Origin: an uncultured Alphaproteobacteria bacterium
GTDB lineage: Bacteria; Pseudomonadota; Alphaproteobacteria; HIMB59
DNA: 64,000 nucleotides
Direction: 5' to 3'
Assembly (NCBI GenBank): GCA_902613185.1
Contig: CACMGP010000003.1
Location: forward strand, 124,001-188,000
The notes beneath the pieces are model-generated. The model was given only the letters and a program-made list of their open reading frames with translations, did not search any database and was not told the origin of the DNA. Below, piece after piece: positions 1 to 64,000 of this stretch (the first letter of the stretch is position 1; every line of letters begins with the position of its first letter). Made by a program: the position numbers and the translations under genes.

Positions 1-765
1 TTTTTTTAATAATAATATTATTGGTAGAGTAATTTTCCCTTCATAAAAATCTTTACCATTCTTTTTTCCAGTAACTCTATCTCCAAAATAATCAAGATAA
101 TCGTCCATGATTTGAAATATAATTCCAAAATACAATCCTAATTTGTTCAAACTTGAAATTATCGTTAAATTTTTACCAGTTAAAATTGCAGGAATTTTCA
201 TTGATGCTGCAAATAATTCTGCAGTTTTTAAGGATATGATCTCTATATATTTCCTCTCAGTAATATGAATATTATTTTCATGAGTAAGTTGCAAAAATTC
301 TCCTTCAGAAATTTTACTACTTACTTGAGACAGTGAAGCCATTGCTTTTAAAGAATTAGCTTTTGTCATTAATTGAAACGACTTTGAAAATAAAAAATCA
401 CCAAACAAAACACTAAACTTATTATTCCATATTGTGTTAATACTCTTTTGGCCTCTTCGTAATTTACCATCATCAATTACATCATCATGTAGTAGCGTAG
501 CTCCATGAATGAATTCAATTGCAGCAGACATATCAATATCGCTTGATATTTGTGAATAATTTTTATTTATCATTTTACTTGATAACAAACATATTACTGG
601 ACGTAATTGCTTTCCTCTTTTTTTGAAAAAATAATTACCTAATTTTGGTATAATGGGGACAGCACTTACTAGAAATCTATCAAGCTCTTTATTAGCTTTA
701 ACTAACTTTACATTAATTTCTTTATGAATTAACTTTATGGTTTGTTCAAAATTAATTTTTTGCAT
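1..765 (-). CDS. ispB: Polyprenyl diphosphate synthase (IspB-like), 3' end cut off by window
   Basis: This trans-prenyltransferase builds the long isoprenoid side chain of ubiquinone from IPP and allylic diphosphates. The reading frame is open from ATG at 765 to the first base (255 codons visible; full members have about 320-340). The first aspartate-rich motif reads LLHDDVIDD, followed by the KLRRG segment. The second lies in GIIFQIMDDYLDYFGD, and the G-K-x-x-x-D-F-x-E-G-K-x-T-L-P stretch near the cut is typical of the family. The start is 5 bp from the divergent methyltransferase start, so its promoter must lie inside that gene. The product chain length cannot be read from sequence; octaprenyl or decaprenyl synthase are the candidates. 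Confidence 0.9.
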   Translation of the reverse strand, partial: MQKINFEQTIKLIHKEINVKLVKANKELDRFLVSAVPIIPKLGNYFFKKRGKQLRPVICLLSSKMINKNYSQISSDIDMSAAIEFIHGATLLHDDVIDDGKLRRGQKSINTIWNNKFSVLFGDFLFSKSFQLMTKANSLKAMASLSQVSSKISEGEFLQLTHENNIHITERKYIEIISLKTAELFAASMKIPAILTGKNLTIISSLNKLGLYFGIIFQIMDDYLDYFGDRVTGKKNGKDFYEGKITLPIILLLKK

Positions 766-770
766 TAACT

Positions 771-1478
771 ATGAATTTATACTCCAAAGATTTTCTACTA
801 GATGGTAAAATTGTATATTATCAATTAAAGAAAGGCTATAGGAGTGGTATAGAGCCTATTATTCTGGCTTCTAATGCAAAAAAAAAGCACAATAAAATTT
901 TAGATATGGGTTCTGGTTGTGGTTCTATTTCCCTAATTGTTGCTTATAGAAATCCAGAATCTGAAGTAATTGGTTTTGAAAAAAATGAAACTCACCATAA
1001 AATTTCAATTTTAAATCATAAAGAAAATAACTTAAAAAATTTAAAATTTAAAGTTCAAGACAATTGCATTTTTGATAAAAAATATGAGAGTTACTTTGAT
1101 TTAATTTTATCAAACCCTCCTTTTTATTTTGCAAATAAAGTACTAAAGTCCAAAAATCCCTCCATAATGGCCTCAAAATATATAACTGAGTCAAATTTGA
1201 AAAAATGGATTATCAACATAATTCTTTATTTAAAAATAAAAGGAACAGCTTTTATCATAAATAGATTTGAAAACATGGATTTTATGTTAAATATATTGAG
1301 AAAATTTAATCTAGAAGTTACAACAACACCTTTATTACCTTTTGAAGGTAGAAAACCTAAAAATGCCCTTCTAAAAATCACTAAAAGTAATTATTTTATA
1401 GAGAAAACATCAAATGCAATTATAATCCACGATAATTTATCAAAGTATTCTAAAGATATAGAAAATTGGTTTAAATAA
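771..1478 (+). CDS. trmN6: tRNA1(Val) A37 N6-methyltransferase-like (TrmN6/YfiC family)
   Basis: A 235-residue class I SAM-dependent methyltransferase. Motif I is LDMGSGCGSISL at about residues 44-55. The catalytic NPPF tetrapeptide of N6-adenine methyltransferases lies at 115-118, preceded by LILS. Family knowledge places it as the enzyme methylating A37 of tRNA1(Val) in enterobacteria; the substrate here is inferred. It is divergent from the polyprenyl synthase and its TAA overlaps the next ATG by one base, so the S49 peptidase is translationally coupled. The polyprenyl synthase / methyltransferase / S49 / glycyl-tRNA synthetase order is common in alphaproteobacteria. Confidence 0.75.
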   Translation: MNLYSKDFLLDGKIVYYQLKKGYRSGIEPIILASNAKKKHNKILDMGSGCGSISLIVAYRNPESEVIGFEKNETHHKISILNHKENNLKNLKFKVQDNCIFDKKYESYFDLILSNPPFYFANKVLKSKNPSIMASKYITESNLKKWIINIILYLKIKGTAFIINRFENMDFMLNILRKFNLEVTTTPLLPFEGRKPKNALLKITKSNYFIEKTSNAIIIHDNLSKYSKDIENWFK

Positions 1479-2272
1479 TGTTCAGTCCAAACAAAACAGT
1501 AATCTCAATTGATCTCAAAGGAATGATTGCATCTGGTAGTAGAGCACCATTGAATATGGATAATTTGAATGGACTTTTCTCAAAGGTAATGAAAATAAAA
1601 TTTGATGCACTATCAATTGTCATTAACTCTCCTGGCGGTTCTCCGGTGCAATCATCTTTAATTTCACAAAAAATAAGAGAAATTTCAGATAAGAAAAAAG
1701 TGAAATGTTATTGTTTTGTTGAGGATGTAGCTGCATCTGGAGGGTATTGGCTCGCATGTGCGGCAGATGAGTTATACGCAGATGTAAATTCTATTGTAGG
1801 TTCAATAGGTGTGATATCAGGTGGTTTTGGATTTACTGATCTTATTAAAAAAATTGGAGTAGAAAGAAGGATATTTACAGCTGGAGAGAACAAAAGCTTT
1901 TTAGATCCATTTTTAAAAGTTAATAAAAAAGATGAAGAAAAATTAAAAAAACTTCAAAAGTTAATACACCAAAATTTTATTGATTGGGTGTCCTCGAGAA
2001 GAAAAAAAAAACTTAACGAAAAAAATAAAAAAGTTATATTTTCTGGTTCCTTTTGGTTAGCTAATGAGGCAAAAGAATTAGGTTTAATTGATGGCATTGC
2101 ATCTGAGTCGTCTTTCTTTAAAAGTAAATTTGGAGAAAAGACTAAAATTAAAAAAATAAAACAACCAAAGTCTCTCAAACAAAAACTTGGTCTCGGTATT
2201 AATTCTTTAAATAGTGAGGATTTAATTACTAAATTAAAAGAGGAGTTTCTTTTTAACAAATTTGGTATCTGA
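1478..2272 (+). CDS. S49 family serine peptidase (SppA/SohB type)
   Basis: A 264-residue member of the signal-peptide-peptidase clan. It shows the oxyanion-forming INSPGGSPV stretch, the nucleophile motif AASGGYW (Ser87) and the GSIGVISGGFGF segment. A lysine in TAGENKSFLDPF is a plausible general base. Unlike E. coli SppA there is no N-terminal membrane anchor and only one catalytic repeat, so it is the short SohB-like form. Family members degrade leftover signal peptides or membrane-protein fragments; the actual substrate is unknown. The next gene starts 3 bp downstream, so it is probably co-transcribed with the tRNA synthetase. Confidence 0.85.
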   Translation: MFSPNKTVISIDLKGMIASGSRAPLNMDNLNGLFSKVMKIKFDALSIVINSPGGSPVQSSLISQKIREISDKKKVKCYCFVEDVAASGGYWLACAADELYADVNSIVGSIGVISGGFGFTDLIKKIGVERRIFTAGENKSFLDPFLKVNKKDEEKLKKLQKLIHQNFIDWVSSRRKKKLNEKNKKVIFSGSFWLANEAKELGLIDGIASESSFFKSKFGEKTKIKKIKQPKSLKQKLGLGINSLNSEDLITKLKEEFLFNKFGI

Positions 2273-2275
2273 TCA

Positions 2276-3625
2276 ATGACAGCAGAAAATATGGAAGACT
2301 TAGTATCTCTGTGTAAGAGAAGAGGGTTTATTTTTCAATCAAATGACATCTACGGTGGCATGAAAGGTCTCTATGATTTTGGACCTATGGGTGTAGAGCT
2401 AAAATTAAATTTAAAATCAGCCTGGTGGAAATCAATAGTCTATGAAAGAGATGATGTTGAGGGATTGGACTCAACTATTTTAACCTCACCTACTGTTTTA
2501 AAATATTCAGGCCACGAAGATACATTTTCTGATCCTTTAGTTGATTGCAAGAAATGTAAATCAAGATGGAGAGCAGATCAACTTGAAGACGGAAAATGTC
2601 CAAATTGCAAATCAACTGATTTAACTGATCCTAGACCATTTAATTTAATGTTTAAAACAGCTATTGGTCCTGTGGATGACGGGAGTTCATTTGCATATTT
2701 GAGACCAGAAACTGCTCAGCAAATATTTGTAAATTTCAAAAATGTTGTCGACTCAACCAGTAGGGTGCCTCCTTTTGGTATAGCTCAAATTGGAAAAGCA
2801 TTTAGAAATGAAATCACTCCAAGAAACTTTATTTTCAGAGTTAGAGAATTTGAACAGATGGAACTTGAGTATTTTGTTAAACCTGGCTCTGATGAGAGTT
2901 GGCATAAATATTGGGTAGATAAACGTTTAAATTGGTGGGCTGATCAAGGTGTCAAATCAGAGAAATTAAAATTACTCGAGGTAGAAAAAAAAGATCTATC
3001 ACATTACTCCAAAGCAACTTTTGATATTATGTATGACTTTCCACATGGCCTTGAGGAACTTGAGGGTATTGCAAATAGAACTGATTTTGATTTAGGATCA
3101 CATTCTAAAAATCAAAAAGATTTTAATATTAAAGCTAAAGTTCAAGAAAATAAAAATTCTACAACAAAATTAGCTATTCAAGATTTAGAAAATAATGAAT
3201 GGTTTATACCATACGTAATTGAGCCCTCAGCAGGTGTTGAAAGGGGTGTTTTGGCAATTTTAAACGAAGCTTATACTTCAGAGGAAGAAAATAAGAGAAC
3301 ATTGTTAAAACTCAAACCTCATTTATCGCCAATTAAAGCAGCAGTCATTCCTCTTAAGAGAAATAATTCTGACTTGGTCAATACAGCAAATAATGTCAAA
3401 TCAGAGTTACAATCACTTGGTTTAGGAAGAGTTATGGTTGAAAATACAGGAAATATTGGAAAAAATTATCGTAGACATGATGAGATTGGGACACCTTTGT
3501 GTGTTACTATTGATTTTGAAACTTTAGAAAATCAAACAGTTACGGTGCGAGATAGAGATACCATGAAGCAAGAAAAAGTATCACTCTCTGAAATAGCAAA
3601 TTATTACTCTCAATATTTTAAGTAA
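2276..3625 (+). CDS. glyS: Glycyl-tRNA synthetase, dimeric (eukaryote/archaeal-like) type
   Basis: A 449-residue class II synthetase charging tRNA-Gly. The N-terminus ([18 protein letters not shown]), the zinc-type insert with Cys91, Cys94, Cys108 and Cys111, the [12 protein letters not shown] and RNEITPRNF stretches, the motif-3 region around EPSAGVERG and a C-terminal anticodon-binding domain all match the single-chain alpha2 enzyme. They do not match the alpha2beta2 GlyQ/GlyS enzyme found in most alphaproteobacteria. It lies directly behind the S49 peptidase, where glyQ-glyS sits in many relatives, which suggests in-place replacement. Its stop is one base from that of the convergent ygfZ. 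Confidence 0.95.
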
Positions 3626-3626
3626 T

Positions 3627-4205
3627 TTATTTATTAACTCTAGGCTCCCTAAGTATGTAATAATTATTTATTTGTAATAATATTTCTGAATTAGTTGGAA
3701 GTTTTTGTGGTTTTTTCTCAAAAACTTTAATTGAAAGTTTTTTTTTATTTAGTTGTCGATGCTTAATCCTCGAAACTACCTCTTGACCTACAAAGCATCC
3801 TTTCGAATAGTCTACTAATTCATCATTGACTTCAGATGGAAGTAAAGAGGATTGTTTAAGCAGGTTTGAGTCAATTATTCCAGTTGAAAGTTGATCTAAA
3901 ATATAATTTTTATCAAATTCTCTTTTATCAACTTTTTCAATACTGAGTTTTACGTCAGATAACAATGCATATTTATTTAAGAATGTAGGCAAATCATTTT
4001 GATCATTCGAGCAAACTAATTCATATGACTCGTATGATTTAGTAATTATTATTTCATATAGAATCTTTCCTTGTGGAGATAGTATATAGCTCTTTAACTC
4101 TTCCTTTAATTTAGTTAAGTCATTAGTAATTATATTTTGAAGGAAATCAAATCTTTCTTCCCCAAATACTCTAATTTTTATTGGATTAAGTGTTTCAATT
4201 TGCAT
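3627..4205 (-). CDS. ygfZ: YgfZ/GcvT-like folate-binding protein, short form
   Basis: A 192-residue member of the YgfZ family, which helps assemble or repair certain Fe-S enzymes in a tetrahydrofolate-dependent way. The signature K-G-C-F-V-G-Q-E is at residues 135-142 and its cysteine is Cys137. The protein is much shorter than E. coli YgfZ (326 aa): only about 55 residues follow the signature, so the C-terminal barrel is trimmed. Both frame ends look natural (clean ATG and stop), so this looks like reduction rather than a frameshift. Its start is 26 bp from the divergent glycosyltransferase start. Confidence 0.8.
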   Translation of the reverse strand: MQIETLNPIKIRVFGEERFDFLQNIITNDLTKLKEELKSYILSPQGKILYEIIITKSYESYELVCSNDQNDLPTFLNKYALLSDVKLSIEKVDKREFDKNYILDQLSTGIIDSNLLKQSSLLPSEVNDELVDYSKGCFVGQEVVSRIKHRQLNKKKLSIKVFEKKPQKLPTNSEILLQINNYYILREPRVNK

Positions 4206-4231
4206 GTAATATATTATCTATATGTATATAT

Positions 4232-5152
4232 ATGCATTTACTATTTATTTCTTCAAATAGAATAGGTGACTCCTTAATTAACCTTCAAGTTTTAAATAAA
4301 TACATCAGAAAATATAAGAAAAATATTGACGTAACATTAGTTTCTGGTCCTTTACCAATGCCTATTTATGATGATTATTCTATGATTTCTAGAAGGATTA
4401 ATCTTACTAAACAAAAATATAATCTACATTGGTTAAAACTCTATAAAGAACTTTCACCAATTAAATTCGATGAAATAGTAGATTTTAGATCCTCGATCAT
4501 TGGTTATTTTTTGAGAGTAAAAAAAAGAAATATATTCAAAATGAAAAAGGGTAAAAATATTTATGAACAAATCCATCACAGATTTGATACTGATCTAAAA
4601 AAAGATTTTAAAATATTGATCGATAGAGTTCGTAATATTTTTCCAAATTCAAATTATGCGTGTTTAGCACCATTTACAAATTGGCCACCAAAAGAATGGC
4701 CTTCAGAACAATTTGTTAAAATAGCAAAATATCTAATTGAAAAAGGCATTGATAAAATATTTATTTTAGGATCAGAAAATGAAAGTTCAAAATTTCATCA
4801 CTTTGAGTCAGAACTAGGCGATAAAGTAATTAATAGATGTGGTAAGCAACATATTCTCAACGATTATGGTTTACTTCAAAAATCAAGGTTATTTATTGGA
4901 AATGACTCATCCATGATGCATATGGCTTCATTGAGTAAAACTCCAACAATTGGTCTTTTTGGTCCCACAAATGATAATATTTATTTTCCTAAAATTTTTG
5001 ATCATTGTCATCTTGTTAGGTCATCAGAGTCATATGAAAGCCTTGTTAGTAAAACTCAAAACTATACTTTAAATAATTGTTTAATGAATGATGTGTCTTA
5101 TAATCAAGTAATTGATAAAATAGATAATATTTTAAATGCTCAAAATTTTTAA
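4232..5152 (+). CDS. Family 9 glycosyltransferase (heptosyltransferase-like)
   Basis: The ATG at 4232 is chosen (306 aa). The longer open frame from 4190 overlaps ygfZ and adds residues that do not resemble the family, whereas MHLLFISSNRIGDSL is the typical first beta strand and glycine loop of GT9 enzymes. The C-terminal half holds the donor-binding APFTNWPPKEWP region and GNDSSMMHMASL followed by GLFGPT, both hallmarks of ADP-heptose:LPS heptosyltransferases. Its role is likely in LPS core or another surface glycan; the sugar is not predictable. It overlaps pyrC by 17 bp. Confidence 0.8.
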   Translation: MHLLFISSNRIGDSLINLQVLNKYIRKYKKNIDVTLVSGPLPMPIYDDYSMISRRINLTKQKYNLHWLKLYKELSPIKFDEIVDFRSSIIGYFLRVKKRNIFKMKKGKNIYEQIHHRFDTDLKKDFKILIDRVRNIFPNSNYACLAPFTNWPPKEWPSEQFVKIAKYLIEKGIDKIFILGSENESSKFHHFESELGDKVINRCGKQHILNDYGLLQKSRLFIGNDSSMMHMASLSKTPTIGLFGPTNDNIYFPKIFDHCHLVRSSESYESLVSKTQNYTLNNCLMNDVSYNQVIDKIDNILNAQNF

Positions 5153-6149
5153 GCCTTGCGATTTTCATGTACATCTAAGAGAGGGCCAACTTTTAAAATA
5201 CGTATTAAAAGAAAATAATAAAAATTTTCAAAAAATTTTAGTTATGCCTAATTTAATAAAGCCAATTATTAATAAAAATATTTTATCAAAGTACAGATCC
5301 TTCGTTTTAAATAATAATAACAATACTGAAATTCTTTTTACAATCTATTTAAACCAAGACTGCTCTATTATTGATTTAAAAAATATGGTTAATGAAAAAT
5401 TATTTTTTGCAGCTAAATTATATCCTCTTCATGCCACTACTAATTCTTCATCAGGAGTAAAAGACATCAAAAAAATGTCTAAATATTTCGAATTTTTAGA
5501 AAATAATAAAATACCATTATGCTTGCATGGTGAACACATTCATGAAAATGATGATCCTTATGAGCGTGAAAAAAGATTTCTTGATTTTGAGTTATCTTGG
5601 TTAGTAAAAAATTTTAAAGGTTTAAAGATAACTTTAGAACATATAACAACTAAAGATTCTGTAGATTTTGTAAAATCGCACAAAAACATTGCAGCTACTA
5701 TAACAACACATCATTTACTTGAAAATACAAACACTTTTCTTGGAAATTTTTTAAGACCAGAAATATTTTGTAAACCTGTAATTAAAAGTGTAAATCACCA
5801 AAAATCATTATTAAATGCTGCTCTTTCTGGCAATTCAAAATTTTTCTTTGGTTCTGACTCAGCTCCACATCTTAAAAATCGCAAATTTAATGAGTTTTGT
5901 TGTGCTGGTGTATATTCCACAAAATATTCTGTCTCAAATATATTGGAGCTCTTTTACACCTCAAAAAAATCAAATAATTTAAATAAATTTTTGACAATTA
6001 ATGGATGTAAACATTATAACCTTAAGTTTGATAACACTCTAATTTCATATTCTAGAAAAAAAGATTTCACATTTAAAAAATACTCTAAATTCAAAAACGA
6101 TAGTTTAATTAACTATAATCACTTTAAAAATTACTGGTCTAAAAACTAG
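5136..6149 (+). CDS. pyrC: Dihydroorotase (class II, E. coli PyrC type)
   Basis: This enzyme catalyses reversible cyclisation of carbamoyl-aspartate to dihydroorotate, step three of pyrimidine synthesis. The amidohydrolase metal ligands are visible: HVHLRE near the N-terminus, the lysine to be carboxylated in AAKLYPLHATTNS, LCLHGEH, LEHITT and the catalytic aspartate in FFGSDSAPH. The length (337 aa) is close to the E. coli enzyme (348 aa). It is coupled to the upstream glycosyltransferase by a 17-bp overlap. Its TAG shares the palindrome CTAG (6146-6149) with the stop codon of the convergent purK. carA, carB and pyrD occur elsewhere in this window. Confidence 0.93.
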   Translation: MLKIFKPCDFHVHLREGQLLKYVLKENNKNFQKILVMPNLIKPIINKNILSKYRSFVLNNNNNTEILFTIYLNQDCSIIDLKNMVNEKLFFAAKLYPLHATTNSSSGVKDIKKMSKYFEFLENNKIPLCLHGEHIHENDDPYEREKRFLDFELSWLVKNFKGLKITLEHITTKDSVDFVKSHKNIAATITTHHLLENTNTFLGNFLRPEIFCKPVIKSVNHQKSLLNAALSGNSKFFFGSDSAPHLKNRKFNEFCCAGVYSTKYSVSNILELFYTSKKSNNLNKFLTINGCKHYNLKFDNTLISYSRKKDFTFKKYSKFKNDSLINYNHFKNYWSKN

Positions 6150-7177
6150 ATTAGAACTTTTGTAAAATGGCCCATTTTTCTGCCAGTTTTTGACTCTTTT
6201 TTGTGATAATCATGAAAATATTCATTTTCTTTGAATGATTTCTCACGATAGTTATAAATATCGTCCCCTAGAATATTTATCATTTCAGATTTAGATTTTA
6301 ATGAAGGCTCTACCTTTTCAAGATCACATACAGATCTGATATGAGACTCAAATTGACTAACATTGTATGACTCAATAGTTAAATGTCCTGAGTTGTGAAC
6401 TCTGGGAGCTATTTCATTTAATAATAATTTTTTTTCTTCATTTATAAAAAATTCTAAACAAAAAGTTCCAACATAGCTTATTTTTTCTGCAAAATTATAA
6501 GCATGGTTTGTTGCTTCTTTAATGATCGATTTCTCTGAGTTAGCTGGTGAAAATGATTTGAAAAGAATTTGATTTTTATGAATATTTTCAATTGGTTGAT
6601 AAGTAAAAATAGTACCATCGTTATACCTGACAGCAATGATAGAGATTTCTTGTTGTAAATTAATTTTTTTTTCCAAAATATAATCATTATTTGGTATGTC
6701 AGATATATCTTTATAACTATTAATTACTATTTGGCCTTTACCATCATATCCAAGTTTGCGAGTCTTCAATATTGCAGGAAAAAATTTAGGATCAACTGAT
6801 TTTAAATCAGATGTATTGTTAATTTCCATGTAGGGAACAGTAGGGATATTAATCTTATTTACATAATTTTTTTCAGTTAATCGATCTTGAATAATTTGAT
6901 TAATTTCAGAACTAGGTGAAATTTTAATCTTTTGTTCAATATATGATAAAGTTTTAAAAGGGATATTTTCAAACTCATAAGTCACAAAATCACATTTTTT
7001 AATAAAATTATCTATCTCGTGAAAATCATCATACTTTTTTATTAAGAAGTGATTTGCATATTTAATTGCTGGGGAGTCATCAGTATCAGAGTATATAAAA
7101 GTTTGAATATTTAATTTACTAGCCACTTGGCATAACATCATACCTAATTGACCTCCACCTAAGATACCGATGATCAT
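6146..7177 (-). CDS. purK: N5-carboxyaminoimidazole ribonucleotide synthase
   Basis: A 343-residue ATP-grasp enzyme that carboxylates AIR with bicarbonate to N5-CAIR in purine synthesis. It begins with the ILGGGQLGMM nucleotide-binding loop. It has the GYDGKGQ ATP-grasp glycine loop and the metal/ATP site LLNEIAPRVHNSGH, and ends with the GRKMGH motif typical of PurK. Its start overlaps the purE stop by one base and the pair works in sequence (PurK then PurE). It is the last gene of the minus-strand run that begins at ctaA. Confidence 0.95.
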   Translation of the reverse strand: MIIGILGGGQLGMMLCQVASKLNIQTFIYSDTDDSPAIKYANHFLIKKYDDFHEIDNFIKKCDFVTYEFENIPFKTLSYIEQKIKISPSSEINQIIQDRLTEKNYVNKINIPTVPYMEINNTSDLKSVDPKFFPAILKTRKLGYDGKGQIVINSYKDISDIPNNDYILEKKINLQQEISIIAVRYNDGTIFTYQPIENIHKNQILFKSFSPANSEKSIIKEATNHAYNFAEKISYVGTFCLEFFINEEKKLLLNEIAPRVHNSGHLTIESYNVSQFESHIRSVCDLEKVEPSLKSKSEMINILGDDIYNYREKSFKENEYFHDYHKKESKTGRKMGHFTKVLI

Positions 7178-7665
7178 TATCTAGGTGTCTTTTTAACTTT
7201 TTTTGTTTGAGCCAGTCTCCATTTTACTAAACTTCTTTCAATATTGGGGTCATAATTACTAATAATTGAAGCTGCATATAATGCAGCATTTTTGGCTCCA
7301 TTTTCACCAATAGCCACAGTTCCAACTGGAATGCCAAAAGGCATCTGAGCTATTGAAAGTAAACTATCTAAGCCTTTTAGTGTTTTTGACTCAATTGGTA
7401 CCCCGATTACTGGAATATGAGTTATAGCTGCTATCATGCCTGGTAAATGAGCAGACCCACCAGCTCCAGCAATAATAATCTTAATACCTCTGTCATAAGC
7501 TTGTTCAGCATACTCATAGAGTCTTTTGGGAGTTCTGTGAGCTGAAACTATTTTTTTTTCATGGACAATCTTTAATTCTTTTAGAATTTTACCAGTATGC
7601 CTAAGTGTGGACCAATCGCTTTGGCTTCCCATTACTATTGAGATTTTAGGGATAGATATTTTCAT
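7177..7665 (-). CDS. purE: N5-CAIR mutase (PurE class I)
   Basis: A 162-residue enzyme converting N5-CAIR to CAIR. It shows the conserved VMGSQSDW start, the SAHRTP loop with the catalytic histidine, AGAGGSAHLPGM and the MPFGIPVGTVA segment. The length and motifs match class I PurE, consistent with the adjacent purK. It overlaps the upstream SDR gene by 4 bp and purK by 1 bp, so the three are translationally coupled. Confidence 0.96.
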   Translation of the reverse strand: MKISIPKISIVMGSQSDWSTLRHTGKILKELKIVHEKKIVSAHRTPKRLYEYAEQAYDRGIKIIIAGAGGSAHLPGMIAAITHIPVIGVPIESKTLKGLDSLLSIAQMPFGIPVGTVAIGENGAKNAALYAASIISNYDPNIERSLVKWRLAQTKKVKKTPR

Positions 7666-8432
7666 TTTTTTGAAAACTTTTTTTCAGTGATTTTGAAGTA
7701 AAGTTTATAAGGCAATACTTTACCAAATTTCATTATAGAATTAAAAGGAAAAGGGAAGGATATTTCAAAACCTTTTTTATATATTTTACTATAAATAATC
7801 CTAGCTGCATCTTTGGGTGACATTAAATATGGCATTTTAAATGAATTTACTTTTGTAGCAGGAGTTTCTACAAATCCTGGACAGATAAGTTTTACATTGA
7901 GATTATCATGCATTTCAGATTTTATAGCCTCGGCTAGATTAATTAAAGCCGCTTTTGAGGGTCCGTATAAAATAGATTTTGGGAGACCCTTATATCCAGC
8001 TGTGGAGGACATTATTGCCAAGGTATAATTTGAATTTAGCTCAAAATTTTTTTTTATTAGTTCTATTGATAAATAAATACTTAAAACATTGGTATCAAAA
8101 GTTGCCTTTGCATTTTCAAAGTTAAAATCATTTAGACTATCGGGGATATAAATACCTGCATTTAAAATAAATGTACTAATATTTGCATTTTTTTTAAATA
8201 CCTCATCTATAATTTGCTTACTTGAGTCAAAATTTGATAAATCTGTTTTTACAAACTCAAATTTTGGATTATCAATTGTTTCATTTGTTATTTTGGTATC
8301 ATCTCTTGCTAAGCCTATTACATTCCAGCCTTGTCTGAGATACTCTTCACATAGTGCGTAGCCAATCCCACTACTAGCACCTGTTATAAAAACTACTCTA
8401 TCTTGTGTATTCTTTGATGAATTTTTTTGCAT
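7662..8432 (-). CDS. Short-chain dehydrogenase/reductase, classical type
   Basis: A 256-residue SDR with the cofactor loop TGASSGIGYAL near residues 18-28, an NAG motif, and a complete catalytic triad region: serine in IMSSTAG and YGPSKAAL (Tyr-x-x-x-Lys). It should be an active NAD(P)-dependent oxidoreductase of unknown substrate. Its 5' end overlaps the upstream photolyase-like gene by 35 bp, so the two are almost certainly co-translated. The first ATG in frame is at 8432 and no closer start precedes the cofactor loop. It resembles bacterial SDRs annotated only generically; no function is assigned. Confidence 0.85.
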   Translation of the reverse strand: MQKNSSKNTQDRVVFITGASSGIGYALCEEYLRQGWNVIGLARDDTKITNETIDNPKFEFVKTDLSNFDSSKQIIDEVFKKNANISTFILNAGIYIPDSLNDFNFENAKATFDTNVLSIYLSIELIKKNFELNSNYTLAIMSSTAGYKGLPKSILYGPSKAALINLAEAIKSEMHDNLNVKLICPGFVETPATKVNSFKMPYLMSPKDAARIIYSKIYKKGFEISFPFPFNSIMKFGKVLPYKLYFKITEKKFSKK

Positions 8433-9885
8433 TAGATATATGAGTACTAATTTTAGACTTGTCCATTTTATTTACAGTATAGTACATCATAGAGAGTCTC
8501 TGATTAGTTTTAAAATAATTTTTATTTTTATATATAAAATTCCAATATAAACCATCTAATGTTTGTGTCCAATCTCCCCGACTATAATTACTCATCTTTA
8601 GTAAGTAATTTGAACCGCATAAATATGGTTTTGTTGCAAAAATACCTCCATCGCTAAACATCCCCATTCCATAGACATTTGGTGTCATAACCCAATCAGA
8701 TGAGTCAATGAATGTCTCCATAAACCATTTATAAACTTCAGATGGTTTTAATCCAGCTAAGTTCATTATATTACTGATTATCATCAATCTTGGGATATGG
8801 TGAACATATCCACTTTTTTTTAAATTTAATATCATGTCATTTAAAATAGGAATGTTTGTTGTACCCTCATACCAATGTTTTGTTAATTTTCTGTCATTTC
8901 CAAAAAAGTTACCTTTATTAAAATCTTTATAATAGTGAATGTTTAAGTATCTCATAAATTCTCTCCAACCAAAGACTTGTCTAATAAACCCTTCGTAATT
9001 ATTGATGCCAACTTTAGTATATGAAAAAGAGCTCAATTTATTGAGCACTTGTTCTGGTGTTATTAAACCTATATTTAATGGTGCACTAATTATGCTATGA
9101 TTAATGTATGGATCACTGGTGCTCACAAAATCTTCGTAATGTCCAAAGTTTTCAAGTTTACTGCTAATAAAATTATCAAGAACTTTAGATGAGTCTTTAA
9201 AATTCATTGGAAATATTATTTTCTTTTCCAAATTTCCAAAGTGTTTTGAAAAAAATTTATCAATTAATTTTTTTATTTCCTCAAAATATTTTGACTCAAA
9301 TGTATAAGATTTAGGACTTTGATAACCTTTAGGAACTCTTTTTCTATTATCCTCATCGAAACTCCACTTATCTCCAATAGGTTTATTGTCTTTTACAAAT
9401 ATTTGAAAACTTTTCCGAACATTGCTATAAAAATTAGCAAGTTGAGGTTTTTTTGTAGTAACCATATCTTTATAATCGGTTCTACTAACAAGGAACATAG
9501 GAGATTTATGAAAAATTAGTTCAATTTTGCTATTTTTACAAAATTGCTCAAATTTAATTCTGAATTCTAAGTCTTCTATTTCGAAGATATTAATTTTAGA
9601 AATATTTTTTTTACTTAAGAAGCTTTTTAGACCAGCAAAATAGTCTTTGAAATTAGAAATATTTTTATCAAGAGAAATATAATTTACTTTAAAATTATTT
9701 TTTTTTAGATAGTCCCTGTATTCCCTCATTGATGCCAAAAAATAATAAATTTTTTGTTTGTGATGTTTAAAATAACTACAAAGGCCCATATCCTCTTGTA
9801 TAAAAAAATCACATGAGTTTTTAAATTCTGTTAAGTACTTCTTATCAAATAGTTGATTTCCAAGAACTACAAAGCATTCCTTCAT
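8398..9885 (-). CDS. FeS-BCP-type cryptochrome/photolyase lacking the [4Fe-4S] ligands
   Basis: A 495-residue member of the prokaryotic (6-4) photolyase / CryB-PhrB family. It has an N-terminal antenna-type Rossmann domain beginning VLGNQLF, then a helical FAD domain with the GWREFMR, GYVHHIPRLM and NVYGMGMFSDGG signatures. The four cluster cysteines of Agrobacterium PhrB are all replaced: the position of Cys350 is Ile347, and the Y-C-x-G-C region is Y434-S-R-G-D438. The last cysteine position is about Gln441, with the intervening loop deleted. Flavin-binding and DNA-facing regions look intact. It is probably a light-dependent repair enzyme or photoreceptor. It sits between two SDR genes in one minus-strand run. 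Confidence 0.88.
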   Translation of the reverse strand: MKECFVVLGNQLFDKKYLTEFKNSCDFFIQEDMGLCSYFKHHKQKIYYFLASMREYRDYLKKNNFKVNYISLDKNISNFKDYFAGLKSFLSKKNISKINIFEIEDLEFRIKFEQFCKNSKIELIFHKSPMFLVSRTDYKDMVTTKKPQLANFYSNVRKSFQIFVKDNKPIGDKWSFDEDNRKRVPKGYQSPKSYTFESKYFEEIKKLIDKFFSKHFGNLEKKIIFPMNFKDSSKVLDNFISSKLENFGHYEDFVSTSDPYINHSIISAPLNIGLITPEQVLNKLSSFSYTKVGINNYEGFIRQVFGWREFMRYLNIHYYKDFNKGNFFGNDRKLTKHWYEGTTNIPILNDMILNLKKSGYVHHIPRLMIISNIMNLAGLKPSEVYKWFMETFIDSSDWVMTPNVYGMGMFSDGGIFATKPYLCGSNYLLKMSNYSRGDWTQTLDGLYWNFIYKNKNYFKTNQRLSMMYYTVNKMDKSKISTHISNAKKFIKEYTR

Positions 9886-9895
9886 TTTGTTTTTA

Positions 9896-10597
9896 TTATT
9901 TTGTGATTAAAGTTGATCTTCCACCATCAAGTTGGAAGTTTTGTCCTGTAATCCATGATGATTTTTTAGATACCAAGAAAGAAGCCAAATTACCTATGTC
10001 ATCACCTGTTCCAAGTCTTGACATAGGGTGAAGTTTTCCAATTCCTTCAGCAACCTTTTCATTAGAAACCATAAAATTTGACATTTTGGAAAAAGATAGG
10101 CTAGGAGATATTGTATTAAATCTTATCTTCGGAGCATAGTCTGCGGCTAAAGAATTTGATAAACCAATTAATGCACTTTTTGCAGAGGAGATTGCTGTAT
10201 GATTTTTAAAACCTCTAACAGCTGCTATTGATGAAAAAAATACTACTGAAGATGAATCCGACATCTTAGTTATGCAATGATTAAGGAAATGAACGATATT
10301 ATAAAAATTATCATCCATTATTTTTTTAAAATCATCAACAGAGGTGCTTGAGAAAGGTTTTAAGTTTATCGAGCCAATGGCAAAGATTATGCCAGATATT
10401 TCGTAGTTAATTGATTTTATGAAACTTTCTGTATTCGTGTAATCATTAATATCTAGAACATTTTTTTCAAAATTACCTTCAACATCACTATCAAATTCGC
10501 TTCTTGATATTAGAACTAAATCATTATCATCTTTTAGGTTGTTAACACATGATTTGCCAACAGAACCATTTGCACCAATAACTAGAATTTTACCCAT
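9896..10597 (-). CDS. SDR-fold protein lacking the catalytic tyrosine
   Basis: A 233-residue SDR with the glycine-rich loop VIGANGSVG near the N-terminus, the serine-containing FFSSIAA segment, and the C-terminal WITGQNFQLDGG typical of classical SDRs. The active-site Tyr-x-x-x-Lys reads I136-S-S-A-K140, so lysine is kept and tyrosine is replaced by isoleucine. The protein may bind dinucleotide without classical reductase activity, or use another acid. It lies 10 bp upstream of the photolyase-like gene and 32 bp downstream of ctaA on the same strand, so probably one transcript. Confidence 0.8.
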   Translation of the reverse strand: MGKILVIGANGSVGKSCVNNLKDDNDLVLISRSEFDSDVEGNFEKNVLDINDYTNTESFIKSINYEISGIIFAIGSINLKPFSSTSVDDFKKIMDDNFYNIVHFLNHCITKMSDSSSVVFFSSIAAVRGFKNHTAISSAKSALIGLSNSLAADYAPKIRFNTISPSLSFSKMSNFMVSNEKVAEGIGKLHPMSRLGTGDDIGNLASFLVSKKSSWITGQNFQLDGGRSTLITK

Positions 10598-10629
10598 GCA
10601 GTTTATACAAAATGTAACCCTAATTAGAT

Positions 10630-11649
10630 TTAATTCTTAAGTATTTGAAGGCTATAACAAGTAGCTGATACAAACAATAAAGTGCCTATTATTTGATGGA
10701 TAGAACCCAAAGAGACTTGAACATTACTCAAAACAACAAAAACACCAATAAATAGCTGAATTAAAACTAGAAATAGCACAATCAGGAAATGGATTTTTTG
10801 ATATTTATTTTCAATTCCCTTAAAATGTTTAAAGCACATATAAAGAATTGTTAAAAATGATAAATAAGCTAAGGCTCTATGAAAAAAATGTATGAAGACA
10901 CTGTTATCAAAAAAACCAAAAAGTCTATCCTCAATAAAAATTAAATTTTCAGGAATGTAATTATCTCCCATTTTGGGCCAAGTATTAAATGATTTTCCAG
11001 CATCTAAACCAGCCATAAAAGCACCGTAAATTACTGTAAAAAAAATTATTATATTAAAAAAAATAAAAAAAGTTTTATGTGAGCTAAAATTATTTTTATA
11101 AATTCCAATATCAAGCCTTTTCAAGAAAAGATAAGTAATTAAAGAGAGAATTATTTGAGCTATAATTAAGTGAACGGCAAGTCTTAAATGGCTAACGTAT
11201 GGATTAACATCTAATCCACTTTTTACCATCCACCATCCGATAATACCTTGTGCCCCTCCAAGAAAAAGAAGGAATGAATATGAGTATAACTCTTCATTAG
11301 AAAAGTATTTTTTCAAAGCAAAGTAAATAAAAGGGATGATAAAAATAATTCCTATTAGTCTTCCCAACACTCTATGTCCATATTCCCACCAAAAGATGTA
11401 TTTAAACTCTGATAGTGTCATGTTTATATTTTTTATTTGATATTCAGGATATTGCTTATAGTCTTCAAAAACTTTTAACCAATCTCCATGGGATAAAGGG
11501 GGTATTGTTCCCATAAATAATCTCCAATCAACCATGGACAAACCAGACTCAGTTAATCTTGTCAAACCACCAACAATGATCATCAGCAATATAATTGACA
11601 TGAGACTTACAAGCCAAAGACTTATCTGAAAATTCTCGGATTTATACAT
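10630..11649 (-). CDS. ctaA: Haem A synthase (COX15/CtaA type)
   Basis: An inner-membrane enzyme (339 aa, about eight transmembrane segments) oxidising haem O to haem A for cytochrome c oxidase. The GGLTRLTESGLSMVDW loop after the first helix and the haem-ligand histidines in EYGHRVLGR, HLRLAVHL, FIHFFHRALAY and GSIHQIIG identify the family. The form without the paired loop cysteines and with the longer extracytoplasmic segment matches the proteobacterial/mitochondrial type. It is the first gene of a minus-strand run and diverges from the ferredoxin gene across 108 bp. Other oxidase genes are not in the window. Confidence 0.95.
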   Translation of the reverse strand: MYKSENFQISLWLVSLMSIILLMIIVGGLTRLTESGLSMVDWRLFMGTIPPLSHGDWLKVFEDYKQYPEYQIKNINMTLSEFKYIFWWEYGHRVLGRLIGIIFIIPFIYFALKKYFSNEELYSYSFLLFLGGAQGIIGWWMVKSGLDVNPYVSHLRLAVHLIIAQIILSLITYLFLKRLDIGIYKNNFSSHKTFFIFFNIIIFFTVIYGAFMAGLDAGKSFNTWPKMGDNYIPENLIFIEDRLFGFFDNSVFIHFFHRALAYLSFLTILYMCFKHFKGIENKYQKIHFLIVLFLVLIQLFIGVFVVLSNVQVSLGSIHQIIGTLLFVSATCYSLQILKN

Positions 11650-11757
11650 CTAATCTAAATTTATAATTTTTTAGAATATATTTAGTATATTAATTTTAGT
11701 CGCATTAAGCCTGTCTAACTGATAGATCTTATAGTCTAAATATTTAAAAATTTCAAA

Positions 11758-12075
11758 ATGACATATCATATTAACGTTATAGATCATGAGGGTACACCTC
11801 ATAAAATTGAAGCAACAGTTGGTTTTTCAATAATGGAGATTATTAGAGACGCTGGATTAGATATTGAAGCTATATGTGGGGGTTGTTGCGCTTGTGCTAC
11901 CTGCCATTGTTATGTCGATGAAAATTGGTTAGAAAAAATATCAAAAGCTGATGACGATGAGGAATCTATGCTTGACCAAGCTATGGATATAAAAAAAAAT
12001 TCAAGACTCTCATGTCAAATTCCATTTACAGAAGAGCTCAATGGTATTACTCTAACATTAGCACCTAAATTTTGA
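11758..12075 (+). CDS. [2Fe-2S] ferredoxin, adrenodoxin type
   Basis: A 105-residue electron carrier. Cys40, Cys46, Cys49 and Cys86 form the C-x5-C-x2-C-x36-C pattern of adrenodoxin/FdxB-type ferredoxins. Extra cysteines occur at 43, 44 and 51. Partners are usually ferredoxin reductases feeding Fe-S assembly, haem A synthesis or P450s. Haem A synthesis is suggestive here because ctaA is divergent and adjacent, but this is inference. The stop overlaps the TTG start of lysK (sequence TTGA). The 108-bp upstream gap probably carries promoters for both directions; none is clear enough to mark. Confidence 0.93.
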   Translation: MTYHINVIDHEGTPHKIEATVGFSIMEIIRDAGLDIEAICGGCCACATCHCYVDENWLEKISKADDDEESMLDQAMDIKKNSRLSCQIPFTEELNGITLTLAPKF

Positions 12076-13619
12076 CTGATTATAACTCATACAAATCCTG
12101 GCCATTTAATGAAGCAAAAAAAATTATAAAACGCTTTGAAAAAAATAATACCAAAGACAAAATAATCTTTGAAACTGGGTACGGCCCATCCGGCTTACCT
12201 CATATAGGTACTTTTGGGGAAGTGCTAAGGACAAATATGGTAAGATTTTGTTATGAAAAATTGACTGGTAAAGAGACTGACCTCATAGCATTTTCTGATG
12301 ATATGGATGGCTTTAGAAAAGTCCCTGATAACATCCCGAACAAAGAAAAATTATCTAACTACCTTGATTACCCTTTGACATCTGTCCCAGATCCTTTTGA
12401 GTTGTTTAATAGTTTTGGTGAACATAATAATTCAAAACTTAAAGATTTTTTAAATAGATTTAATTTGCCTTTTTCTTTTCAAAGTTCAACAGATGCTTAT
12501 AAATCAGGATTGTTCAATGAAACAATAAAGAAAATTATAAAAAATTATGATGAAATTATTAATGTAGTTCTTCCGACACTTGGTGAAGAAAGAAGAAAAT
12601 CTTATAGTCCATTTTTTCCAATTAGTGAAATAACTGGTAAAATATTGCAAGTTCCAATTGAAGAAATTAATAATGAAGAATTTACTGTTTCATATTATGA
12701 GGACGGTGTATTGAAATCTAAATCAGTTTTAGATGGCAATTGCAAACTTCAATGGAAAGTTGATTGGGCAATGAGGTGGGCTGCTTTTGGTGTAGATTAT
12801 GAAATGTGTGGTAAAGATTTAACAGAGAGTTATACCCTATCATCAAAGATATGTAAGATAATCGGTTCTAAGCCTCCTGAAAATTTAATTTATGAACTAT
12901 TTCTTGATGAAAATGCTGAAAAAATTAGTAAGTCAAAAGGCAATGGTATAAGCATCGATGATTGGCTTAAATACTCTATTGAAGAGAGTTTGGCCATGTT
13001 TATGTATCAGAGACCAACAACTGCAAAGAAACTCTATTTTGATGTAATACCTAAAAACACCGATGAATATTTAACGCACGTTAATAAATTAGAGTCCGAT
13101 GATCTAAATCCAGATAACCCTGCTTGGCATATTCATAAAGCTGAAAATCCATCATATAAATCAAAAATTAATTATAGTTTAATCCTAAATATTATATCAG
13201 TTTGTAAGTCTGAGGACCCTAATGTGATTTTTGGTTTAATAAAAAATTATCAATCTAATTTTAGCAAAGCGGAAACTGATCTTATTAATAGAATGATTGA
13301 TTGTGGTATTAATTATTTTAGGGATTTTATACAACCAAATTTAAACTTTAAAATTCCAAATTCTGAAGAATTAATTATACTTAAAGAAGTTGTGTCTAAA
13401 TTAAAAGAAGTAGAGTCTTCGGCTGATGCAGATGAATTTCAAACTGCTATTTTTAGCGTCGGAAAAAATTCTGTCTATAAAGAGAATATTAAGGAATTTT
13501 TTAAACTCATTTATCAAGTTGTTTTTGGTCAAGAGAATGGACCAAGATTGGGCTCATTTACTAAAATTTATACAAAAGATAAAACTCTGGAGTTGTTCAA
13601 CTCGAAGCTAAATGTATAA
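12072..13619 (+). CDS. lysK: Lysyl-tRNA synthetase, class I (LysK)
   Basis: A 515-residue class I LysRS, the archaeal-type enzyme that alphaproteobacteria use in place of class II LysS. The HIGH-type motif is in GPSGLPHIGTFGE near residues 37-49, and the KMSKS-type motif appears as KISKSKGNGIS at about 281-291. The best start is TTG at 12072, overlapping the ferredoxin stop by 4 bp, because no ATG precedes the conserved SWPF segment in frame. It overlaps pyrD by 8 bp. Confidence 0.95.
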   Translation: MTDYNSYKSWPFNEAKKIIKRFEKNNTKDKIIFETGYGPSGLPHIGTFGEVLRTNMVRFCYEKLTGKETDLIAFSDDMDGFRKVPDNIPNKEKLSNYLDYPLTSVPDPFELFNSFGEHNNSKLKDFLNRFNLPFSFQSSTDAYKSGLFNETIKKIIKNYDEIINVVLPTLGEERRKSYSPFFPISEITGKILQVPIEEINNEEFTVSYYEDGVLKSKSVLDGNCKLQWKVDWAMRWAAFGVDYEMCGKDLTESYTLSSKICKIIGSKPPENLIYELFLDENAEKISKSKGNGISIDDWLKYSIEESLAMFMYQRPTTAKKLYFDVIPKNTDEYLTHVNKLESDDLNPDNPAWHIHKAENPSYKSKINYSLILNIISVCKSEDPNVIFGLIKNYQSNFSKAETDLINRMIDCGINYFRDFIQPNLNFKIPNSEELIILKEVVSKLKEVESSADADEFQTAIFSVGKNSVYKENIKEFFKLIYQVVFGQENGPRLGSFTKIYTKDKTLELFNSKLNV

Positions 13620-14655
13620 TTTAGCTCATCGTATTCTCAAAAAGCTAGATCCAGAATTATCACATAATATATCTATAAAAGCTCTCAAATTAGGCATTTA
13701 TCCAAAAATTATTTGTAAAAATACAGAAATTCTTGAACAAACAATATGGGGTAGAACTTTCAAAACTCCTATTGGGTTATCGGCAGGTTTTGACAAAAAT
13801 GCAGAGGTGATAAATCCAATATTAAATTTAGGATTTAGTTTTACTGAGTTGGGAACAGTGACTCCTTTGCCTCAAAAAGGCAACTCAAAACCCAGAATTC
13901 ATAGGTTTCCTGCTCAAAAAGCATTAATAAATTCTTTAGGATTTAATAACAAAGGCATGGATGTATTTGAAAGAAATATCAATAACTCAAACCTTAAAGA
14001 AAATTTCCAAGATAAAATCATTGGTATAAACATAGGTAACAATAAGGATACCGTAGAAATTTTAGATGATCTCAAAAAGCTTTTCGATAGACTGTATAGA
14101 CTTGGTGATTACATTGTGATCAATTTATCTTCACCAAATACACCTGGATTGAGAGATAATCTTAAATCTCAAAATTTTGAAAAGATCGTTACAAATATCC
14201 ATAGGCTAAGAGATGAGAATAACTCAAAAATCCCTATTTTATTCAAAATATCACCAGATATTTCTGATCAGGATAAAAAGGATATTTCATTGATTTCACT
14301 GGCAAATGATGTGGATGGGCTAATACTGACTAACACAACAATTAATAAATCAATGGTTAATGAAAAGTTAGAGGGAGGGGTAAGTGGTAGACCATTATTC
14401 CTTAAATCAAATGAATTAATAAGAGATTTTTATACACTGACATCAGGAAAAATTAAAATTATAGGAGTAGGGGGCATTTTTGATGCTAATGATATCTTAA
14501 CTAAAATGAAATTAGGAGCCTCATTAATTCAGATTTATAGTAGCTTTACATATGAAGGTCCTTACCATGTTAGAAAAATGACTTATGATTTGAAAAATTT
14601 AATTCAACAACAAGGGTTTAGAAATATTTCTGAAGTAATAGGACAATATTCTTGA
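13612..14655 (+). CDS. pyrD: Dihydroorotate dehydrogenase, quinone-dependent class 2
   Basis: A 347-residue membrane-associated flavoprotein oxidising dihydroorotate to orotate with ubiquinone. The N-terminal amphipathic helices (LAHRILKKLDPELSHN) mark class 2. The SAGFDKNAEV, GTVTPLPQKGN and NSLGFNNKG segments, the INLSSPNTPGLR loop holding the catalytic serine, the LTNTT stretch and the FMN-phosphate loop GVGGI all fit. It overlaps lysK by 8 bp and the HAD gene by 4 bp (TTGA). It forms the pyrimidine pathway with pyrC, carA and carB of this window. Confidence 0.95.
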   Translation: MYNLAHRILKKLDPELSHNISIKALKLGIYPKIICKNTEILEQTIWGRTFKTPIGLSAGFDKNAEVINPILNLGFSFTELGTVTPLPQKGNSKPRIHRFPAQKALINSLGFNNKGMDVFERNINNSNLKENFQDKIIGINIGNNKDTVEILDDLKKLFDRLYRLGDYIVINLSSPNTPGLRDNLKSQNFEKIVTNIHRLRDENNSKIPILFKISPDISDQDKKDISLISLANDVDGLILTNTTINKSMVNEKLEGGVSGRPLFLKSNELIRDFYTLTSGKIKIIGVGGIFDANDILTKMKLGASLIQIYSSFTYEGPYHVRKMTYDLKNLIQQQGFRNISEVIGQYS

Positions 14656-15473
14656 TATCAATTTCCTCTTTTAAAAAAGTTGTTAATAATTACGATTATT
14701 TTCTTTTTGACCAATGGGGTGTTTTACATAATGGAAGTAGTAAGTTCCCTATGGCAGAGGAATGCTTAAGTTTTTTAAAAAAGAAAGATAAGTGTGTTAT
14801 CTTAGTATCTAATTCCTCAAGACCAACAAAATTTTCTATAAATAATTTAGATAAATTAGGTATAGGCAATAATTTATATGACTATTGTGTTACTAGTGGG
14901 CAAATAGCATTAAATTTTTTAGAAAAAGATATTTATAATAAATATGGAAAAAAATGCCTCCCTCTAAAATTACCAAAAGAAAAAATAAAATTTTTTAATT
15001 TGGACTGTACTAATAATATTCAAAAAGCAAATTTTGCAATGATTGCAGATTTAAAGGATGGTTTAACAATTTTAGACTTTGCAGAAGAACTAGATAAAAT
15101 GTTAAAATTTAATTTACCTTTGCTATGCGCTAACCCAGATTATTTAGTTCATAATAAAAATAAACTCTCTATGTGTGGTGGCACTATTGCAAACTTATAC
15201 TCAGATCTAGGTGGAACAGTATTTAGATATGGTAAACCCTATAAACCTATTTATGAAAATATAATAAAGAAAATTAAAATAAAAAATCCAAAAAAAGTTT
15301 TAGTAATTGGGGACTCTCTTTGGCATGATATAGGTGGAGGCAACAAAATGAAATTTGATACACTTTGGATTAAAAATGGCATTCATAGATCTCAATTAAA
15401 TAATGGGCCAGAAATCAATGATTTAATCAAACAGTACAAACCAAAATACGCAATAAGTGACCTTAAAATATAA
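14652..15473 (+). CDS. HAD hydrolase, class IIA (TIGR01459-like)
   Basis: A 273-residue HAD phosphatase of the NagD-like IIA subclass. The nucleophile motif is FDQWGVLHNG, where the second catalytic residue of the usual DxD is replaced by tryptophan as in the TIGR01459 subfamily. Motif II is the ILVSNSSRPT segment and motif III/IV the VIGDSLWHDIGGG stretch. The substrate is unknown; NagD relatives act on nucleotide or sugar phosphates. The start is TTG, overlapping the pyrD stop, so it is translationally coupled to a pyrimidine gene. Confidence 0.85.
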   Translation: MISISSFKKVVNNYDYFLFDQWGVLHNGSSKFPMAEECLSFLKKKDKCVILVSNSSRPTKFSINNLDKLGIGNNLYDYCVTSGQIALNFLEKDIYNKYGKKCLPLKLPKEKIKFFNLDCTNNIQKANFAMIADLKDGLTILDFAEELDKMLKFNLPLLCANPDYLVHNKNKLSMCGGTIANLYSDLGGTVFRYGKPYKPIYENIIKKIKIKNPKKVLVIGDSLWHDIGGGNKMKFDTLWIKNGIHRSQLNNGPEINDLIKQYKPKYAISDLKI

Positions 15474-15483
15474 GAAACTATCA

Positions 15484-15512
15484 TTGTAAAAAAGGAACTT
15501 TTATATTATAAA
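15484..15512 (+). promoter_or_regulatory. Candidate sigma-70 promoter for rpmB
   Basis: TTGTAA (15484-15489) and TATAAA (15507-15512) are separated by 17 bp. The predicted start of transcription lies only a few bases before the rpmB ATG, giving a very short leader. In AT-rich DNA such matches arise by chance, so support is modest; the 47-bp gap and the conserved downstream ribosomal gene make a promoter here reasonable. Confidence 0.35.
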
Positions 15513-15520
15513 CTCATTTC

Positions 15521-15814
15521 ATGTCTAGATCTTGCGATATTACTGGAAAAAAACACCAAACTGGCCATAATGTTAGCCATTCAAATATAAAGTCCAAAAG
15601 GCGTTTTATGGTTAATTTAAATAACGTAACTTTATTCAGTGAGTCTTTACAAAGAAAATTCAGAGTAAGAATAGCTTCATCTACACTTAGAACTATTGAT
15701 AAACATGGTGGTCTAGATCAATATTTAAATAAAACTAGTTCACGATCTTTAACTGATAAAGCCCTAAAAATAAAAAAACAAATCGAAAAAAACATTAGCA
15801 AAAAAGCTAGCTAA
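15521..15814 (+). CDS. rpmB: 50S ribosomal protein L28
   Basis: A 97-residue L28. It begins MSRSCDITGK and continues with the GHNVSHSN and SKRRFMVNL segments and the LRTIDKHGGLDQYL stretch typical of alphaproteobacterial L28. Only Cys5 of the potential zinc-type cysteines is present, matching the usual alphaproteobacterial form. Its stop codon directly abuts the ATG of the transporter gene, so the two are probably co-expressed. In many alphaproteobacteria rpmB lies close to the cobT-cobS block, as here. Confidence 0.97.
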   Translation: MSRSCDITGKKHQTGHNVSHSNIKSKRRFMVNLNNVTLFSESLQRKFRVRIASSTLRTIDKHGGLDQYLNKTSSRSLTDKALKIKKQIEKNISKKAS

Positions 15815-16582
15815 ATGTTTCAAGAATTATTTTTAAATTTATCAAATAACTTAAATAACTCTTCAGTTGTAATTATCTGGTTATTTCAAATCATTTTTTG
15901 TTATCTTTCAATTTTACTCTCACTTAAGTTCTTCGGAAAGACAGGTATTTATGTTTATGTAGCGATTGCAATCATATTAGCTAATATTCAAGTTCTTAAA
16001 GTTGTAGATTTTCCTTTCTTTCCAGAACCTATGGCCTTAGGAACTGTTTTGTTTATTTCTATATTTCTTTGTACTGACATATTGAATGAATATTTTGATA
16101 AAAAATCTGCAACTAAATGTATATACCTCGGTATTGCAGCATACTTATTTTCAACCGTACTTATGTTTTTAACAATATCTATGGCTCCAATTAATCCTGA
16201 TGAGTATCCTGCATGGTCTTGGAGCTATGGTATGCATGAGTCAATTATGACTATTTTCCTTCCACAGTTTCCAATAATAGTTGGAAGTATTTGTGCTTTT
16301 TTTATAAGTCAAAAAATTGATATTTTTATATTTTCTTATTTAAAAAATAAAAATACTAACCTTTGGTTTAGAAATAATGCATCAACAATTGTATCGCAAT
16401 TTATTGATAATATTATATTTAGTGTTCTTGCATTTAATATCTTATCTTCTAACCCAGTGCCTTTATTTGACTTAATTATTTCTTATGGAATAGGTATTTA
16501 TTTACTTAGAATTCTATTAAGTCTATTTGATACAATATTTATTTATTTAGCGAAGATCTTTTTGCCATCTAAACTTGACTAA
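15815..16582 (+). CDS. yhhQ: Queuosine precursor transporter (YhhQ/DUF165, VUT family)
   Basis: A 255-residue integral membrane protein with about six or seven hydrophobic segments. The LANIQVLKVVDFPF and FLCTDILNEYFDKKSA stretches, and later FRNNASTIVSQFIDNIIF, are hallmarks of the VUT/YhhQ family. E. coli YhhQ imports preQ0/preQ1, and relatives in salvage-only bacteria import queuine or related bases. The gene overlaps the tgt start by 8 bp, linking uptake to tRNA insertion. The window contains no queuosine biosynthesis genes (queC-F, queA, queG); whether the genome has them is unknown. Confidence 0.9.
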   Translation: MFQELFLNLSNNLNNSSVVIIWLFQIIFCYLSILLSLKFFGKTGIYVYVAIAIILANIQVLKVVDFPFFPEPMALGTVLFISIFLCTDILNEYFDKKSATKCIYLGIAAYLFSTVLMFLTISMAPINPDEYPAWSWSYGMHESIMTIFLPQFPIIVGSICAFFISQKIDIFIFSYLKNKNTNLWFRNNASTIVSQFIDNIIFSVLAFNILSSNPVPLFDLIISYGIGIYLLRILLSLFDTIFIYLAKIFLPSKLD

Positions 16583-17777
16583 TTTTTTTCAAGTAAAAAA
16601 AAAGTCAAAATTATCAAATGCTCGACTTGGATTAATTAATACATCACACGGTAAAATCAATACACCTTCATTTATTTTTTGTGGTACCAAGGCCACTGTC
16701 AAATCTGTACTGCCCTCTCAATTAAAATTAGCAAGAACACAAATTATTCTTTCAAACACATACCATTTAATGCTTCAACCGGGTTCAGAGATCATATCAA
16801 AAGAAGGGGGTTTACAAAGTTTTACTGATTGGAATGGACCTATGATGACTGATAGTGGGGGGTATCAAATATTTTCACTAGGATATGGGTCAGTTTCAGA
16901 GGAAATTAAAGGAAAAAATAATAATGCAAAGAGAAAATCTCTCATAAAAATTACTGAGGATGGTGCATCATTTAGAAATTATATAAATGGAGATAAAGTA
17001 TTCTTATCACCTGAGAGATCAATTGAATTACAACGTGACTTTGGCGCTGATCTGATTTTTGTCTTAGATGAATGCACGCCCTTTAATGTCTCAAAAAAAT
17101 ATACAGAAAAGTCTATGTACATGAGTCATCGCTGGGCAGAAAGATGTATAAATTCTTTCGACTCAAAATTTAAAAAGTATAACTCAACCTTTGGTTCCTC
17201 AGGAAAACAGTCACTATATGGCATCATACAAGGTGGTGTTTATGAGGATTTAAGAAAGATTGCTTGTGAAGAAACATGCTCAAAAAATTTTGATGGACTT
17301 GCAATAGGTGGCTCTTTGGGGAGTACAAAAAATCAGATGTACGATATCTTTTCTTTCTGTGAAAATTATATAGATAATTCAAAACCTATTCATATTCTAG
17401 GAATTGGAGGACTAGATGATATTTTGCATGGTGTAAGTTCTGGATATGACACATTTGATTGTGTATCACCTACAAGGATTGCTAGACATGGTATTATGAT
17501 GTCAAAACTATGTAGTAAAGGAATTAATTTAAACAACTCAAAATTTAAAGACGATCATTCTAGTATTGATGAAGGATGTGAATTACAGGAAATAAATAAA
17601 TTTTCAAAATCTTATATTCATCATTTGTTTAAAGCTAATGAGATGCTCGGTATGACCATTTTATCTATATATAATATTTGGTTTATGAATAAGTTTTTTG
17701 AAGATATAAGATTATCTATAAATGAGGATAGATTTGAAGAGTATAAGAATAAAATTTTGTCTAATTTAGTCGAATAA
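16575..17777 (+). CDS. tgt: tRNA-guanine transglycosylase with degenerate zinc site
   Basis: A 400-residue TGT exchanging G34 of GUN-anticodon tRNAs for a queuosine precursor. Catalytic features remain: [13 protein letters not shown] (general acid Asp), [18 protein letters not shown], and [13 protein letters not shown] (nucleophile Asp). The zinc site, normally C-x-C-x2-C...H, reads Cys335, Leu337, Ile340 and Tyr366 at exactly the E. coli spacing (302, 304, 307, 333), so three of four ligands are gone. The base-pocket LAVGE of Zymomonas TGT reads LAIGG (242-246). The start is TTG, overlapping yhhQ. The 3' end overlaps the convergent cobT by 12 bp. It could be a paralogue with altered base specificity. 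Confidence 0.9.
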
Positions 17778-19556
17778 TGATTCTATTTTTTCAAACATAA
17801 TTCCACCTAACTCTTCTACATCATGAATGGTAATTGCTTTACTGTAATACTGACCTACGTTATGACCTATACCGATTGCTAATAGTTCAATGTTTGATTT
17901 CTCTTCAATCGCAAGAATAGTACTTTTTAGGTGTTTTTCTAAATAATTACTATTGTTTACAGACAGTGTTGAGTCATCTACGGGGGCGCCATCAGATATA
18001 ACAATTAGTATTTTCCTACTTTCAGGCCTTTTCGAAATTCTAGAACTAGCCCAAAGAAGTGCTTCGCCATCAATATTTTCTTTTAATAGACCCTCTTTTA
18101 ACATTAGGCCTAAATTTATTTTAGATTTTTTAGAGTTTTGGTCAGCAGATTTATAAATAATATGTCTTAGGTCATTAAGTCTTCCAGGATTTTTCTGCTT
18201 TCCATTTTTGAGCCAATGCTCTCGAGTTTTTCCACCTTTCCATGCTTTTGTTGTAAAACCAAGAATTTCAACTTTGATTTTGCATTTTTCTAAAGTAGCG
18301 GCTATCATATCAGTTGTTAAAGCAGCTATCATAATAGGTTTTCCTCTCATTGATCCTGAATTATCAATTAACAAAGTTACGGTTGTATCTTCAAATTTAA
18401 TTTCTTTTTCTTTTTTAAAAGAGAGAGAACTATTAGAATTAGTTATAACTCTGGTAAGTTTTGAAGTATCTAGAACACCTTCGTCTAAATCAAAATTCCA
18501 TGACCTATTTTGTTTTGATTGAAGCTTTCGATATAATTTATTTGCTAATCTTGATATTTGCTTTTGATATAAATCACATTTTTCATCGAGTTGCCTTCTT
18601 AGGGCCACTAGCTCTTCATGATCACATAGTTTAATTGCTTCTATAATTTCATCATATTGATTAGTAGCTGCTTTATAATTTTGATTAAGGTTTCTATAGC
18701 TATCAATTGACTTAAATATATCTTCAATTTGTTGGTCTGAAATTTCTATATCAATCTCTTCTCCTTGAACACTAGATTGACTATTATCTGAGTCATTTTC
18801 TGGAGTATGCATATTTTCCTCTAATTGGCTTTCTTCAGGTTTTTGGGCTTGATTTTCTTCTTGGTTTTGTTGTTGATTAAAATCCTCTTCATCATTTCCC
18901 TCATCGAGATCTTTATCATCTGGTTGGCTTTCATCCTCAACCGATGGAAAAATAATTCTGAGTAAATCTACCGATAAGTTTAAATATTCTTTTTGGTCTT
19001 GAATATTCTGAGATAATTTTTGAAGTGTGTTATAAAATTTTGATATGTTGTCTTTAGAAGTTATATTCTTTAAATGATTATTATTTGATTTCCACATATT
19101 ACTGTTTACTAAATCAATGAAAAAATGCGTTAAGGTAAAATAAAATAAATCTTTAGAGTCTTTTTGTTTTTTTGATTTTAATACCTCTAATCTTTTAAAC
19201 CATTTATTCTCAATGTTTTTTATAATACCTTTGAAGGGTTTTGAGCCATATGTCTCATATCGTAAACGCTCTAAGAAAATTATTTCTTCTCTAATATCAA
19301 TATTTTTAGATGTTATTTGGTTTAACAGTTTTTCATCATGGTATTTTTTTTTAAGAGCAAATGAGTCTGCTGCACCACGCATATCCTCATAATTGAAAAT
19401 ATTTGAGATTGAGGGAAGGTTTAAAGTATCATCTTTCTCTAAAACGATATTTGAATTTACATTTATTTTTAAATCTTTATTTTCCGATATGGTTTTATTA
19501 ACAGAATTGAGTGTATTTGAAATTTGCCTGGGAATATTTAGTTGTTTCTCGGACAA
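17766..19556 (-). CDS. cobT: CobT-like cobaltochelatase subunit, VWA domain
   Basis: A 596-residue protein with an N-terminal helical region, a very acidic Glu/Gln-rich linker (about residues 200-260) and a C-terminal von Willebrand A domain. Its MIDAS motif is [11 protein letters not shown] near residue 395, with a further [11 protein letters not shown] segment. CobT pairs with the AAA+ protein CobS to drive cobalt insertion by CobN in aerobic B12 synthesis. cobS ends directly upstream with no gap (19557/19556). CobN is not in the window, and many alphaproteobacteria keep cobS-cobT as a conserved block regardless, so another role is possible. Confidence 0.92.
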
Positions 19557-20513
19557 TTAGATATCAATTGCAAAGGTTCTTTGGAAATATTCTTTATATA
19601 TATCTATTTCACTTTCGTCACATTTATTCAAAAAAGTAAATTTCAAAGAGTTTTGAATATCTTTAATAATTTTATAATTTTCTGCCCACATAATTACAGT
19701 TCTAGGGCTCATGACAATAGATATATCTTTTTGTTCAAAACCTTTTCTTGTTAAATTTGCCATTTGAACCATAGAAGCTATTATTTTCTTCTCTTCATTG
19801 TTTGCAGAAACTTTTTTTGAAATAATTTCTATTTCTTTATCCTCATCAAGGTAGTTTAATTTTGCAACTATATTCCATCTATCCATTTGACCTTGATTGA
19901 TCTGATTTGTTCCATGATATATCCCAGAGGTGTCCCCAAGACCTACTGTGTTAGCAGTAGCAAATAGTCTAAAATAAGGATGAGGTGAAAGAACTTTACT
20001 TTGGTCAAGAAGAGTTAACTTTCCCTCAGCTTCAAGTATTCTTTGAATGACAAACATTACATCTGGTCGACCTGCATCGTATTCGTCAAAAACTAAAGAA
20101 ACGTTATTTTGAAATGCCCAAGGAAGGATACCTTCCTGAAATTCTGTTACTTGTTTGTTATCTTTTAAAACTATTGCATCTTTACCAATAAGATCGATTC
20201 TCGATACATGACTATCTAAGTTAACTCTTATGCAAGGCCAGTTTAATCTTGCACAAACTTGTTCAATATGAGAGGACTTTCCAGTTCCATGCAAACCTTG
20301 TAAGAAAACTCGTTTATTGAATTTTAGACCAAGCAAAATAGCAATCGTCGAACTTTCATCAAATACGTAGTTTGTATCTAATTTAGGGCAATATTCACTA
20401 GCTTCATTAAATTTTGGAACTTTTATATCTGTTTGAATTCCAAAGACTTCTTTGGATGATACATCAGAAATTTGTAAATTATCATTTTTTTTAAGAGCCT
20501 CGATTTTATTCAT
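19557..20513 (-). CDS. cobS: CobS-like AAA+ ATPase (MoxR type)
   Basis: A 318-residue AAA+ ATPase. Walker A is GLHGTGKS at residues 73-80, and Walker B is LVFDEYD at about 140-146. The sensor region follows around LFATANTVG, and the SPRTVIMW stretch marks the C-terminal lid. It forms the motor ring partner of CobT. It overlaps the upstream J-domain gene by 4 bp and abuts cobT, so the three form one operon transcribed away from bolA. Confidence 0.95.
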   Translation of the reverse strand: MNKIEALKKNDNLQISDVSSKEVFGIQTDIKVPKFNEASEYCPKLDTNYVFDESSTIAILLGLKFNKRVFLQGLHGTGKSSHIEQVCARLNWPCIRVNLDSHVSRIDLIGKDAIVLKDNKQVTEFQEGILPWAFQNNVSLVFDEYDAGRPDVMFVIQRILEAEGKLTLLDQSKVLSPHPYFRLFATANTVGLGDTSGIYHGTNQINQGQMDRWNIVAKLNYLDEDKEIEIISKKVSANNEEKKIIASMVQMANLTRKGFEQKDISIVMSPRTVIMWAENYKIIKDIQNSLKFTFLNKCDESEIDIYKEYFQRTFAIDI

Positions 20514-21019
20514 TTTTTGTATCTTTCAATTAAGTAGTTATATGCATCTACTATTTCTCTAAATTTATCAATAACTTTTTTACTATCACCCTTTACATCT
20601 GGATGATGCTCTTTGACTAGTTCTTTATACCTTTTCTTTATCAATTTTAAGTCTGTATTTATATCTAATTTTAAAATACTAAGGGATTTTAACAATTTGT
20701 TTGATTGAGGCTGAAATCCAGCAGGGTTATCAAATGTGCCCATATCCTCACCATTGATCGTAAAATTATAAAACTTCCTACCCGATCCAAAAGAGCTTGT
20801 GGGTCTTCTCCAGATGGTGTCAAAACGAATATCGTTTTCAATTTCATTTGCATCCATTTTCTTATGGTAATTCCACTTTTTGTTAAACTCTTTAATATGT
20901 TCAATACAAAACCACTGATAATTACCTAAATTATCATAGTCTAATGGTGCTTTATAAACACCTTCCTCTTTACAATTTGGATGATTACATAAATTTTCTA
21001 TTTTATTTTTTTTATTCAT
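20510..21019 (-). CDS. J-domain protein with N-terminal Cys motif
   Basis: A 169-residue co-chaperone with the J domain at the C-terminus (about 113-168); the His-Pro-Asp tripeptide is at 139-141. The N-terminus has Cys11, Cys16, Cys38 and His41, a possible metal site. Such C-terminal-J proteins lie upstream of cobS in many alphaproteobacteria, next to bolA, as here. It probably recruits DnaK to an unknown client; a link to CobST assembly is only contextual. Its start codon is 13 bp from the divergent bolA start. Confidence 0.88.
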   Translation of the reverse strand: MNKKNKIENLCNHPNCKEEGVYKAPLDYDNLGNYQWFCIEHIKEFNKKWNYHKKMDANEIENDIRFDTIWRRPTSSFGSGRKFYNFTINGEDMGTFDNPAGFQPQSNKLLKSLSILKLDINTDLKLIKKRYKELVKEHHPDVKGDSKKVIDKFREIVDAYNYLIERYKK

Positions 21020-21032
21020 TTAAGATTTAATT

Positions 21033-21290
21033 ATGAATTTAAATAATATTAAAATCCTTTTACAAGATATTAGTGAATTTGAAATTTTAGAAATTATTAA
21101 CAACAGTGAAAAACATATGGGACATGCTGGTGTAGAAAATACATCAACCATGTTAACTCATGTAGAGCTCAGAATATTGAATAAAAATAATCTGAAAAAA
21201 ATAGATATTCATAGAACAATTCATGAAAAATTAGAGTCAGTTTTTAAATCTGGCCTACACTCCCTAGAAATAAAAATATCAAATAGATAG
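21033..21290 (+). CDS. bolA: BolA family protein
   Basis: An 85-residue BolA with the HMGHAGVENTSTMLTHVEL segment and the HRTIHEKL helix containing the conserved histidine. BolA proteins bind monothiol glutaredoxins and shared [2Fe-2S] clusters, and have roles in iron sensing, Fe-S trafficking and morphology. The gene diverges from the J-domain gene with 13 bp between start codons, so its promoter must overlap that gene. The 3' end overlaps the convergent CorC-type gene by 12 bp. Confidence 0.92.
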   Translation: MNLNNIKILLQDISEFEILEIINNSEKHMGHAGVENTSTMLTHVELRILNKNNLKKIDIHRTIHEKLESVFKSGLHSLEIKISNR

Positions 21291-22523
21291 CTTAACCTTA
21301 TTGATTTTGTTAATTGATCTAGAGATAATTTGCAATTTTACATCCTCAATATAGAAAACCTTTCCAACTTTAGGGATTTCTTTTGCTAAATCATGAATTA
21401 AGCCCGATAATGTCACAAATTGATCAGGTAAGTTGATATCCAGACTTCTATTAATTTCTCTTACACTAGCATTTCCATTAAATAAATAATTATTAGAGTC
21501 AATTTTCTCTAGATATGTTTCATCAGTGTCAGTTTCATCAAAAATTTCTCCAATTATTTCTTCAATAATATCCTCCAATGTAATTAAGCCCTGTATTTCT
21601 CCATATTCATCTACTATTAAAGCCATATGTTCTCTAGAAGATTTAAAATCAATAAGTTGCTTCATCGCAAGTTTGTTTTGGGGAATAAAAACAGGCTGAA
21701 AAGTATTTCTTTCGATACTTTCATTTGACTCCTCTAAAGAGGAGTCTTTTAAAAAATCTCTGATATCTATAATTCCAACCAGATTATTAAAATCTCCCTT
21801 TATAACTGGTATTCTTGTGAATGTTGATGAACTTATAGCTTTGAAATTTTGTTTATAGGGATCATCTAGGTTAATGAATAGAATTTCATTTCTGTGAGTC
21901 ATTAGCTCATCAACTTTTAATTTTTTTAACTCAAGAATATTACTCATATAATCAGCCTCATATTCACCATCTTTTGAGTATTGTTTTTGCAGTTGAACAG
22001 CTCCTTCAAACTCCTCTTCTATAATTTTTGATTGGTCTGCATTTAAATTTAATCCAATTAATTTAATAATTTTGTTAGAAACTTTATTAATGAGATTTAC
22101 AATTGGTTTAATTAATTTCGTGTAAAAGTAAAAAAACTTAGAAACTTTTAGTGCAAATGTCATCGGTTTGTTAATTGCGAAAATTTTGGGAGTAACTTCT
22201 GAAAATATAACAATCATTAATGTCATGAAAATTGTAGCAACGGAAACTCCTAAACCACCAAATTCTGAAACAAGTAATTCTGTCATCAAAGCTGTAGCTA
22301 AAATATTAAATAGGTTATTAGCAAGTAAGATTCCCGTAATAAATTCATCTTTAAATTCTTTAATTTTTAAAATGAAATTTGCATTTTTAGCTCCTTTATC
22401 TTTTTGTCTATGAGCTCGCTGTTTTGATACTGCAGTTAAGGCAGTCTCCGAACCAGAGGAAAGGGCTGATAATAAGAGTAAGATAATTATCGCTAAAATT
22501 TTTATAATAACAATTAAAGTCAT
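21279..22523 (-). CDS. CNNM/CorC-family protein (DUF21 + CBS pair + CorC_HlyC)
   Basis: A 414-residue membrane protein. The N-terminus carries three to four hydrophobic helices of the DUF21/CNNM domain (SALSSGSETALTAVSK, then LLANNLFNILATALM). Two CBS domains follow (FTRIPVIKGDFNNLVGIIDI and MALIVDEYGEIQGLITLEDI). A C-terminal CorC_HlyC domain begins near the NYLFNGNASV segment. Family members are Mg2+/Co2+ transport factors or Na+/Mg2+ exchangers; the older hemolysin label is misleading. The stop of aroB and the start of this gene share one base region (22523), implying coupling. Confidence 0.88.
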   Translation of the reverse strand: MTLIVIIKILAIIILLLLSALSSGSETALTAVSKQRAHRQKDKGAKNANFILKIKEFKDEFITGILLANNLFNILATALMTELLVSEFGGLGVSVATIFMTLMIVIFSEVTPKIFAINKPMTFALKVSKFFYFYTKLIKPIVNLINKVSNKIIKLIGLNLNADQSKIIEEEFEGAVQLQKQYSKDGEYEADYMSNILELKKLKVDELMTHRNEILFINLDDPYKQNFKAISSSTFTRIPVIKGDFNNLVGIIDIRDFLKDSSLEESNESIERNTFQPVFIPQNKLAMKQLIDFKSSREHMALIVDEYGEIQGLITLEDIIEEIIGEIFDETDTDETYLEKIDSNNYLFNGNASVREINRSLDINLPDQFVTLSGLIHDLAKEIPKVGKVFYIEDVKLQIISRSINKINKVKLSI

Positions 22524-23575
22524 TATTTTATTTGATTTAGAATAGATTTAAGATCTCTAATTAAAATCTTTTTAATAAAACCTCCATATTTTCCAATAAG
22601 AACAATATTAACATCTTCGTTTATAACTTTTTTATCAAAAGCGATTTTTTTTATTAATAATGGTATAGTTTTTTTATTTACATATTTGCTGTAATTAATA
22701 GGTAAATTATATTTTCTTAAAATTTCAATTAAACTATCAACGTTTTTAGGATAGTAATTTAATAAACTAGAAATTTTTAACTCTAAAATCATTCCTAATG
22801 ATATCGCCTCTCCATGTTTAAGATTACCTTTATAAAAATTTGAATTTTCAATTGCATGACCAATAGTGTGCCCAAAATTTAGAATTGCTCTAGAATTTTT
22901 AGATTTTAATTTTTCTCTAAAATCGCTGATATATTTTAATTTTGAGTTAATTGAGAGTTTAATAATTTTATTCATGTCACCCTTGGACCCCTTAATAAGA
23001 AGCTTATGAAGTTGCTTTGAATAAATAAGGCTATATTTTATTATTTCCGCATATCCACATGCAATTTCCCTTTTTGGTAAACTTTTTAGAAAATCTGAAC
23101 ATATAAATACTTTTTTTGGAAGATAAAAAGTACCAATTAAATTTTTACCAAATTTGCTATTAATCCCTGTTTTACCACCAATTGAACTATCTACCATTGC
23201 TAAAAGAGAGGTGGGTATCATTACGTGCTCAACACCTCTTAATATAGTTGATGCTAAAAAGCCAGAGAGATCTCCTAGTGTTCCACCACCAAAAGAGTAA
23301 ATTATACTTTTACGTTGAACTCCTAATTTAATTATTTTCTCAATTAAAGACGAATAGTTTTGAATATTTTTAATTTTTTCATGGCCCTTAATAACAAAAC
23401 ATCTTTTAGGAAATTTTTTTAAAAGTTTTTTAATTAATGTATTTTTTACAATATTACTATCAAATATTAAAATATCGAGATTTGAAATATTATTAATTAA
23501 TTTTTTTTCTAATTGAGCTATTTTTAAAAATTCAATTTCATGTATGTGTTTGTCAATTATCTTTCTTATCTTCAT
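22523..23575 (-). CDS. aroB: 3-dehydroquinate synthase
   Basis: A 350-residue NAD- and metal-dependent enzyme converting DAHP to 3-dehydroquinate, step two of the shikimate pathway. Conserved segments include SFGGGTLGDLSGFLAST, the IPTSLLAMVDSSIGGKTGIN stretch, a metal-binding region around GYAEIIKYSL, NFGHTIGHAIE and the HGEAISLGM histidine. It overlaps aroK by 4 bp, the usual aroK-aroB couple. Confidence 0.96.
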   Translation of the reverse strand: MKIRKIIDKHIHEIEFLKIAQLEKKLINNISNLDILIFDSNIVKNTLIKKLLKKFPKRCFVIKGHEKIKNIQNYSSLIEKIIKLGVQRKSIIYSFGGGTLGDLSGFLASTILRGVEHVMIPTSLLAMVDSSIGGKTGINSKFGKNLIGTFYLPKKVFICSDFLKSLPKREIACGYAEIIKYSLIYSKQLHKLLIKGSKGDMNKIIKLSINSKLKYISDFREKLKSKNSRAILNFGHTIGHAIENSNFYKGNLKHGEAISLGMILELKISSLLNYYPKNVDSLIEILRKYNLPINYSKYVNKKTIPLLIKKIAFDKKVINEDVNIVLIGKYGGFIKKILIRDLKSILNQIK

Positions 23576-24078
23576 TGGTTTAAATAATCTAATATAGTTT
23601 TTATAGTTTTTTGAGTATTACTGGTTGCATTAATTGTAAAGTCAGAAGTTTTATTGTAAATTTCTTTTCTATCATTGAAAAGTATTTTTATATTTTTCTC
23701 AACATTATTTTTTAATAGTGGCCTATTTTTATTTCGTGAAGTTCTTTTAATTAAAGTTTCTAAGTCACATTTCAAATATATATTGAATGTTTGCTTTAAA
23801 AGGTCTATATTTTTTAAAACAATTCCTCCACCAGTAGAAACAACAATTTTTTTCTTTAAAATCAATTTTTTGAATATTGATCTCTCTAATTTTCTAAAAC
23901 GCTCTTCACCCTCTTTGTTAAATATATCCTTTATCTTAGATTGACTTTCTATTTCAATTTGCTCATCAGTATCATAAAAATCAAATTTTAAATAATCAGA
24001 TAAAGCTCGACCAATCGTAGATTTACCTGATCCAGGCATACCAATCATACATATTTTTTCAAATTTTTTTTTCACCAT
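23572..24078 (-). CDS. aroK: Shikimate kinase
   Basis: A 168-residue P-loop kinase phosphorylating shikimate at O3. The Walker A loop is GMPGSGKSTIG. The FYDTDEQIE motif carries the substrate aspartate, and VSTGGGIVL is the Walker B-like glycine motif. NRPLL marks the lid region. It is first in the minus-strand run aroK-aroB-CorC and its start overlaps the -35 region of a divergent candidate promoter. Confidence 0.96.
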   Translation of the reverse strand: MVKKKFEKICMIGMPGSGKSTIGRALSDYLKFDFYDTDEQIEIESQSKIKDIFNKEGEERFRKLERSIFKKLILKKKIVVSTGGGIVLKNIDLLKQTFNIYLKCDLETLIKRTSRNKNRPLLKNNVEKNIKILFNDRKEIYNKTSDFTINATSNTQKTIKTILDYLNQ

Positions 24079-24107
24079 TGTTATTTGATATGTTTTAAAT
24101 ATATAAT
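24078..24107 (+). promoter_or_regulatory. Candidate sigma-70 promoter for the small envelope ORF, unknown gene, xerD run
   Basis: A perfect TATAAT at 24102-24107 is preceded at 18 bp by TTGTTA (24078-24083). It points at the small ORF starting at 24133, leaving a leader of about 20 bases. It overlaps the aroK start codon on the other strand. An AT-rich background makes chance matches common, but the perfect -10 in a divergent gap is reasonable support. Confidence 0.45.
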
Positions 24108-24132
24108 ATGAAAAACCAATAAATTTATAATT

Positions 24133-24264
24133 ATGAAAAAAATAGCATTACTATCAACGATATTTGTACTAATTTTGTTAGGTTTTGTTTTAATTAACTC
24201 CATAAAAATACCAGCACCAACTAAAGAAAAGGTGTATGACATTCCAATAGATCAGTTCACATGA
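24133..24264 (+). CDS. Small membrane-anchored protein, unknown (43 aa)
   Basis: An ATG at 24133 opens a 43-codon frame ending TGA at 24262-24264, overlapping the next ATG by 4 bp (ATGA). It starts with MKK, then one hydrophobic helix (residues 4-22), then a short periplasm-facing tail containing IPAPTKEKVYDIPIDQF. The overlap with the next gene, the preceding candidate promoter and the plausible single-helix architecture support a real gene. No family is recognised with certainty. Small single-pass proteins with a Pro-Ala-Pro tail near aroK/xerD occur in other alphaproteobacteria as far as I recall, which needs a search. Confidence 0.6.
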   Translation: MKKIALLSTIFVLILLGFVLINSIKIPAPTKEKVYDIPIDQFT

Positions 24265-25718
24265 AATATCTTATTTTTTTTTTGTTAATAATAGTTTTTC
24301 CATTAAAGGCAGATGAAGTTAATGAGGAAATCATATTTCAAGAAAAATCATTTTCACAAAATAATATAATTTCATCAATTAAATCAAAAGAAACTCTTTT
24401 AAAACTTATAAACTCCACAGAAAATAATAATAATTTTTTTTACTCTTTATTTGACCCTTTAACGAATAATATTATTTATCCTGAATATTCAAATGAAAAT
24501 GATTTTTTTTTCGAAAAAATAAATTTATTCAATAAAAAAAACTATAGATACCAAATTAACTCAAATTTGTTTGAAAAAGTTATTTTTGAAGAATTCCAAA
24601 ACCCAAATAATAACGAATCATATTTAGCTTACTTATTTGACTCAAATCAATTTAATGAATTGTGTCGATATTTATTTGAATTGAATAATAATCAAAAAAA
24701 TTTTGATGATATTTTGGTCTATAATATCTTATGCTTAATAAAAAATAATCAATTAGAGCAGATTAATTTTATAATTGAAATTTTTGATCAAAAAGAGTTC
24801 GATAAACTCAATACAAAATTTTTGTTAGACTTTCTCAAAAATTCTAAAATTGAGATCAATTACAACTTAAGTGAATTAGGATTAATTGATAAATATATCG
24901 CTTTGATTTCTGATGATATAAATGTCAATGTAGATGAAATTAATAATACTCTTGAATTAGAGATATATCTCAAATCAAATACAATAGATCTTTATCAAAT
25001 AAATTACCTTTTTAAAAATAGAGTCATAAACAAATCGCAATATTTATCCATGCTAGAAATGCTAAAAGTTAAACCTAAAGAATTAGCTATGTATAAAGAA
25101 ATGCAAAAAAATATTAACTATAATAAAAAACTTGAAATCTTAGAGAGTTATATACCTTTATTACAATTAGATTTATATGATGTATCCAGATTAGTTAATG
25201 ATCAATTTAGTGAAATGAGAATCACCTCAAGAAATTTAAATTATATTAATGGATTAATGCTTTTATCACTTTATGAAAATTCGAGTTTTTTAGAAAATTT
25301 GCTAATTTTAATGAAAGATGTCCCTAACGGTGTAATTGAAAATAATGATATAGCAACAGCTTTAAAGAATTATTTAACTAAAAACTTCGAAAATAAATAC
25401 TACGCAGATGACATTAAGAATATAGACAGTCCTTTGATGAAATTTTTATTTTTAAATAGAAATATTAATTTTGTAGAGAGTGACAACCTAAAGATAACAG
25501 AGACAGATACGATTTCAGTTAATCCTGTGTATTTGGCGAGTTTAGCTGAAAATTTAAATTTGATTGACTCATATATATACTATGTCAATTTAAGTGAAAA
25601 ATTTTACTCGATAAATGAATTCGATTTATACTTCTTAAATAATTACATCATAGATAATGAATATCTTAAAAATGAATTAATAAAATTAGCCTTCAGAGCA
25701 CATTTAATTAATTTATGA
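24261..25718 (+). CDS. Exported protein of unknown function (485 aa)
   Basis: The protein begins with a clear Sec signal peptide (residues 1-17, MKYLIFFLLIIVFPLKA, cleavage before DEV). The remainder is predicted largely helical, rich in Asn, Leu, Ile and Asp, with no transmembrane segment or recognised motif. There are only two or three cysteines, so no metal site is evident. It is coupled to the small ORF upstream (ATGA) and to xerD downstream (4-bp overlap). I do not recognise the family. The helical composition could reflect a repeat scaffold in the periplasm, which is inference. Confidence 0.75.
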   Translation: MKYLIFFLLIIVFPLKADEVNEEIIFQEKSFSQNNIISSIKSKETLLKLINSTENNNNFFYSLFDPLTNNIIYPEYSNENDFFFEKINLFNKKNYRYQINSNLFEKVIFEEFQNPNNNESYLAYLFDSNQFNELCRYLFELNNNQKNFDDILVYNILCLIKNNQLEQINFIIEIFDQKEFDKLNTKFLLDFLKNSKIEINYNLSELGLIDKYIALISDDINVNVDEINNTLELEIYLKSNTIDLYQINYLFKNRVINKSQYLSMLEMLKVKPKELAMYKEMQKNINYNKKLEILESYIPLLQLDLYDVSRLVNDQFSEMRITSRNLNYINGLMLLSLYENSSFLENLLILMKDVPNGVIENNDIATALKNYLTKNFENKYYADDIKNIDSPLMKFLFLNRNINFVESDNLKITETDTISVNPVYLASLAENLNLIDSYIYYVNLSEKFYSINEFDLYFLNNYIIDNEYLKNELIKLAFRAHLINL

Positions 25719-26572
25719 AATATGAAAAATATAAAGATTTATATATACAGTTTTTAATTTCTGAAAAAAATCTTTCAAGAAATTCTGTAAATAATTATTT
25801 AGTTGATTTAGACCAATTCTTTTCTACTAAAGATACAAAAGTTAGCAATCTTAATGCAAAGATTAAATCATTTATCGCAAATTTAAGAAATAAAAATTTG
25901 AAAATATCAAGTATAAATAGAAAAATCTCAACTTTAAAAAATTTTTTGAAGTTTCTTCAAACTGAAAAGATAATTGAAAAAATTGATTTTCAAGAATTTG
26001 AAAGCATATCAAATTTAAAAAAAATTCCAAAGGCCATATCAAAACTACAAATGGAGCAAATATTTATGAATTTATATAATTCAAAACAGACTAATAAAGA
26101 ACTTTATATTTTAGTACTAAAATTAATTTATTTATCAGGTTTGAGAATATCAGAGGCACTGAATTTAAAATGGTCTGATATTAATCATCAAGATAATTCT
26201 ATTTACATTTATGGAAAAGGTTCCAAAGAAAGAAAAGTATATATAATTAGGGATTTTTTGGAGCTTTTGAAAAATTTAGGAAAAAAAAACAAATTTGTAT
26301 TTACTTTAAATAATAAAAAGATTTCTGCTAGAACAGTAAATAAATTTCTTGAAAATTGTCATAACGACTCAATAATTAAAGATAAATTGTCCTCTCATAT
26401 TTTTAGACACTCATTTGCTACAACAATGTTAGAAAATAACGCTGATATTAGGCATATACAAAAACTATTAGGTCACTCAAGTATTTCAACTACAGAAATT
26501 TATACTAAAGTCGCAAAGTCAATGAAAAAGAGAGTTTTAGACTCTTATCATCCGCTTAAAAATAAATTATAG
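25715..26572 (+). CDS. xerD: Tyrosine recombinase XerD (or XerC)
   Basis: A 285-residue site-specific recombinase for chromosome dimer resolution at dif. The N-terminal SAM-like DNA-binding domain is followed by a catalytic domain with Arg144 in LSGLRISEAL, the lysine in YGKGSKERKV, the HIFRHSFAT box (His-x-x-Arg), GHSSISTT and the nucleophile in EIYTKV. Its location between an envelope gene and accA is the housekeeping one, and there are no integrase-associated genes or att-like repeats. XerD versus XerC cannot be fully settled; gene order favours XerD. Confidence 0.88.
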   Translation: MKYEKYKDLYIQFLISEKNLSRNSVNNYLVDLDQFFSTKDTKVSNLNAKIKSFIANLRNKNLKISSINRKISTLKNFLKFLQTEKIIEKIDFQEFESISNLKKIPKAISKLQMEQIFMNLYNSKQTNKELYILVLKLIYLSGLRISEALNLKWSDINHQDNSIYIYGKGSKERKVYIIRDFLELLKNLGKKNKFVFTLNNKKISARTVNKFLENCHNDSIIKDKLSSHIFRHSFATTMLENNADIRHIQKLLGHSSISTTEIYTKVAKSMKKRVLDSYHPLKNKL

Positions 26573-26580
26573 TCCTAAAA

Positions 26581-27522
26581 ATGTTCTACTTAGATTTTGA
26601 AGAAAAATTAGAAAAATTTGATATGGAAATACAATCTCTAATCAAGCTTTCAAAGGAAAGTGATATAGATGTTGATGGAAAAATTAAAGATATTGAGAAA
26701 AAAAAACAAACAGAATTAAACAGAATTTACTCTAATTTATCTCCATGGCAAATTGTCAAACTTGCAAGACATCCAAATAGGCCTAAAACAAAAAGTTTTA
26801 TAAATAGTATTTTTACAGAATTTACACCTCTTTATGGCGATAGACTTTATTCTGAGGATAATGCCATTATCTCAGGTTTTGCATTTTTAGATAACTTACC
26901 TGTTATCATACTCGGTACTGAAAAGGGTAATGATATGAACACTAGATTAAAACATAATTTCGGTATGGCAAAACCTGAAGGTTATAGAAAATCTCAAAGA
27001 GTTATGAAATTAGCCTCAAAATTAAATTTACCTTTAATTTGTTTTGTGGATACATCGGGAGCTTACCCTGGCAAGGACGCTGAGGAAAGAGGGCAAGCTG
27101 AGGCAATAGCTCAATCAATGAAAGTAGCATTAAATTGTGAAACACCATGCATTTCAATTGTTATAGGCGAGGGAGGGTCAGGCGGAGCAATTGCTCTTGC
27201 CACAAGTGATATTGTCATAATGCTAAGCAATTCGATTTACTCTGTTATTTCTCCTGAGGGTTGTTCTTCAATACTATGGAAGTCCTCTGATTATGCTGAG
27301 TCAGCATCTAATTCACTAAAAATAACAGCAAAAGATTGCCTAGATTTAAAAATTATTGATCGAATTATCGAAGAACCAATTGGAGGAGCTCATAGGCATT
27401 TTGATAAGGTATCAAATGATCTTAAGGTTACTTTGATAAAAAGCATTGAGGATCTTAAATTATTATCAAAAGATGAATTGATAAAAAAAAGAAATAATAG
27501 ATATTTAAATTATATTGTTTGA
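26581..27522 (+). CDS. accA: Acetyl-CoA carboxylase carboxyltransferase subunit alpha
   Basis: A 313-residue subunit transferring CO2 from biotin to acetyl-CoA in fatty acid synthesis. It shows the N-terminal helical segment ending NRIYSNLSPWQIV, then ARHPNRP, FGMAKPEGYRK, CFVDTSGAYPGKDAEERGQ and the oxyanion-forming GEGGSGGAIAL, all AccA signatures. It lies 8 bp after xerD. Its stop codon directly abuts the secA stop on the other strand (27522/27523) with no room for a terminator. Confidence 0.97.
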   Translation: MFYLDFEEKLEKFDMEIQSLIKLSKESDIDVDGKIKDIEKKKQTELNRIYSNLSPWQIVKLARHPNRPKTKSFINSIFTEFTPLYGDRLYSEDNAIISGFAFLDNLPVIILGTEKGNDMNTRLKHNFGMAKPEGYRKSQRVMKLASKLNLPLICFVDTSGAYPGKDAEERGQAEAIAQSMKVALNCETPCISIVIGEGGSGGAIALATSDIVIMLSNSIYSVISPEGCSSILWKSSDYAESASNSLKITAKDCLDLKIIDRIIEEPIGGAHRHFDKVSNDLKVTLIKSIEDLKLLSKDELIKKRNNRYLNYIV

Positions 27523-29991
27523 TTAATTACTTCCATGACATTGTTTGTATTTTTTTCCTGATCCACAAGGACAAGGTTCATTTCTTCCAATTTTTTTAGT
27601 AATGGGTTCAATATTTTTGTCCTCTTGATTTTCACTCTTTTTTTCAACCCTAATATTGTTTAAGACTAACACCATTTGCTTTTGTATTTCATATATTAAT
27701 TGATTGAATGCACTCAAAGAGGCCTTACGAAATTCATTAACTGGATCCTTCCCTCCATATCCACTGAGACTAACAGACATGCGTATATTTGTAAGTTCTT
27801 GAATATGGTTATGCCAATTTTTATCTAAAATAGAAAGGCTTACTTGTCTTAGTATAAATATATAAGCATTTGTATGTTTTGAATAATTTTCATCTTTTAT
27901 TTTTTTAAATGAAGATAGATAATGATCTTTATTATTATTTTCTTTTATGTCAATAAAAGACAATAAATCTGAGAAATTCTTAATTTCCTCTTTTTCACCT
28001 TCTAATAAATTTGATATAAATTCATCCTCAGTCTCTTGAATAAAATTAATTATATCTTCATTAATAATAGTTTCTCTTTTGGAGTAAATTATATTTCTTT
28101 GTTTATCAATAATATTATCAAACTCTAATAATTGTTTTCTAATATCAAAATTATGACCCTCAACTCTTTTTTGAGCTCGTTCAATTGATGAAGTTAACCA
28201 TTTATGTTCAATTACTTCTCCTTTTTTAAGACCCAATGTTGAAAGCATAGATTGAAGTTTTTCTGATCCAAAAATTCTCATTAGATCATCTTCTAAAGAG
28301 ACAAAAAATATACTTTCACCAGGATCTCCCTGTCTTCCAGATCTTCCTCTTAATTGATTATCTATTCTTCTACTTTCATGTCTTTCTGTACCTAAAATAC
28401 ATAACCCACCTAAATCAATAACCTTTTGATAATCGTTCTCGTTAAAATTTTTATCTATTTCTGGATTACCACCTAATCTTATATCGGTACCTCTACCTGC
28501 CATATTAGTAGCAACCGTTACTTGAAATGGTTTGCCTGCCAAAGCAATAATTTCAGCCTCGTTCTCATGATTTTTTGCATTTAAAACATTGTGAGAAATA
28601 TTATTAGTTTTTAATATACTTGAAATAAAATTTGATTTTTCAATTGATGTTGTGCCTACTAAGATTGGTTGACCTTTCTCATATTTCTCTTTCACTAGGT
28701 CTAAAACAGCTTTGTATTTTTCGTCTGGGGTTTTATAAATTTGATCATTTTTATCAATTCTGACCATAGGTTTATGAGTCGGTATTTCTATTACACTTAA
28801 GCCATATATTTCCAAAAACTCCTCTGACTCAGTTAGAGCAGTCCCAGTCATACCAGATAACTTTTGGTATTTTTTAAAATAATTTTGGAAAGTAATACTT
28901 GCTAAAGTAATACTCTCTTCTTGTATTTTAAGATTCTCTTTGGCCTCCAAAGACTGATGAAGACCCTCACCAAACCTTCTTCCCTCTGCTAATCTACCTG
29001 AAAACTCATCAATGACAATAATTTGACCATCTTTTACAACATAATCTTTGTCTCTTTCATACAAAAAACGTGCTTTGAGAGATTGATTTATAATTTGATA
29101 AGCCTCTAAATTCTCGTTATCGAATAAACTGTTTCCTTTTAAAAAATTAATTTTTTTTAAGTTAAATTCTATTTTCTTGATCCCACTATCTATAAGTAAA
29201 ACATTTTTTCTTTCTTCATTTATCTCAATATCACTTTTCGAGAGGTCTTGAGTAATTTCATAACATAATTTAAAAAGTTTAATCGGAGTCTTTACAGGAC
29301 CTGAAATACCTAAAGGTGATCTAGACTCATCGATTAGTACTGAGTCGGCTTCATCAATTAATGCTATATGATGTTCATTTTGCATTTTGGGTTGATTAAT
29401 ACCCCGTAAGTTATCCCTTAAATAATCAAAGCAAAATTCATTGTTATTTCCATACACTACATGAGATTTATAACTATTTACTTTTTCTTCAATAGTTTGG
29501 CTGTTTTGAATGTACGAACAACTGATGTTTAAGTATTCAAAAATTGGCCCCATCCAAATAGAGTCTCTTTTTGCTAAATAATCATTGACTGTAATTAAAT
29601 GAACTTTTTTATCCAAAATAAAATTTAATATAATTGGAATTGTTGCAGCAAGTGTTTTGCCTTCTCCTGTTTTCATTTCCGCAATAAAACCATGATATAG
29701 AGCAATACCTCCAACTATTTGAGAGTCATAATGTCTGAGTTCAATTGTCCTTTTTGAAGCTTCTCTAAGTAGAGCACATACGTAGCTTATATCCTCATCT
29801 GACAATTTGCCTTTTTGATTAGAAATATAATTTTGTTTTATGGTTTCAATTTTAAGAGTCATTTCTTCTTTAGATAAATTTGAAATATCCTCTTCTAATT
29901 GATTGACTTTATTTAAATATTTATCAGAAATTTCTTTAATTAAATTTGAATTTTTTTTAGAAGAAAAAAATTTATTAATCTTTTCGAACAT
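27523..29991 (-). CDS. secA: Protein translocase ATPase SecA
   Basis: An 822-residue motor for Sec-dependent export. Walker A is MKTGEGKT, with the DEAD-like motif [11 protein letters not shown]. The crosslinking-domain segment is around [16 protein letters not shown], and the second RecA domain carries [11 protein letters not shown] and [13 protein letters not shown]. The C-terminal zinc-binding tail is intact ([17 protein letters not shown]), unlike the zinc sites of Tgt and DnaG in this window. The length is slightly below the usual 850-900. The start at 29991 is the only ATG before the conserved N-terminal helix. Confidence 0.97.
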
Positions 29992-30015
29992 TAGATTACA
30001 AATATTAAATACATT

Positions 30016-30723
30016 TTATTTCCATGATGTAAATGTAGCAATCTCTATTTCTAATGGAATATATTTATGTTTATCAATTAACTTTGAAAACAATTTATTT
30101 GTAAATTTTAAAAAATCTTTTTTAAATCTTTGTTTTTCATTAAAAAAATTGGAAATACCGAATTTTTTAAAATCACTTCTAATTTTGCTCAATGAACTAT
30201 AGTTTATTTCTAAATTATCTATTCCTACAACTACATCTCTATATTTACTTTTGTTCAAATCATCTATTAATTTTGTAGTTTCTAAAAATGGTCCAAATCT
30301 TCTATATACTCCATCAAAAATTTTTTCATCAATTTCTAAAAAAATATTTTGTATTGTCCTCATAGAATTTGATGTTATAACATTGAAGCAAAATAAACTG
30401 TTATCGTTTAATTTAGATAAAATTTTATTTAAAACATCACTGCTATTTAAAAACAATGGTATTTGAAGAGAAAAATTTGATAAAACAGCATCAAATTTAC
30501 CCTCAACTATAGCAATATCTTTGATATCTATAATTTCTGTATTATTAAAACTTGATACATCCATATTATGATCCACATCTAAAACTAGACAGTTTTCTAT
30601 TTTTTTTGACATAAACTTTAATTTATCATTTATTAAATTTGACCCATTTATTTCAAGTAAATTATTTTTATCAAAATACGCCTTTCTTCTAACATCTCTC
30701 TTTTTTAAATTAAATTCATTCAT
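30016..30723 (-). CDS. Degenerate class I methyltransferase (NDUFAF5-like)
   Basis: A 235-residue protein. Its middle and C-terminal halves follow the alphaproteobacterial NDUFAF5/BioC-like pattern: FDAVLSNFSLQ, then a Ser-Met-Arg-Thr-Ile segment, and VYRRFGPFLETTKLIDDL followed by KFGISNFF. The SAM-binding glycine motif, usually LDLGxGxG, reads LVLDVDHNMDVSS (46-58) with no glycine, so cofactor binding is doubtful. NDUFAF5 homologues act in complex I assembly, and the gene neighbours here (nitrilase, DUF1178) match that locus in relatives. The divergent neighbour starts 21 bp away. It could be an inactive scaffold. Confidence 0.65.
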   Translation of the reverse strand: MNEFNLKKRDVRRKAYFDKNNLLEINGSNLINDKLKFMSKKIENCLVLDVDHNMDVSSFNNTEIIDIKDIAIVEGKFDAVLSNFSLQIPLFLNSSDVLNKILSKLNDNSLFCFNVITSNSMRTIQNIFLEIDEKIFDGVYRRFGPFLETTKLIDDLNKSKYRDVVVGIDNLEINYSSLSKIRSDFKKFGISNFFNEKQRFKKDFLKFTNKLFSKLIDKHKYIPLEIEIATFTSWK

Positions 30724-30744
30724 AATGTGCTAAAGTAACTTAAC

Positions 30745-31053
30745 ATGATATCAAGATTTAATTTAGACCAAAAAAGACTAACATTTTATGAAAATCCTGA
30801 ATTATTTCATAAAGAATTTACCGAATTAATTTCTTCAAATAATGATAATGAATTTTTGTATTCTACTGAAAAGCCAATTGTAGTTTTAAATAAAGATAAG
30901 ACTTTAAAATTAACCTTAGTAAAAGAAGATAAGGAATTAGATTATGTATTATTTTCAAATCATAGTATTTCTATTTTACCTCAAGAAAAAATAAAAATAC
31001 ATAAAGCGATTAAAGATGTTTCGAATTACATTATTTATAAATTAAATAATTAA
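30745..31053 (+). CDS. Hypothetical protein, 102 aa
   Basis: A small soluble protein with no cysteine, no signal peptide and no transmembrane helix. It is predicted alpha/beta, with a Lys-rich beta-like middle (NKDKTLKLTLVKEDKEL) and a helical C-terminus. It has no recognisable motif. Its stop codon directly precedes the ATG of the nitrilase-family gene (31053/31054), so it is co-expressed. In many alphaproteobacteria a glutaredoxin gene occupies this position, but there is no CPxC motif here, so it is not a glutaredoxin. Function unknown. Confidence 0.7.
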   Translation: MISRFNLDQKRLTFYENPELFHKEFTELISSNNDNEFLYSTEKPIVVLNKDKTLKLTLVKEDKELDYVLFSNHSISILPQEKIKIHKAIKDVSNYIIYKLNN

Positions 31054-31842
31054 ATGAAGGTTGCACTGATTCAAATAACTGTCGGTTCAAACTTTGATGA
31101 TAATTATGAAAAATCAAAAGTATTTTTACAAGATAGTTTAAATTCAAGCCCAGATTTTATTTTATTACCAGAGTGCTTTCTTTTTTTATCAAACAAATCA
31201 AAATTTTTGATTGAAATGAGTCATGACTCTATTAAATATTTTAAAAATTTTTCTAAAATAAATAAGGTATATTTACTATTGGGCTCACTTCCTATATCCG
31301 AAAATAATAAATTATTTAATCGTTCAATATTAATTAATCCAAATGGAGATGTTATTTCAATTTATGACAAAATTCATATGTTTGACATTACATTAAAAAA
31401 TGGAGAGTCTTACAAAGAAAGTGATTTTTATTCACCTGGAAGTGAATTAAAAATGACTAAAGTGCTGGGACATTCAGTTGGTCACACTATTTGCTATGAT
31501 TTAAGGTATCCTAAAATGTATAGAGCTTTGGCAAAAAAAGGCACACAAATTATTGTTATCCCCTCAGCTTTTACATACACAACTGGTAAGGCTCATTGGC
31601 ATTCACTTATTAAAGCAAGGGCTATTGAGAATGGAGTTTTTATATTGGCACCTAATCAATGGGGAGTAAATAATGAGAATAGATCAACTTATGGACATAC
31701 TTTAATAGTAGACCCTTGGGGAGAAATATTAGCTGAAGGCGATAATTGCGAAATGATTGTCACAGCTGAGCTTGATTTAAATAGAGTTCGAGATTGTCAA
31801 AACGCAATACCGGTATTAGATAATGATAGAAATTTTGATTAA
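31054..31842 (+). CDS. Carbon-nitrogen hydrolase (Nit1/deaminated-glutathione amidase-like)
   Basis: A 262-residue nitrilase-superfamily protein with the catalytic triad Glu40 (LLPECF), Lys106 (YDKIHMFD) and Cys147 (ICYDLRYP). The IHMFD and CYDLRYP signatures and the HWHSLIKARAIEN stretch place it in the Nit family. That family includes Nit1/NagK, which hydrolyses deaminated glutathione as metabolite repair, and Nit2-type omega-amidases. The exact substrate is inferred from family only. It forms a run with the upstream hypothetical gene and the downstream DUF1178 gene. Confidence 0.88.
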   Translation: MKVALIQITVGSNFDDNYEKSKVFLQDSLNSSPDFILLPECFLFLSNKSKFLIEMSHDSIKYFKNFSKINKVYLLLGSLPISENNKLFNRSILINPNGDVISIYDKIHMFDITLKNGESYKESDFYSPGSELKMTKVLGHSVGHTICYDLRYPKMYRALAKKGTQIIVIPSAFTYTTGKAHWHSLIKARAIENGVFILAPNQWGVNNENRSTYGHTLIVDPWGEILAEGDNCEMIVTAELDLNRVRDCQNAIPVLDNDRNFD

Positions 31843-31881
31843 TATTATTGAAAATTTTTATTGAGTGACCAAATATAAAGA

Positions 31882-32316
31882 ATGATTAAATTTGATTTAA
31901 TTTGTGAAAATCAACATATCTTTGAAGCTAGTTTTGATGACTCAAATTCTTTTAAAAAACAGAAAAGAAAAAAACAAATTGAATGTCCTTTCTGCAATTC
32001 ATCTGAAATATCAAAATCAGTTATGGCACCAAACATTTCTAATAAATCAACTAGCTCAGCTAAAATAAATCGTGAAAAAAAGAAATTATTTTCAAATTAT
32101 AATAAACAGATAAAAAAATTAAAATCAGAGATAGAAAAAAGTTTTACATATGTTGGAAAAAAATTTCCAGAAGAAGCCAGAAAAATTCATTATGGTGAAA
32201 CGAAAGACAAACCTATTTACGGCGAGGCTACTGAAAAAGAAAGTCAAGAGTTGGTCGATGAGGGAATAGCTTTAGTAAGACTCCCTTTTAGCAAAAAAGA
32301 AAAAAATAAAAATTAA
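31882..32316 (+). CDS. DUF1178 family protein
   Basis: A 144-residue alphaproteobacterial protein. Two short cysteine elements, LICENQH near the N-terminus and ECPFCNSSEI at about residues 33-42, form a probable zinc ribbon. A central Lys-rich helix follows, and the family-specific C-terminus contains FPEEARKIHYGE and GEATEKESQELVDEGIALVRLPF. The function is unknown; the family is consistently adjacent to nitrilase-like genes. The stop codon shares the palindrome TTAA (32313-32316) with the ubiG stop on the opposite strand. Confidence 0.85.
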   Translation: MIKFDLICENQHIFEASFDDSNSFKKQKRKKQIECPFCNSSEISKSVMAPNISNKSTSSAKINREKKKLFSNYNKQIKKLKSEIEKSFTYVGKKFPEEARKIHYGETKDKPIYGEATEKESQELVDEGIALVRLPFSKKEKNKN

Positions 32317-32969
32317 TATTTCAATGTACCAATGTAATTTACTAAATCAATTTTACTTAATTTGAAAGATTTAAAAATTGGGTTATATTGTATTCCCTCT
32401 ATATCCATTAAATTAAAATTATATTTCGTGCTAATTGTTTGTAATTTAGATGGTGATAAAAAAAGATTAAAATCGTGGGTCTTTTTAGGGAGTAGTTTTA
32501 AGAAATTCTCTGCAATATTAATTGCTAAATATTTTGATAATAAATTCTTATTAAGTGTAGATATAAATATATATGCATTCTTATTAAGATTTTTACTTAA
32601 ATTTTTAAAAAGTTTATGTTTATCCTCTTCTTCTAGATGTTCTAAGAATTCAAATAAAAAAACAACATCAAATTTTTTTTTACAATTTTTTAGAAATTTA
32701 TTAGCCTCTATCTTAATTAGTTTAAAATTTATTTTATTTTTTATTTTAAAATTATTCTCGATATCAATACCCGAACACTCTGCACCCATACCACAATAAT
32801 TATTAAGGAATTCGCCGGTTCCACATCCAAGATCTAAAACCCTTTTATTGTTAAAGAATTCATAAACATCTTGACCATTATGATCTCTCAATATTTTTGA
32901 CATATACTGATGTCTTATAGCCATCATTTGCTCTAAAGGTTCGTAATATTTGTTATTATAAGTACCCAT
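32313..32969 (-). CDS. ubiG: Ubiquinone O-methyltransferase UbiG
   Basis: A 218-residue SAM-dependent methyltransferase catalysing both O-methylations in ubiquinone synthesis. The N-terminal YNNKYYEPLEQMMAIRHQYM corresponds to the region before motif I. Motif I is intact (VLDLGCGTGEF), followed by the acidic GIDIENN and the post-II FEFLEHL segment. It lies divergent from lysC across 42 bp, a common alphaproteobacterial arrangement. The sequence is more diverged and slightly shorter than typical (about 240 aa), so the identification rests partly on context. Confidence 0.8.
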   Translation of the reverse strand: MGTYNNKYYEPLEQMMAIRHQYMSKILRDHNGQDVYEFFNNKRVLDLGCGTGEFLNNYCGMGAECSGIDIENNFKIKNKINFKLIKIEANKFLKNCKKKFDVVFLFEFLEHLEEEDKHKLFKNLSKNLNKNAYIFISTLNKNLLSKYLAINIAENFLKLLPKKTHDFNLFLSPSKLQTISTKYNFNLMDIEGIQYNPIFKSFKLSKIDLVNYIGTLKY

Positions 32970-32973
32970 GTTC

Positions 32974-33001
32974 TTTACATCATAAATGTTAAGAGTATAT
33001 T
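32974..33001 (+). promoter_or_regulatory. Candidate sigma-70 promoter for lysC
   Basis: TTTACA (32974-32979) and TATATT (32996-33001) are 16 bp apart in the ubiG-lysC gap. The start of transcription would fall just before the lysC ATG at 33012, so the mRNA would be nearly leaderless. No lysine riboswitch fits in the 42-bp gap. Confidence 0.4.
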
Positions 33002-33011
33002 ACCGTAATTC

Positions 33012-34226
33012 ATGAAAATTAAAGTTTTAAAATTTGGTGGTACATCTGTTGGGAGCATTGAGGCTATAAAAAGATCAGCAAGCATTATTAATGATTGGTC
33101 AAAAAAATCTAAAGTTATAGCTGTGTTATCTGCTATGTCAGGTGAAACTGATCGTTTAATTAGTTTAACAAATTCCTTTTCAAAAAATCCTAATCCAATA
33201 GATTTTGATAACGCCGTATCATCAGGTGAAAATGTATCTTGCGCATTAATGTCTATATGTCTCAATAATCAAAAGATTAAAGCTAAATCACTACTTAGTT
33301 GGCAAATACCCATTATAACTTCATTAGAGCATATGAAGTCAAGAATTTTGTCTATTAACAAAAAATTTTTATTAAATGAATTAGAAAATTTCGATGTTCT
33401 TGTAATTCCTGGTTTCCAAGGTATTAATAATAAGAGAGAAATAACTACCTTAGGCAGGGGTGGTTCCGATACCAGTGCTGTTGCAGTAGCTGCAGCAATT
33501 GAGGCAGAATGTATAATTTATACTGACGTTGAGGGTGTATTTACAACCGATCCAAACATAGTACCCAAAGCAAAAAAAATTAATAAAATTTCATATGAAG
33601 AAATGCTTGAATTAGCCTCTCAAGGAGCTAAGGTTCTTCAAACTCGTTCTGTTGAATTAGCTATGCGAAAAAATACTAAATTGAGTGTAAGATCTTCCTT
33701 AAAACCAAAAAAAATCGGCACTATGATTATTGATGAGAATAGTGCTTTAGAAAATAATACTGTAAGCGGAATAACTTACTCCAAAGATGAAGCAAAAATT
33801 ACACTTTCAAGAGTACAAGATAAACCTGGAGTCTCTTCAAAAATTTTTGGACCATTGGCTAAAGGTAATATAAATGTTGATATGATACTTCAAAATATTT
33901 CACAAGACGGAAAGTTTGCAAATTTATCTTTTACTTTGCCAAGACTAGATTTAGAAAAAGCATTAAAAATATTAAAAAGAGAGAAATCTAAAATTGGATA
34001 TAAAAAAATTATTTCATCTAATAATATTTCAAAAATTTCAGTAGTTGGGGTAGGAATGAGATCTCATGCTGGAGTTGCACAGACGTTATTTGATACTCTT
34101 GGAAAAAATAAAATAAACATACAGGTTATTACCACTTCAGAAATAAAAATAAGTATTTTAATTCATGAAGATCAGACTGATTTAGCCGTACAAAAATTAC
34201 ATCAAGCCTTTAAATTACATAAATAA
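33012..34226 (+). CDS. lysC: Aspartate kinase
   Basis: A 404-residue aspartokinase opening the lysine/threonine/methionine pathway. The KFGGTSVG start, the TLGRGGSDTSAVAVAAA nucleotide segment and the YTDVEGVFTTDP motif are diagnostic. Two C-terminal ACT domains (from about residue 265, containing VQDKPGVSSKIF and VGVGMRSHAGVA) give feedback control by lysine and/or threonine. The single-chain length fits monofunctional alphaproteobacterial LysC. Confidence 0.96.
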   Translation: MKIKVLKFGGTSVGSIEAIKRSASIINDWSKKSKVIAVLSAMSGETDRLISLTNSFSKNPNPIDFDNAVSSGENVSCALMSICLNNQKIKAKSLLSWQIPIITSLEHMKSRILSINKKFLLNELENFDVLVIPGFQGINNKREITTLGRGGSDTSAVAVAAAIEAECIIYTDVEGVFTTDPNIVPKAKKINKISYEEMLELASQGAKVLQTRSVELAMRKNTKLSVRSSLKPKKIGTMIIDENSALENNTVSGITYSKDEAKITLSRVQDKPGVSSKIFGPLAKGNINVDMILQNISQDGKFANLSFTLPRLDLEKALKILKREKSKIGYKKIISSNNISKISVVGVGMRSHAGVAQTLFDTLGKNKINIQVITTSEIKISILIHEDQTDLAVQKLHQAFKLHK

Positions 34227-34230
34227 TTTT

Positions 34231-34950
34231 TTGGAAAAGTTAATTTCAATCAAAGAGGCAAGAATTAAGAAAGGATTATCAATCGATGATTTATCTAAAG
34301 CCCTTAAATTAGATTTGGAAATTATACGTTTATTAGATGATAATTTAAAGCTCCCTAAAAAATACCGAGCTTATCAATCTACTTATAAAAAATCTATATA
34401 CAGATATTTGGGTTATGAAGTTAAATACAAAAATTCAATCAGAGACATGCCAATTGATTACACAAAACTTTCATTAATATATTTCATAGTTTTACTTATT
34501 TTTACAATTTTAGTTTTTCTATCTCTTAATATATATAATAAATTCAATAACCAAATTTTAACTAGAAGTATAGAAAAAGATCAAGTTTATAGAGACGTTT
34601 TAAATATTTCCTCTCAATATGAGTTAAATGAATTAAACCATGATGATTTTATTAATAGCCTTATCACTTTAAATAGAGCAAATTACTCACAAAATTTATC
34701 AATTTTTGCGAAACCAAATAAAACTATTTTTTACAAAATTCAAAACAATTTAAAAAATACTTTACAATTTGGTGAAATTATCAAATCTAATGAACTTATT
34801 CTCGATTTAGACAATGATTTTTTTATCGATTTATCTAATATAAACAACATCGATAAGATAATTTATAGAGGTATAGAAATTAGACTAAATAAGGAATTAA
34901 ATTCTTATTTATTTAATTTTAACGTCAAAGATTTAGAGACTTTATTATGA
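34231..34950 (+). CDS. RodZ-like HTH membrane protein
   Basis: A 239-residue protein with an N-terminal Cro/C1-type helix-turn-helix ([20 protein letters not shown]), one transmembrane helix at about residues 80-102, and a C-terminal beta-rich domain resembling the DUF4115 region of RodZ. RodZ anchors MreB to the membrane in rod-shaped cells. The HTH-TM-periplasmic layout and the position directly before ispG match alphaproteobacteria. It is shorter than E. coli RodZ (337 aa) and lacks the long Pro/Thr-rich linker. The start is TTG at 34231. It overlaps ispG by 4 bp. Confidence 0.75.
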
Positions 34951-36041
34951 AATATTCTCATTCTATAAAAAGAAAAAAAACAAAAAAAATTCAAATTGGA
35001 AATATTTTTGTTGGTGGAGACTCTCCAATTACGGTTCAGACAATGACAAATACCCTTACTCATGAAATTGAAGCAACACTTGAGCAAATATCTCTCATTG
35101 AACAAGAGGGATGCGATATAGTCAGAGTTTCAGTTCCTGACGAGAAATCATCAAAAGCATTAAAAAAAATAATTCCTGAAATTAATATTCCCTTAGTTGC
35201 TGATATTCACTTTCATTATAAAAGAGCACTTGAGGCTGCAGAAAACGGAGCTCATTGTCTTCGAATAAATCCAGGCAATATTGGCTCTAAAGAAAAAGTA
35301 AAAGAGGTTGTTGAAGCTGCCAAGCAGAATAAAATACCTATAAGAATAGGTGTTAATGCTGGAAGTTTAGAAAAATCAATATTAGAAAAATATAAAAGCC
35401 CAACCTCTGAGGCATTATTTGAAAGTGCAAAGCTAAATATAAAACTTTTAGAGGATCTTAATTTTGATAACTTTAAAATAAGTGTGAAAGCTTCAAATGT
35501 TTTTACAGCAGTAGAGTCATATAGAATGTTATCTAATTATTGTGATTACCCCCTTCATTTAGGTATAACTGAAGCAGGAAGTTATTTTAGTGGATCAATA
35601 AAATCATCAATAGGTCTAGGAATGCTTCTTTATGATGGTATTGGCGATACTGTTAGAGTATCACTTTCAGATCATCCAACTCAAGAGGTTAAGGTAGGGT
35701 TTGAAATGTTAAAATCACTAAATTTAAGAGATTATGGTGTAACTATAATATCTTGCCCATCTTGCGCAAGGCAACAATTTGATGTGATTGAGACAGTAAA
35801 AAATGTTGAGAAAAAACTTTCTCACATTAAAAAACCTATAACTGTTTCAATTATTGGATGTGTTGTTAATGGGCCAGGTGAAGCTACAATGACTAACATA
35901 GGCATAACTGGTGGTGGAAATAATACACACATGATTTATGTAGATGGAGAAAAAAGCCATCGAATTCAAGACGAAGATTTAGTTGAGTACTTAGTTAAAA
36001 CTATAGAAAATAAAGTTGAACAGATTCATCACTTAAAATGA
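34947..36041 (+). CDS. ispG: 4-hydroxy-3-methylbut-2-en-1-yl diphosphate synthase (IspG/GcpE)
   Basis: A 364-residue [4Fe-4S] enzyme converting MEcPP to HMBPP in the MEP pathway. It shows the [19 protein letters not shown] start, the [14 protein letters not shown] segment, RINPGNIG, and the three cluster cysteines in SCPSCAR (two) and [10 protein letters not shown] (one). This Fe-S site is complete, in contrast to the photolyase of the window. It supplies isoprenoid precursors also used by the polyprenyl synthase at the window start. Overlaps of 4 bp on both sides place it in a tight operon. Confidence 0.97.
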
Positions 36042-37285
36042 AAAAAAATATTAATTTAGTAAAAGGTACACATGATATTCATGGAGCTGAAATGGAGAAG
36101 TTTGAATTTATTATTGAAAAATTTTATTCAGTATGTAGAAATTTCAATTTTAAATCTATACAAACTCCTATTTTAGAACAACTAGATTTATTCTCTAGGA
36201 CTGTGGGTGAGCAAACCGATATTGTTTCTAAAGAAATGTATTCATTTTTAGATAAAGGAGAAGCTTATATTTGTTTAAGACCTGAGGCTACAAGTAGCTT
36301 AGCTAGGTTTGCTGCTTCAAATTATAAATCTGGCTTACTTAAATTAATTACGCATGGCCCAATGTTTAGAAGAGAAAGACCCCAAAAAGGAAGATATAGA
36401 CAGTTTCATCAAATAAATATTGAGTCTATTGGTGAAAAAAGTCCCTATGTAGATTTTGAATTAATTCTAATTGCAAAGTTATTATTTGATGACCTTGGAA
36501 TTAAAGACAATGAATATAGGTTATTAATTAATTCTTTAGGGTCAAAAGACGATCAAATCAAATATGCTAATGTATTAAAAAAATACTTAACTGATTTTAA
36601 AAAACATTTATCAGAAATTTCACAATCTAGATTAGATAAAAATCCACTCAGAATTTTGGATAGTAAAGATCCAAAAGACTCTGAAATATTAGTCAATGCT
36701 CCAAAAATTAACGAATACCAATCAAAAGAGAGTAAAAATTATTTCAATCAAGTAAAAAAACTTTTAAATGATAATAAAATTACATTTTTTGAAGACCCAA
36801 AATTAGTAAGAGGATTAGATTATTACTCACATACTGCTTTTGAATTTCAAACAAATGAAGATAAAAGACAAAATGCGATATTAGCTGGTGGCAGGTACGA
36901 CAATTTAATTAGTATGATTTCTTCTAGAGATATCCCTGGAGTTGGCTGGGCAGCTGGTATAGAAAGACTAATGGATTTGATATTTATAAAAGATGAAAAA
37001 TCAGAATTACATAAAAAGATATTATTCGCTGTTCAAGATGAGTCTTATTTAAATAATAATAGAATTTTAAAACAAATATACAGTTTAAGATATAATCATG
37101 AAGTTAGAGTTAGCAAAAATATAAAAAAACTTTTTAGTTATGCAGATAAAAATAATTTTAGTTTTATTATTCTAATTGGTGAAGAAGAGATCAAAAATAA
37201 AAAAATAATTTTAAAAGATTTAAAAAACAAAAATCAAAAATCTTTTGAAGTTTCCAAATTCGAGCTTAAAAATGAAATTAGATAA
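36038..37285 (+). CDS. hisS: Histidyl-tRNA synthetase
   Basis: A 415-residue class II synthetase. The KGTHDI start, motif 2 [19 protein letters not shown], the histidine-recognition segments [14 protein letters not shown] and AGGRYDNLI, and motif 3 [11 protein letters not shown] are all visible. A C-terminal anticodon-binding domain begins at about residue 325. It overlaps ispG by 4 bp and prfA by 14 bp, all in one translation/isoprenoid operon. Confidence 0.97.
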
Positions 37286-38351
37286 TCAAATCATTGATTT
37301 AAAAAATAAATTTAATCAATTAAATGAGAAACTTTTAAATTCTCAGAACTTAAATAATGAGGAAATTATTCAAATTAACAAAGATTTATCAAAATTGGAG
37401 CCAATTATTGCTTTATCTGACACTATTCAAAATTTAGATAAGGAAATCAAAGGCTATAAAGAAATACTTGAAAATGAAAGTGATGAAGAACTCCGAAATA
37501 TAGCAAAACAAGAATTACCTTTGTATGAAAAAGATTTAGAAATTAAAAATAAAGAATTACTAATTGCTCTACTACCTAAAGATGAGGCAGATGATAAAAA
37601 TGTAATATTAGAAATAAGGGCTGGTACTGGAGGAGATGAGGCTGCATTATTTGCTGGAGATTTATATAGAATGTACGAGAGATATTCCTCATTAAAAAGT
37701 TGGAAGTTTCAGCCAATGGAGAAGAGTGAGACAGGATTAAAGGGAATAAAAGAGGCAATAATTGAGATAAAAGGAGATGGTGTATTTAAATTTTTAAAAA
37801 ATGAGTCTGGTGTTCACAGAGTTCAACGCATACCGGAGACTGAGTCTGGAGGTAGGATACATACATCGGCTGCAACTGTTGCTGTTTTACCAGAAGCCGA
37901 GGACGTTGACTTAGATATAAAAGATACTGATTTAAGAATAGACGTTTATAGATCAGGAGGGGCGGGTGGCCAATCGGTTAATACAACAGATAGCGCTGTA
38001 AGAATTACACATTTACCTACAAACATAGTTGTAACTCAACAAGACGAAAGATCTCAACATAAAAATAAAGCTAAAGCATTAAAAATTCTACGATCTAGAT
38101 TATATGAAGTTGAAAGAATTAAGAAACAAGAAGAGGTCTCATCCAATAGAAAAAATCAAGTTGGTTCTGGAGATAGATCTGAAAGAATTAGAACATATAA
38201 TTTTCCACAGGGCAGAGTATCAGATCATAGAATTAATTTAACTCTCTATAAATTAGACCAGTTTTTAACTGGTGAGGCTTTAGATGAAATGATATCAGCT
38301 TTGTCAGCGAGTGAACAAGCCGAAAAATTAAGCCAACTTAATGCTAAGTAA
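37272..38351 (+). CDS. prfA: Peptide chain release factor 1
   Basis: RF1 recognises UAA/UAG. The start at ATG 37272 (MKLDNQI) gives 359 aa, close to the E. coli 360; the upstream ATG at 37245 would lie deeper inside hisS and adds an unrelated N-terminus. The codon-reading motif appears as Pro-Glu-Thr in [16 protein letters not shown]. The hydrolysis motif Gly-Gly-Gln is at residues 232-234 in [12 protein letters not shown]. It is paired with prmC, which methylates that glutamine, overlapping it by 11 bp. Confidence 0.96.
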
Positions 38352-39207
38352 TAACTATTTAAGTAAATTAGATATAAAAAAAATATTACTTGAAAATTTA
38401 AACTCTATTACTGTATCACAAGCTGAACAAGAGTCCCAAATAATGATCTCTTATTCATCTAAAAGTGAAAAAAATTTAGATATTAATAATAGTGAAATTG
38501 ATCAAGAATTAATTAATAAGATCTTAAATGAAAGAGTAAAAGGAAAACCATTAGCAAAAATAATCAATGAAAAAGGTTTTTGGAAAAAAATTTTTTATAC
38601 AGATGATTATACTTTAGACCCAAGAGCTGACTCAGAAATATTAGTTGAACAATTATTAATTGATTGTAAAAAAAATAAAAATCACAGCAACTTAAAGTTG
38701 CTTGATTTGTGTTGCGGGACCGGGTGCCTCGGTATTTCAATTATAGATGAGCTAGATAATTCATTTTGTGACTTTATTGATGTTTCTGAAAATGCTCTTA
38801 TTGCTTGTGAAAAAAATATAATAAAATTTAAACAGCAACAAAAAACAAAAATATTCCACTCAAATTTATTTGAAAATTATCCAATAAATAGACTGAAATA
38901 TATTGATTTAATTATTTGTAACCCACCATATATACCAACAAGAAATTATTTAAATTTAAATAAAGAGACTTTACATGATCCAAGAATTTCACTTGATGGT
39001 GGAAAATTAGGCATGGATTATTATGTTAAAATTATTAATTTTTTAATTAGTGTAAAATTTAAAGGGATTGTTTATTTTGAAATTGATCCAATTATAACTA
39101 AAAACATGTATAAATTTTTATTAGAAAAAGGTGTAAAAATAGTTTATAAGAAAACTGATTATCTTAATTTAGATAGACTGATAAAGATAAAATTCCCTAC
39201 TACTTAA
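38341..39207 (+). CDS. prmC: Release factor glutamine N5-methyltransferase
   Basis: A 288-residue SAM-dependent methyltransferase modifying the GGQ glutamine of RF1/RF2. The N-terminal helical domain is followed by motif I ([12 protein letters not shown]) and the catalytic NPPYIPT, then a dinucleotide-type C-terminus. The P-x-Y/NPPY motif identifies the PrmC/HemK family. It overlaps the prfA end by 11 bp, the classical couple. The next gene, DUF4167, starts 35 bp later. Confidence 0.93.
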
Positions 39208-39242
39208 TTGATGGGCTTTTTTAGAGATAATCGATAAAATTA

Positions 39243-39635
39243 ATGAAAAATTTTGTAAAAAGAAAGACTTACGGTGGTCAAAGAAAATTAAACCCATCTA
39301 GATCTGGTGTTGCTGACTCACCATATCTTCAAGTTAATGGAAATTCTAACGGTTTTAAAAGAAACGGAAAAAACCCGAGAGATCAATATAACGATTATCT
39401 TAACAAAGCAAAAGATGCTAAGGGACAAGGTGATGATGTACTAGAGCAGTTTTACCTTCAACACGCTGAACACTATTTTAGACAAACTGACAATTCAAAT
39501 AGAGGTTTTGTTGCTAGAAAAATTATTAGTAAAGACAAAACTGAAAATAATAATGACAACGATTTGAATAAAGACAATAAGTCAGAACGTAACACAACTT
39601 CTGATTTTGACGACTTAGCTAGTCAGTTAGCTTAA
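39243..39635 (+). CDS. DUF4167 family protein
   Basis: A 130-residue basic protein typical of alphaproteobacteria and found behind prfA-prmC. The conserved core includes a PRDQYNDYLNKAKDAKGQGD stretch and the FYLQHAEHYFRQ helix. The N-terminus is Lys/Arg/Asn-rich and may bind nucleic acid, while the C-terminus is an acidic, Asn-rich tail of low complexity. The function is unknown. Its stop codon shares the palindrome TTAA (39632-39635) with that of the convergent M23 peptidase gene. Confidence 0.85.
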   Translation: MKNFVKRKTYGGQRKLNPSRSGVADSPYLQVNGNSNGFKRNGKNPRDQYNDYLNKAKDAKGQGDDVLEQFYLQHAEHYFRQTDNSNRGFVARKIISKDKTENNNDNDLNKDNKSERNTTSDFDDLASQLA

Positions 39636-41101
39636 TTTATCTTACTTTTATAAATATTAACTTCCTTATCTATTTTAGAAACCAATATTTGAAATTCATT
39701 TAATTGTTGTTCGTTAAGTTTTCTTCCTGATGGTAATTTAAGCGTAGCTGGGTTTATTTGTTTTCCGTTAACAATAATTTCATAATGTAAATGAGGTCCA
39801 GTTGATTTTCCTGTTGAGCCTACATATCCAATAACATCACCTTGCTTAACTCTTACACCACTTGATATTCCTTTTTTATAACCATTAAGATGTGCGTAAG
39901 CTGTTTTATAAGTGCTGTCGTGACGAATTCTAATATATTTTCCATATCCTCCATTTCTACCTACGTACTCTATAACTCCATTTCCAGCAGCAAAAATTGG
40001 AGTTCCTGTAGGAGCAGCAAAATCTACTCCTTTATGCATTTTATTATAACCAGAGATAGGATGTTTTCTCATACCATAGCTGGAACTAAGCCTTGCACCA
40101 TTAATTGGAGTTTTCATTAAGCTTTTTGTCATTCCTTTACCTTTTTCATCAAAATATTCACTGAATTCGCCATTATCATAAAGATAGTAAATTAATGGAG
40201 TGCCTCTTGATGAAAGCATTAGGTATTTTGGATCTTCAATTTGAATTGTCTTACCATCATTGTTTACCTTTTTGACAAATAGCATTTCAAAATTATCACC
40301 CTCATAAATATCTCTCTGAAAATCAACATCAAAACTGTAAATCCTAATAATTTCATTAATTACTATTTCAGATAACCCCTGATCTTTCATAGCTTTGTAT
40401 AAACTTGATTTAATTTCCCCAGCTACAAAAATTTCTTCAGAGTTCAGAGGAATTTCATTAATCTCATAAATAAAATTATTATCTAGGTAAGATATAATTA
40501 ATTCTTTGGTATCAGCATATCTATAAATTAGATCAAAAGTTTTTAAACCCTCAGCATCATATTCGCTTAATATTTTTATGGTATCCCCAATATATAATTT
40601 AGAAAAATCATAATATTCTTTTCCGTTGAGTATTAATAAGTCTACATCTCTTCCTTTAAGACCCCCTTTTTTTAAAACTTTTGCAAAATTATCTCCCTTT
40701 GAGACTGTGATTTCATCGAAGTTATTGTTTAATTCTTCATCTATCTTATTTTCAATGGGTACAGAGTCATCTGTTATTTTTAATTCAATTTTATCATCTT
40801 TTGTGGTTAAGTCTTTATCAAAAATATTTGATAAATTTTCAAGTGTTATATTTTCAAAATAATTTTTTGATTTTTCTTTGTCAAATATCGGGTCGTCTAG
40901 ACTCTCAATGCTAATAACATCATAATATTTTTGAAATTTTTTTTTATCAAAATAATTAATATCTACATCATCATAAATATAAGCATAATCATTGTTTATT
41001 TTTACAAAATCAGAATAACTTATATAAAAGCAAAAAAAGCTGATTAAAACCAATAAAGTTGTAAGTGATGCTTTTATTGTAAAACTATTTGTCCTTGCCA
41101 T
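39632..41101 (-). CDS. M23 family metallopeptidase (peptidoglycan endopeptidase-like)
   Basis: A 489-residue envelope enzyme with an N-terminal membrane helix (residues 10-28), a long extracytoplasmic region with an OapA/LysM-like segment, and a C-terminal LytM domain. The zinc ligands are intact in HKGVDFAAPTGTP (His-x3-Asp), and the HxH motif is in TGPHLHYEI. Family members (MepM) cleave peptide cross-links to allow wall growth. It is on its own strand, divergent from the Gate-domain gene across 43 bp. Confidence 0.9.
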   Translation of the reverse strand: MARTNSFTIKASLTTLLVLISFFCFYISYSDFVKINNDYAYIYDDVDINYFDKKKFQKYYDVISIESLDDPIFDKEKSKNYFENITLENLSNIFDKDLTTKDDKIELKITDDSVPIENKIDEELNNNFDEITVSKGDNFAKVLKKGGLKGRDVDLLILNGKEYYDFSKLYIGDTIKILSEYDAEGLKTFDLIYRYADTKELIISYLDNNFIYEINEIPLNSEEIFVAGEIKSSLYKAMKDQGLSEIVINEIIRIYSFDVDFQRDIYEGDNFEMLFVKKVNNDGKTIQIEDPKYLMLSSRGTPLIYYLYDNGEFSEYFDEKGKGMTKSLMKTPINGARLSSSYGMRKHPISGYNKMHKGVDFAAPTGTPIFAAGNGVIEYVGRNGGYGKYIRIRHDSTYKTAYAHLNGYKKGISSGVRVKQGDVIGYVGSTGKSTGPHLHYEIIVNGKQINPATLKLPSGRKLNEQQLNEFQILVSKIDKEVNIYKSKIN

Positions 41102-41144
41102 TTATTTCTTTATAAAGAAGTAAAATTAATCGATTGTTATCATA

Positions 41145-42101
41145 ATGGAAAAATCTAAAAATATACTAGTAAATATATTTCAAGAAACTATTAAAATTTT
41201 TTGGATTTTATTCAAAGTTATCTTGCCCGTTATCATAATTATACGAATCCTCGAGCTTATCGGAGCAATCCCTTTTTTAGCTAAATTCCTAGAGCCATTA
41301 ACAAGCTTTATTGGCATAGATGGATCATTAGGACTAGTTTGGATGGCAGCAATATTAGTAAATATATATGCAGGTTTGGCTGCCTTTGCATCTTTACAAG
41401 CCATATTTGATTACACAATAGCTGAAACCACAATTTTAGGATTAATTATATTAATTGCACATAGTCTACCGATTGAAGTAGCTATTGCAAAAAAATCAAG
41501 AATTTCTTGGGCATTTAATTTAACTTTTAGATTTGTGAATGCAGTAGTTGCCGGAAAAATATTAAATTTAATATTCACTAAATATAATTTATTTAACGAA
41601 CCTAATAATTCTATCTTACAAGTCCCAATTGAAGCAGTCTCAAATATTGATTGGGCTATTTTACAACTTCAAAATTTTTTCCTTATTTTTTTAATAATAT
41701 TTTTTATTATATCAACAATTAATATCCTCAAAGCTATTGGTATTTGGAAATTCATAATTAATACTTTGAAAATTCCTTTATCATATTTAGGTATGTCAGA
41801 GAAAGTAGCTAATATAATTTTAATTGGCTTAACGTTGGGGATTTCATTTGGTGGAGGTTTTTTAATAGAAGAGTCCAAAAAAAATAATATTTCAAAAAAA
41901 GATATTTTACTGTCTTTGTCTTTTTTAAGTCTATGTCATAGCATAATTGAAGATACAATATTAATTTTGTTATTAGGTAGTCATATTTCTGGTATTTTAT
42001 TTTTTAGATTTTTTTATACCGTTATTATAATTCTTATAATGAAATTTTTATTAGAAACAAAAATGCAAAAATTTATATTGAGTAAACTTACAGATGGATA
42101 A
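41145..42101 (+). CDS. Gate-domain (nucleoside recognition) membrane protein
   Basis: A 318-residue protein with about eight to nine transmembrane segments in two related halves. The segments SLGLVWMAAILVNIYAGLAA and IILIGLTLGISFGGGFLIEE carry the glycine-rich loops of the Pfam nucleoside-recognition/Gate domain, also seen in spore maturation and FeoB-type proteins. The substrate is unknown. The gene overlaps the downstream DUF1045 gene by 8 bp, implying joint translation and a shared role. No solute-binding or ATPase component is nearby. Confidence 0.75.
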   Translation: MEKSKNILVNIFQETIKIFWILFKVILPVIIIIRILELIGAIPFLAKFLEPLTSFIGIDGSLGLVWMAAILVNIYAGLAAFASLQAIFDYTIAETTILGLIILIAHSLPIEVAIAKKSRISWAFNLTFRFVNAVVAGKILNLIFTKYNLFNEPNNSILQVPIEAVSNIDWAILQLQNFFLIFLIIFFIISTINILKAIGIWKFIINTLKIPLSYLGMSEKVANIILIGLTLGISFGGGFLIEESKKNNISKKDILLSLSFLSLCHSIIEDTILILLLGSHISGILFFRFFYTVIIILIMKFLLETKMQKFILSKLTDG

Positions 42102-42711
42102 TTATATTCAATTTCCTCGTTACTCAATTTATCTAATACCAAATAAATTATTTATTGATCAAGTTGAGAAATTACTTTTAAAAAATAATGTCAAATATGA
42201 TCATCTTGAAATATCTAAGTATGGCCTTCATTATACTGTCAAAGCTCCTTTTTATTTAAGTCATCTTTATAATGAAGAGAAACTTATTAATTCATTTAAA
42301 GAATATTTTTTATCTAATAAGAATAAATCTTATAAAGAAGTTTTTAATGTTTTAGGATTAAAAAAAATAAAAAATGTTTTTGCTCTAGAAATGAATTCTA
42401 ATGAAAAATTTAATTTTCTATGTAATGATATAATGAGATATTTTGACTTATATAGAAAAACTCTCAACCAACAAGAAGTTCTAAAAGATCTTAAGCGTTT
42501 CAGTAATTTAACTTCTTTAGAAAAGGAATATTATTTAATATGGGGATATCCATATTTATTTGAGTTTAGCAATCACCATATTTCAGTATCAGATATCACA
42601 AAAGAGATAATATTTGATAACTCAATCAAATCTTTGAATTACTCTAATATCAGCTTAATGAAACAAGATAGCTTAAATAGTAAATTTATACCTATATGTA
42701 AAAGTGATTAG
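42094..42711 (+). CDS. DUF1045 protein, 2H phosphoesterase-like
   Basis: A 205-residue protein matching the DUF1045/PhnV-like pattern: RYSIYLIP start, YGLHYTVKAPF with His46-x-Thr48, a tyrosine-rich helix, and a GYPYLFEFSNHHISVS end with His162-x-Ser164. These two H-x-T/S motifs are the catalytic pair of the 2H phosphoesterase superfamily, which opens cyclic phosphates. In many bacteria DUF1045 genes lie in phosphonate (phn) operons, but no phn genes are present here. It is translationally coupled to the Gate-domain permease. The substrate is unknown. Confidence 0.72.
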   Translation: MDNYIQFPRYSIYLIPNKLFIDQVEKLLLKNNVKYDHLEISKYGLHYTVKAPFYLSHLYNEEKLINSFKEYFLSNKNKSYKEVFNVLGLKKIKNVFALEMNSNEKFNFLCNDIMRYFDLYRKTLNQQEVLKDLKRFSNLTSLEKEYYLIWGYPYLFEFSNHHISVSDITKEIIFDNSIKSLNYSNISLMKQDSLNSKFIPICKSD

Positions 42712-42728
42712 TCTTAATGTTAAAATTA

Positions 42729-42757
42729 TTTACACTACAGTAATAGTTAAATAATAT
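42729..42757 (+). promoter_or_regulatory. Candidate sigma-70 promoter for the DsbA-like gene
   Basis: TTTACA (42729-42734) and TAATAT (42752-42757) are 17 bp apart in the 56-bp gap before the DsbA-like gene. The leader would be only a few bases. Support is modest because of the AT-rich background. Confidence 0.38.
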
Positions 42758-42767
42758 ATTTTTTCTC

Positions 42768-43643
42768 ATGGGTATTTACGTTAAAAAAAAGAAATTTAAT
42801 ATTTTAAACATTTTTTTGATTTTTCTATTTGTAATGATAGTTCTTACAACAGTATATTTTTATATTTTTTCAGAAAAAAGTAATTTTGATTTATCAAATA
42901 TTAAAAATACACAGATTAATGAAGAGTCAGATCTAATTATCGAACCGGATCTTAGCTCTTATTTAAAAAAAGAAGATGTAAATTTTGATGAGTATTTTAC
43001 AAAAAAGGAATTTGATAAAAATATTAAAAAATTTATAGAAGAAAATCCAGATTATATCTTAGGCGTTCTTAGAGAATATCAATTAGAGCAGAATAAATTA
43101 GAACAAGAAAAAACTAATCAAAAAAATATCTCAAGTATTAAAAATTTAAACCTGGCATATCATCCTATGTACTTAGGTGACTCAAAATCTTCAAAAGTTA
43201 TATATGAATTTGTAGATTATAATTGTGGTTATTGTCAAAAATTCCATCAAGAATTAATAAATGTAATGAGCGATAATTCATTAAAACTTGTTATTATACA
43301 GATGCCAATTTTAGGGAATTTTTCAGAGGAATTGACTAAGTTGGCACTAGCTTCCTCCTTTCAAGGTCAATTTAAGGTTGTCCATAATTATTTATATTCT
43401 GCTGAGAGAAAATCAAAAATGGAAGATATTTTGGCTGACTTATTTTTAAGAGGTGTTGATCTTGACATATTAAAGAGTGATTTAGACTCACAAGAGGTAT
43501 CAGATTTTCTATCAATTCATAGAAGTTATGCTGATGAATTTAAATTTACTGGAACACCTGCAACTATAATTGGAAATCAAATAATTCCAGGCTTTATCGA
43601 TGCTGATAAAATTACTGAGATTTTGGAAAAAGAATTTTCCTGA
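42768..43643 (+). CDS. DsbA-family thiol oxidoreductase, membrane anchored
   Basis: A 291-residue protein with one N-terminal transmembrane helix (about 12-35), a helical linker (residues 70-120, Glu/Gln/Lys-rich), then a thioredoxin-fold DsbA-like domain. The active site is Cys153-Gly-Tyr-Cys156 in the NCGYCQKFH segment, and a cis-proline region is seen in FTGTPATIIG. It acts on disulfides in the periplasm. The extended linker and anchor match the Com1/DsbA-like group in alphaproteobacteria; whether it oxidises or isomerises is unknown. It ends 5 bp before murJ. Confidence 0.88.
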   Translation: MGIYVKKKKFNILNIFLIFLFVMIVLTTVYFYIFSEKSNFDLSNIKNTQINEESDLIIEPDLSSYLKKEDVNFDEYFTKKEFDKNIKKFIEENPDYILGVLREYQLEQNKLEQEKTNQKNISSIKNLNLAYHPMYLGDSKSSKVIYEFVDYNCGYCQKFHQELINVMSDNSLKLVIIQMPILGNFSEELTKLALASSFQGQFKVVHNYLYSAERKSKMEDILADLFLRGVDLDILKSDLDSQEVSDFLSIHRSYADEFKFTGTPATIIGNQIIPGFIDADKITEILEKEFS

Positions 43644-43648
43644 ACTTA

Positions 43649-45169
43649 ATGAAAATCAGTAATTTTTCAAAGATTTCATCAAATATTTTTGGATCTCGTG
43701 TAACCGGATTTATTAGAGATATACTTTTTGCTAATTATTTAGGTGCCAATTTAATGTCAGATGCATTTCTTTTTGCTTATAGATTACCAAATTTATTTAG
43801 AAGAATTTTTGCTGAGGGTTCTATGAATAGTGTATTTATTCCTTTGTATGTTAACCAAGAAAAAATGAATTCAAAATCAGCAAATGATTTTATATGGATA
43901 GTTTTCAATTTTTTTTTTGTAATTACTTTACTTTTATCTTTTTTAATATTTTTTTTTACTGAGCAGGTCATATCAATTTTAGTACCAGGATTTTTATTAA
44001 ATAAAAGTCAATTTTTATTAGCAAATCAGTTATTGATTATAACTTTTCCTTTTTTGATATTTGTGACTCTGTCATCAGTGTTGAGCTCAGTTTTGAATGT
44101 GAAAGGGAAATTTTTTTTACCTTCCTTCCTATCAGTAATCCTTAACATTTTTATGATTGTAACTTTGGTGTCATTCAAGTCTAACTCTCATTTTGCACTC
44201 GCTTGGTCAATGATAATAGCTGGTTTCACTCAATTGATCCTTTTATTTATCAATTTAGGCACAATAAAAATATTTTGGGGTATTGGTTTAAAGAGTATAA
44301 AAGTCCTGTCTAGAGAGCTTAAAAAATTCTTTGGAAGATTTATCTATTCTTTACTGGGCTCTGGTATTGTTCAGTTAAATATTTTTATCTCAATGTTATT
44401 TGCTTCTTTAGTGGGTGGCGGTGCTATAAGCCAAATTTATTATGCTGATAGAATAATTGATTTACCATTTGCTCTTATTGCAGTTGCTATGTCTTTTACA
44501 CTTTTACCCTATTTGAGCAAAAATATTTCAGATGAGAGTAAAAATTCTAAAGCTTTCAACGAGACAGTAATTTTTTGCTTTATTTTCGCTATCCCAAGTG
44601 CATTTGGTATTTTTATTCTAAGTGAAGATATTATCAGAGTATTATTTGGCAGGGGTGAATTTAATAATGAGGATGTGTTAATTACATCTAAGATTTTACT
44701 AGTCTACTCATTTTCCTTGCCAGGATATATGCTTGCTCGAATTTTTAATCAAGTTTTTTATTCTTATGAAAAAGTTGAGTATCCCGTTAAAGCAGCTGTC
44801 CCAACATTCATATGTAATTTTATTTTATGTTTTCTTCTTTATAAGCCTCTGGGTGTTTTGGGTTTAGCTTTATCAGGTGCTGTGAGTATATGGTTAAATT
44901 TATTTATTCAAATTTTTTACTTAAGAAAAAATTTTGGAAGTTTTTATGAAAAATTATTAATTTTTGATTTTAAGAAACTATTAAAGATTTTAATTAGCGC
45001 AATTATTATGTTTATTTCAATATTAATATTAAAAAAAATTTTAGATTTGAACATTTATTTAGATTTATTCATTCAAATACTCATTGGCTTGATAATATAT
45101 TTTTTGATTTTAAATTGGCTAAAATTAAATGAAATAAAACTAGTATTTCAATTAAATAAATTTAATTAG
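43649..45169 (+). CDS. murJ: Lipid II flippase MurJ
   Basis: A 506-residue polytopic membrane protein with about 14 helices that moves lipid II to the periplasm. The FGSRVTGFIRDILFANYLGA start, the FRRIFAEGSMNSVFIPLY segment with conserved arginines, and the LAIVAMSFTLLPYLS-like and LFGRGEFN segments mark the MviN/MurJ family. It follows a DsbA-like gene by 5 bp and precedes a tRNA gene. Confidence 0.94.
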   Translation: MKISNFSKISSNIFGSRVTGFIRDILFANYLGANLMSDAFLFAYRLPNLFRRIFAEGSMNSVFIPLYVNQEKMNSKSANDFIWIVFNFFFVITLLLSFLIFFFTEQVISILVPGFLLNKSQFLLANQLLIITFPFLIFVTLSSVLSSVLNVKGKFFLPSFLSVILNIFMIVTLVSFKSNSHFALAWSMIIAGFTQLILLFINLGTIKIFWGIGLKSIKVLSRELKKFFGRFIYSLLGSGIVQLNIFISMLFASLVGGGAISQIYYADRIIDLPFALIAVAMSFTLLPYLSKNISDESKNSKAFNETVIFCFIFAIPSAFGIFILSEDIIRVLFGRGEFNNEDVLITSKILLVYSFSLPGYMLARIFNQVFYSYEKVEYPVKAAVPTFICNFILCFLLYKPLGVLGLALSGAVSIWLNLFIQIFYLRKNFGSFYEKLLIFDFKKLLKILISAIIMFISILILKKILDLNIYLDLFIQILIGLIIYFLILNWLKLNEIKLVFQLNKFN

Positions 45170-45224
45170 GAATTTTATTTACTAATTTTTAATTTAATTT
45201 AAAAGTACTTATCCCTATTTTTAT

Positions 45225-45301
45225 GGGCGTGTAGCTCAGTTGGTTAGAGTACTTGCTCGACACGCAAGGGGTCACAGGTTCGAGTCCTGTCACGCCCACC
45301 A
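45225..45301 (+). tRNA. tRNA-Val (anticodon GAC), with C33
   Basis: A 77-base cloverleaf with encoded CCA. The acceptor stem pairs GGGCGTG with CACGCCC. D stem: GCTC/GAGT. Anticodon stem: CTTGC/GCAAG, around the 7-base loop TCGACAC. T stem: ACAGG/CCTGT, around TTCGAGT. The anticodon is GAC, reading GUC/GUU as valine. Position 33, normally U in almost all elongator tRNAs, is C here. Discriminator A73 and all other canonical residues fit tRNA-Val. Confidence 0.92.
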
Positions 45302-45337
45302 TTTACTTTTAAACTTGATGATGTATGATTAATTTGA

Positions 45338-45823
45338 ATGAAAAAATATTTATTAAGCTTAATAACTTTAGTCCTTTCATCAAATATAACAATTAGTGCA
45401 AATAGCTACTCTATCTTTGGAGGTACCTATGATTACGATGATGACAATACAACGAATTTATTTGGTCTAAATTATCATATGTCTAATAATGAAATAGATT
45501 TGATTAACATTTTAACTATTAACCCAGTTATTGGTGGTTTCATTACAGCTGAGAGTGCATCTATGTTTTATGGAGGGTTTGAAACAAATATTGGAGCAGA
45601 GCCAATTTATTTGAACCTCTCTTCATCAGCTGGTATTTACAGTAATGGGGATGGTAAAGACCTAGGAAATACCCTCCAATTTAAATCTGAAGTGAATTTA
45701 TTTTATAGCATCTCTAAAGATTCTAGATTAGGTATAGGATCTCATCACATTTCTAATGCAGGCTTAAATTCTGTAAATCCAGGCACAAATAATTATTACT
45801 TAATTTACAATAGAAATTTCTAA
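45338..45823 (+). CDS. PagL-like outer-membrane protein (acyloxyacyl hydrolase / lipid A deacylase family)
   Basis: A 161-residue exported beta-barrel protein with a signal peptide of about 20 residues (after MKKYLLSLITLVLSS). The PagL signature is GSHHISNAG, giving His137 and Ser139 in the H-x-S-N-A pattern, plus NPG and a C-terminal aromatic (Phe161). The third PagL catalytic residue, Glu140 in Pseudomonas, aligns with Asn151 here, so deacylase activity is uncertain. The presumed role is outer-membrane lipid A trimming. It lies alone between a tRNA and the ExbB-like gene. Confidence 0.72.
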   Translation: MKKYLLSLITLVLSSNITISANSYSIFGGTYDYDDDNTTNLFGLNYHMSNNEIDLINILTINPVIGGFITAESASMFYGGFETNIGAEPIYLNLSSSAGIYSNGDGKDLGNTLQFKSEVNLFYSISKDSRLGIGSHHISNAGLNSVNPGTNNYYLIYNRNF

Positions 45824-45878
45824 ATATTTAATAATTATCCAATTGTTAATTTGCAAAATTCGTTTATTTTTACTCTGA

Positions 45879-46739
45879 ATGACTAAAAACTTTTTAGCTT
45901 ATTTATTATTCTCGATCTTGATTGTAATAATTCTTGTAATTGGATATGAGGAAATTAAATTTTATTTTGATGCTAATCCATATATTAACGGAATAATACT
46001 TCTAACACTTATAATTGGTTTTCTTCTATACTCTTTTAAGATATTCACTCTAAGCTCTGAGTTTAGATTCATGAACTCTGTAGCATTTGGAAAATTGAAG
46101 CTAAATGACACATCTTTAAATAACTATCCAATAACAAAATCTATTGCAAATAATCTTGGTATAACAACTACCACCAAAAGTATAACCAAAACACTTGATG
46201 AGATACTAGATGATCTTTTATCTACTGTTGAAAGTGGAAGTGACATATCAAAATATCTTATCAACTTATCTATATTTTTGGGGCTTATAGGAACATTTTA
46301 TGGTTTACTTTTAACAATAGGGAGTGTTTCAAATGTCATTGATAGTTTGTCAATTGAAGAACAAGACTTTGGAGTATTTTTTAATAATTTAAAAGACGGC
46401 CTAAAGTCACCCTTAACTGGAATGACAATTGCCTTTAGCTCATCATTGTTCGGTTTAGTAACATCCTTGATTTTAGGACTTTACGAAATCATCACTAGAG
46501 GCGTTAAGCAGAATTACTATGAATTTTGTGAAAATCAAATTCGACTTTTTTATAGATCTAGCCCGAATACAAATAAATTTAATCAGAATTCCGATAGCAC
46601 CAACTTATCTCAAAATATTGTCTCTAAGCTTGATGATTTGGTTGATGGTATGAAAAATTCTAATGACGATTTAAGGAAAGATGTTATTACAGAACTTAAG
46701 TCTGTAAGCAAGTCTATAAAAGACTTAGACAAAAAGTGA
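45879..46739 (+). CDS. MotA/TolQ/ExbB-like proton-channel protein
   Basis: A 286-residue inner-membrane protein. Two helices lie at the N-terminus (about 8-26 and 36-54). The channel-forming pair has the segments LINLSIFLGLIGTFYGLLL and LTGMTIAFSSSLFGLVTSL, typical of the ExbB/TolQ/MotA family, which uses proton flow to drive an envelope partner. The C-terminus is predicted coiled and cytoplasmic. It is fused in translation to the next gene by a GTGA overlap. No ExbD/TonB or flagellar genes are nearby. The exact partner system is unknown. Confidence 0.82.
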   Translation: MTKNFLAYLLFSILIVIILVIGYEEIKFYFDANPYINGIILLTLIIGFLLYSFKIFTLSSEFRFMNSVAFGKLKLNDTSLNNYPITKSIANNLGITTTTKSITKTLDEILDDLLSTVESGSDISKYLINLSIFLGLIGTFYGLLLTIGSVSNVIDSLSIEEQDFGVFFNNLKDGLKSPLTGMTIAFSSSLFGLVTSLILGLYEIITRGVKQNYYEFCENQIRLFYRSSPNTNKFNQNSDSTNLSQNIVSKLDDLVDGMKNSNDDLRKDVITELKSVSKSIKDLDKK

Positions 46740-48019
46740 GCTATCTCTCTAAAACCCAAAGTTCAGATAATGGAAATATAATCTGGCCTGGATTTGTAGA
46801 TGTATTGGCATCTACATTGATGGTGATAATCTTTATAGTCTTACTATTCACAGTTGCTCAAGTTTATTTAGGAGATCTTGTAGTAGGAAAAAATGAACAA
46901 ATACAAAGTTTAGAAAAGACAATAGATATACAAGACGAAACTATTGTGGAACAAGATGTAACACTTACAGATAAAGAGATTGAATTAATTGAAAGACAAA
47001 ATTTAATTGAAAAACTTGATGAAGAAATTTCTATTAAGCAATCTCAAATTTTAGCTCAAGATACGATTATTCAAGATCAAGCACTTGATATAGATAAACT
47101 CAATACGATAATTGCTAAAATTACTGATGAGCTATCTTTATCTTTATCTGACAGAGAAACTCTTCAGAAAAACCTTTCTGATTTAAATAAACAACAAGAA
47201 ATATTAAAATCAGATTTAATAAAACTTGGTGGAGAAAATACTGAGCTAGTTGGACAAATTGGCGAGTCACAAAATAGAATCGAAAATCTTCTAGAATCAT
47301 TAAGTTCATCTGAGAATATAAATCAAGAATTACAAAACAAATTATCTACTTTAGAGGAGGAGTCAGTAATACAATCAAATGATCTAAATGAGGCTCTAAA
47401 TTTGATATCTAATTTAGCCTTAGATATTGAGATACTTAGCAATGAGATTAATCTTTTAAATAATTTACTAGAGTCTAAAGAGGCTGAAATAGCTCAAAAT
47501 GAGATTGAACTTGGAGAGTTAGGAGATAGATTAAATAGAGTACTTACAAGTGAATTATTCAAATTACAAAAGTATAAATCAGAATTTTTTGGCAAGTTAT
47601 CTGAAGCTTTAGCTGATAGAGACGATATCCAGATTAAAGGGGATAGATTTATTTTTCAATCTGAGATCTTATTTGACTCAGGGAGTGCAAATATTCAAGA
47701 AGAGGGCAGGATTGCTCTATCTCTCATTACCAAAACAATTATTGAAGTTGCAGATTCAATACCATCTGATTTAAATTGGATTTTACAAATAGATGGTCAC
47801 ACTGATAAAGTACCAATTTCAACCTCTCAATTTCCATCAAATTGGGAACTGTCTCATGCTAGAGCGCTTGAGGTTGTAAAATTTCTTATTCAACAAGGTA
47901 TCCCTGCCAAGAAATTGTCAGCAAACGGTTATGGCGAATATCAACCTATTAACTTAGGAGATACTAGAGAAGACCTTAAAGAAAATCGAAGAATTGAATT
48001 AAAAATCACTCAAAAGTAA
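46736..48019 (+). CDS. MotB/OmpA-like peptidoglycan-binding protein with coiled coil
   Basis: A 427-residue protein. One transmembrane helix follows WPGFVDVLASTLMVII, with Asp22 at the position of the MotB proton-binding aspartate. Then comes a long coiled coil (about residues 55-275) and a C-terminal OmpA domain (VDGHTDKVPI-type core, then RIELKITQK). The GTG start overlaps the ExbB-like gene. Together they would form an ion-powered stator that grips peptidoglycan. Such pairs are conserved in alphaproteobacteria with no established function. They resemble flagellar stators, but no flagellar genes lie here. Confidence 0.85.
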   Translation: MSYLSKTQSSDNGNIIWPGFVDVLASTLMVIIFIVLLFTVAQVYLGDLVVGKNEQIQSLEKTIDIQDETIVEQDVTLTDKEIELIERQNLIEKLDEEISIKQSQILAQDTIIQDQALDIDKLNTIIAKITDELSLSLSDRETLQKNLSDLNKQQEILKSDLIKLGGENTELVGQIGESQNRIENLLESLSSSENINQELQNKLSTLEEESVIQSNDLNEALNLISNLALDIEILSNEINLLNNLLESKEAEIAQNEIELGELGDRLNRVLTSELFKLQKYKSEFFGKLSEALADRDDIQIKGDRFIFQSEILFDSGSANIQEEGRIALSLITKTIIEVADSIPSDLNWILQIDGHTDKVPISTSQFPSNWELSHARALEVVKFLIQQGIPAKKLSANGYGEYQPINLGDTREDLKENRRIELKITQK

Positions 48020-48021
48020 AT

Positions 48022-48582
48022 TTATTCAATCCACATTTTGATAATTTTATCTGGGTCATCTACCAGACCGTTTTTTATAGGATCACCTTTTTTGATCGCA
48101 TCAACAAATTCCATTCCTTCGATTACTTCACCCCAAACAGTATATTGTCCATCTAAATGTGGAGTATCACCGAAGCAAATAAAAAATTGACTATCAGCAC
48201 TATTAGGATCTTGTGCACGTGCCATACTTAAAGTACCTCTTTTATGTGGCATGTCATTAAATTCAGCCTCAATATTATTACCAGAACCTCCTGTGCCAGC
48301 TCTTCTTAGATCATAGTTATCTGAATTTGAATTCCCAAATTGAACATCTCCTGTTTGGGCCATAAAACCATCTATTACCCTGTGAAAAACCACCCCATCG
48401 TAACTGCCTTTGGCAACTAAATCAGTAATTTGTTTAACATGCTTTGGTGCCTTGTCTTCAAAAGTCTTTATTTTGACGATTCCGTCTTTAAGTTGTAAAT
48501 TGATGACATCCTCCTTAGAATATAAATTGCTAGAAAATAGTAAAAATGAAATTGAAATAATTAATCTAATCAAAATCATCAA
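48022..48582 (-). CDS. Peptidyl-prolyl cis-trans isomerase, cyclophilin type (exported)
   Basis: A 186-residue cyclophilin with an N-terminal signal sequence (residues 1-22), so periplasmic. Catalytic residues appear in FHRVIDGFMAQTGD (arginine) and in the SMARAQDPNSADSQFFIC stretch, and the DGQYTVWGEVIEGME segment is typical. It accelerates proline isomerisation during folding of exported proteins. It is convergent with the OmpA-like gene, 2 bp apart, and is followed by sufE on the same strand. Confidence 0.92.
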   Translation of the reverse strand: MMILIRLIISISFLLFSSNLYSKEDVINLQLKDGIVKIKTFEDKAPKHVKQITDLVAKGSYDGVVFHRVIDGFMAQTGDVQFGNSNSDNYDLRRAGTGGSGNNIEAEFNDMPHKRGTLSMARAQDPNSADSQFFICFGDTPHLDGQYTVWGEVIEGMEFVDAIKKGDPIKNGLVDDPDKIIKMWIE

Positions 48583-48614
48583 ATTAAACTAACATAGTTT
48601 ACAATCAATAAAAT

Positions 48615-49031
48615 TTATTTATTTGATAATTCTGTCGCTATTGATTTTATTTTTTTTCTAAGCGAATTAAGGCCATTAGATCTTGATTGACCTAGATGAT
48701 TAGAAAGACCGATTTCTTCAAAAAAAGATAAGGGGTTATTTATTATTGTCTCAGGAGTTTCTTCATTATAAGCAAAATAAACTAAATAAAACAAACCTTT
48801 TACAATTACAGAGTCACTTGAACCAGACAGATTAATTTTTCCATCAATGAATTTTGGTACCATCCATAGATTTGATGTACATCCTTGAACACGATATTCC
48901 TCTGTTTTATAGTTTTCTTCAAGATCCGGGAGTTTTTTTCCTAAATCTATTAGGTATTGATATTTATCTTCCCAGTTATCAAAAAATGAGAAATCTTCTT
49001 TAATTTTGTTGATTTTTTCATGAATTAACAT
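48615..49031 (-). CDS. sufE: SufE-family sulfur acceptor
   Basis: A 138-residue SufE. The acceptor Cys51 lies in YRVQGCTSNLW, the canonical sulfur-receiving motif. SufE takes sulfane sulfur from the cysteine desulfurase SufS and passes it to the SufBCD scaffold. The rest of the Suf operon is not in the window. The gene diverges from rpmJ, with 39 bp between start codons. Confidence 0.92.
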   Translation of the reverse strand: MLIHEKINKIKEDFSFFDNWEDKYQYLIDLGKKLPDLEENYKTEEYRVQGCTSNLWMVPKFIDGKINLSGSSDSVIVKGLFYLVYFAYNEETPETIINNPLSFFEEIGLSNHLGQSRSNGLNSLRKKIKSIATELSNK

Positions 49032-49070
49032 AAATTTTTGCCTTATTATTTATAACTAATAAATCAAATT

Positions 49071-49196
49071 ATGAAAATTAAAAGTTCTCTTAAAACAGCT
49101 AAAACCAGAGATAAAAATAATCAACTGGTAAGAAGAAAGGGTAGGTTATATGTAATCAATAAAACCAACCCAAGAATGAAAGCCAGACAAGGCTAA
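49071..49196 (+). CDS. rpmJ: 50S ribosomal protein L36
   Basis: A 41-residue L36, with ATG at 49071 and TAA at 49194-49196. The sequence has the family's [15 protein letters not shown] stretch and the C-terminal KARQG. It has no cysteine, so it is the zinc-independent (C-minus) form. It is divergent from sufE and ends 2 bp before the trxB stop on the other strand. Confidence 0.93.
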
Positions 49197-49198
49197 AA

Positions 49199-50119
49199 TC
49201 AATCTAGATACTTCTCAACTTCTAACGCTGCCATACATCCCATACCTGCAGCGGTAACAGCTTGTCTATAAATCTTATCTTTGACATCCCCTGCGGCAAA
49301 TACTCCTTCAATAGAAGTTTTTGTACTATCTGGATCTGTAATAATGTATCCACCTTCATCCATTTTTAATTGACCTTTAAATAAATGTGTTGCTGGATCA
49401 TGCCCAATAGCAATAAATACACCATCAATTTTGAGATTTAAAATTTTATTTTCTTGTTTATTCAACAAGTCTATTGACTCTAAATCATCGTTTCCATTAA
49501 ACTTAGTTACTTCACTATTCCAAATAAACTCTATTTTAGAATTTTGTTTTAATCGATCTTGTAATATTTTTTCAGCTCTTAGTTTATCTCTTCTGTGAAC
49601 AAGATAAACTTTTGTTGCAAACTTAGTTAAAAATAATGCTTCTTCAGCTGCACTATTTCCACCACCAATAACAGCAACCTCTTTATCTTTAAAGAAAAAA
49701 CCATCACAAGTTGCACAAGCAGATAGTCCATGACCTTGAAATTTATCCTCATTTTCTAAACCAAGCCATCTTGCTTGTGCTCCTGTGCTAATTATCACAG
49801 TTTTGGTATTCAGAGTTGTGCCATTATCTAAATTTAATTTTTTAATTTTTTCATTTAAAAAAACTTCTGTTACTTGTGAATTTATTATTTCAGTACCAAC
49901 ATGTGCTGCTTGCTTTTGCATTTGTTCCATTAACCATGGCCCTTGGATAGGATCTTCGTATCCTGGATAGTTTTCTACATCTGTGGTTATGGTGAGTTGA
50001 CCACCAGGCTGAAAACCACTCACTAAAATAGGATTTAAATTAGCCCTAGCAGCATATATTGCAGCAGTATATCCAGCAGGTCCTGAACCTATAATAATAA
50101 CATTATTAATATCAGCCAT
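49199..50119 (-). CDS. trxB: Thioredoxin-disulfide reductase
   Basis: A 306-residue NADPH-dependent flavoenzyme that reduces thioredoxin. It shows the FAD loop GSGPAGYTAA, the redox pair Cys135-Ala-Thr-Cys138 in the CATCDG motif, the NADPH loop GGGNSAAEEAL and the C-terminal FAD motif VFAAGDVKDKIYRQ. Its 5' end overlaps the 2OG oxygenase gene by 8 bp. It is the last gene of the carA-carB... greA-ELM1-2OG minus-strand series. Confidence 0.96.
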   Translation of the reverse strand: MADINNVIIIGSGPAGYTAAIYAARANLNPILVSGFQPGGQLTITTDVENYPGYEDPIQGPWLMEQMQKQAAHVGTEIINSQVTEVFLNEKIKKLNLDNGTTLNTKTVIISTGAQARWLGLENEDKFQGHGLSACATCDGFFFKDKEVAVIGGGNSAAEEALFLTKFATKVYLVHRRDKLRAEKILQDRLKQNSKIEFIWNSEVTKFNGNDDLESIDLLNKQENKILNLKIDGVFIAIGHDPATHLFKGQLKMDEGGYIITDPDSTKTSIEGVFAAGDVKDKIYRQAVTAAGMGCMAALEVEKYLD

Positions 50120-50738
50120 CTATTGGCCAACTAGTGGGGAAGGTTACATAATTTATCTGCATGCATCTTCTCTCAACCTTAATTTCTTTTTTTTCAAGTC
50201 CGTGCCAAGTATTATTTCCAGAGGCAAAGAAATAACCAGTATTATGTTTGTATGGTACTGTTTTAACAAGTTTCATATCAGTATCATAAAAATCTGTTCC
50301 AAGTTTTTCTGATTCATCGTAGGTGTTAATAAATAACATCATTGTCATTAATTTCTCTTTGATATCCAAATGTGGTTTCAGCCAAAAACCTTTACGATCT
50401 GATATATACTCAATTCTAATAAAACTATTTGATAAATTTTTTTTGATTTTATCTTGTATTGACTCAATAACATCCTTATCCCTCAAATCATCAATTAAAA
50501 CCATACCATTTGATAAGTTTTTTGAATTATCTCTCTCTAAAAAAACTCTAAGTTTGCCATCTATCCCATCTCCACCTGCATCAGCGGCTCTTGTTCCATC
50601 AAAAGACCGAGGTGCATCAGAAATATCTACATCATTAAGTTCTTTTATAAGCCCTTCTGTAAAAGGGGAGTCTAGCTCCCAATGAGGGAAAGGGTCTGAG
50701 TATGTTTTACAACGATTTAATATTGATTCCTTAAGCAT
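50112..50738 (-). CDS. 2-oxoglutarate/Fe(II)-dependent oxygenase-like protein
   Basis: A 208-residue protein with a double-stranded beta-helix pattern. The iron ligands are His123 and Asp125 in KPHLDIKE and His179 in NNTWHGLE, and the oxoglutarate-binding arginine is Arg190 or Arg191. It would hydroxylate an unknown substrate. It is coupled to ELM1-like (8-bp overlap) and trxB (8-bp overlap), but no link between those functions is established. Similar small proteins occur in marine alphaproteobacteria as far as I recall; family membership is judged by motif only. Confidence 0.68.
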   Translation of the reverse strand: MLKESILNRCKTYSDPFPHWELDSPFTEGLIKELNDVDISDAPRSFDGTRAADAGGDGIDGKLRVFLERDNSKNLSNGMVLIDDLRDKDVIESIQDKIKKNLSNSFIRIEYISDRKGFWLKPHLDIKEKLMTMMLFINTYDESEKLGTDFYDTDMKLVKTVPYKHNTGYFFASGNNTWHGLEKKEIKVERRCMQINYVTFPTSWPIDG

Positions 50739-51672
50739 TACTAGATCTGAACCTTAAATTAGATTGTATCTTATTCAAGATCTTAGTTTTAAGATTTTTG
50801 TTATACTCATTAATAGAGATTTCATAAGGTTTTAAGTTTTGATTATAATATTTTGCGAAATTAAGTTCTGTAATTTTATCAAAAAAATTAATATATCTTT
50901 TTGGGCAAAATTTTTCTTCAAACTTAAATAAAAAAGTTCCAGCTTCAGAGGATATAGCTTCAGATATCATGGATATTGAGTCCCAAGTTACAACTTGTAA
51001 ATTACCCTCAGATAGAAGTTCACCATACTTCCTTGGATTAAATAAATCATTGAAGGTAATAACATTTTCATTATCAATTTTTGATAATTCTTCTATAAGC
51101 ACTCTTGGTGTTCTTCGTGATGGTATAACATTGACTTTAAACTTATTACTTAAAAATTTTATTTCATTCAAAATTTTTTCTTGTGTTTGCTGTTGAAATT
51201 TAAAATATTTGTTTGGACCGCCAATAATAAAATTTATTGTATTTTTATTTCTAATATTTTTTTTGAATTTTATATTATGTATGGCTAATAAAGTTGAAAT
51301 ACAATTATCAAAATTTAAATTATCATGTTCTGGGCAAACAATAAGATCAAAAAGCTTATAATTTATTTTTGGGTTTTGTATGTGTATATTAAAAATTAAA
51401 TCCTTAAATTTTCTTTTTAAATAAACAGATGCTTTGACACTTTTTTTACCACAACTGATAAGAATTGTATTTTTTTCAATCTTTAATAAAGATAAATTAC
51501 TATAAACAAAACTGCTGGTAGGTATCAACTCAATAGGTAAATTTTTGAAAATAGATTTGAGTTTTAAATCAAAATTTTCATAAGAGTCAGATATTAAACT
51601 AGCTAATCCCTCTATTTGACTTCTCATACCAGCAGCACCCTCACTGATGGTAATTACTTTGTATGTATTCAA
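50731..51672 (-). CDS. ELM1/GtrOC1-family putative glycosyltransferase
   Basis: A 313-residue protein with an SEGAAGMRSQIEGLA start and a GGPNKYFKF segment followed by VVTWDSISMISEAISSEAGT in the C-terminal half, matching the ELM1 family. The family is named after a plant mitochondrial fission factor and has an alphaproteobacterial origin. It looks like a GT-B fold sugar-transferase; substrate and role are unknown. It lies between greA and the 2OG oxygenase with short or overlapping junctions, a neighbourhood found in many alphaproteobacteria. Confidence 0.78.
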   Translation of the reverse strand: MNTYKVITISEGAAGMRSQIEGLASLISDSYENFDLKLKSIFKNLPIELIPTSSFVYSNLSLLKIEKNTILISCGKKSVKASVYLKRKFKDLIFNIHIQNPKINYKLFDLIVCPEHDNLNFDNCISTLLAIHNIKFKKNIRNKNTINFIIGGPNKYFKFQQQTQEKILNEIKFLSNKFKVNVIPSRRTPRVLIEELSKIDNENVITFNDLFNPRKYGELLSEGNLQVVTWDSISMISEAISSEAGTFLFKFEEKFCPKRYINFFDKITELNFAKYYNQNLKPYEISINEYNKNLKTKILNKIQSNLRFRSSNA

Positions 51673-51678
51673 ATTTTA

Positions 51679-52152
51679 TTATTTAAATCTTACTGACTTA
51701 ATTTCGTATGAAGTTATACCTTTTGGTGTCGACACTTCTATGTAATCACCCTTTTTCTTTCCAATTAAAGCTCTTGCAATAGGGCTAGTTACAGATATTT
51801 TTTTTTGCTCAATGTCAGCTTCCACCTCTCCAACTAACTGATACTTAGACTCTTTATCATTATCTAAGTTTATAATCGAAACAGTAGCTCCAAATTTTAC
51901 AACTGTTCCCGATAGTTTTGATACATCTATTAGTTCTGCTTGAGCAATAATGCTCTCTATCTCAGCTACTCTACCTTCAATAAAGCTTTGTTTTTCTCTA
52001 GCTGCATGATATTCAGCGTTCTCAGAGAGATCACCATTACTTCTAGCATCAGCTATGGCCTTAATGATTATTGGCCTTTCAACTGTTTTGAGATGTTTTA
52101 GTTCATTGAGGAGTTTTTTTTGCCCCTCTTCTGTCATTGGTATTTTTTCCAT
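51679..52152 (-). CDS. greA: Transcription elongation factor GreA
   Basis: A 157-residue factor that rescues backtracked RNA polymerase. The N-terminal coiled coil includes MTEEGQKKLLNEL and the NAEYHAAREKQSF segment with the tip acidic residues. The C-terminal FKBP-like domain shows VSPIARALIGKKKGD. Length and motifs are typical. It follows carB by 68 bp on the minus strand; a separate weak promoter is possible but not clear. Confidence 0.96.
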   Translation of the reverse strand: MEKIPMTEEGQKKLLNELKHLKTVERPIIIKAIADARSNGDLSENAEYHAAREKQSFIEGRVAEIESIIAQAELIDVSKLSGTVVKFGATVSIINLDNDKESKYQLVGEVEADIEQKKISVTSPIARALIGKKKGDYIEVSTPKGITSYEIKSVRFK

Positions 52153-52220
52153 TTTATTTGTATTTTTATTAAGTTGTAGAAACTATTGAATTTTATGTGT
52201 TATTACAAATGAATTTTATA

Positions 52221-55200
52221 CTAAAAAGAATGATGAATTTGTATGGGTTTTACGGAAATAGGCTTATTTTTCAATGTAATCAGTGATTTAATAAGTATTT
52301 TTGCACTTCTTAGGTTAGTGTAATATGGAACATTTAGATCTACTGATGTTCTTCTTATAGTAAAGCTGTCAATTATTGCCTGTTTTTTTTCGGTGGTATT
52401 AATAACTAAATCAATTTTATTTTGCTTAATATATTCTACCACATGTGGAGATCCTTCAGCAACTTTATTAACCAAATTTGAAGAAATTCCTTCTTTCAAC
52501 AAAAAGTCGTGAGTTCCTTTTGTTGTATATAAATTATAACCATTTTCTGTAAAAGATTTAGCTATCTCAGATATACTTTGCTTATCTTCATTTTTAACTG
52601 AGATAAATATATTTTTTAAATCAGTAAGTTTCTGTCCTGCACCAATTTGACTTTTGAAATAAGCCAAATAAAAATCTTCGTCTATACCCATAACCTCACC
52701 AGTGCTTTTCATCTCTGGGCCAAGTATTACATCGGTGTTCGGAAATTTATTGAATGGAAATACAGCTTCCTTAATTGCAAAGTAAGGTAAAGTACTATTA
52801 TCAAAATTCTGATGCACTTCAGTTAAAGTTTTACCTACGATTAATTCAGCTGCAATTTTAATGAACGGTATTCCTATTGCTTTTGCAAGAAAAGGTATCG
52901 TTCTGCTAGCTCTTGGGTTTGCCTCAAGTATAAAAATTTCTTCATCTTTAATTGCATATTGGATATTCATTAAACCTAAAATTTTTAATTCACTTACAAG
53001 GGATATGCTAAATTTTTTTATATCTGATATGATTTTATCATTAAGAGAAAATGGTGGTATGCTACATGCACTATCACCTGAATGAATACCAGCCTCTTCA
53101 ATATGTTCCATAATTCCAGCTATCATGGTATTACCTTGATTATCTCTTAATACATCAACATCTACCTCTTTTGCATTTTGAAGAAACTCATCGATTAGAA
53201 TTACATTATTTTCTAATGCCCAATAGTTTTGATCAATATAATCTTGCACATCATCTATATTAGCCATTTTTTCCATCATTCTACCTCCAAGGACATATGA
53301 GGGCCTCAATAAAATTGGAAACTTTAGTTTTGAGGACTTAGCAACTAGTTCTTTTGTTCCTAAAGAGATATCACTCTTTGGTTGTTTTAAACCTACCTTT
53401 TGAATTAATTTTTGAAATCTCTCTCTATCTTCAGATATGTCAATCGCTTCGAAAGATGTGCCTAATATTTTATATCCATATTCTTTAAGTTTATTAGCTA
53501 TTCTCAAAGGTGTTTGTCCACCAAATTGGACAATAACACCCTCAACAACACCCTTCTCATTTTCTTTATCAATTATATTTTTGACATATTCAAAGTCCAA
53601 AGGCTCAAAATATAGCTTGTTTGATGTATCATAATCAGTCGAGACTGTCTCAGGATTACAATTAATCATAATTGTTTCATAACCAAGTTTCTGAAAAGAT
53701 TTTACAGCTTGAACACAGCAATAATCAAATTCTATACCTTGACCTATTCTATTGGGACCAGAGCCAAGAACAATTATCTTTTTCTTATTCGTTGGTCTAG
53801 ACTCACAGCTAAACTCATTTATTTCAGAAGTAAATGTTGAATAAAGATAAGCAGTAGAAGAGTCAAATTCATTTCCACATGTGTCTACTCTTTTAAATAC
53901 TGTTTTTAAGTTATTTTTTTCCTGAAGATTATAAATTTCATTTATATTAATTTTTGTTAAATTGCTTATATGATGATTAGAAAAGCCAATTTTTTTGGCA
54001 GAAATAAATAAATTCTTTTCTAAACTACTACCTGACTTTACTAACTGTTGTTCAATTTTAATGATCTCATTTATTTCTCTTAAAAAAAATAAATCTATAT
54101 GTGTTAATTCATTAATTTCAGTTAGAGCTATTTTACGTCTTAACGCCTCTGCAATTATTAATAATCTATCAGGTCTTTGCTTTGTGAGTAAATTTTTTAA
54201 ATTCTCATCTTTTATATTTAGTAATTCATGACTTATATCTAAACCAAAGTTATCCGACTCAATCGAGTAAAAGGCTTTTAAAAGAGACTCTTTAAAAGTT
54301 CTACCTATAGACATTATTTCACCAACAGATTTCATAGCAGTATTTAACTCACTAGGAGTTCCTTGGAATTTTTCAAAATTAAATTTTGGAATTTTGGTTA
54401 CAATATAGTCTATAACAGGTTCAAAACTTGCTGGAGTCACTTTAGTAATATCATTGTCTAATTCATCTAAAGTGTAACCAACTGCTAAAAGTGCTGCTAT
54501 TTTAGCTATAGGAAAACCTGTAGCCTTAGATGCTAATGCAGATGATCTACTTACTCGAGGATTCATTTCAATAATTAAAATCCTTCCGTTTTCTGGATTT
54601 ACTGCAAATTGAACATTTGAACCACCAGTCTCTACGCCTATTTTTCTTAGAATGGCAATACTATGATTTCTTAATTTTTGATATTCTTTATCAGTTAACG
54701 TAAGAGCTGGAGCTATTGTAATACTATCCCCTGTATGAACTCCCATAGGATCTAAATTTTCAATTGAGCAAACTATAATTGAATTATCTAAATTGTCTCT
54801 AACTACTTCAAACTCAAATTCTTTCCATCCAATCAAAGACTCTTCAACAAGAGTTTTTGATACGGGACTCAAATCGATAGCATTTTTGACCTTTGGGATA
54901 AATTCATCTTTGTCGTATACAATTCCCCCACCAGTGCCTCCTAAAGTATAAAAAGGTCTTAAAATTAATGGAAAACTGACCTCATTGGCTACTTTATTAA
55001 GGTCAGACTTGTCATCAACTATTATGCTAAATGGTGTCTCGAGTCCAATTTCAGACATCGCTTCGGCAAATAATTTCCTATCTTCAGCTACATCGATAGA
55101 CCTTGGACTTGCTCCTAAGATTTTTATTGAACTATTTTTGAAATAATTTTCTTTGTTCAATTCTCTGATAATATTTAGAGCTGTTTGACCTCCCATTGTT

Positions 55201-55463
55201 GGTAAAATTGCATCGGGTTTCTCTTTATCAATTATTTTTTTTACAATTTCTTTATCAATAGGTTCAATGTAAGTTTTATCTGCAAATTCTGGGTCGGTCA
55301 TTATAGTTGCCGGATTAGAGTTAATCAAAACAACCTCATAACCCTCTTTTTTAAGAGCCTTACATGCTTGACTACCTGAGTAATCAAATTCGCATGCTTG
55401 ACCTATAATGATAGGACCTGAGCCAATAACCAATATTTTAGATATATCTTTTCTAGCCGGCAT
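52221..55463 (-). CDS. carB: Carbamoyl-phosphate synthase large subunit
   Basis: A 1080-residue enzyme that makes carbamoyl phosphate for pyrimidines and arginine. Two ATP-grasp halves are visible: the first with [20 protein letters not shown] and [11 protein letters not shown], the second with [20 protein letters not shown] and [13 protein letters not shown]-terminal allosteric MGS-like domain follows. All canonical residues appear intact. It overlaps carA by 11 bp. Confidence 0.97.
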
Positions 55464-56592
55464 TCTTTTCCATTAATTCTATAAATTCATCGAAAAGATA
55501 TCTGCTATCATGTGGTCCAGGGCTAGACTCTGGATGATATTGAACAGAAAATAAAGGTTGATCATTTGCTTTCATGCCATCTATAGTTTTGTCAAACAAT
55601 GATTTATGTGTTATTTGAAGATTAGACGGAAAATTTTCATCTAAAACTACAAATCCATGATTTTGAGATGTAATTTCAACTTTGTTTGTTTCCAAGTTTT
55701 TTACTGGGTGATTACCACCTCGATGACCCTTTTCCATCCGAGCAGTAGAGGCATTAAATGCTAAACTCAATATTTGATGACCTAGGCATATACCAAATGT
55801 AGGTATTTTTTTGTTTAGTAATTTATTTAATTCAGTTTTTATATTTTCATAAACTTTTTTAGGATCACCAGGACCATTACTTAAAAAAAAACCATCAAAA
55901 TTTCTATTAATTATATCCTCAGCATTAAAGTTCATATCAAATTCTTCAATCTTACAATTTCTAGAGTATAAGTTTTTCTTAATATTATCTTTTGCTCCAA
56001 AATTTAAAAAAGCTATAGAGAACTTTTTTTTACCTGTTTCTTTTTTTTCTATATTAAGTTCTGATGTAAAGTCTTTAATTACATCATTCTCTTCTAGAGA
56101 GAGACTTTTATCTATTTGTATACAAATTTCTTCTATACCTTTAGTCTCAAAATATTCCTCAGAGCATAGCATAATATTTTTTGGTCCAAAATTTCTTACA
56201 ATTTTAGTTACAGCTCTTGTGTCCAAATCAAAAAAAGCACAAGAATTTTGACTTAAAATCCAATTTCCAAAATTAGTTTGCGCTCTCCAATTTGAACTTA
56301 ATTCAAATAATTCATTACATATTAAGCCAGATGCATGAATTTTCCATGACTCGTAATCTTCGTTATTACATCCAACAATTCCGATCAAAGGAAATGTAAA
56401 ATTTATAAACTGAGATTTATAGGAGGGATCTGTTAAAATCTCTTGATACCCCGTCATACTAGTATTAAAGCATATTTCAGCTATCTTAAATTGATCTTTT
56501 GAGAGAAACTTACCTTTGAAAATATATTTTTTGTTATAAATTAAATATCCGTTTTGATAATTATGTTTAATTTTATTATCTAATACGGACAT
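55453..56592 (-). CDS. carA: Carbamoyl-phosphate synthase small subunit
   Basis: A 379-residue glutaminase subunit supplying ammonia to CarB. The class I amidotransferase triad is in [11 protein letters not shown] (cysteine) and [12 protein letters not shown] (His and Glu), and the N-terminal domain includes [17 protein letters not shown]. It is first in the car operon and diverges from yqeY across 43 bp. A candidate extended -10 element lies upstream. Confidence 0.97.
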
Positions 56593-56614
56593 ATTAAATC
56601 ATGAGTATTAGTAT

Positions 56615-56623
56615 ATTATATCA
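56615..56623 (-). promoter_or_regulatory. Candidate extended -10 promoter for carA
   Basis: On the minus strand, TGATATAAT (an extended -10 with a perfect TATAAT) lies about 22 bp from the carA start, predicting a leader of about 16 bases. No good -35 is visible, as expected for extended -10 promoters. Chance occurrence in AT-rich DNA is possible. Confidence 0.4.
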
Positions 56624-56635
56624 AAAGAAATTCAA

Positions 56636-57094
56636 ATGAGTTTGGCAAAAAAATTTTCTGAAGACGTTAAAAGTGCTTTAAAAGGTGGAGATAAGAAAAA
56701 ACTTTCAATAGCACGGTATGTCTATTCTGAGTTAAAAAATTTTCTAATTAAAGAGAATCTAGAGAGAGACGTGCTTAAATTATCTGACGAAAATGTTATA
56801 AAAATTGTTAAGACTCAACTTAAACAAAAAAAAGAGTCTTTAGATTTTGCAACAAAAGCTAAGGATCAAGGTAGAGTAGAGGACTTAGAATTTGACATTA
56901 AATATCTCAATGATTTTCTCCCGAGTTTGATGGATGAGAAAAGCACAATTGATATTATATCACAATATATAAATGAGAATAATTTAGAAAATAAAGACTT
57001 TGGAAAAATAATGAGTTTTTTAAAACAAAATTATAATAATAAAATTGATATGAATTTGGCTTCTAAAGTTATCAAAAATATTTTCAAAGAATGA
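56636..57094 (+). CDS. GatB/YqeY domain protein
   Basis: A 152-residue YqeY-type protein, homologous to the tail domain of the amidotransferase subunit GatB. It has a helical two-lobe architecture, with the LDFATKAKDQGRVEDLEFD and DFGKIMSFLKQNYNNKIDMNLASKVIK stretches (the latter in parts) recognisable. A tRNA-binding role is suspected from GatB; the biological function is not established. It precedes dnaG with a 4-bp overlap, the classical alphaproteobacterial yqeY-dnaG-rpoD order. Confidence 0.88.
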   Translation: MSLAKKFSEDVKSALKGGDKKKLSIARYVYSELKNFLIKENLERDVLKLSDENVIKIVKTQLKQKKESLDFATKAKDQGRVEDLEFDIKYLNDFLPSLMDEKSTIDIISQYINENNLENKDFGKIMSFLKQNYNNKIDMNLASKVIKNIFKE

Positions 57095-58674
57095 CTGATG
57101 ATAATATTAAAGAAGTAATAAACAGAACATCTATAGTTGAGATTATAAACTCATCTGTTCCTTTAAAGAAAAAAGGCAATAATTATTTTGGTTTAAGTCC
57201 TTTTAAAAATGAAAAAACTCCATCTTTTTCTGTGAACGAAGAAAAAAAAATATTTCATTGTTTTAGTACAGGAGAACATGGAAATGTCATTGATTTTTTG
57301 ATTAAAGTAAAAGGATATAGCTTTAAAGACGCTTTATATGAGCTAGCAGATAAGGCCGGTATCGAGTTAAGTTATAAATCATCAAAATTAATTAATATTA
57401 TTTATGAAATTAACTTGTTAACAAAAGAACTATTTCATAAAAATTTATTAGATTTTAAAAATCACTTAGACTACCTATTAAAAAAAAGAAAGTTTAAAAT
57501 TGACACGATTCATAAATTTGAATTAGGTTCATCAGCAAATTCATATAAACTTCAAAAAAAACTCTTAGACAATTTTGAAGTAAAAAATTTAGTTTCAGCA
57601 GGAGTTTTTAGTAAAACCAAAAACTCCAGATTATTTTTTTCTAATAGAATTATGGTTCCAATAATTAATATACAAAATAAAACCCTAGGATTTGGAGGAA
57701 GGGTAATTGATAATAGTTTGCCAAAATATATTAATACTTTTGAAACTAAAATTTTTAAAAAAAAACAAATTTTGTTTAATGAAAAAATTCTTAATAAACA
57801 AAATAATAAAAAAATAATTATTGTAGAGGGTTATTTTGATGTCATTAAATTAGAACAAAATGGATTTTCAAACTGTTTAGCTCCTCTCGGCACATCAATA
57901 AATCATGAAAAGTTAATTGAAATTACAAAGAAAGGATTTGAAGTAATAGTATGTCTCGATGGAGATATTGCCGGAAGAAATGCAACTATTAGATTAATGA
58001 ATAATTTACTCTCTGATAAAAATTTTGAGCTTGGAATAAAATTTGTGCTTTTGCCAAAAAATTTTGATCCAGATCAATTAATAGAGTCAAATATGTCTGA
58101 CAAACTAAACAAACTCTTAGATCAACCATTATCAATTGAGGAACTCATAGAAAAATATATAGAAAATTTTCTTAAAAGTGACAACGTTGATAATCAATTT
58201 AAAGCTTCTAAAGTTTTAAAAAGTTTACTTAATAATATTGCAAACAATGATTTAAAAAAAATATTAATTAATCATTTTAATAAAATAAGCTTAAATCAGA
58301 CAAGTTTGAAAAATACTCCTATACCAAATAACCAAAAATTTGAACTTAAATTTGATTTGAAATCAAAATTTTCTGCAGCGCTAATTATATTTTATATTGA
58401 AAACCAACCTCATAGAGAAAGAGTGTATGATTTGATTTCAACTGCAAAATTTGAAGGCAAATTCAAAGAAATTCGTGATTTGATAATCAAAAAAACTCTT
58501 TTCAAATCAACAACTATGGAAATTTATGAAGAATTAAACTCTAAAGGATTGAATTTTACAAAAAATTTACTATTTTCTAATGAAGTTCGAAGGCTGTGTA
58601 GATTTGCATCATCTAAATTTAATAAAGACCCTTATAATGAAATTGAAAAAACAATTAGTTTTATAAATAGTTAA
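57091..58674 (+). CDS. dnaG: DNA primase DnaG with degenerate zinc-binding domain
   Basis: A 527-residue primase (E. coli 581). The zinc domain is recognisable ([23 protein letters not shown]), but three of four ligands of the C-P-F-H ... C-F-x-C set are replaced: Ser36, Lys39 and Thr60, with Cys57 kept. The catalytic TOPRIM core is intact: VEGYFDVI with the active-site glutamate, then [11 protein letters not shown]. The basic region [11 protein letters not shown] is also present. The C-terminal helicase-binding domain is diverged. It is co-transcribed with yqeY and rpoD. Confidence 0.92.
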
Positions 58675-58676
58675 AA

Positions 58677-60728
58677 ATGGCAAAAGTAAAAGTAAAATCA
58701 AAAAAAACTATTAAGAAAATAGTAAAAAAAAAAGCAGTCTCATTAAAAAAAGCTAAGACTTCCAAAAAAATTAAAAAGTCAGTAGTTGCGTCAAATCCTA
58801 TTGAATTAGTCTTTAAAGAAAATGAAAATCAACTTCTTGCATTAATCACAAAAGAATTTGATAAAGATATTGCATCAAAAGCTAAAACTTACATCAAATC
58901 TTTCTCTAAGATTGAGGACTCTATTATTTCTGTTAATGACTTCCTAAATTATATTGAGAATCATGATGAAGATCTTTTTAAATTATTCAAAGCATATACA
59001 TCCTCTGCAGAATCAGACTTAACTTCTTCAGACGAAGAATCAGAAGAGGAAGAAAAATCAACTGGTGTAAAAAGTGACGACCCAGTTCGTATGTACCTCA
59101 AAGAAATGGGTAATGTGGAGTTACTCTCTAGGGAAGGTGAAATCGCAATTGCAAAAAGAATTGAGTCTGGATTGGACAGAATGATGAAATCAATTCTTGA
59201 GTGCCCAGCATCAATAGATATTTTAAAAAAATGGATTGAACAAGTTAAGAATAATGAGATTAACTTAAGAGAAATAGTTGATTTTGATGAATACTTTAAT
59301 GAAGATAATGATCCATACTCTAATTCTTCAAAAAGAAAAGAAATTCAAAAAATAATTAACGATAAAAAGAAAGCACTTTTAAAAGAGAAGCAACAATTGA
59401 TGAAAGAACAAGGAATAGAAATAGACAAAGAAAAACTTCAAGAATCAACAAATGAAGAAGATATTGAAAATGAGAGCTTTTCTATTTCTATAATAGAAGA
59501 GTTTTACAAACCTGAGATTCTTAAGAAATTAGATAGAGTTCTAGTGCTTTCTGAAAATATAACAAAAATTAAAAAAAACAAAAACATAACTAAAATTTCT
59601 GACTCAAAGTCCTTAAAGGAACTAAAAAAATATCAAGATGAAATACTTAATTACTTTAACGAAATTAAAATAAAGCCATATAAACTAGAGGAAATAATTA
59701 CCTATCTATACGCAATTAATAAAGAAATTCAGTCAAAAGAGGTATCTCTATTGACACTAGCTACTCAAAACAAAATAAGAAGAGATGTATTTTTGAAGTA
59801 TCATAGTTTAAAAGATACCTATACCCAATATCAGAAGCATATGATTTCTTCTGATGAATCATTTAAAGCCGTCTTCCAGAAAAAAAGTGTTAAGCTAAAA
59901 GAAATATATAAAGAAGTCTTGAGTTTTTCAAAAAAAGCTAACCAAAATACAATTGAATTTAAAGAAAAAGTCAGAGAGATACAATCCGGTCAAAGGACTG
60001 CTAATCAAGCTAAAAAAGAAATGATTGAGGCTAATCTACGTTTGGTTATTTCAATTGCAAAAAAATATACTAACAGAGGCCTTCAGTTTTTAGATCTTAT
60101 TCAAGAGGGAAATATTGGGCTAATGAAAGCTGTCGATAAATTTGAGTATAGAAGAGGTTATAAATTCTCAACCTATGCAACTTGGTGGATTAGACAGGCA
60201 ATTACAAGATCTATTGCTGATCAAGCAAGGACCATTCGTATACCAGTGCACATGATTGAAACAATTAATAAAATTGTAAGATCAAGTAGGCAGCTAATTC
60301 TTGAGTTAGGTAGAGAGCCTACCCCAGAAGAATTATCTGTAAGACTGAAAATGCCAATAGAAAAAGTTAGAAAAGTTTTGAAGATAGCTAAAGAGCCTGT
60401 AAGTTTAGAAACACCAATAGGAGATGATGATGACAGTTTCCTTGGTGATTTTATTGAGGATAAGAATGCAGTAATACCCGAAGATGCTGTTATGCAATTA
60501 AATCTCAGAGAAACGACTACTAAAATACTTTCTACTTTGACTCCAAGAGAGGAGAGGGTGTTGAGAATGAGATTTGGAATTGGAATGTCATCTGATCACA
60601 CTTTAGAAGAAGTAGGTCAGCAATTTAGTGTTACAAGAGAGAGAATTAGGCAAATTGAGGCAAAAGCTTTAAGGAAATTAAAACACCCCATTAGATCTAA
60701 AAAACTTAAATCTTTTATGGACTCATAA
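58677..60728 (+). CDS. rpoD: RNA polymerase primary sigma factor RpoD
   Basis: A 683-residue sigma-70. It has a Lys-rich N-terminal extension (first ~35 residues), region 1.1, the region 1.2 [11 protein letters not shown], and a long non-conserved insert (about 200-410). Region 2 reads [20 protein letters not shown] and [10 protein letters not shown]. Region 3 follows, then region 4 ([17 protein letters not shown]), which binds the -35 element. Complete and typical. It starts 2 bp after dnaG's stop. Confidence 0.97.
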
Positions 60729-60789
60729 TAATATAATTATAATTCTTGTTTTTTTTTCATAAGATTATATTAGTAAGAATTCTAATCAA

Positions 60790-60866
60790 GGGCCTGTAGT
60801 TCAGTTGGTTAGAACGCGGTGCTCATAACGCCGTTGTCGCAGGTTCGAGTCCTGCCGGGCCCACCA
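60790..60866 (+). tRNA. tRNA with CAU anticodon, probably tRNA-Ile2 (lysidine type)
   Basis: A 77-base cloverleaf with encoded CCA. Acceptor: GGGCCTG/CGGGCCC. D stem: GTTC/GAAC. Anticodon stem: CGGTG/CGCCG, around loop CTCATAA. T stem: GCAGG/CCTGC. The acceptor C4-G69 and C5-G68 pairs are those reported to be favoured by TilS, the lysidine synthase that turns CAU into an isoleucine AUA reader. Initiator features (C1-A72 mismatch, three G-C pairs next to the anticodon loop) are absent. An elongator methionine tRNA is the alternative; a TilS search or full tRNA set would settle it. Confidence 0.9.
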
Positions 60867-60874
60867 GTGTAAAA

Positions 60875-61441
60875 TTAAATCTTTTGAATTTCTTTAATCA
60901 AAGCCTCTAAACTATTTTTATTTTTTCGAAGTATTTTATTGAATTCTGATTTTTTCGTCACAAAATAAGATGTGTTTTCAACAATAACATCAATAATTTT
61001 GAAAGATGAACCTGTATTAATCACTTTCCAATATAAATTAGCAGATGATTTTTTATATGAAATTTCTGATTTGATTATGTAAATATCACCTTTAATGTCA
61101 ACGTCTTTAAGATTTATTGAACTTGATGAATTTGAATTAGCAAGTTTGTAAATAGTCTTTATTAAGTAATCTGTAAAAACATTTAGGTAAGTAGATAATT
61201 CATTTTCAGAGCTCTGATTTATTATTTTTTCTCCAATTAGGCCATAGGCAATTGACTTAATTGCAAAATTTTTGTTAACAAAAAACTTATATTTATCATA
61301 ATTTTCACTCTCTGTACCCTCATTATTGCTAATTATTTCTAGAAATTGGTTTGATTCTTTTTCAAACCATGCAGATACTTCTGAGGCTTCAATTGGAGAA
61401 AAAGAAAAAATTGTAGTTAATATGACTAATAAAATTCTCAT
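60875..61441 (-). CDS. mlaC: MlaC-type phospholipid-binding protein
   Basis: A 188-residue exported protein with a signal peptide (about 1-19) and an MlaC/Ttg2D-type fold. It shows a LNVFTDYLIKTIYKLA helix and the C-terminal FKIIDVIVENTSYFVTKKSEFNKI stretch (in parts) typical of the family. MlaC ferries phospholipids between the outer-membrane MlaA complex and the inner-membrane MlaFEDB transporter. The transporter genes are not in this window. It lies 27 bp downstream of mlaA and 8 bp from a tRNA. Confidence 0.78.
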   Translation of the reverse strand: MRILLVILTTIFSFSPIEASEVSAWFEKESNQFLEIISNNEGTESENYDKYKFFVNKNFAIKSIAYGLIGEKIINQSSENELSTYLNVFTDYLIKTIYKLANSNSSSSINLKDVDIKGDIYIIKSEISYKKSSANLYWKVINTGSSFKIIDVIVENTSYFVTKKSEFNKILRKNKNSLEALIKEIQKI

Positions 61442-61468
61442 TATAATTAGTAAATATAGTTTAATAAA

Positions 61469-62209
61469 CTATTCAATATAAATTTTTGGCACAGGTAAGT
61501 TTTGTATATATTCCTCTTCAAGTTGAGCATTTCTATTTTGATAATAAATAGATTTTATCATTTCATATCTATCTGACGAAACATCTCTAACCTTATCAAT
61601 TTGTTCATCTATTTCTACCCTTTCGTTAAAACCATTTCCTATTGCGATATATTCTCTGTTAGGAACATTGTTTGATAAAGGATCTACAAAGTATTCAATT
61701 ACGTCTCCACTAAAATCTCTTAAATTACTTGGACCTATAATAGGTATTACAATGTATGGTCCGCTTGACACACCACCTTTTGCAAGAGTTATTCCAAAGT
61801 CAGTTTCATTTTTCTCCATACCGACTCTTGATGCTAAATCAAAAGTACCCAAGCTAGTAATAGTATTGACTGTGAAACGTCCAATTGAATTAAATGATTT
61901 ATAAAATTCCCCTTGGAAAATAAAGGACACTGTTCTAATTGGTTCCTTTAAGTTACTAAAAAAATTAGAGACACCTTTTTCTACCGGCTCTGGGGCAATA
62001 AATTTATAGGTTTTCACAATTGGTCGAATAGCGATATCGTCTATAAAAAAATTAAAATTTAATACTGCTCTGTTTATTGGTTCAATAGGATCGTAAATCT
62101 CATCATAAGAAATTCCTGGCTCAACTGTCTGCTCATTTGAATATAAAGAGGTATTTTGTAAAAAAGTAACAGATAATATTAAAAGAAGTACTTTCAAATG
62201 TTTTTTCAT
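61469..62209 (-). CDS. mlaA: MlaA/VacJ-family outer-membrane lipid asymmetry protein
   Basis: A 246-residue protein with the MlaA core: YDPIEPINRAVLNFNFFID, PEPVEKGVSNFFSNLKEPI and a GPYIVIPIIGPSNLRDFSG stretch (in parts). MlaA removes phospholipids from the outer leaflet of the outer membrane. The N-terminus has a hydrophobic signal-like segment but no lipobox cysteine, so it would be a Sec-exported protein rather than the usual lipoprotein. It pairs with mlaC downstream and diverges from uvrD. Confidence 0.86.
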   Translation of the reverse strand: MKKHLKVLLLILSVTFLQNTSLYSNEQTVEPGISYDEIYDPIEPINRAVLNFNFFIDDIAIRPIVKTYKFIAPEPVEKGVSNFFSNLKEPIRTVSFIFQGEFYKSFNSIGRFTVNTITSLGTFDLASRVGMEKNETDFGITLAKGGVSSGPYIVIPIIGPSNLRDFSGDVIEYFVDPLSNNVPNREYIAIGNGFNERVEIDEQIDKVRDVSSDRYEMIKSIYYQNRNAQLEEEYIQNLPVPKIYIE

Positions 62210-62246
62210 TACGTAATATCTAATTTTATTATATTACATTCAATTT

Positions 62247-64000
62247 ATGGATTTTAGTAAACTAAATAAAGAGCAAATAATAGCAGTTGAACACAAAAAA
62301 GGTCCACTATTAGTCCTTTCAGGAGCTGGTACAGGTAAAACAAGGGTATTAACTTCTAGGTTTGTTTATATTGTTCAAAAACTTAATGTTAATTTTAATG
62401 AAATTATAGCTGTGACCTTTACGAATAAGGCTGCTAATGAAATTAAAGAGAGAGTGAATGCTGAGCTCAAAAGTAGTATTGATTCTCCTTGGATAGGTAC
62501 TTTTCATTCTATATTTGCTAAATTTCTAAGAAAGCACTCTGGCCTAGTAAATTTAAAATCTAATTTTACTATATTAGATATCGAGGATCAAAAAAAATTA
62601 TTAAAACAAGTTTTAGATTATTGCAAGATTGATAAAGATATAAGTGAAGTTATATATCATAATGAAATTCAAAATTTAAAAGATAATAAGATCTTATTTA
62701 ACGAAAATAAAAAAGTAATAAAATTTTCAGCTCTTGAAAGACTGGATGAGATTTATTCATATTATCAGCAAAGACTGGTTGAAATAAATGCAGTAGATTT
62801 TGGCGATATCCTTTTGCATAGTTATTACATATTACTAAATAACCAAGATATTCAGAAATCTTACAAAAATTTTATTAAACATATTCTTATTGATGAGTTT
62901 CAAGATACAAATTTAATTCAATATGATATAATCAAATTAATATTAAATTCTCAAAAAAATTTATTCTGTGTTGGAGATGATGATCAATCAATTTATGCAT
63001 GGCGTGGAGCAAATATTGAAAATATTATCAATTTTCCAAAAGAATTTAACTCTCCAGTAGTGAGGTTAACAAAAAATTATCGATCGAATAGTTCTATTTT
63101 AGAGGCAGCAGCCTGTATTATTAGTAATAATAAGAATAGATTAGGTAAAGATCTAATAAGTTTTAACAAAAAAATACCAGAACAGAAAATTAATCTAAAT
63201 TCATTTTACTCTCAAGAAGAAGAGTCCTTATGGATTTCAGATGATATATCTAAAAAGTTTCAAGAAAATCATACTATTGGTATTTTAGTTAGACTAACCG
63301 CCCAAATGAGAAGTATCGAGGACAAGTTAATTAAATTTGCTTTGCCATATGAAATTATTGGAGGCCCAAGATTTTTTGAAAGAAAAGAAATCAAGGATAT
63401 TTTGGCGTATTTAAAATTAGCTAATAGTTTCCAAGATGATCTTTCATTTGAAAGAATAATAAATTTACCTAAGAGGGGAGTAGGTGATCAATCACTAAAA
63501 TTAATAATAGATAACGCAAGAGAAAAAAAAATATCTTTTTTTGAGTCTTTATTTTCTTTATCTGATGAAAATAAATTACCGGGATCTCTTATGCTTAAAA
63601 CTAAACCATTCATCGATATTATAAAAAAAACATCAGATCTTATTAATAAAACAACTTTAGAAGATATAGGTATTTTTATAATTGAAGAGTCAGGCTATTT
63701 AAAAATGTTAGAAAATGAAAAAAATAAATTGAAACAAGTAGAAAATGAATCAAGGATTGATAATTTAAAAGAATTTGTAAATGCTCTCTCAGAATTTGAG
63801 AATTTAGACGATTTTTTAGAACATATTGGTTTGGTTAATGAAAATCAAAAAAAAAAATATGCAAATTCTGTAAAACTCATGACACTACATGCTGCTAAAG
63901 GATTAGAATTTGATCACGTCTACTTACCAGGTTGGGAGGAAGGTATTTTTCCAAGCTCTCGTGCTTTGGAACATAACACAACAAAATCGCTGGAAGAAGA
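62247..64000 (+). CDS. uvrD: UvrD/PcrA-type DNA helicase, 3' end cut off by window
   Basis: The frame is open from ATG 62247 to the last base (584 codons plus two bases). Superfamily 1 motifs: Walker A in SGAGTGKTRVL, Walker B in IDEFQDTN, motif III VGDDDQSIYAWRGAN, motif IV region KNYRSN, and motif V TLHAAKGLEFDHVYLPGWEEGIFPSSR, with the rest beyond the window. UvrD unwinds DNA in nucleotide-excision and mismatch repair. No other candidate is suggested by the sequence seen. Confidence 0.95.
   Translation, partial: MDFSKLNKEQIIAVEHKKGPLLVLSGAGTGKTRVLTSRFVYIVQKLNVNFNEIIAVTFTNKAANEIKERVNAELKSSIDSPWIGTFHSIFAKFLRKHSGLVNLKSNFTILDIEDQKKLLKQVLDYCKIDKDISEVIYHNEIQNLKDNKILFNENKKVIKFSALERLDEIYSYYQQRLVEINAVDFGDILLHSYYILLNNQDIQKSYKNFIKHILIDEFQDTNLIQYDIIKLILNSQKNLFCVGDDDQSIYAWRGANIENIINFPKEFNSPVVRLTKNYRSNSSILEAAACIISNNKNRLGKDLISFNKKIPEQKINLNSFYSQEEESLWISDDISKKFQENHTIGILVRLTAQMRSIEDKLIKFALPYEIIGGPRFFERKEIKDILAYLKLANSFQDDLSFERIINLPKRGVGDQSLKLIIDNAREKKISFFESLFSLSDENKLPGSLMLKTKPFIDIIKKTSDLINKTTLEDIGIFIIEESGYLKMLENEKNKLKQVENESRIDNLKEFVNALSEFENLDDFLEHIGLVNENQKKKYANSVKLMTLHAAKGLEFDHVYLPGWEEGIFPSSRALEHNTTKSLEE

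Follow-up and report, generated by a model that had tools for sequence, protein, structure and literature searches.

A tRNA-guanine transglycosylase lacking the canonical zinc set in the HIMB59 family of Alphaproteobacteria

The window, the whole 64,000-nucleotide stretch of DNA analysed here, carries a gene for tRNA-guanine transglycosylase (tgt) at 16575–17777 (+ strand). The open reading frame begins with TTG, runs without interruption and encodes a complete Tgt of 400 amino acids. TIGR00430 and PF01702 match well above their cut-offs; in a profile search the equivalog model TIGR00430 scored 398.5 bits (cut-off 306.75) over the full length of the protein, covering residues 5–396. This is the sole tgt copy seen in the source genome (1.35 Mb, 92% complete). 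A gene for a queuosine precursor transporter (QPTR; COG1738/YhhQ family) lies directly upstream at 15815–16582 (+) and scores 126 bits against TIGR00697. The TTG start and the 8 bp overlap of tgt with the transporter stop (16575–16582) suggest translational coupling. On the − strand, at 17766–21019, genes resembling CobT and CobS, together with one encoding a DnaJ domain, run convergently to tgt.

The window Tgt is predicted to carry out base exchange at tRNA position 34. Both catalytic aspartates known from Zymomonas mobilis are conserved: Asp93 (codon 16851–16853, +) corresponds to Asp102, whose role is described in PMC6165067, and Asp295 (codon 17457–17459, +) to the nucleophile Asp280. Each is Asp in all Tgts of the groups compared, and the DEC substrate motif (D165-E-C167) is also kept. 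An AlphaFold model (19 sequences) has a mean pLDDT of 77.4 and a pTM of 0.84, with low confidence (below 50) at residues 96–123 and 166–171. The blocks spanning residues 321–380 reach pLDDT 87–95, so the C-terminal subdomain is modelled confidently without metal, on which the model is silent. All 50 Foldseek matches listed are TGT structures, with solved TGTs at the top (best TM 0.85/0.91); identity to the Z. mobilis structures listed is 34–37%. The window protein thus shares with the Z. mobilis and E. coli enzymes (TIGR00430, PF01702) the TIM-barrel fold, the catalytic Asp pair, the dimer hot-spot residues and the C-terminal subdomain. It differs from them in lacking the C-C-C-H zinc set, in a pocket loop one residue shorter and in a segment after SL that is 18 residues longer; its genome also lacks QueA and has no QueC match over cut-off.

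The structural zinc set C-x-C-x2-C...H is replaced in the window Tgt by C-L-I-Y. In a phmmer alignment to solved chains, Cys335 (codon 17577–17579), Leu337 (17583–17585), Ile340 (17592–17594) and Tyr366 (17670–17672; all +) fall on the four ligand columns with no gaps, and alignment to relatives places Leu337 and Ile340 likewise. The initial annotation had assigned the same four residues to the zinc columns from the letters of the window; the alignment bears this out, coordinates included. A shifted motif supplying substitute ligands was considered and rejected: no C-x-C-x2-C occurs in the 24 residues leading up to Tyr347, which is conserved.

Loss of the zinc set is a clade trait of the HIMB59 family (f1). 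Our f1 sample comprised 50 loci, which reduce to 44 distinct contigs with the window once six same-contig pairs of identical sequence are removed, and to 42 distinct proteins. The set is missing in all 44 distinct contigs, so sequencing error or a singleton can be rejected. Most f1 loci read C-[LIVM]-[IV]-Y at the four columns. Three deep members have lost all four ligands (L071, A-L-G-Y; L072, A-I-A-Y; L080, S-I-G-Y). Tyrosine occupies the His column in 50/50 f1 loci, in 0/40 Tgts of the sister family f2 and in 0/244 other Tgts of the class-wide census described below, one f2 genome being counted in both of the latter sets. In a tree of Tgts of the window's type (q-type, defined below), f1 forms one clade (99, starred), separate from f2 (99, starred) and from the other rows lacking the set. 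The initial annotation held that its claim would fall if close homologues kept C-C-C-H. None does within f1, and the family keeps an intact active site; the f2 Tgts examined (40/40, out of 110 genomes searched) do keep C-C-C-H. In one f1 locus, L021 (= L089), a poly-A run in the opening tgt codons, at the N-terminus, contains a frameshift.

The rest of the protein is well conserved. D93, D165, C167 and D295 are kept in 50/50 f1 loci, as are F83, Y347 and H350, and position 343 is F or Y. By spacing, F83, F/Y343, Y347 and H350 match the dimer hot spot Phe92/Trp326/Tyr330/His333 (PMC5395182), and the f1 Tgt is predicted to be a dimeric, active enzyme. NG86 estimates of dN/dS for the window against L023 are 0.046/0.842 for the whole gene and 0.047/1.25 for residues 325–372. 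Across the pairs compared, some distant ones being saturated, dN is far under dS for both the gene and these residues. Purifying selection therefore acts on f1 tgt as a whole and on the subdomain that has lost its ligands, in agreement with the earlier view that the gene is not decaying overall.

Several residues around the former metal site are fixed in f1. Residues 369–375 (17679–17699, +) include W369, present in 50/50 f1 loci, and F374 and F375, present in 49/49 readable ones; we propose that this stretch repacks in place of zinc. Among the 244 census Tgts outside f1, W369 occurs in 10, F374 in 6 and F375 in 1. Singly, W369 and F374 are found in 8/194 and 4/194 census Tgts with an intact zinc set; all three together occur in 0/283 rows outside f1. 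Residue 362 (codon 17658–17660, +) is Ile instead of Leu in 50/50 f1 loci, in 10/50 other census Tgts lacking the set and in 0/194 intact ones. These are raw counts that ignore kinship, and they hint that Leu to Ile at 362 is a recurrent compensating adjustment. The change of His to Tyr together with aromatic and aliphatic surroundings is peculiar to f1, and Y366, W369, F374, F375 and I362 fit packing as a replacement for zinc. Cys335, present in 47/50 f1 loci, could be a relic ligand.

We surveyed 289 alphaproteobacterial genomes, of which 260 had a Tgt match, and read 246 Tgts, one per genome. Left out were seven partial matches (G191, G229, G231, G259, G332, G376, G427), the f1 genome G156, and G359, G436, G437, G438, G441 and G446. 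Dropped rows were second copies in G188, G386 and G397, a repeat of G401, and paralogues of G182, G194, G313 and G410. The second copy in G397 (L350) lacks the zinc set, and the main copy keeps it. The canonical set is missing in 52/246 Tgts and is therefore no sequence criterion for family membership. The initial annotation had called such a Tgt unusual, which is true against the textbook but not within Alphaproteobacteria. Of the 52, 40 have His at the fourth column, 9 have Asn and 1 has Val; the remaining 2 have Tyr and belong to f1. Tgts lacking the set elsewhere in the class share with f1 the loss of the canonical ligands and the retention of catalytic residues, and differ in that Tyr at the His column is seen in f1 only. 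Those outside the q-type mostly read S-C-S/A with His or Asn, perhaps a polar substitute. L128, L209 and L271, counted among the 52, retain three possible ligands and may therefore still bind metal. A loss called for L137 from tblastn columns was rejected on re-alignment, where C-x-C-x2-C is kept. L128 (G248) has displaced cysteines, WCDGECC, ahead of the conserved helix, which may be an alternative zinc site.

Parsimony on the class tree gives 16 changes of the zinc trait, and starred branches carry 10 independent pairs; the exact number of changes is soft, since support is only 50 and 56 for the two largest groups in which every member has lost the set. The tree was built with FastTree after replacing the first three ligand columns by X; the His column stayed unmasked. 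All 40 Tgts read from outside Alphaproteobacteria keep the set, a biased sample in which losses could be missed, as it consists of the best-scoring rows of a longer list, one or two per family. An association of zinc loss with queuine-type enzymes was also rejected: 10/58 q-type Tgts lack the set against 42/188 of the other type (Fisher p 0.47).

Two types can be told apart among the alphaproteobacterial Tgts read. In that of the window, the q-type, the pocket loop is shorter and the segment from SL to KITE (16881–16940, + in the window) is longer. This segment, L102 to L123, spans 22 residues here and 20–31 across the q-type, against 4 in the other type; its length was used for the final sorting. 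Sorting by score instead found QueA in 5/65 low-scoring and 181/188 high-scoring genomes and misplaced a few genomes, and sorting by loop only put two genomes of family f23 in the q-type. The window's pocket loop, GGSLG (residues 245–249; 17307–17321, +), is one residue shorter than GGLAVG. The q-type loop is GG-[STC]-[LF]-G in 57/58 Tgts and GDCLG in one; the other type has GGLAVG-like loops. A QueA match is missing in 55/58 q-type genomes (three carry it) and in 11/188 of the other type, with a Fisher p of 8e-40 that overstates independence because the genomes are related.

Pocket determinants of Tgt have been described (PMC6165067, PMC3660597). Queuine-salvaging Tgts are typically GG[LS][AS]G according to PMC11570991, and GGSLG fits this motif in length and departs from it in the fourth residue. 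Like the queuine-salvage Tgt of the Chlamydia type, the window enzyme combines a loop of this short length with tgt and QPTR in the absence of QueA. Its pocket is altered where human QTRT1 fits the cyclopentenediol (PMC6165067), although room is made by glycines in QTRT1 and by deletion here. QTRT1 also has zinc and pairs with QTRT2 (PMC6165067), whereas the window Tgt lacks the zinc set.

Gene content agrees with a salvage role. QPTR adjoins tgt in 10/10 f1 and f2 genomes compared. QueA had no match in 7/7 f1 genomes (G000 and six others; completeness 92% for G000 and 99% for G111) or in 3/3 f2 genomes, and QueC had no match over cut-off in these ten, the best E value being an unconvincing 1.8e-6. 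A search for Qng1 (PF10343) matched 0/28 genomes and was uninformative, as the controls also gave no match. In view of the transporter beside tgt, the usual absence of QueA and the shortened loop, we take salvaged queuine, and not preQ1, to be the probable substrate of the window enzyme. Among the 25 genomes tested, 8 gave no transporter match, several q-type ones included; elsewhere in the q-type a different importer may thus be in use.

The best reading of the f1 Tgt, in our view, is a zinc-free enzyme stabilised by packing. The C-terminal subdomain would retain its fold, and the four-ligand metal site would be swapped for a small hydrophobic and aromatic core made up of C/A335, L/I337, I340 and Y366 with I362, W369, F374 and F375. 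Zinc would have been lost once, on the branch to the HIMB59 family, as one loss among several in Alphaproteobacteria, and the enzymes of this clade would most probably insert imported queuine, not preQ1, at position 34 of GUN tRNAs. We consider it likely that these elements hold together: a working Tgt without structural zinc, a hydrophobic/aromatic core in its place, a single loss at the family branch and, most probably, insertion of imported queuine. The initial annotation had raised a zinc-free or hydrophobically packed Tgt; the clade pattern and the residues fixed in f1 fit the packing, and absence of the metal is a prediction from sequence.

Other residues might still bind a metal in place of the lost ligands, for instance Cys335 together with His349/His350, with His328 or with acidic residues close by. 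Cys335 is indeed widespread in f1, and H349 (49/50 loci), H350 (50/50) and H328 (49/50) are nearly or fully constant, but Cys335 has become Ala or Ser in the three deep members and H328 has become Asp in one of them. H350 is moreover not specific to f1, being His in 184/194 intact census Tgts and lying at the dimer hot-spot position. With no C-x-C-x2-C nearby either, we regard substitute ligation as quite improbable. The lost site is deemed necessary for activity, PMC9508795 stating that TGT requires zinc and citing E. coli mutagenesis, and one f1 locus carries the N-terminal frameshift noted above; both would fit an enzyme that is catalytically dead or on its way out, its zinc site decaying. 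Such decay is barely credible given catalytic residues invariant in 50 f1 loci, low dN/dS in gene and subdomain, the TTG start shared by 37/38 f1 loci and a transporter partner retained in all ten f1 and f2 genomes compared.

Two further alternatives concern why zinc would have been lost and what the enzyme inserts. Zinc-saving substitutions are known in general. They lend some weight to an adaptation to surface-ocean zinc scarcity in place of neutral replacement, as does the description of HIMB59 as a streamlined marine group (PMC10734472). We think this unlikely: 40/40 f2 Tgts examined keep C-C-C-H, and Tgts lacking the set also occur in genomes of 5.4–5.6 Mb, such as G251 and G386, both comparisons being made irrespective of habitat. 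As for the substrate, q-type Tgts, the window copy included, could insert preQ1 as the end product, as is reported for Bartonella. A genome that has tgt and QPTR alone is reported to salvage preQ1 (PMC11570991), and Cys167, equivalent to the Z. mobilis Cys158 described as typical of preQ1 enzymes (PMC3660597), is kept; with a loop off the published motif, this residue makes preQ1 a possible substrate. The Bartonella and Pelagibacter enzymes, however, keep GGLAVG (PMC11570991), whereas the loop of the window clade is shortened to the queuine-salvage length, and preQ1 as the end product appears rather unlikely.

Descriptions of Tgt, bacterial and eukaryotic, present it as a zinc enzyme. The zinc residues are reported to be conserved in QTRT1 and QTRTD1, and QTRTD1 keeps them without the catalytic Asp (PMC4425180). 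A search of the literature on Tgt and zinc, covering titles and abstract openings and few subscription journals, found no dedicated treatment of Tgts lacking the site. The chief interest of the f1 Tgt lies in offering a natural test of zinc's role: with natural enzymes lacking the site, and sister clades with and without it, the role of the metal in Tgt can be asked. Since relatives share the loss, and similar losses recur in related Alphaproteobacteria, the textbook metal site may be dispensable. We lean towards the wider proposal that structural zinc is dispensable in Tgt, that Alphaproteobacteria lost it many times, in enzymes of the preQ1 type as well as the queuine type, and that the distinct aromatic/aliphatic core of the HIMB59 family replaces the metal in a queuine-inserting Tgt. 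Predicted use of salvaged queuine in an alphaproteobacterial clade also differs from the statement in PMC11570991 that, Bartonella aside, the Alphaproteobacteria analysed there have tgt, queA and queG.

In family f23 (G313, G182 and G410), the genomes gave no QueA match and have two Tgt-like genes (L163, L170 and L177 with L242–L244). The main copy keeps C-x-C-x2-C and has an odd pocket loop, GGVWLNV in G410.
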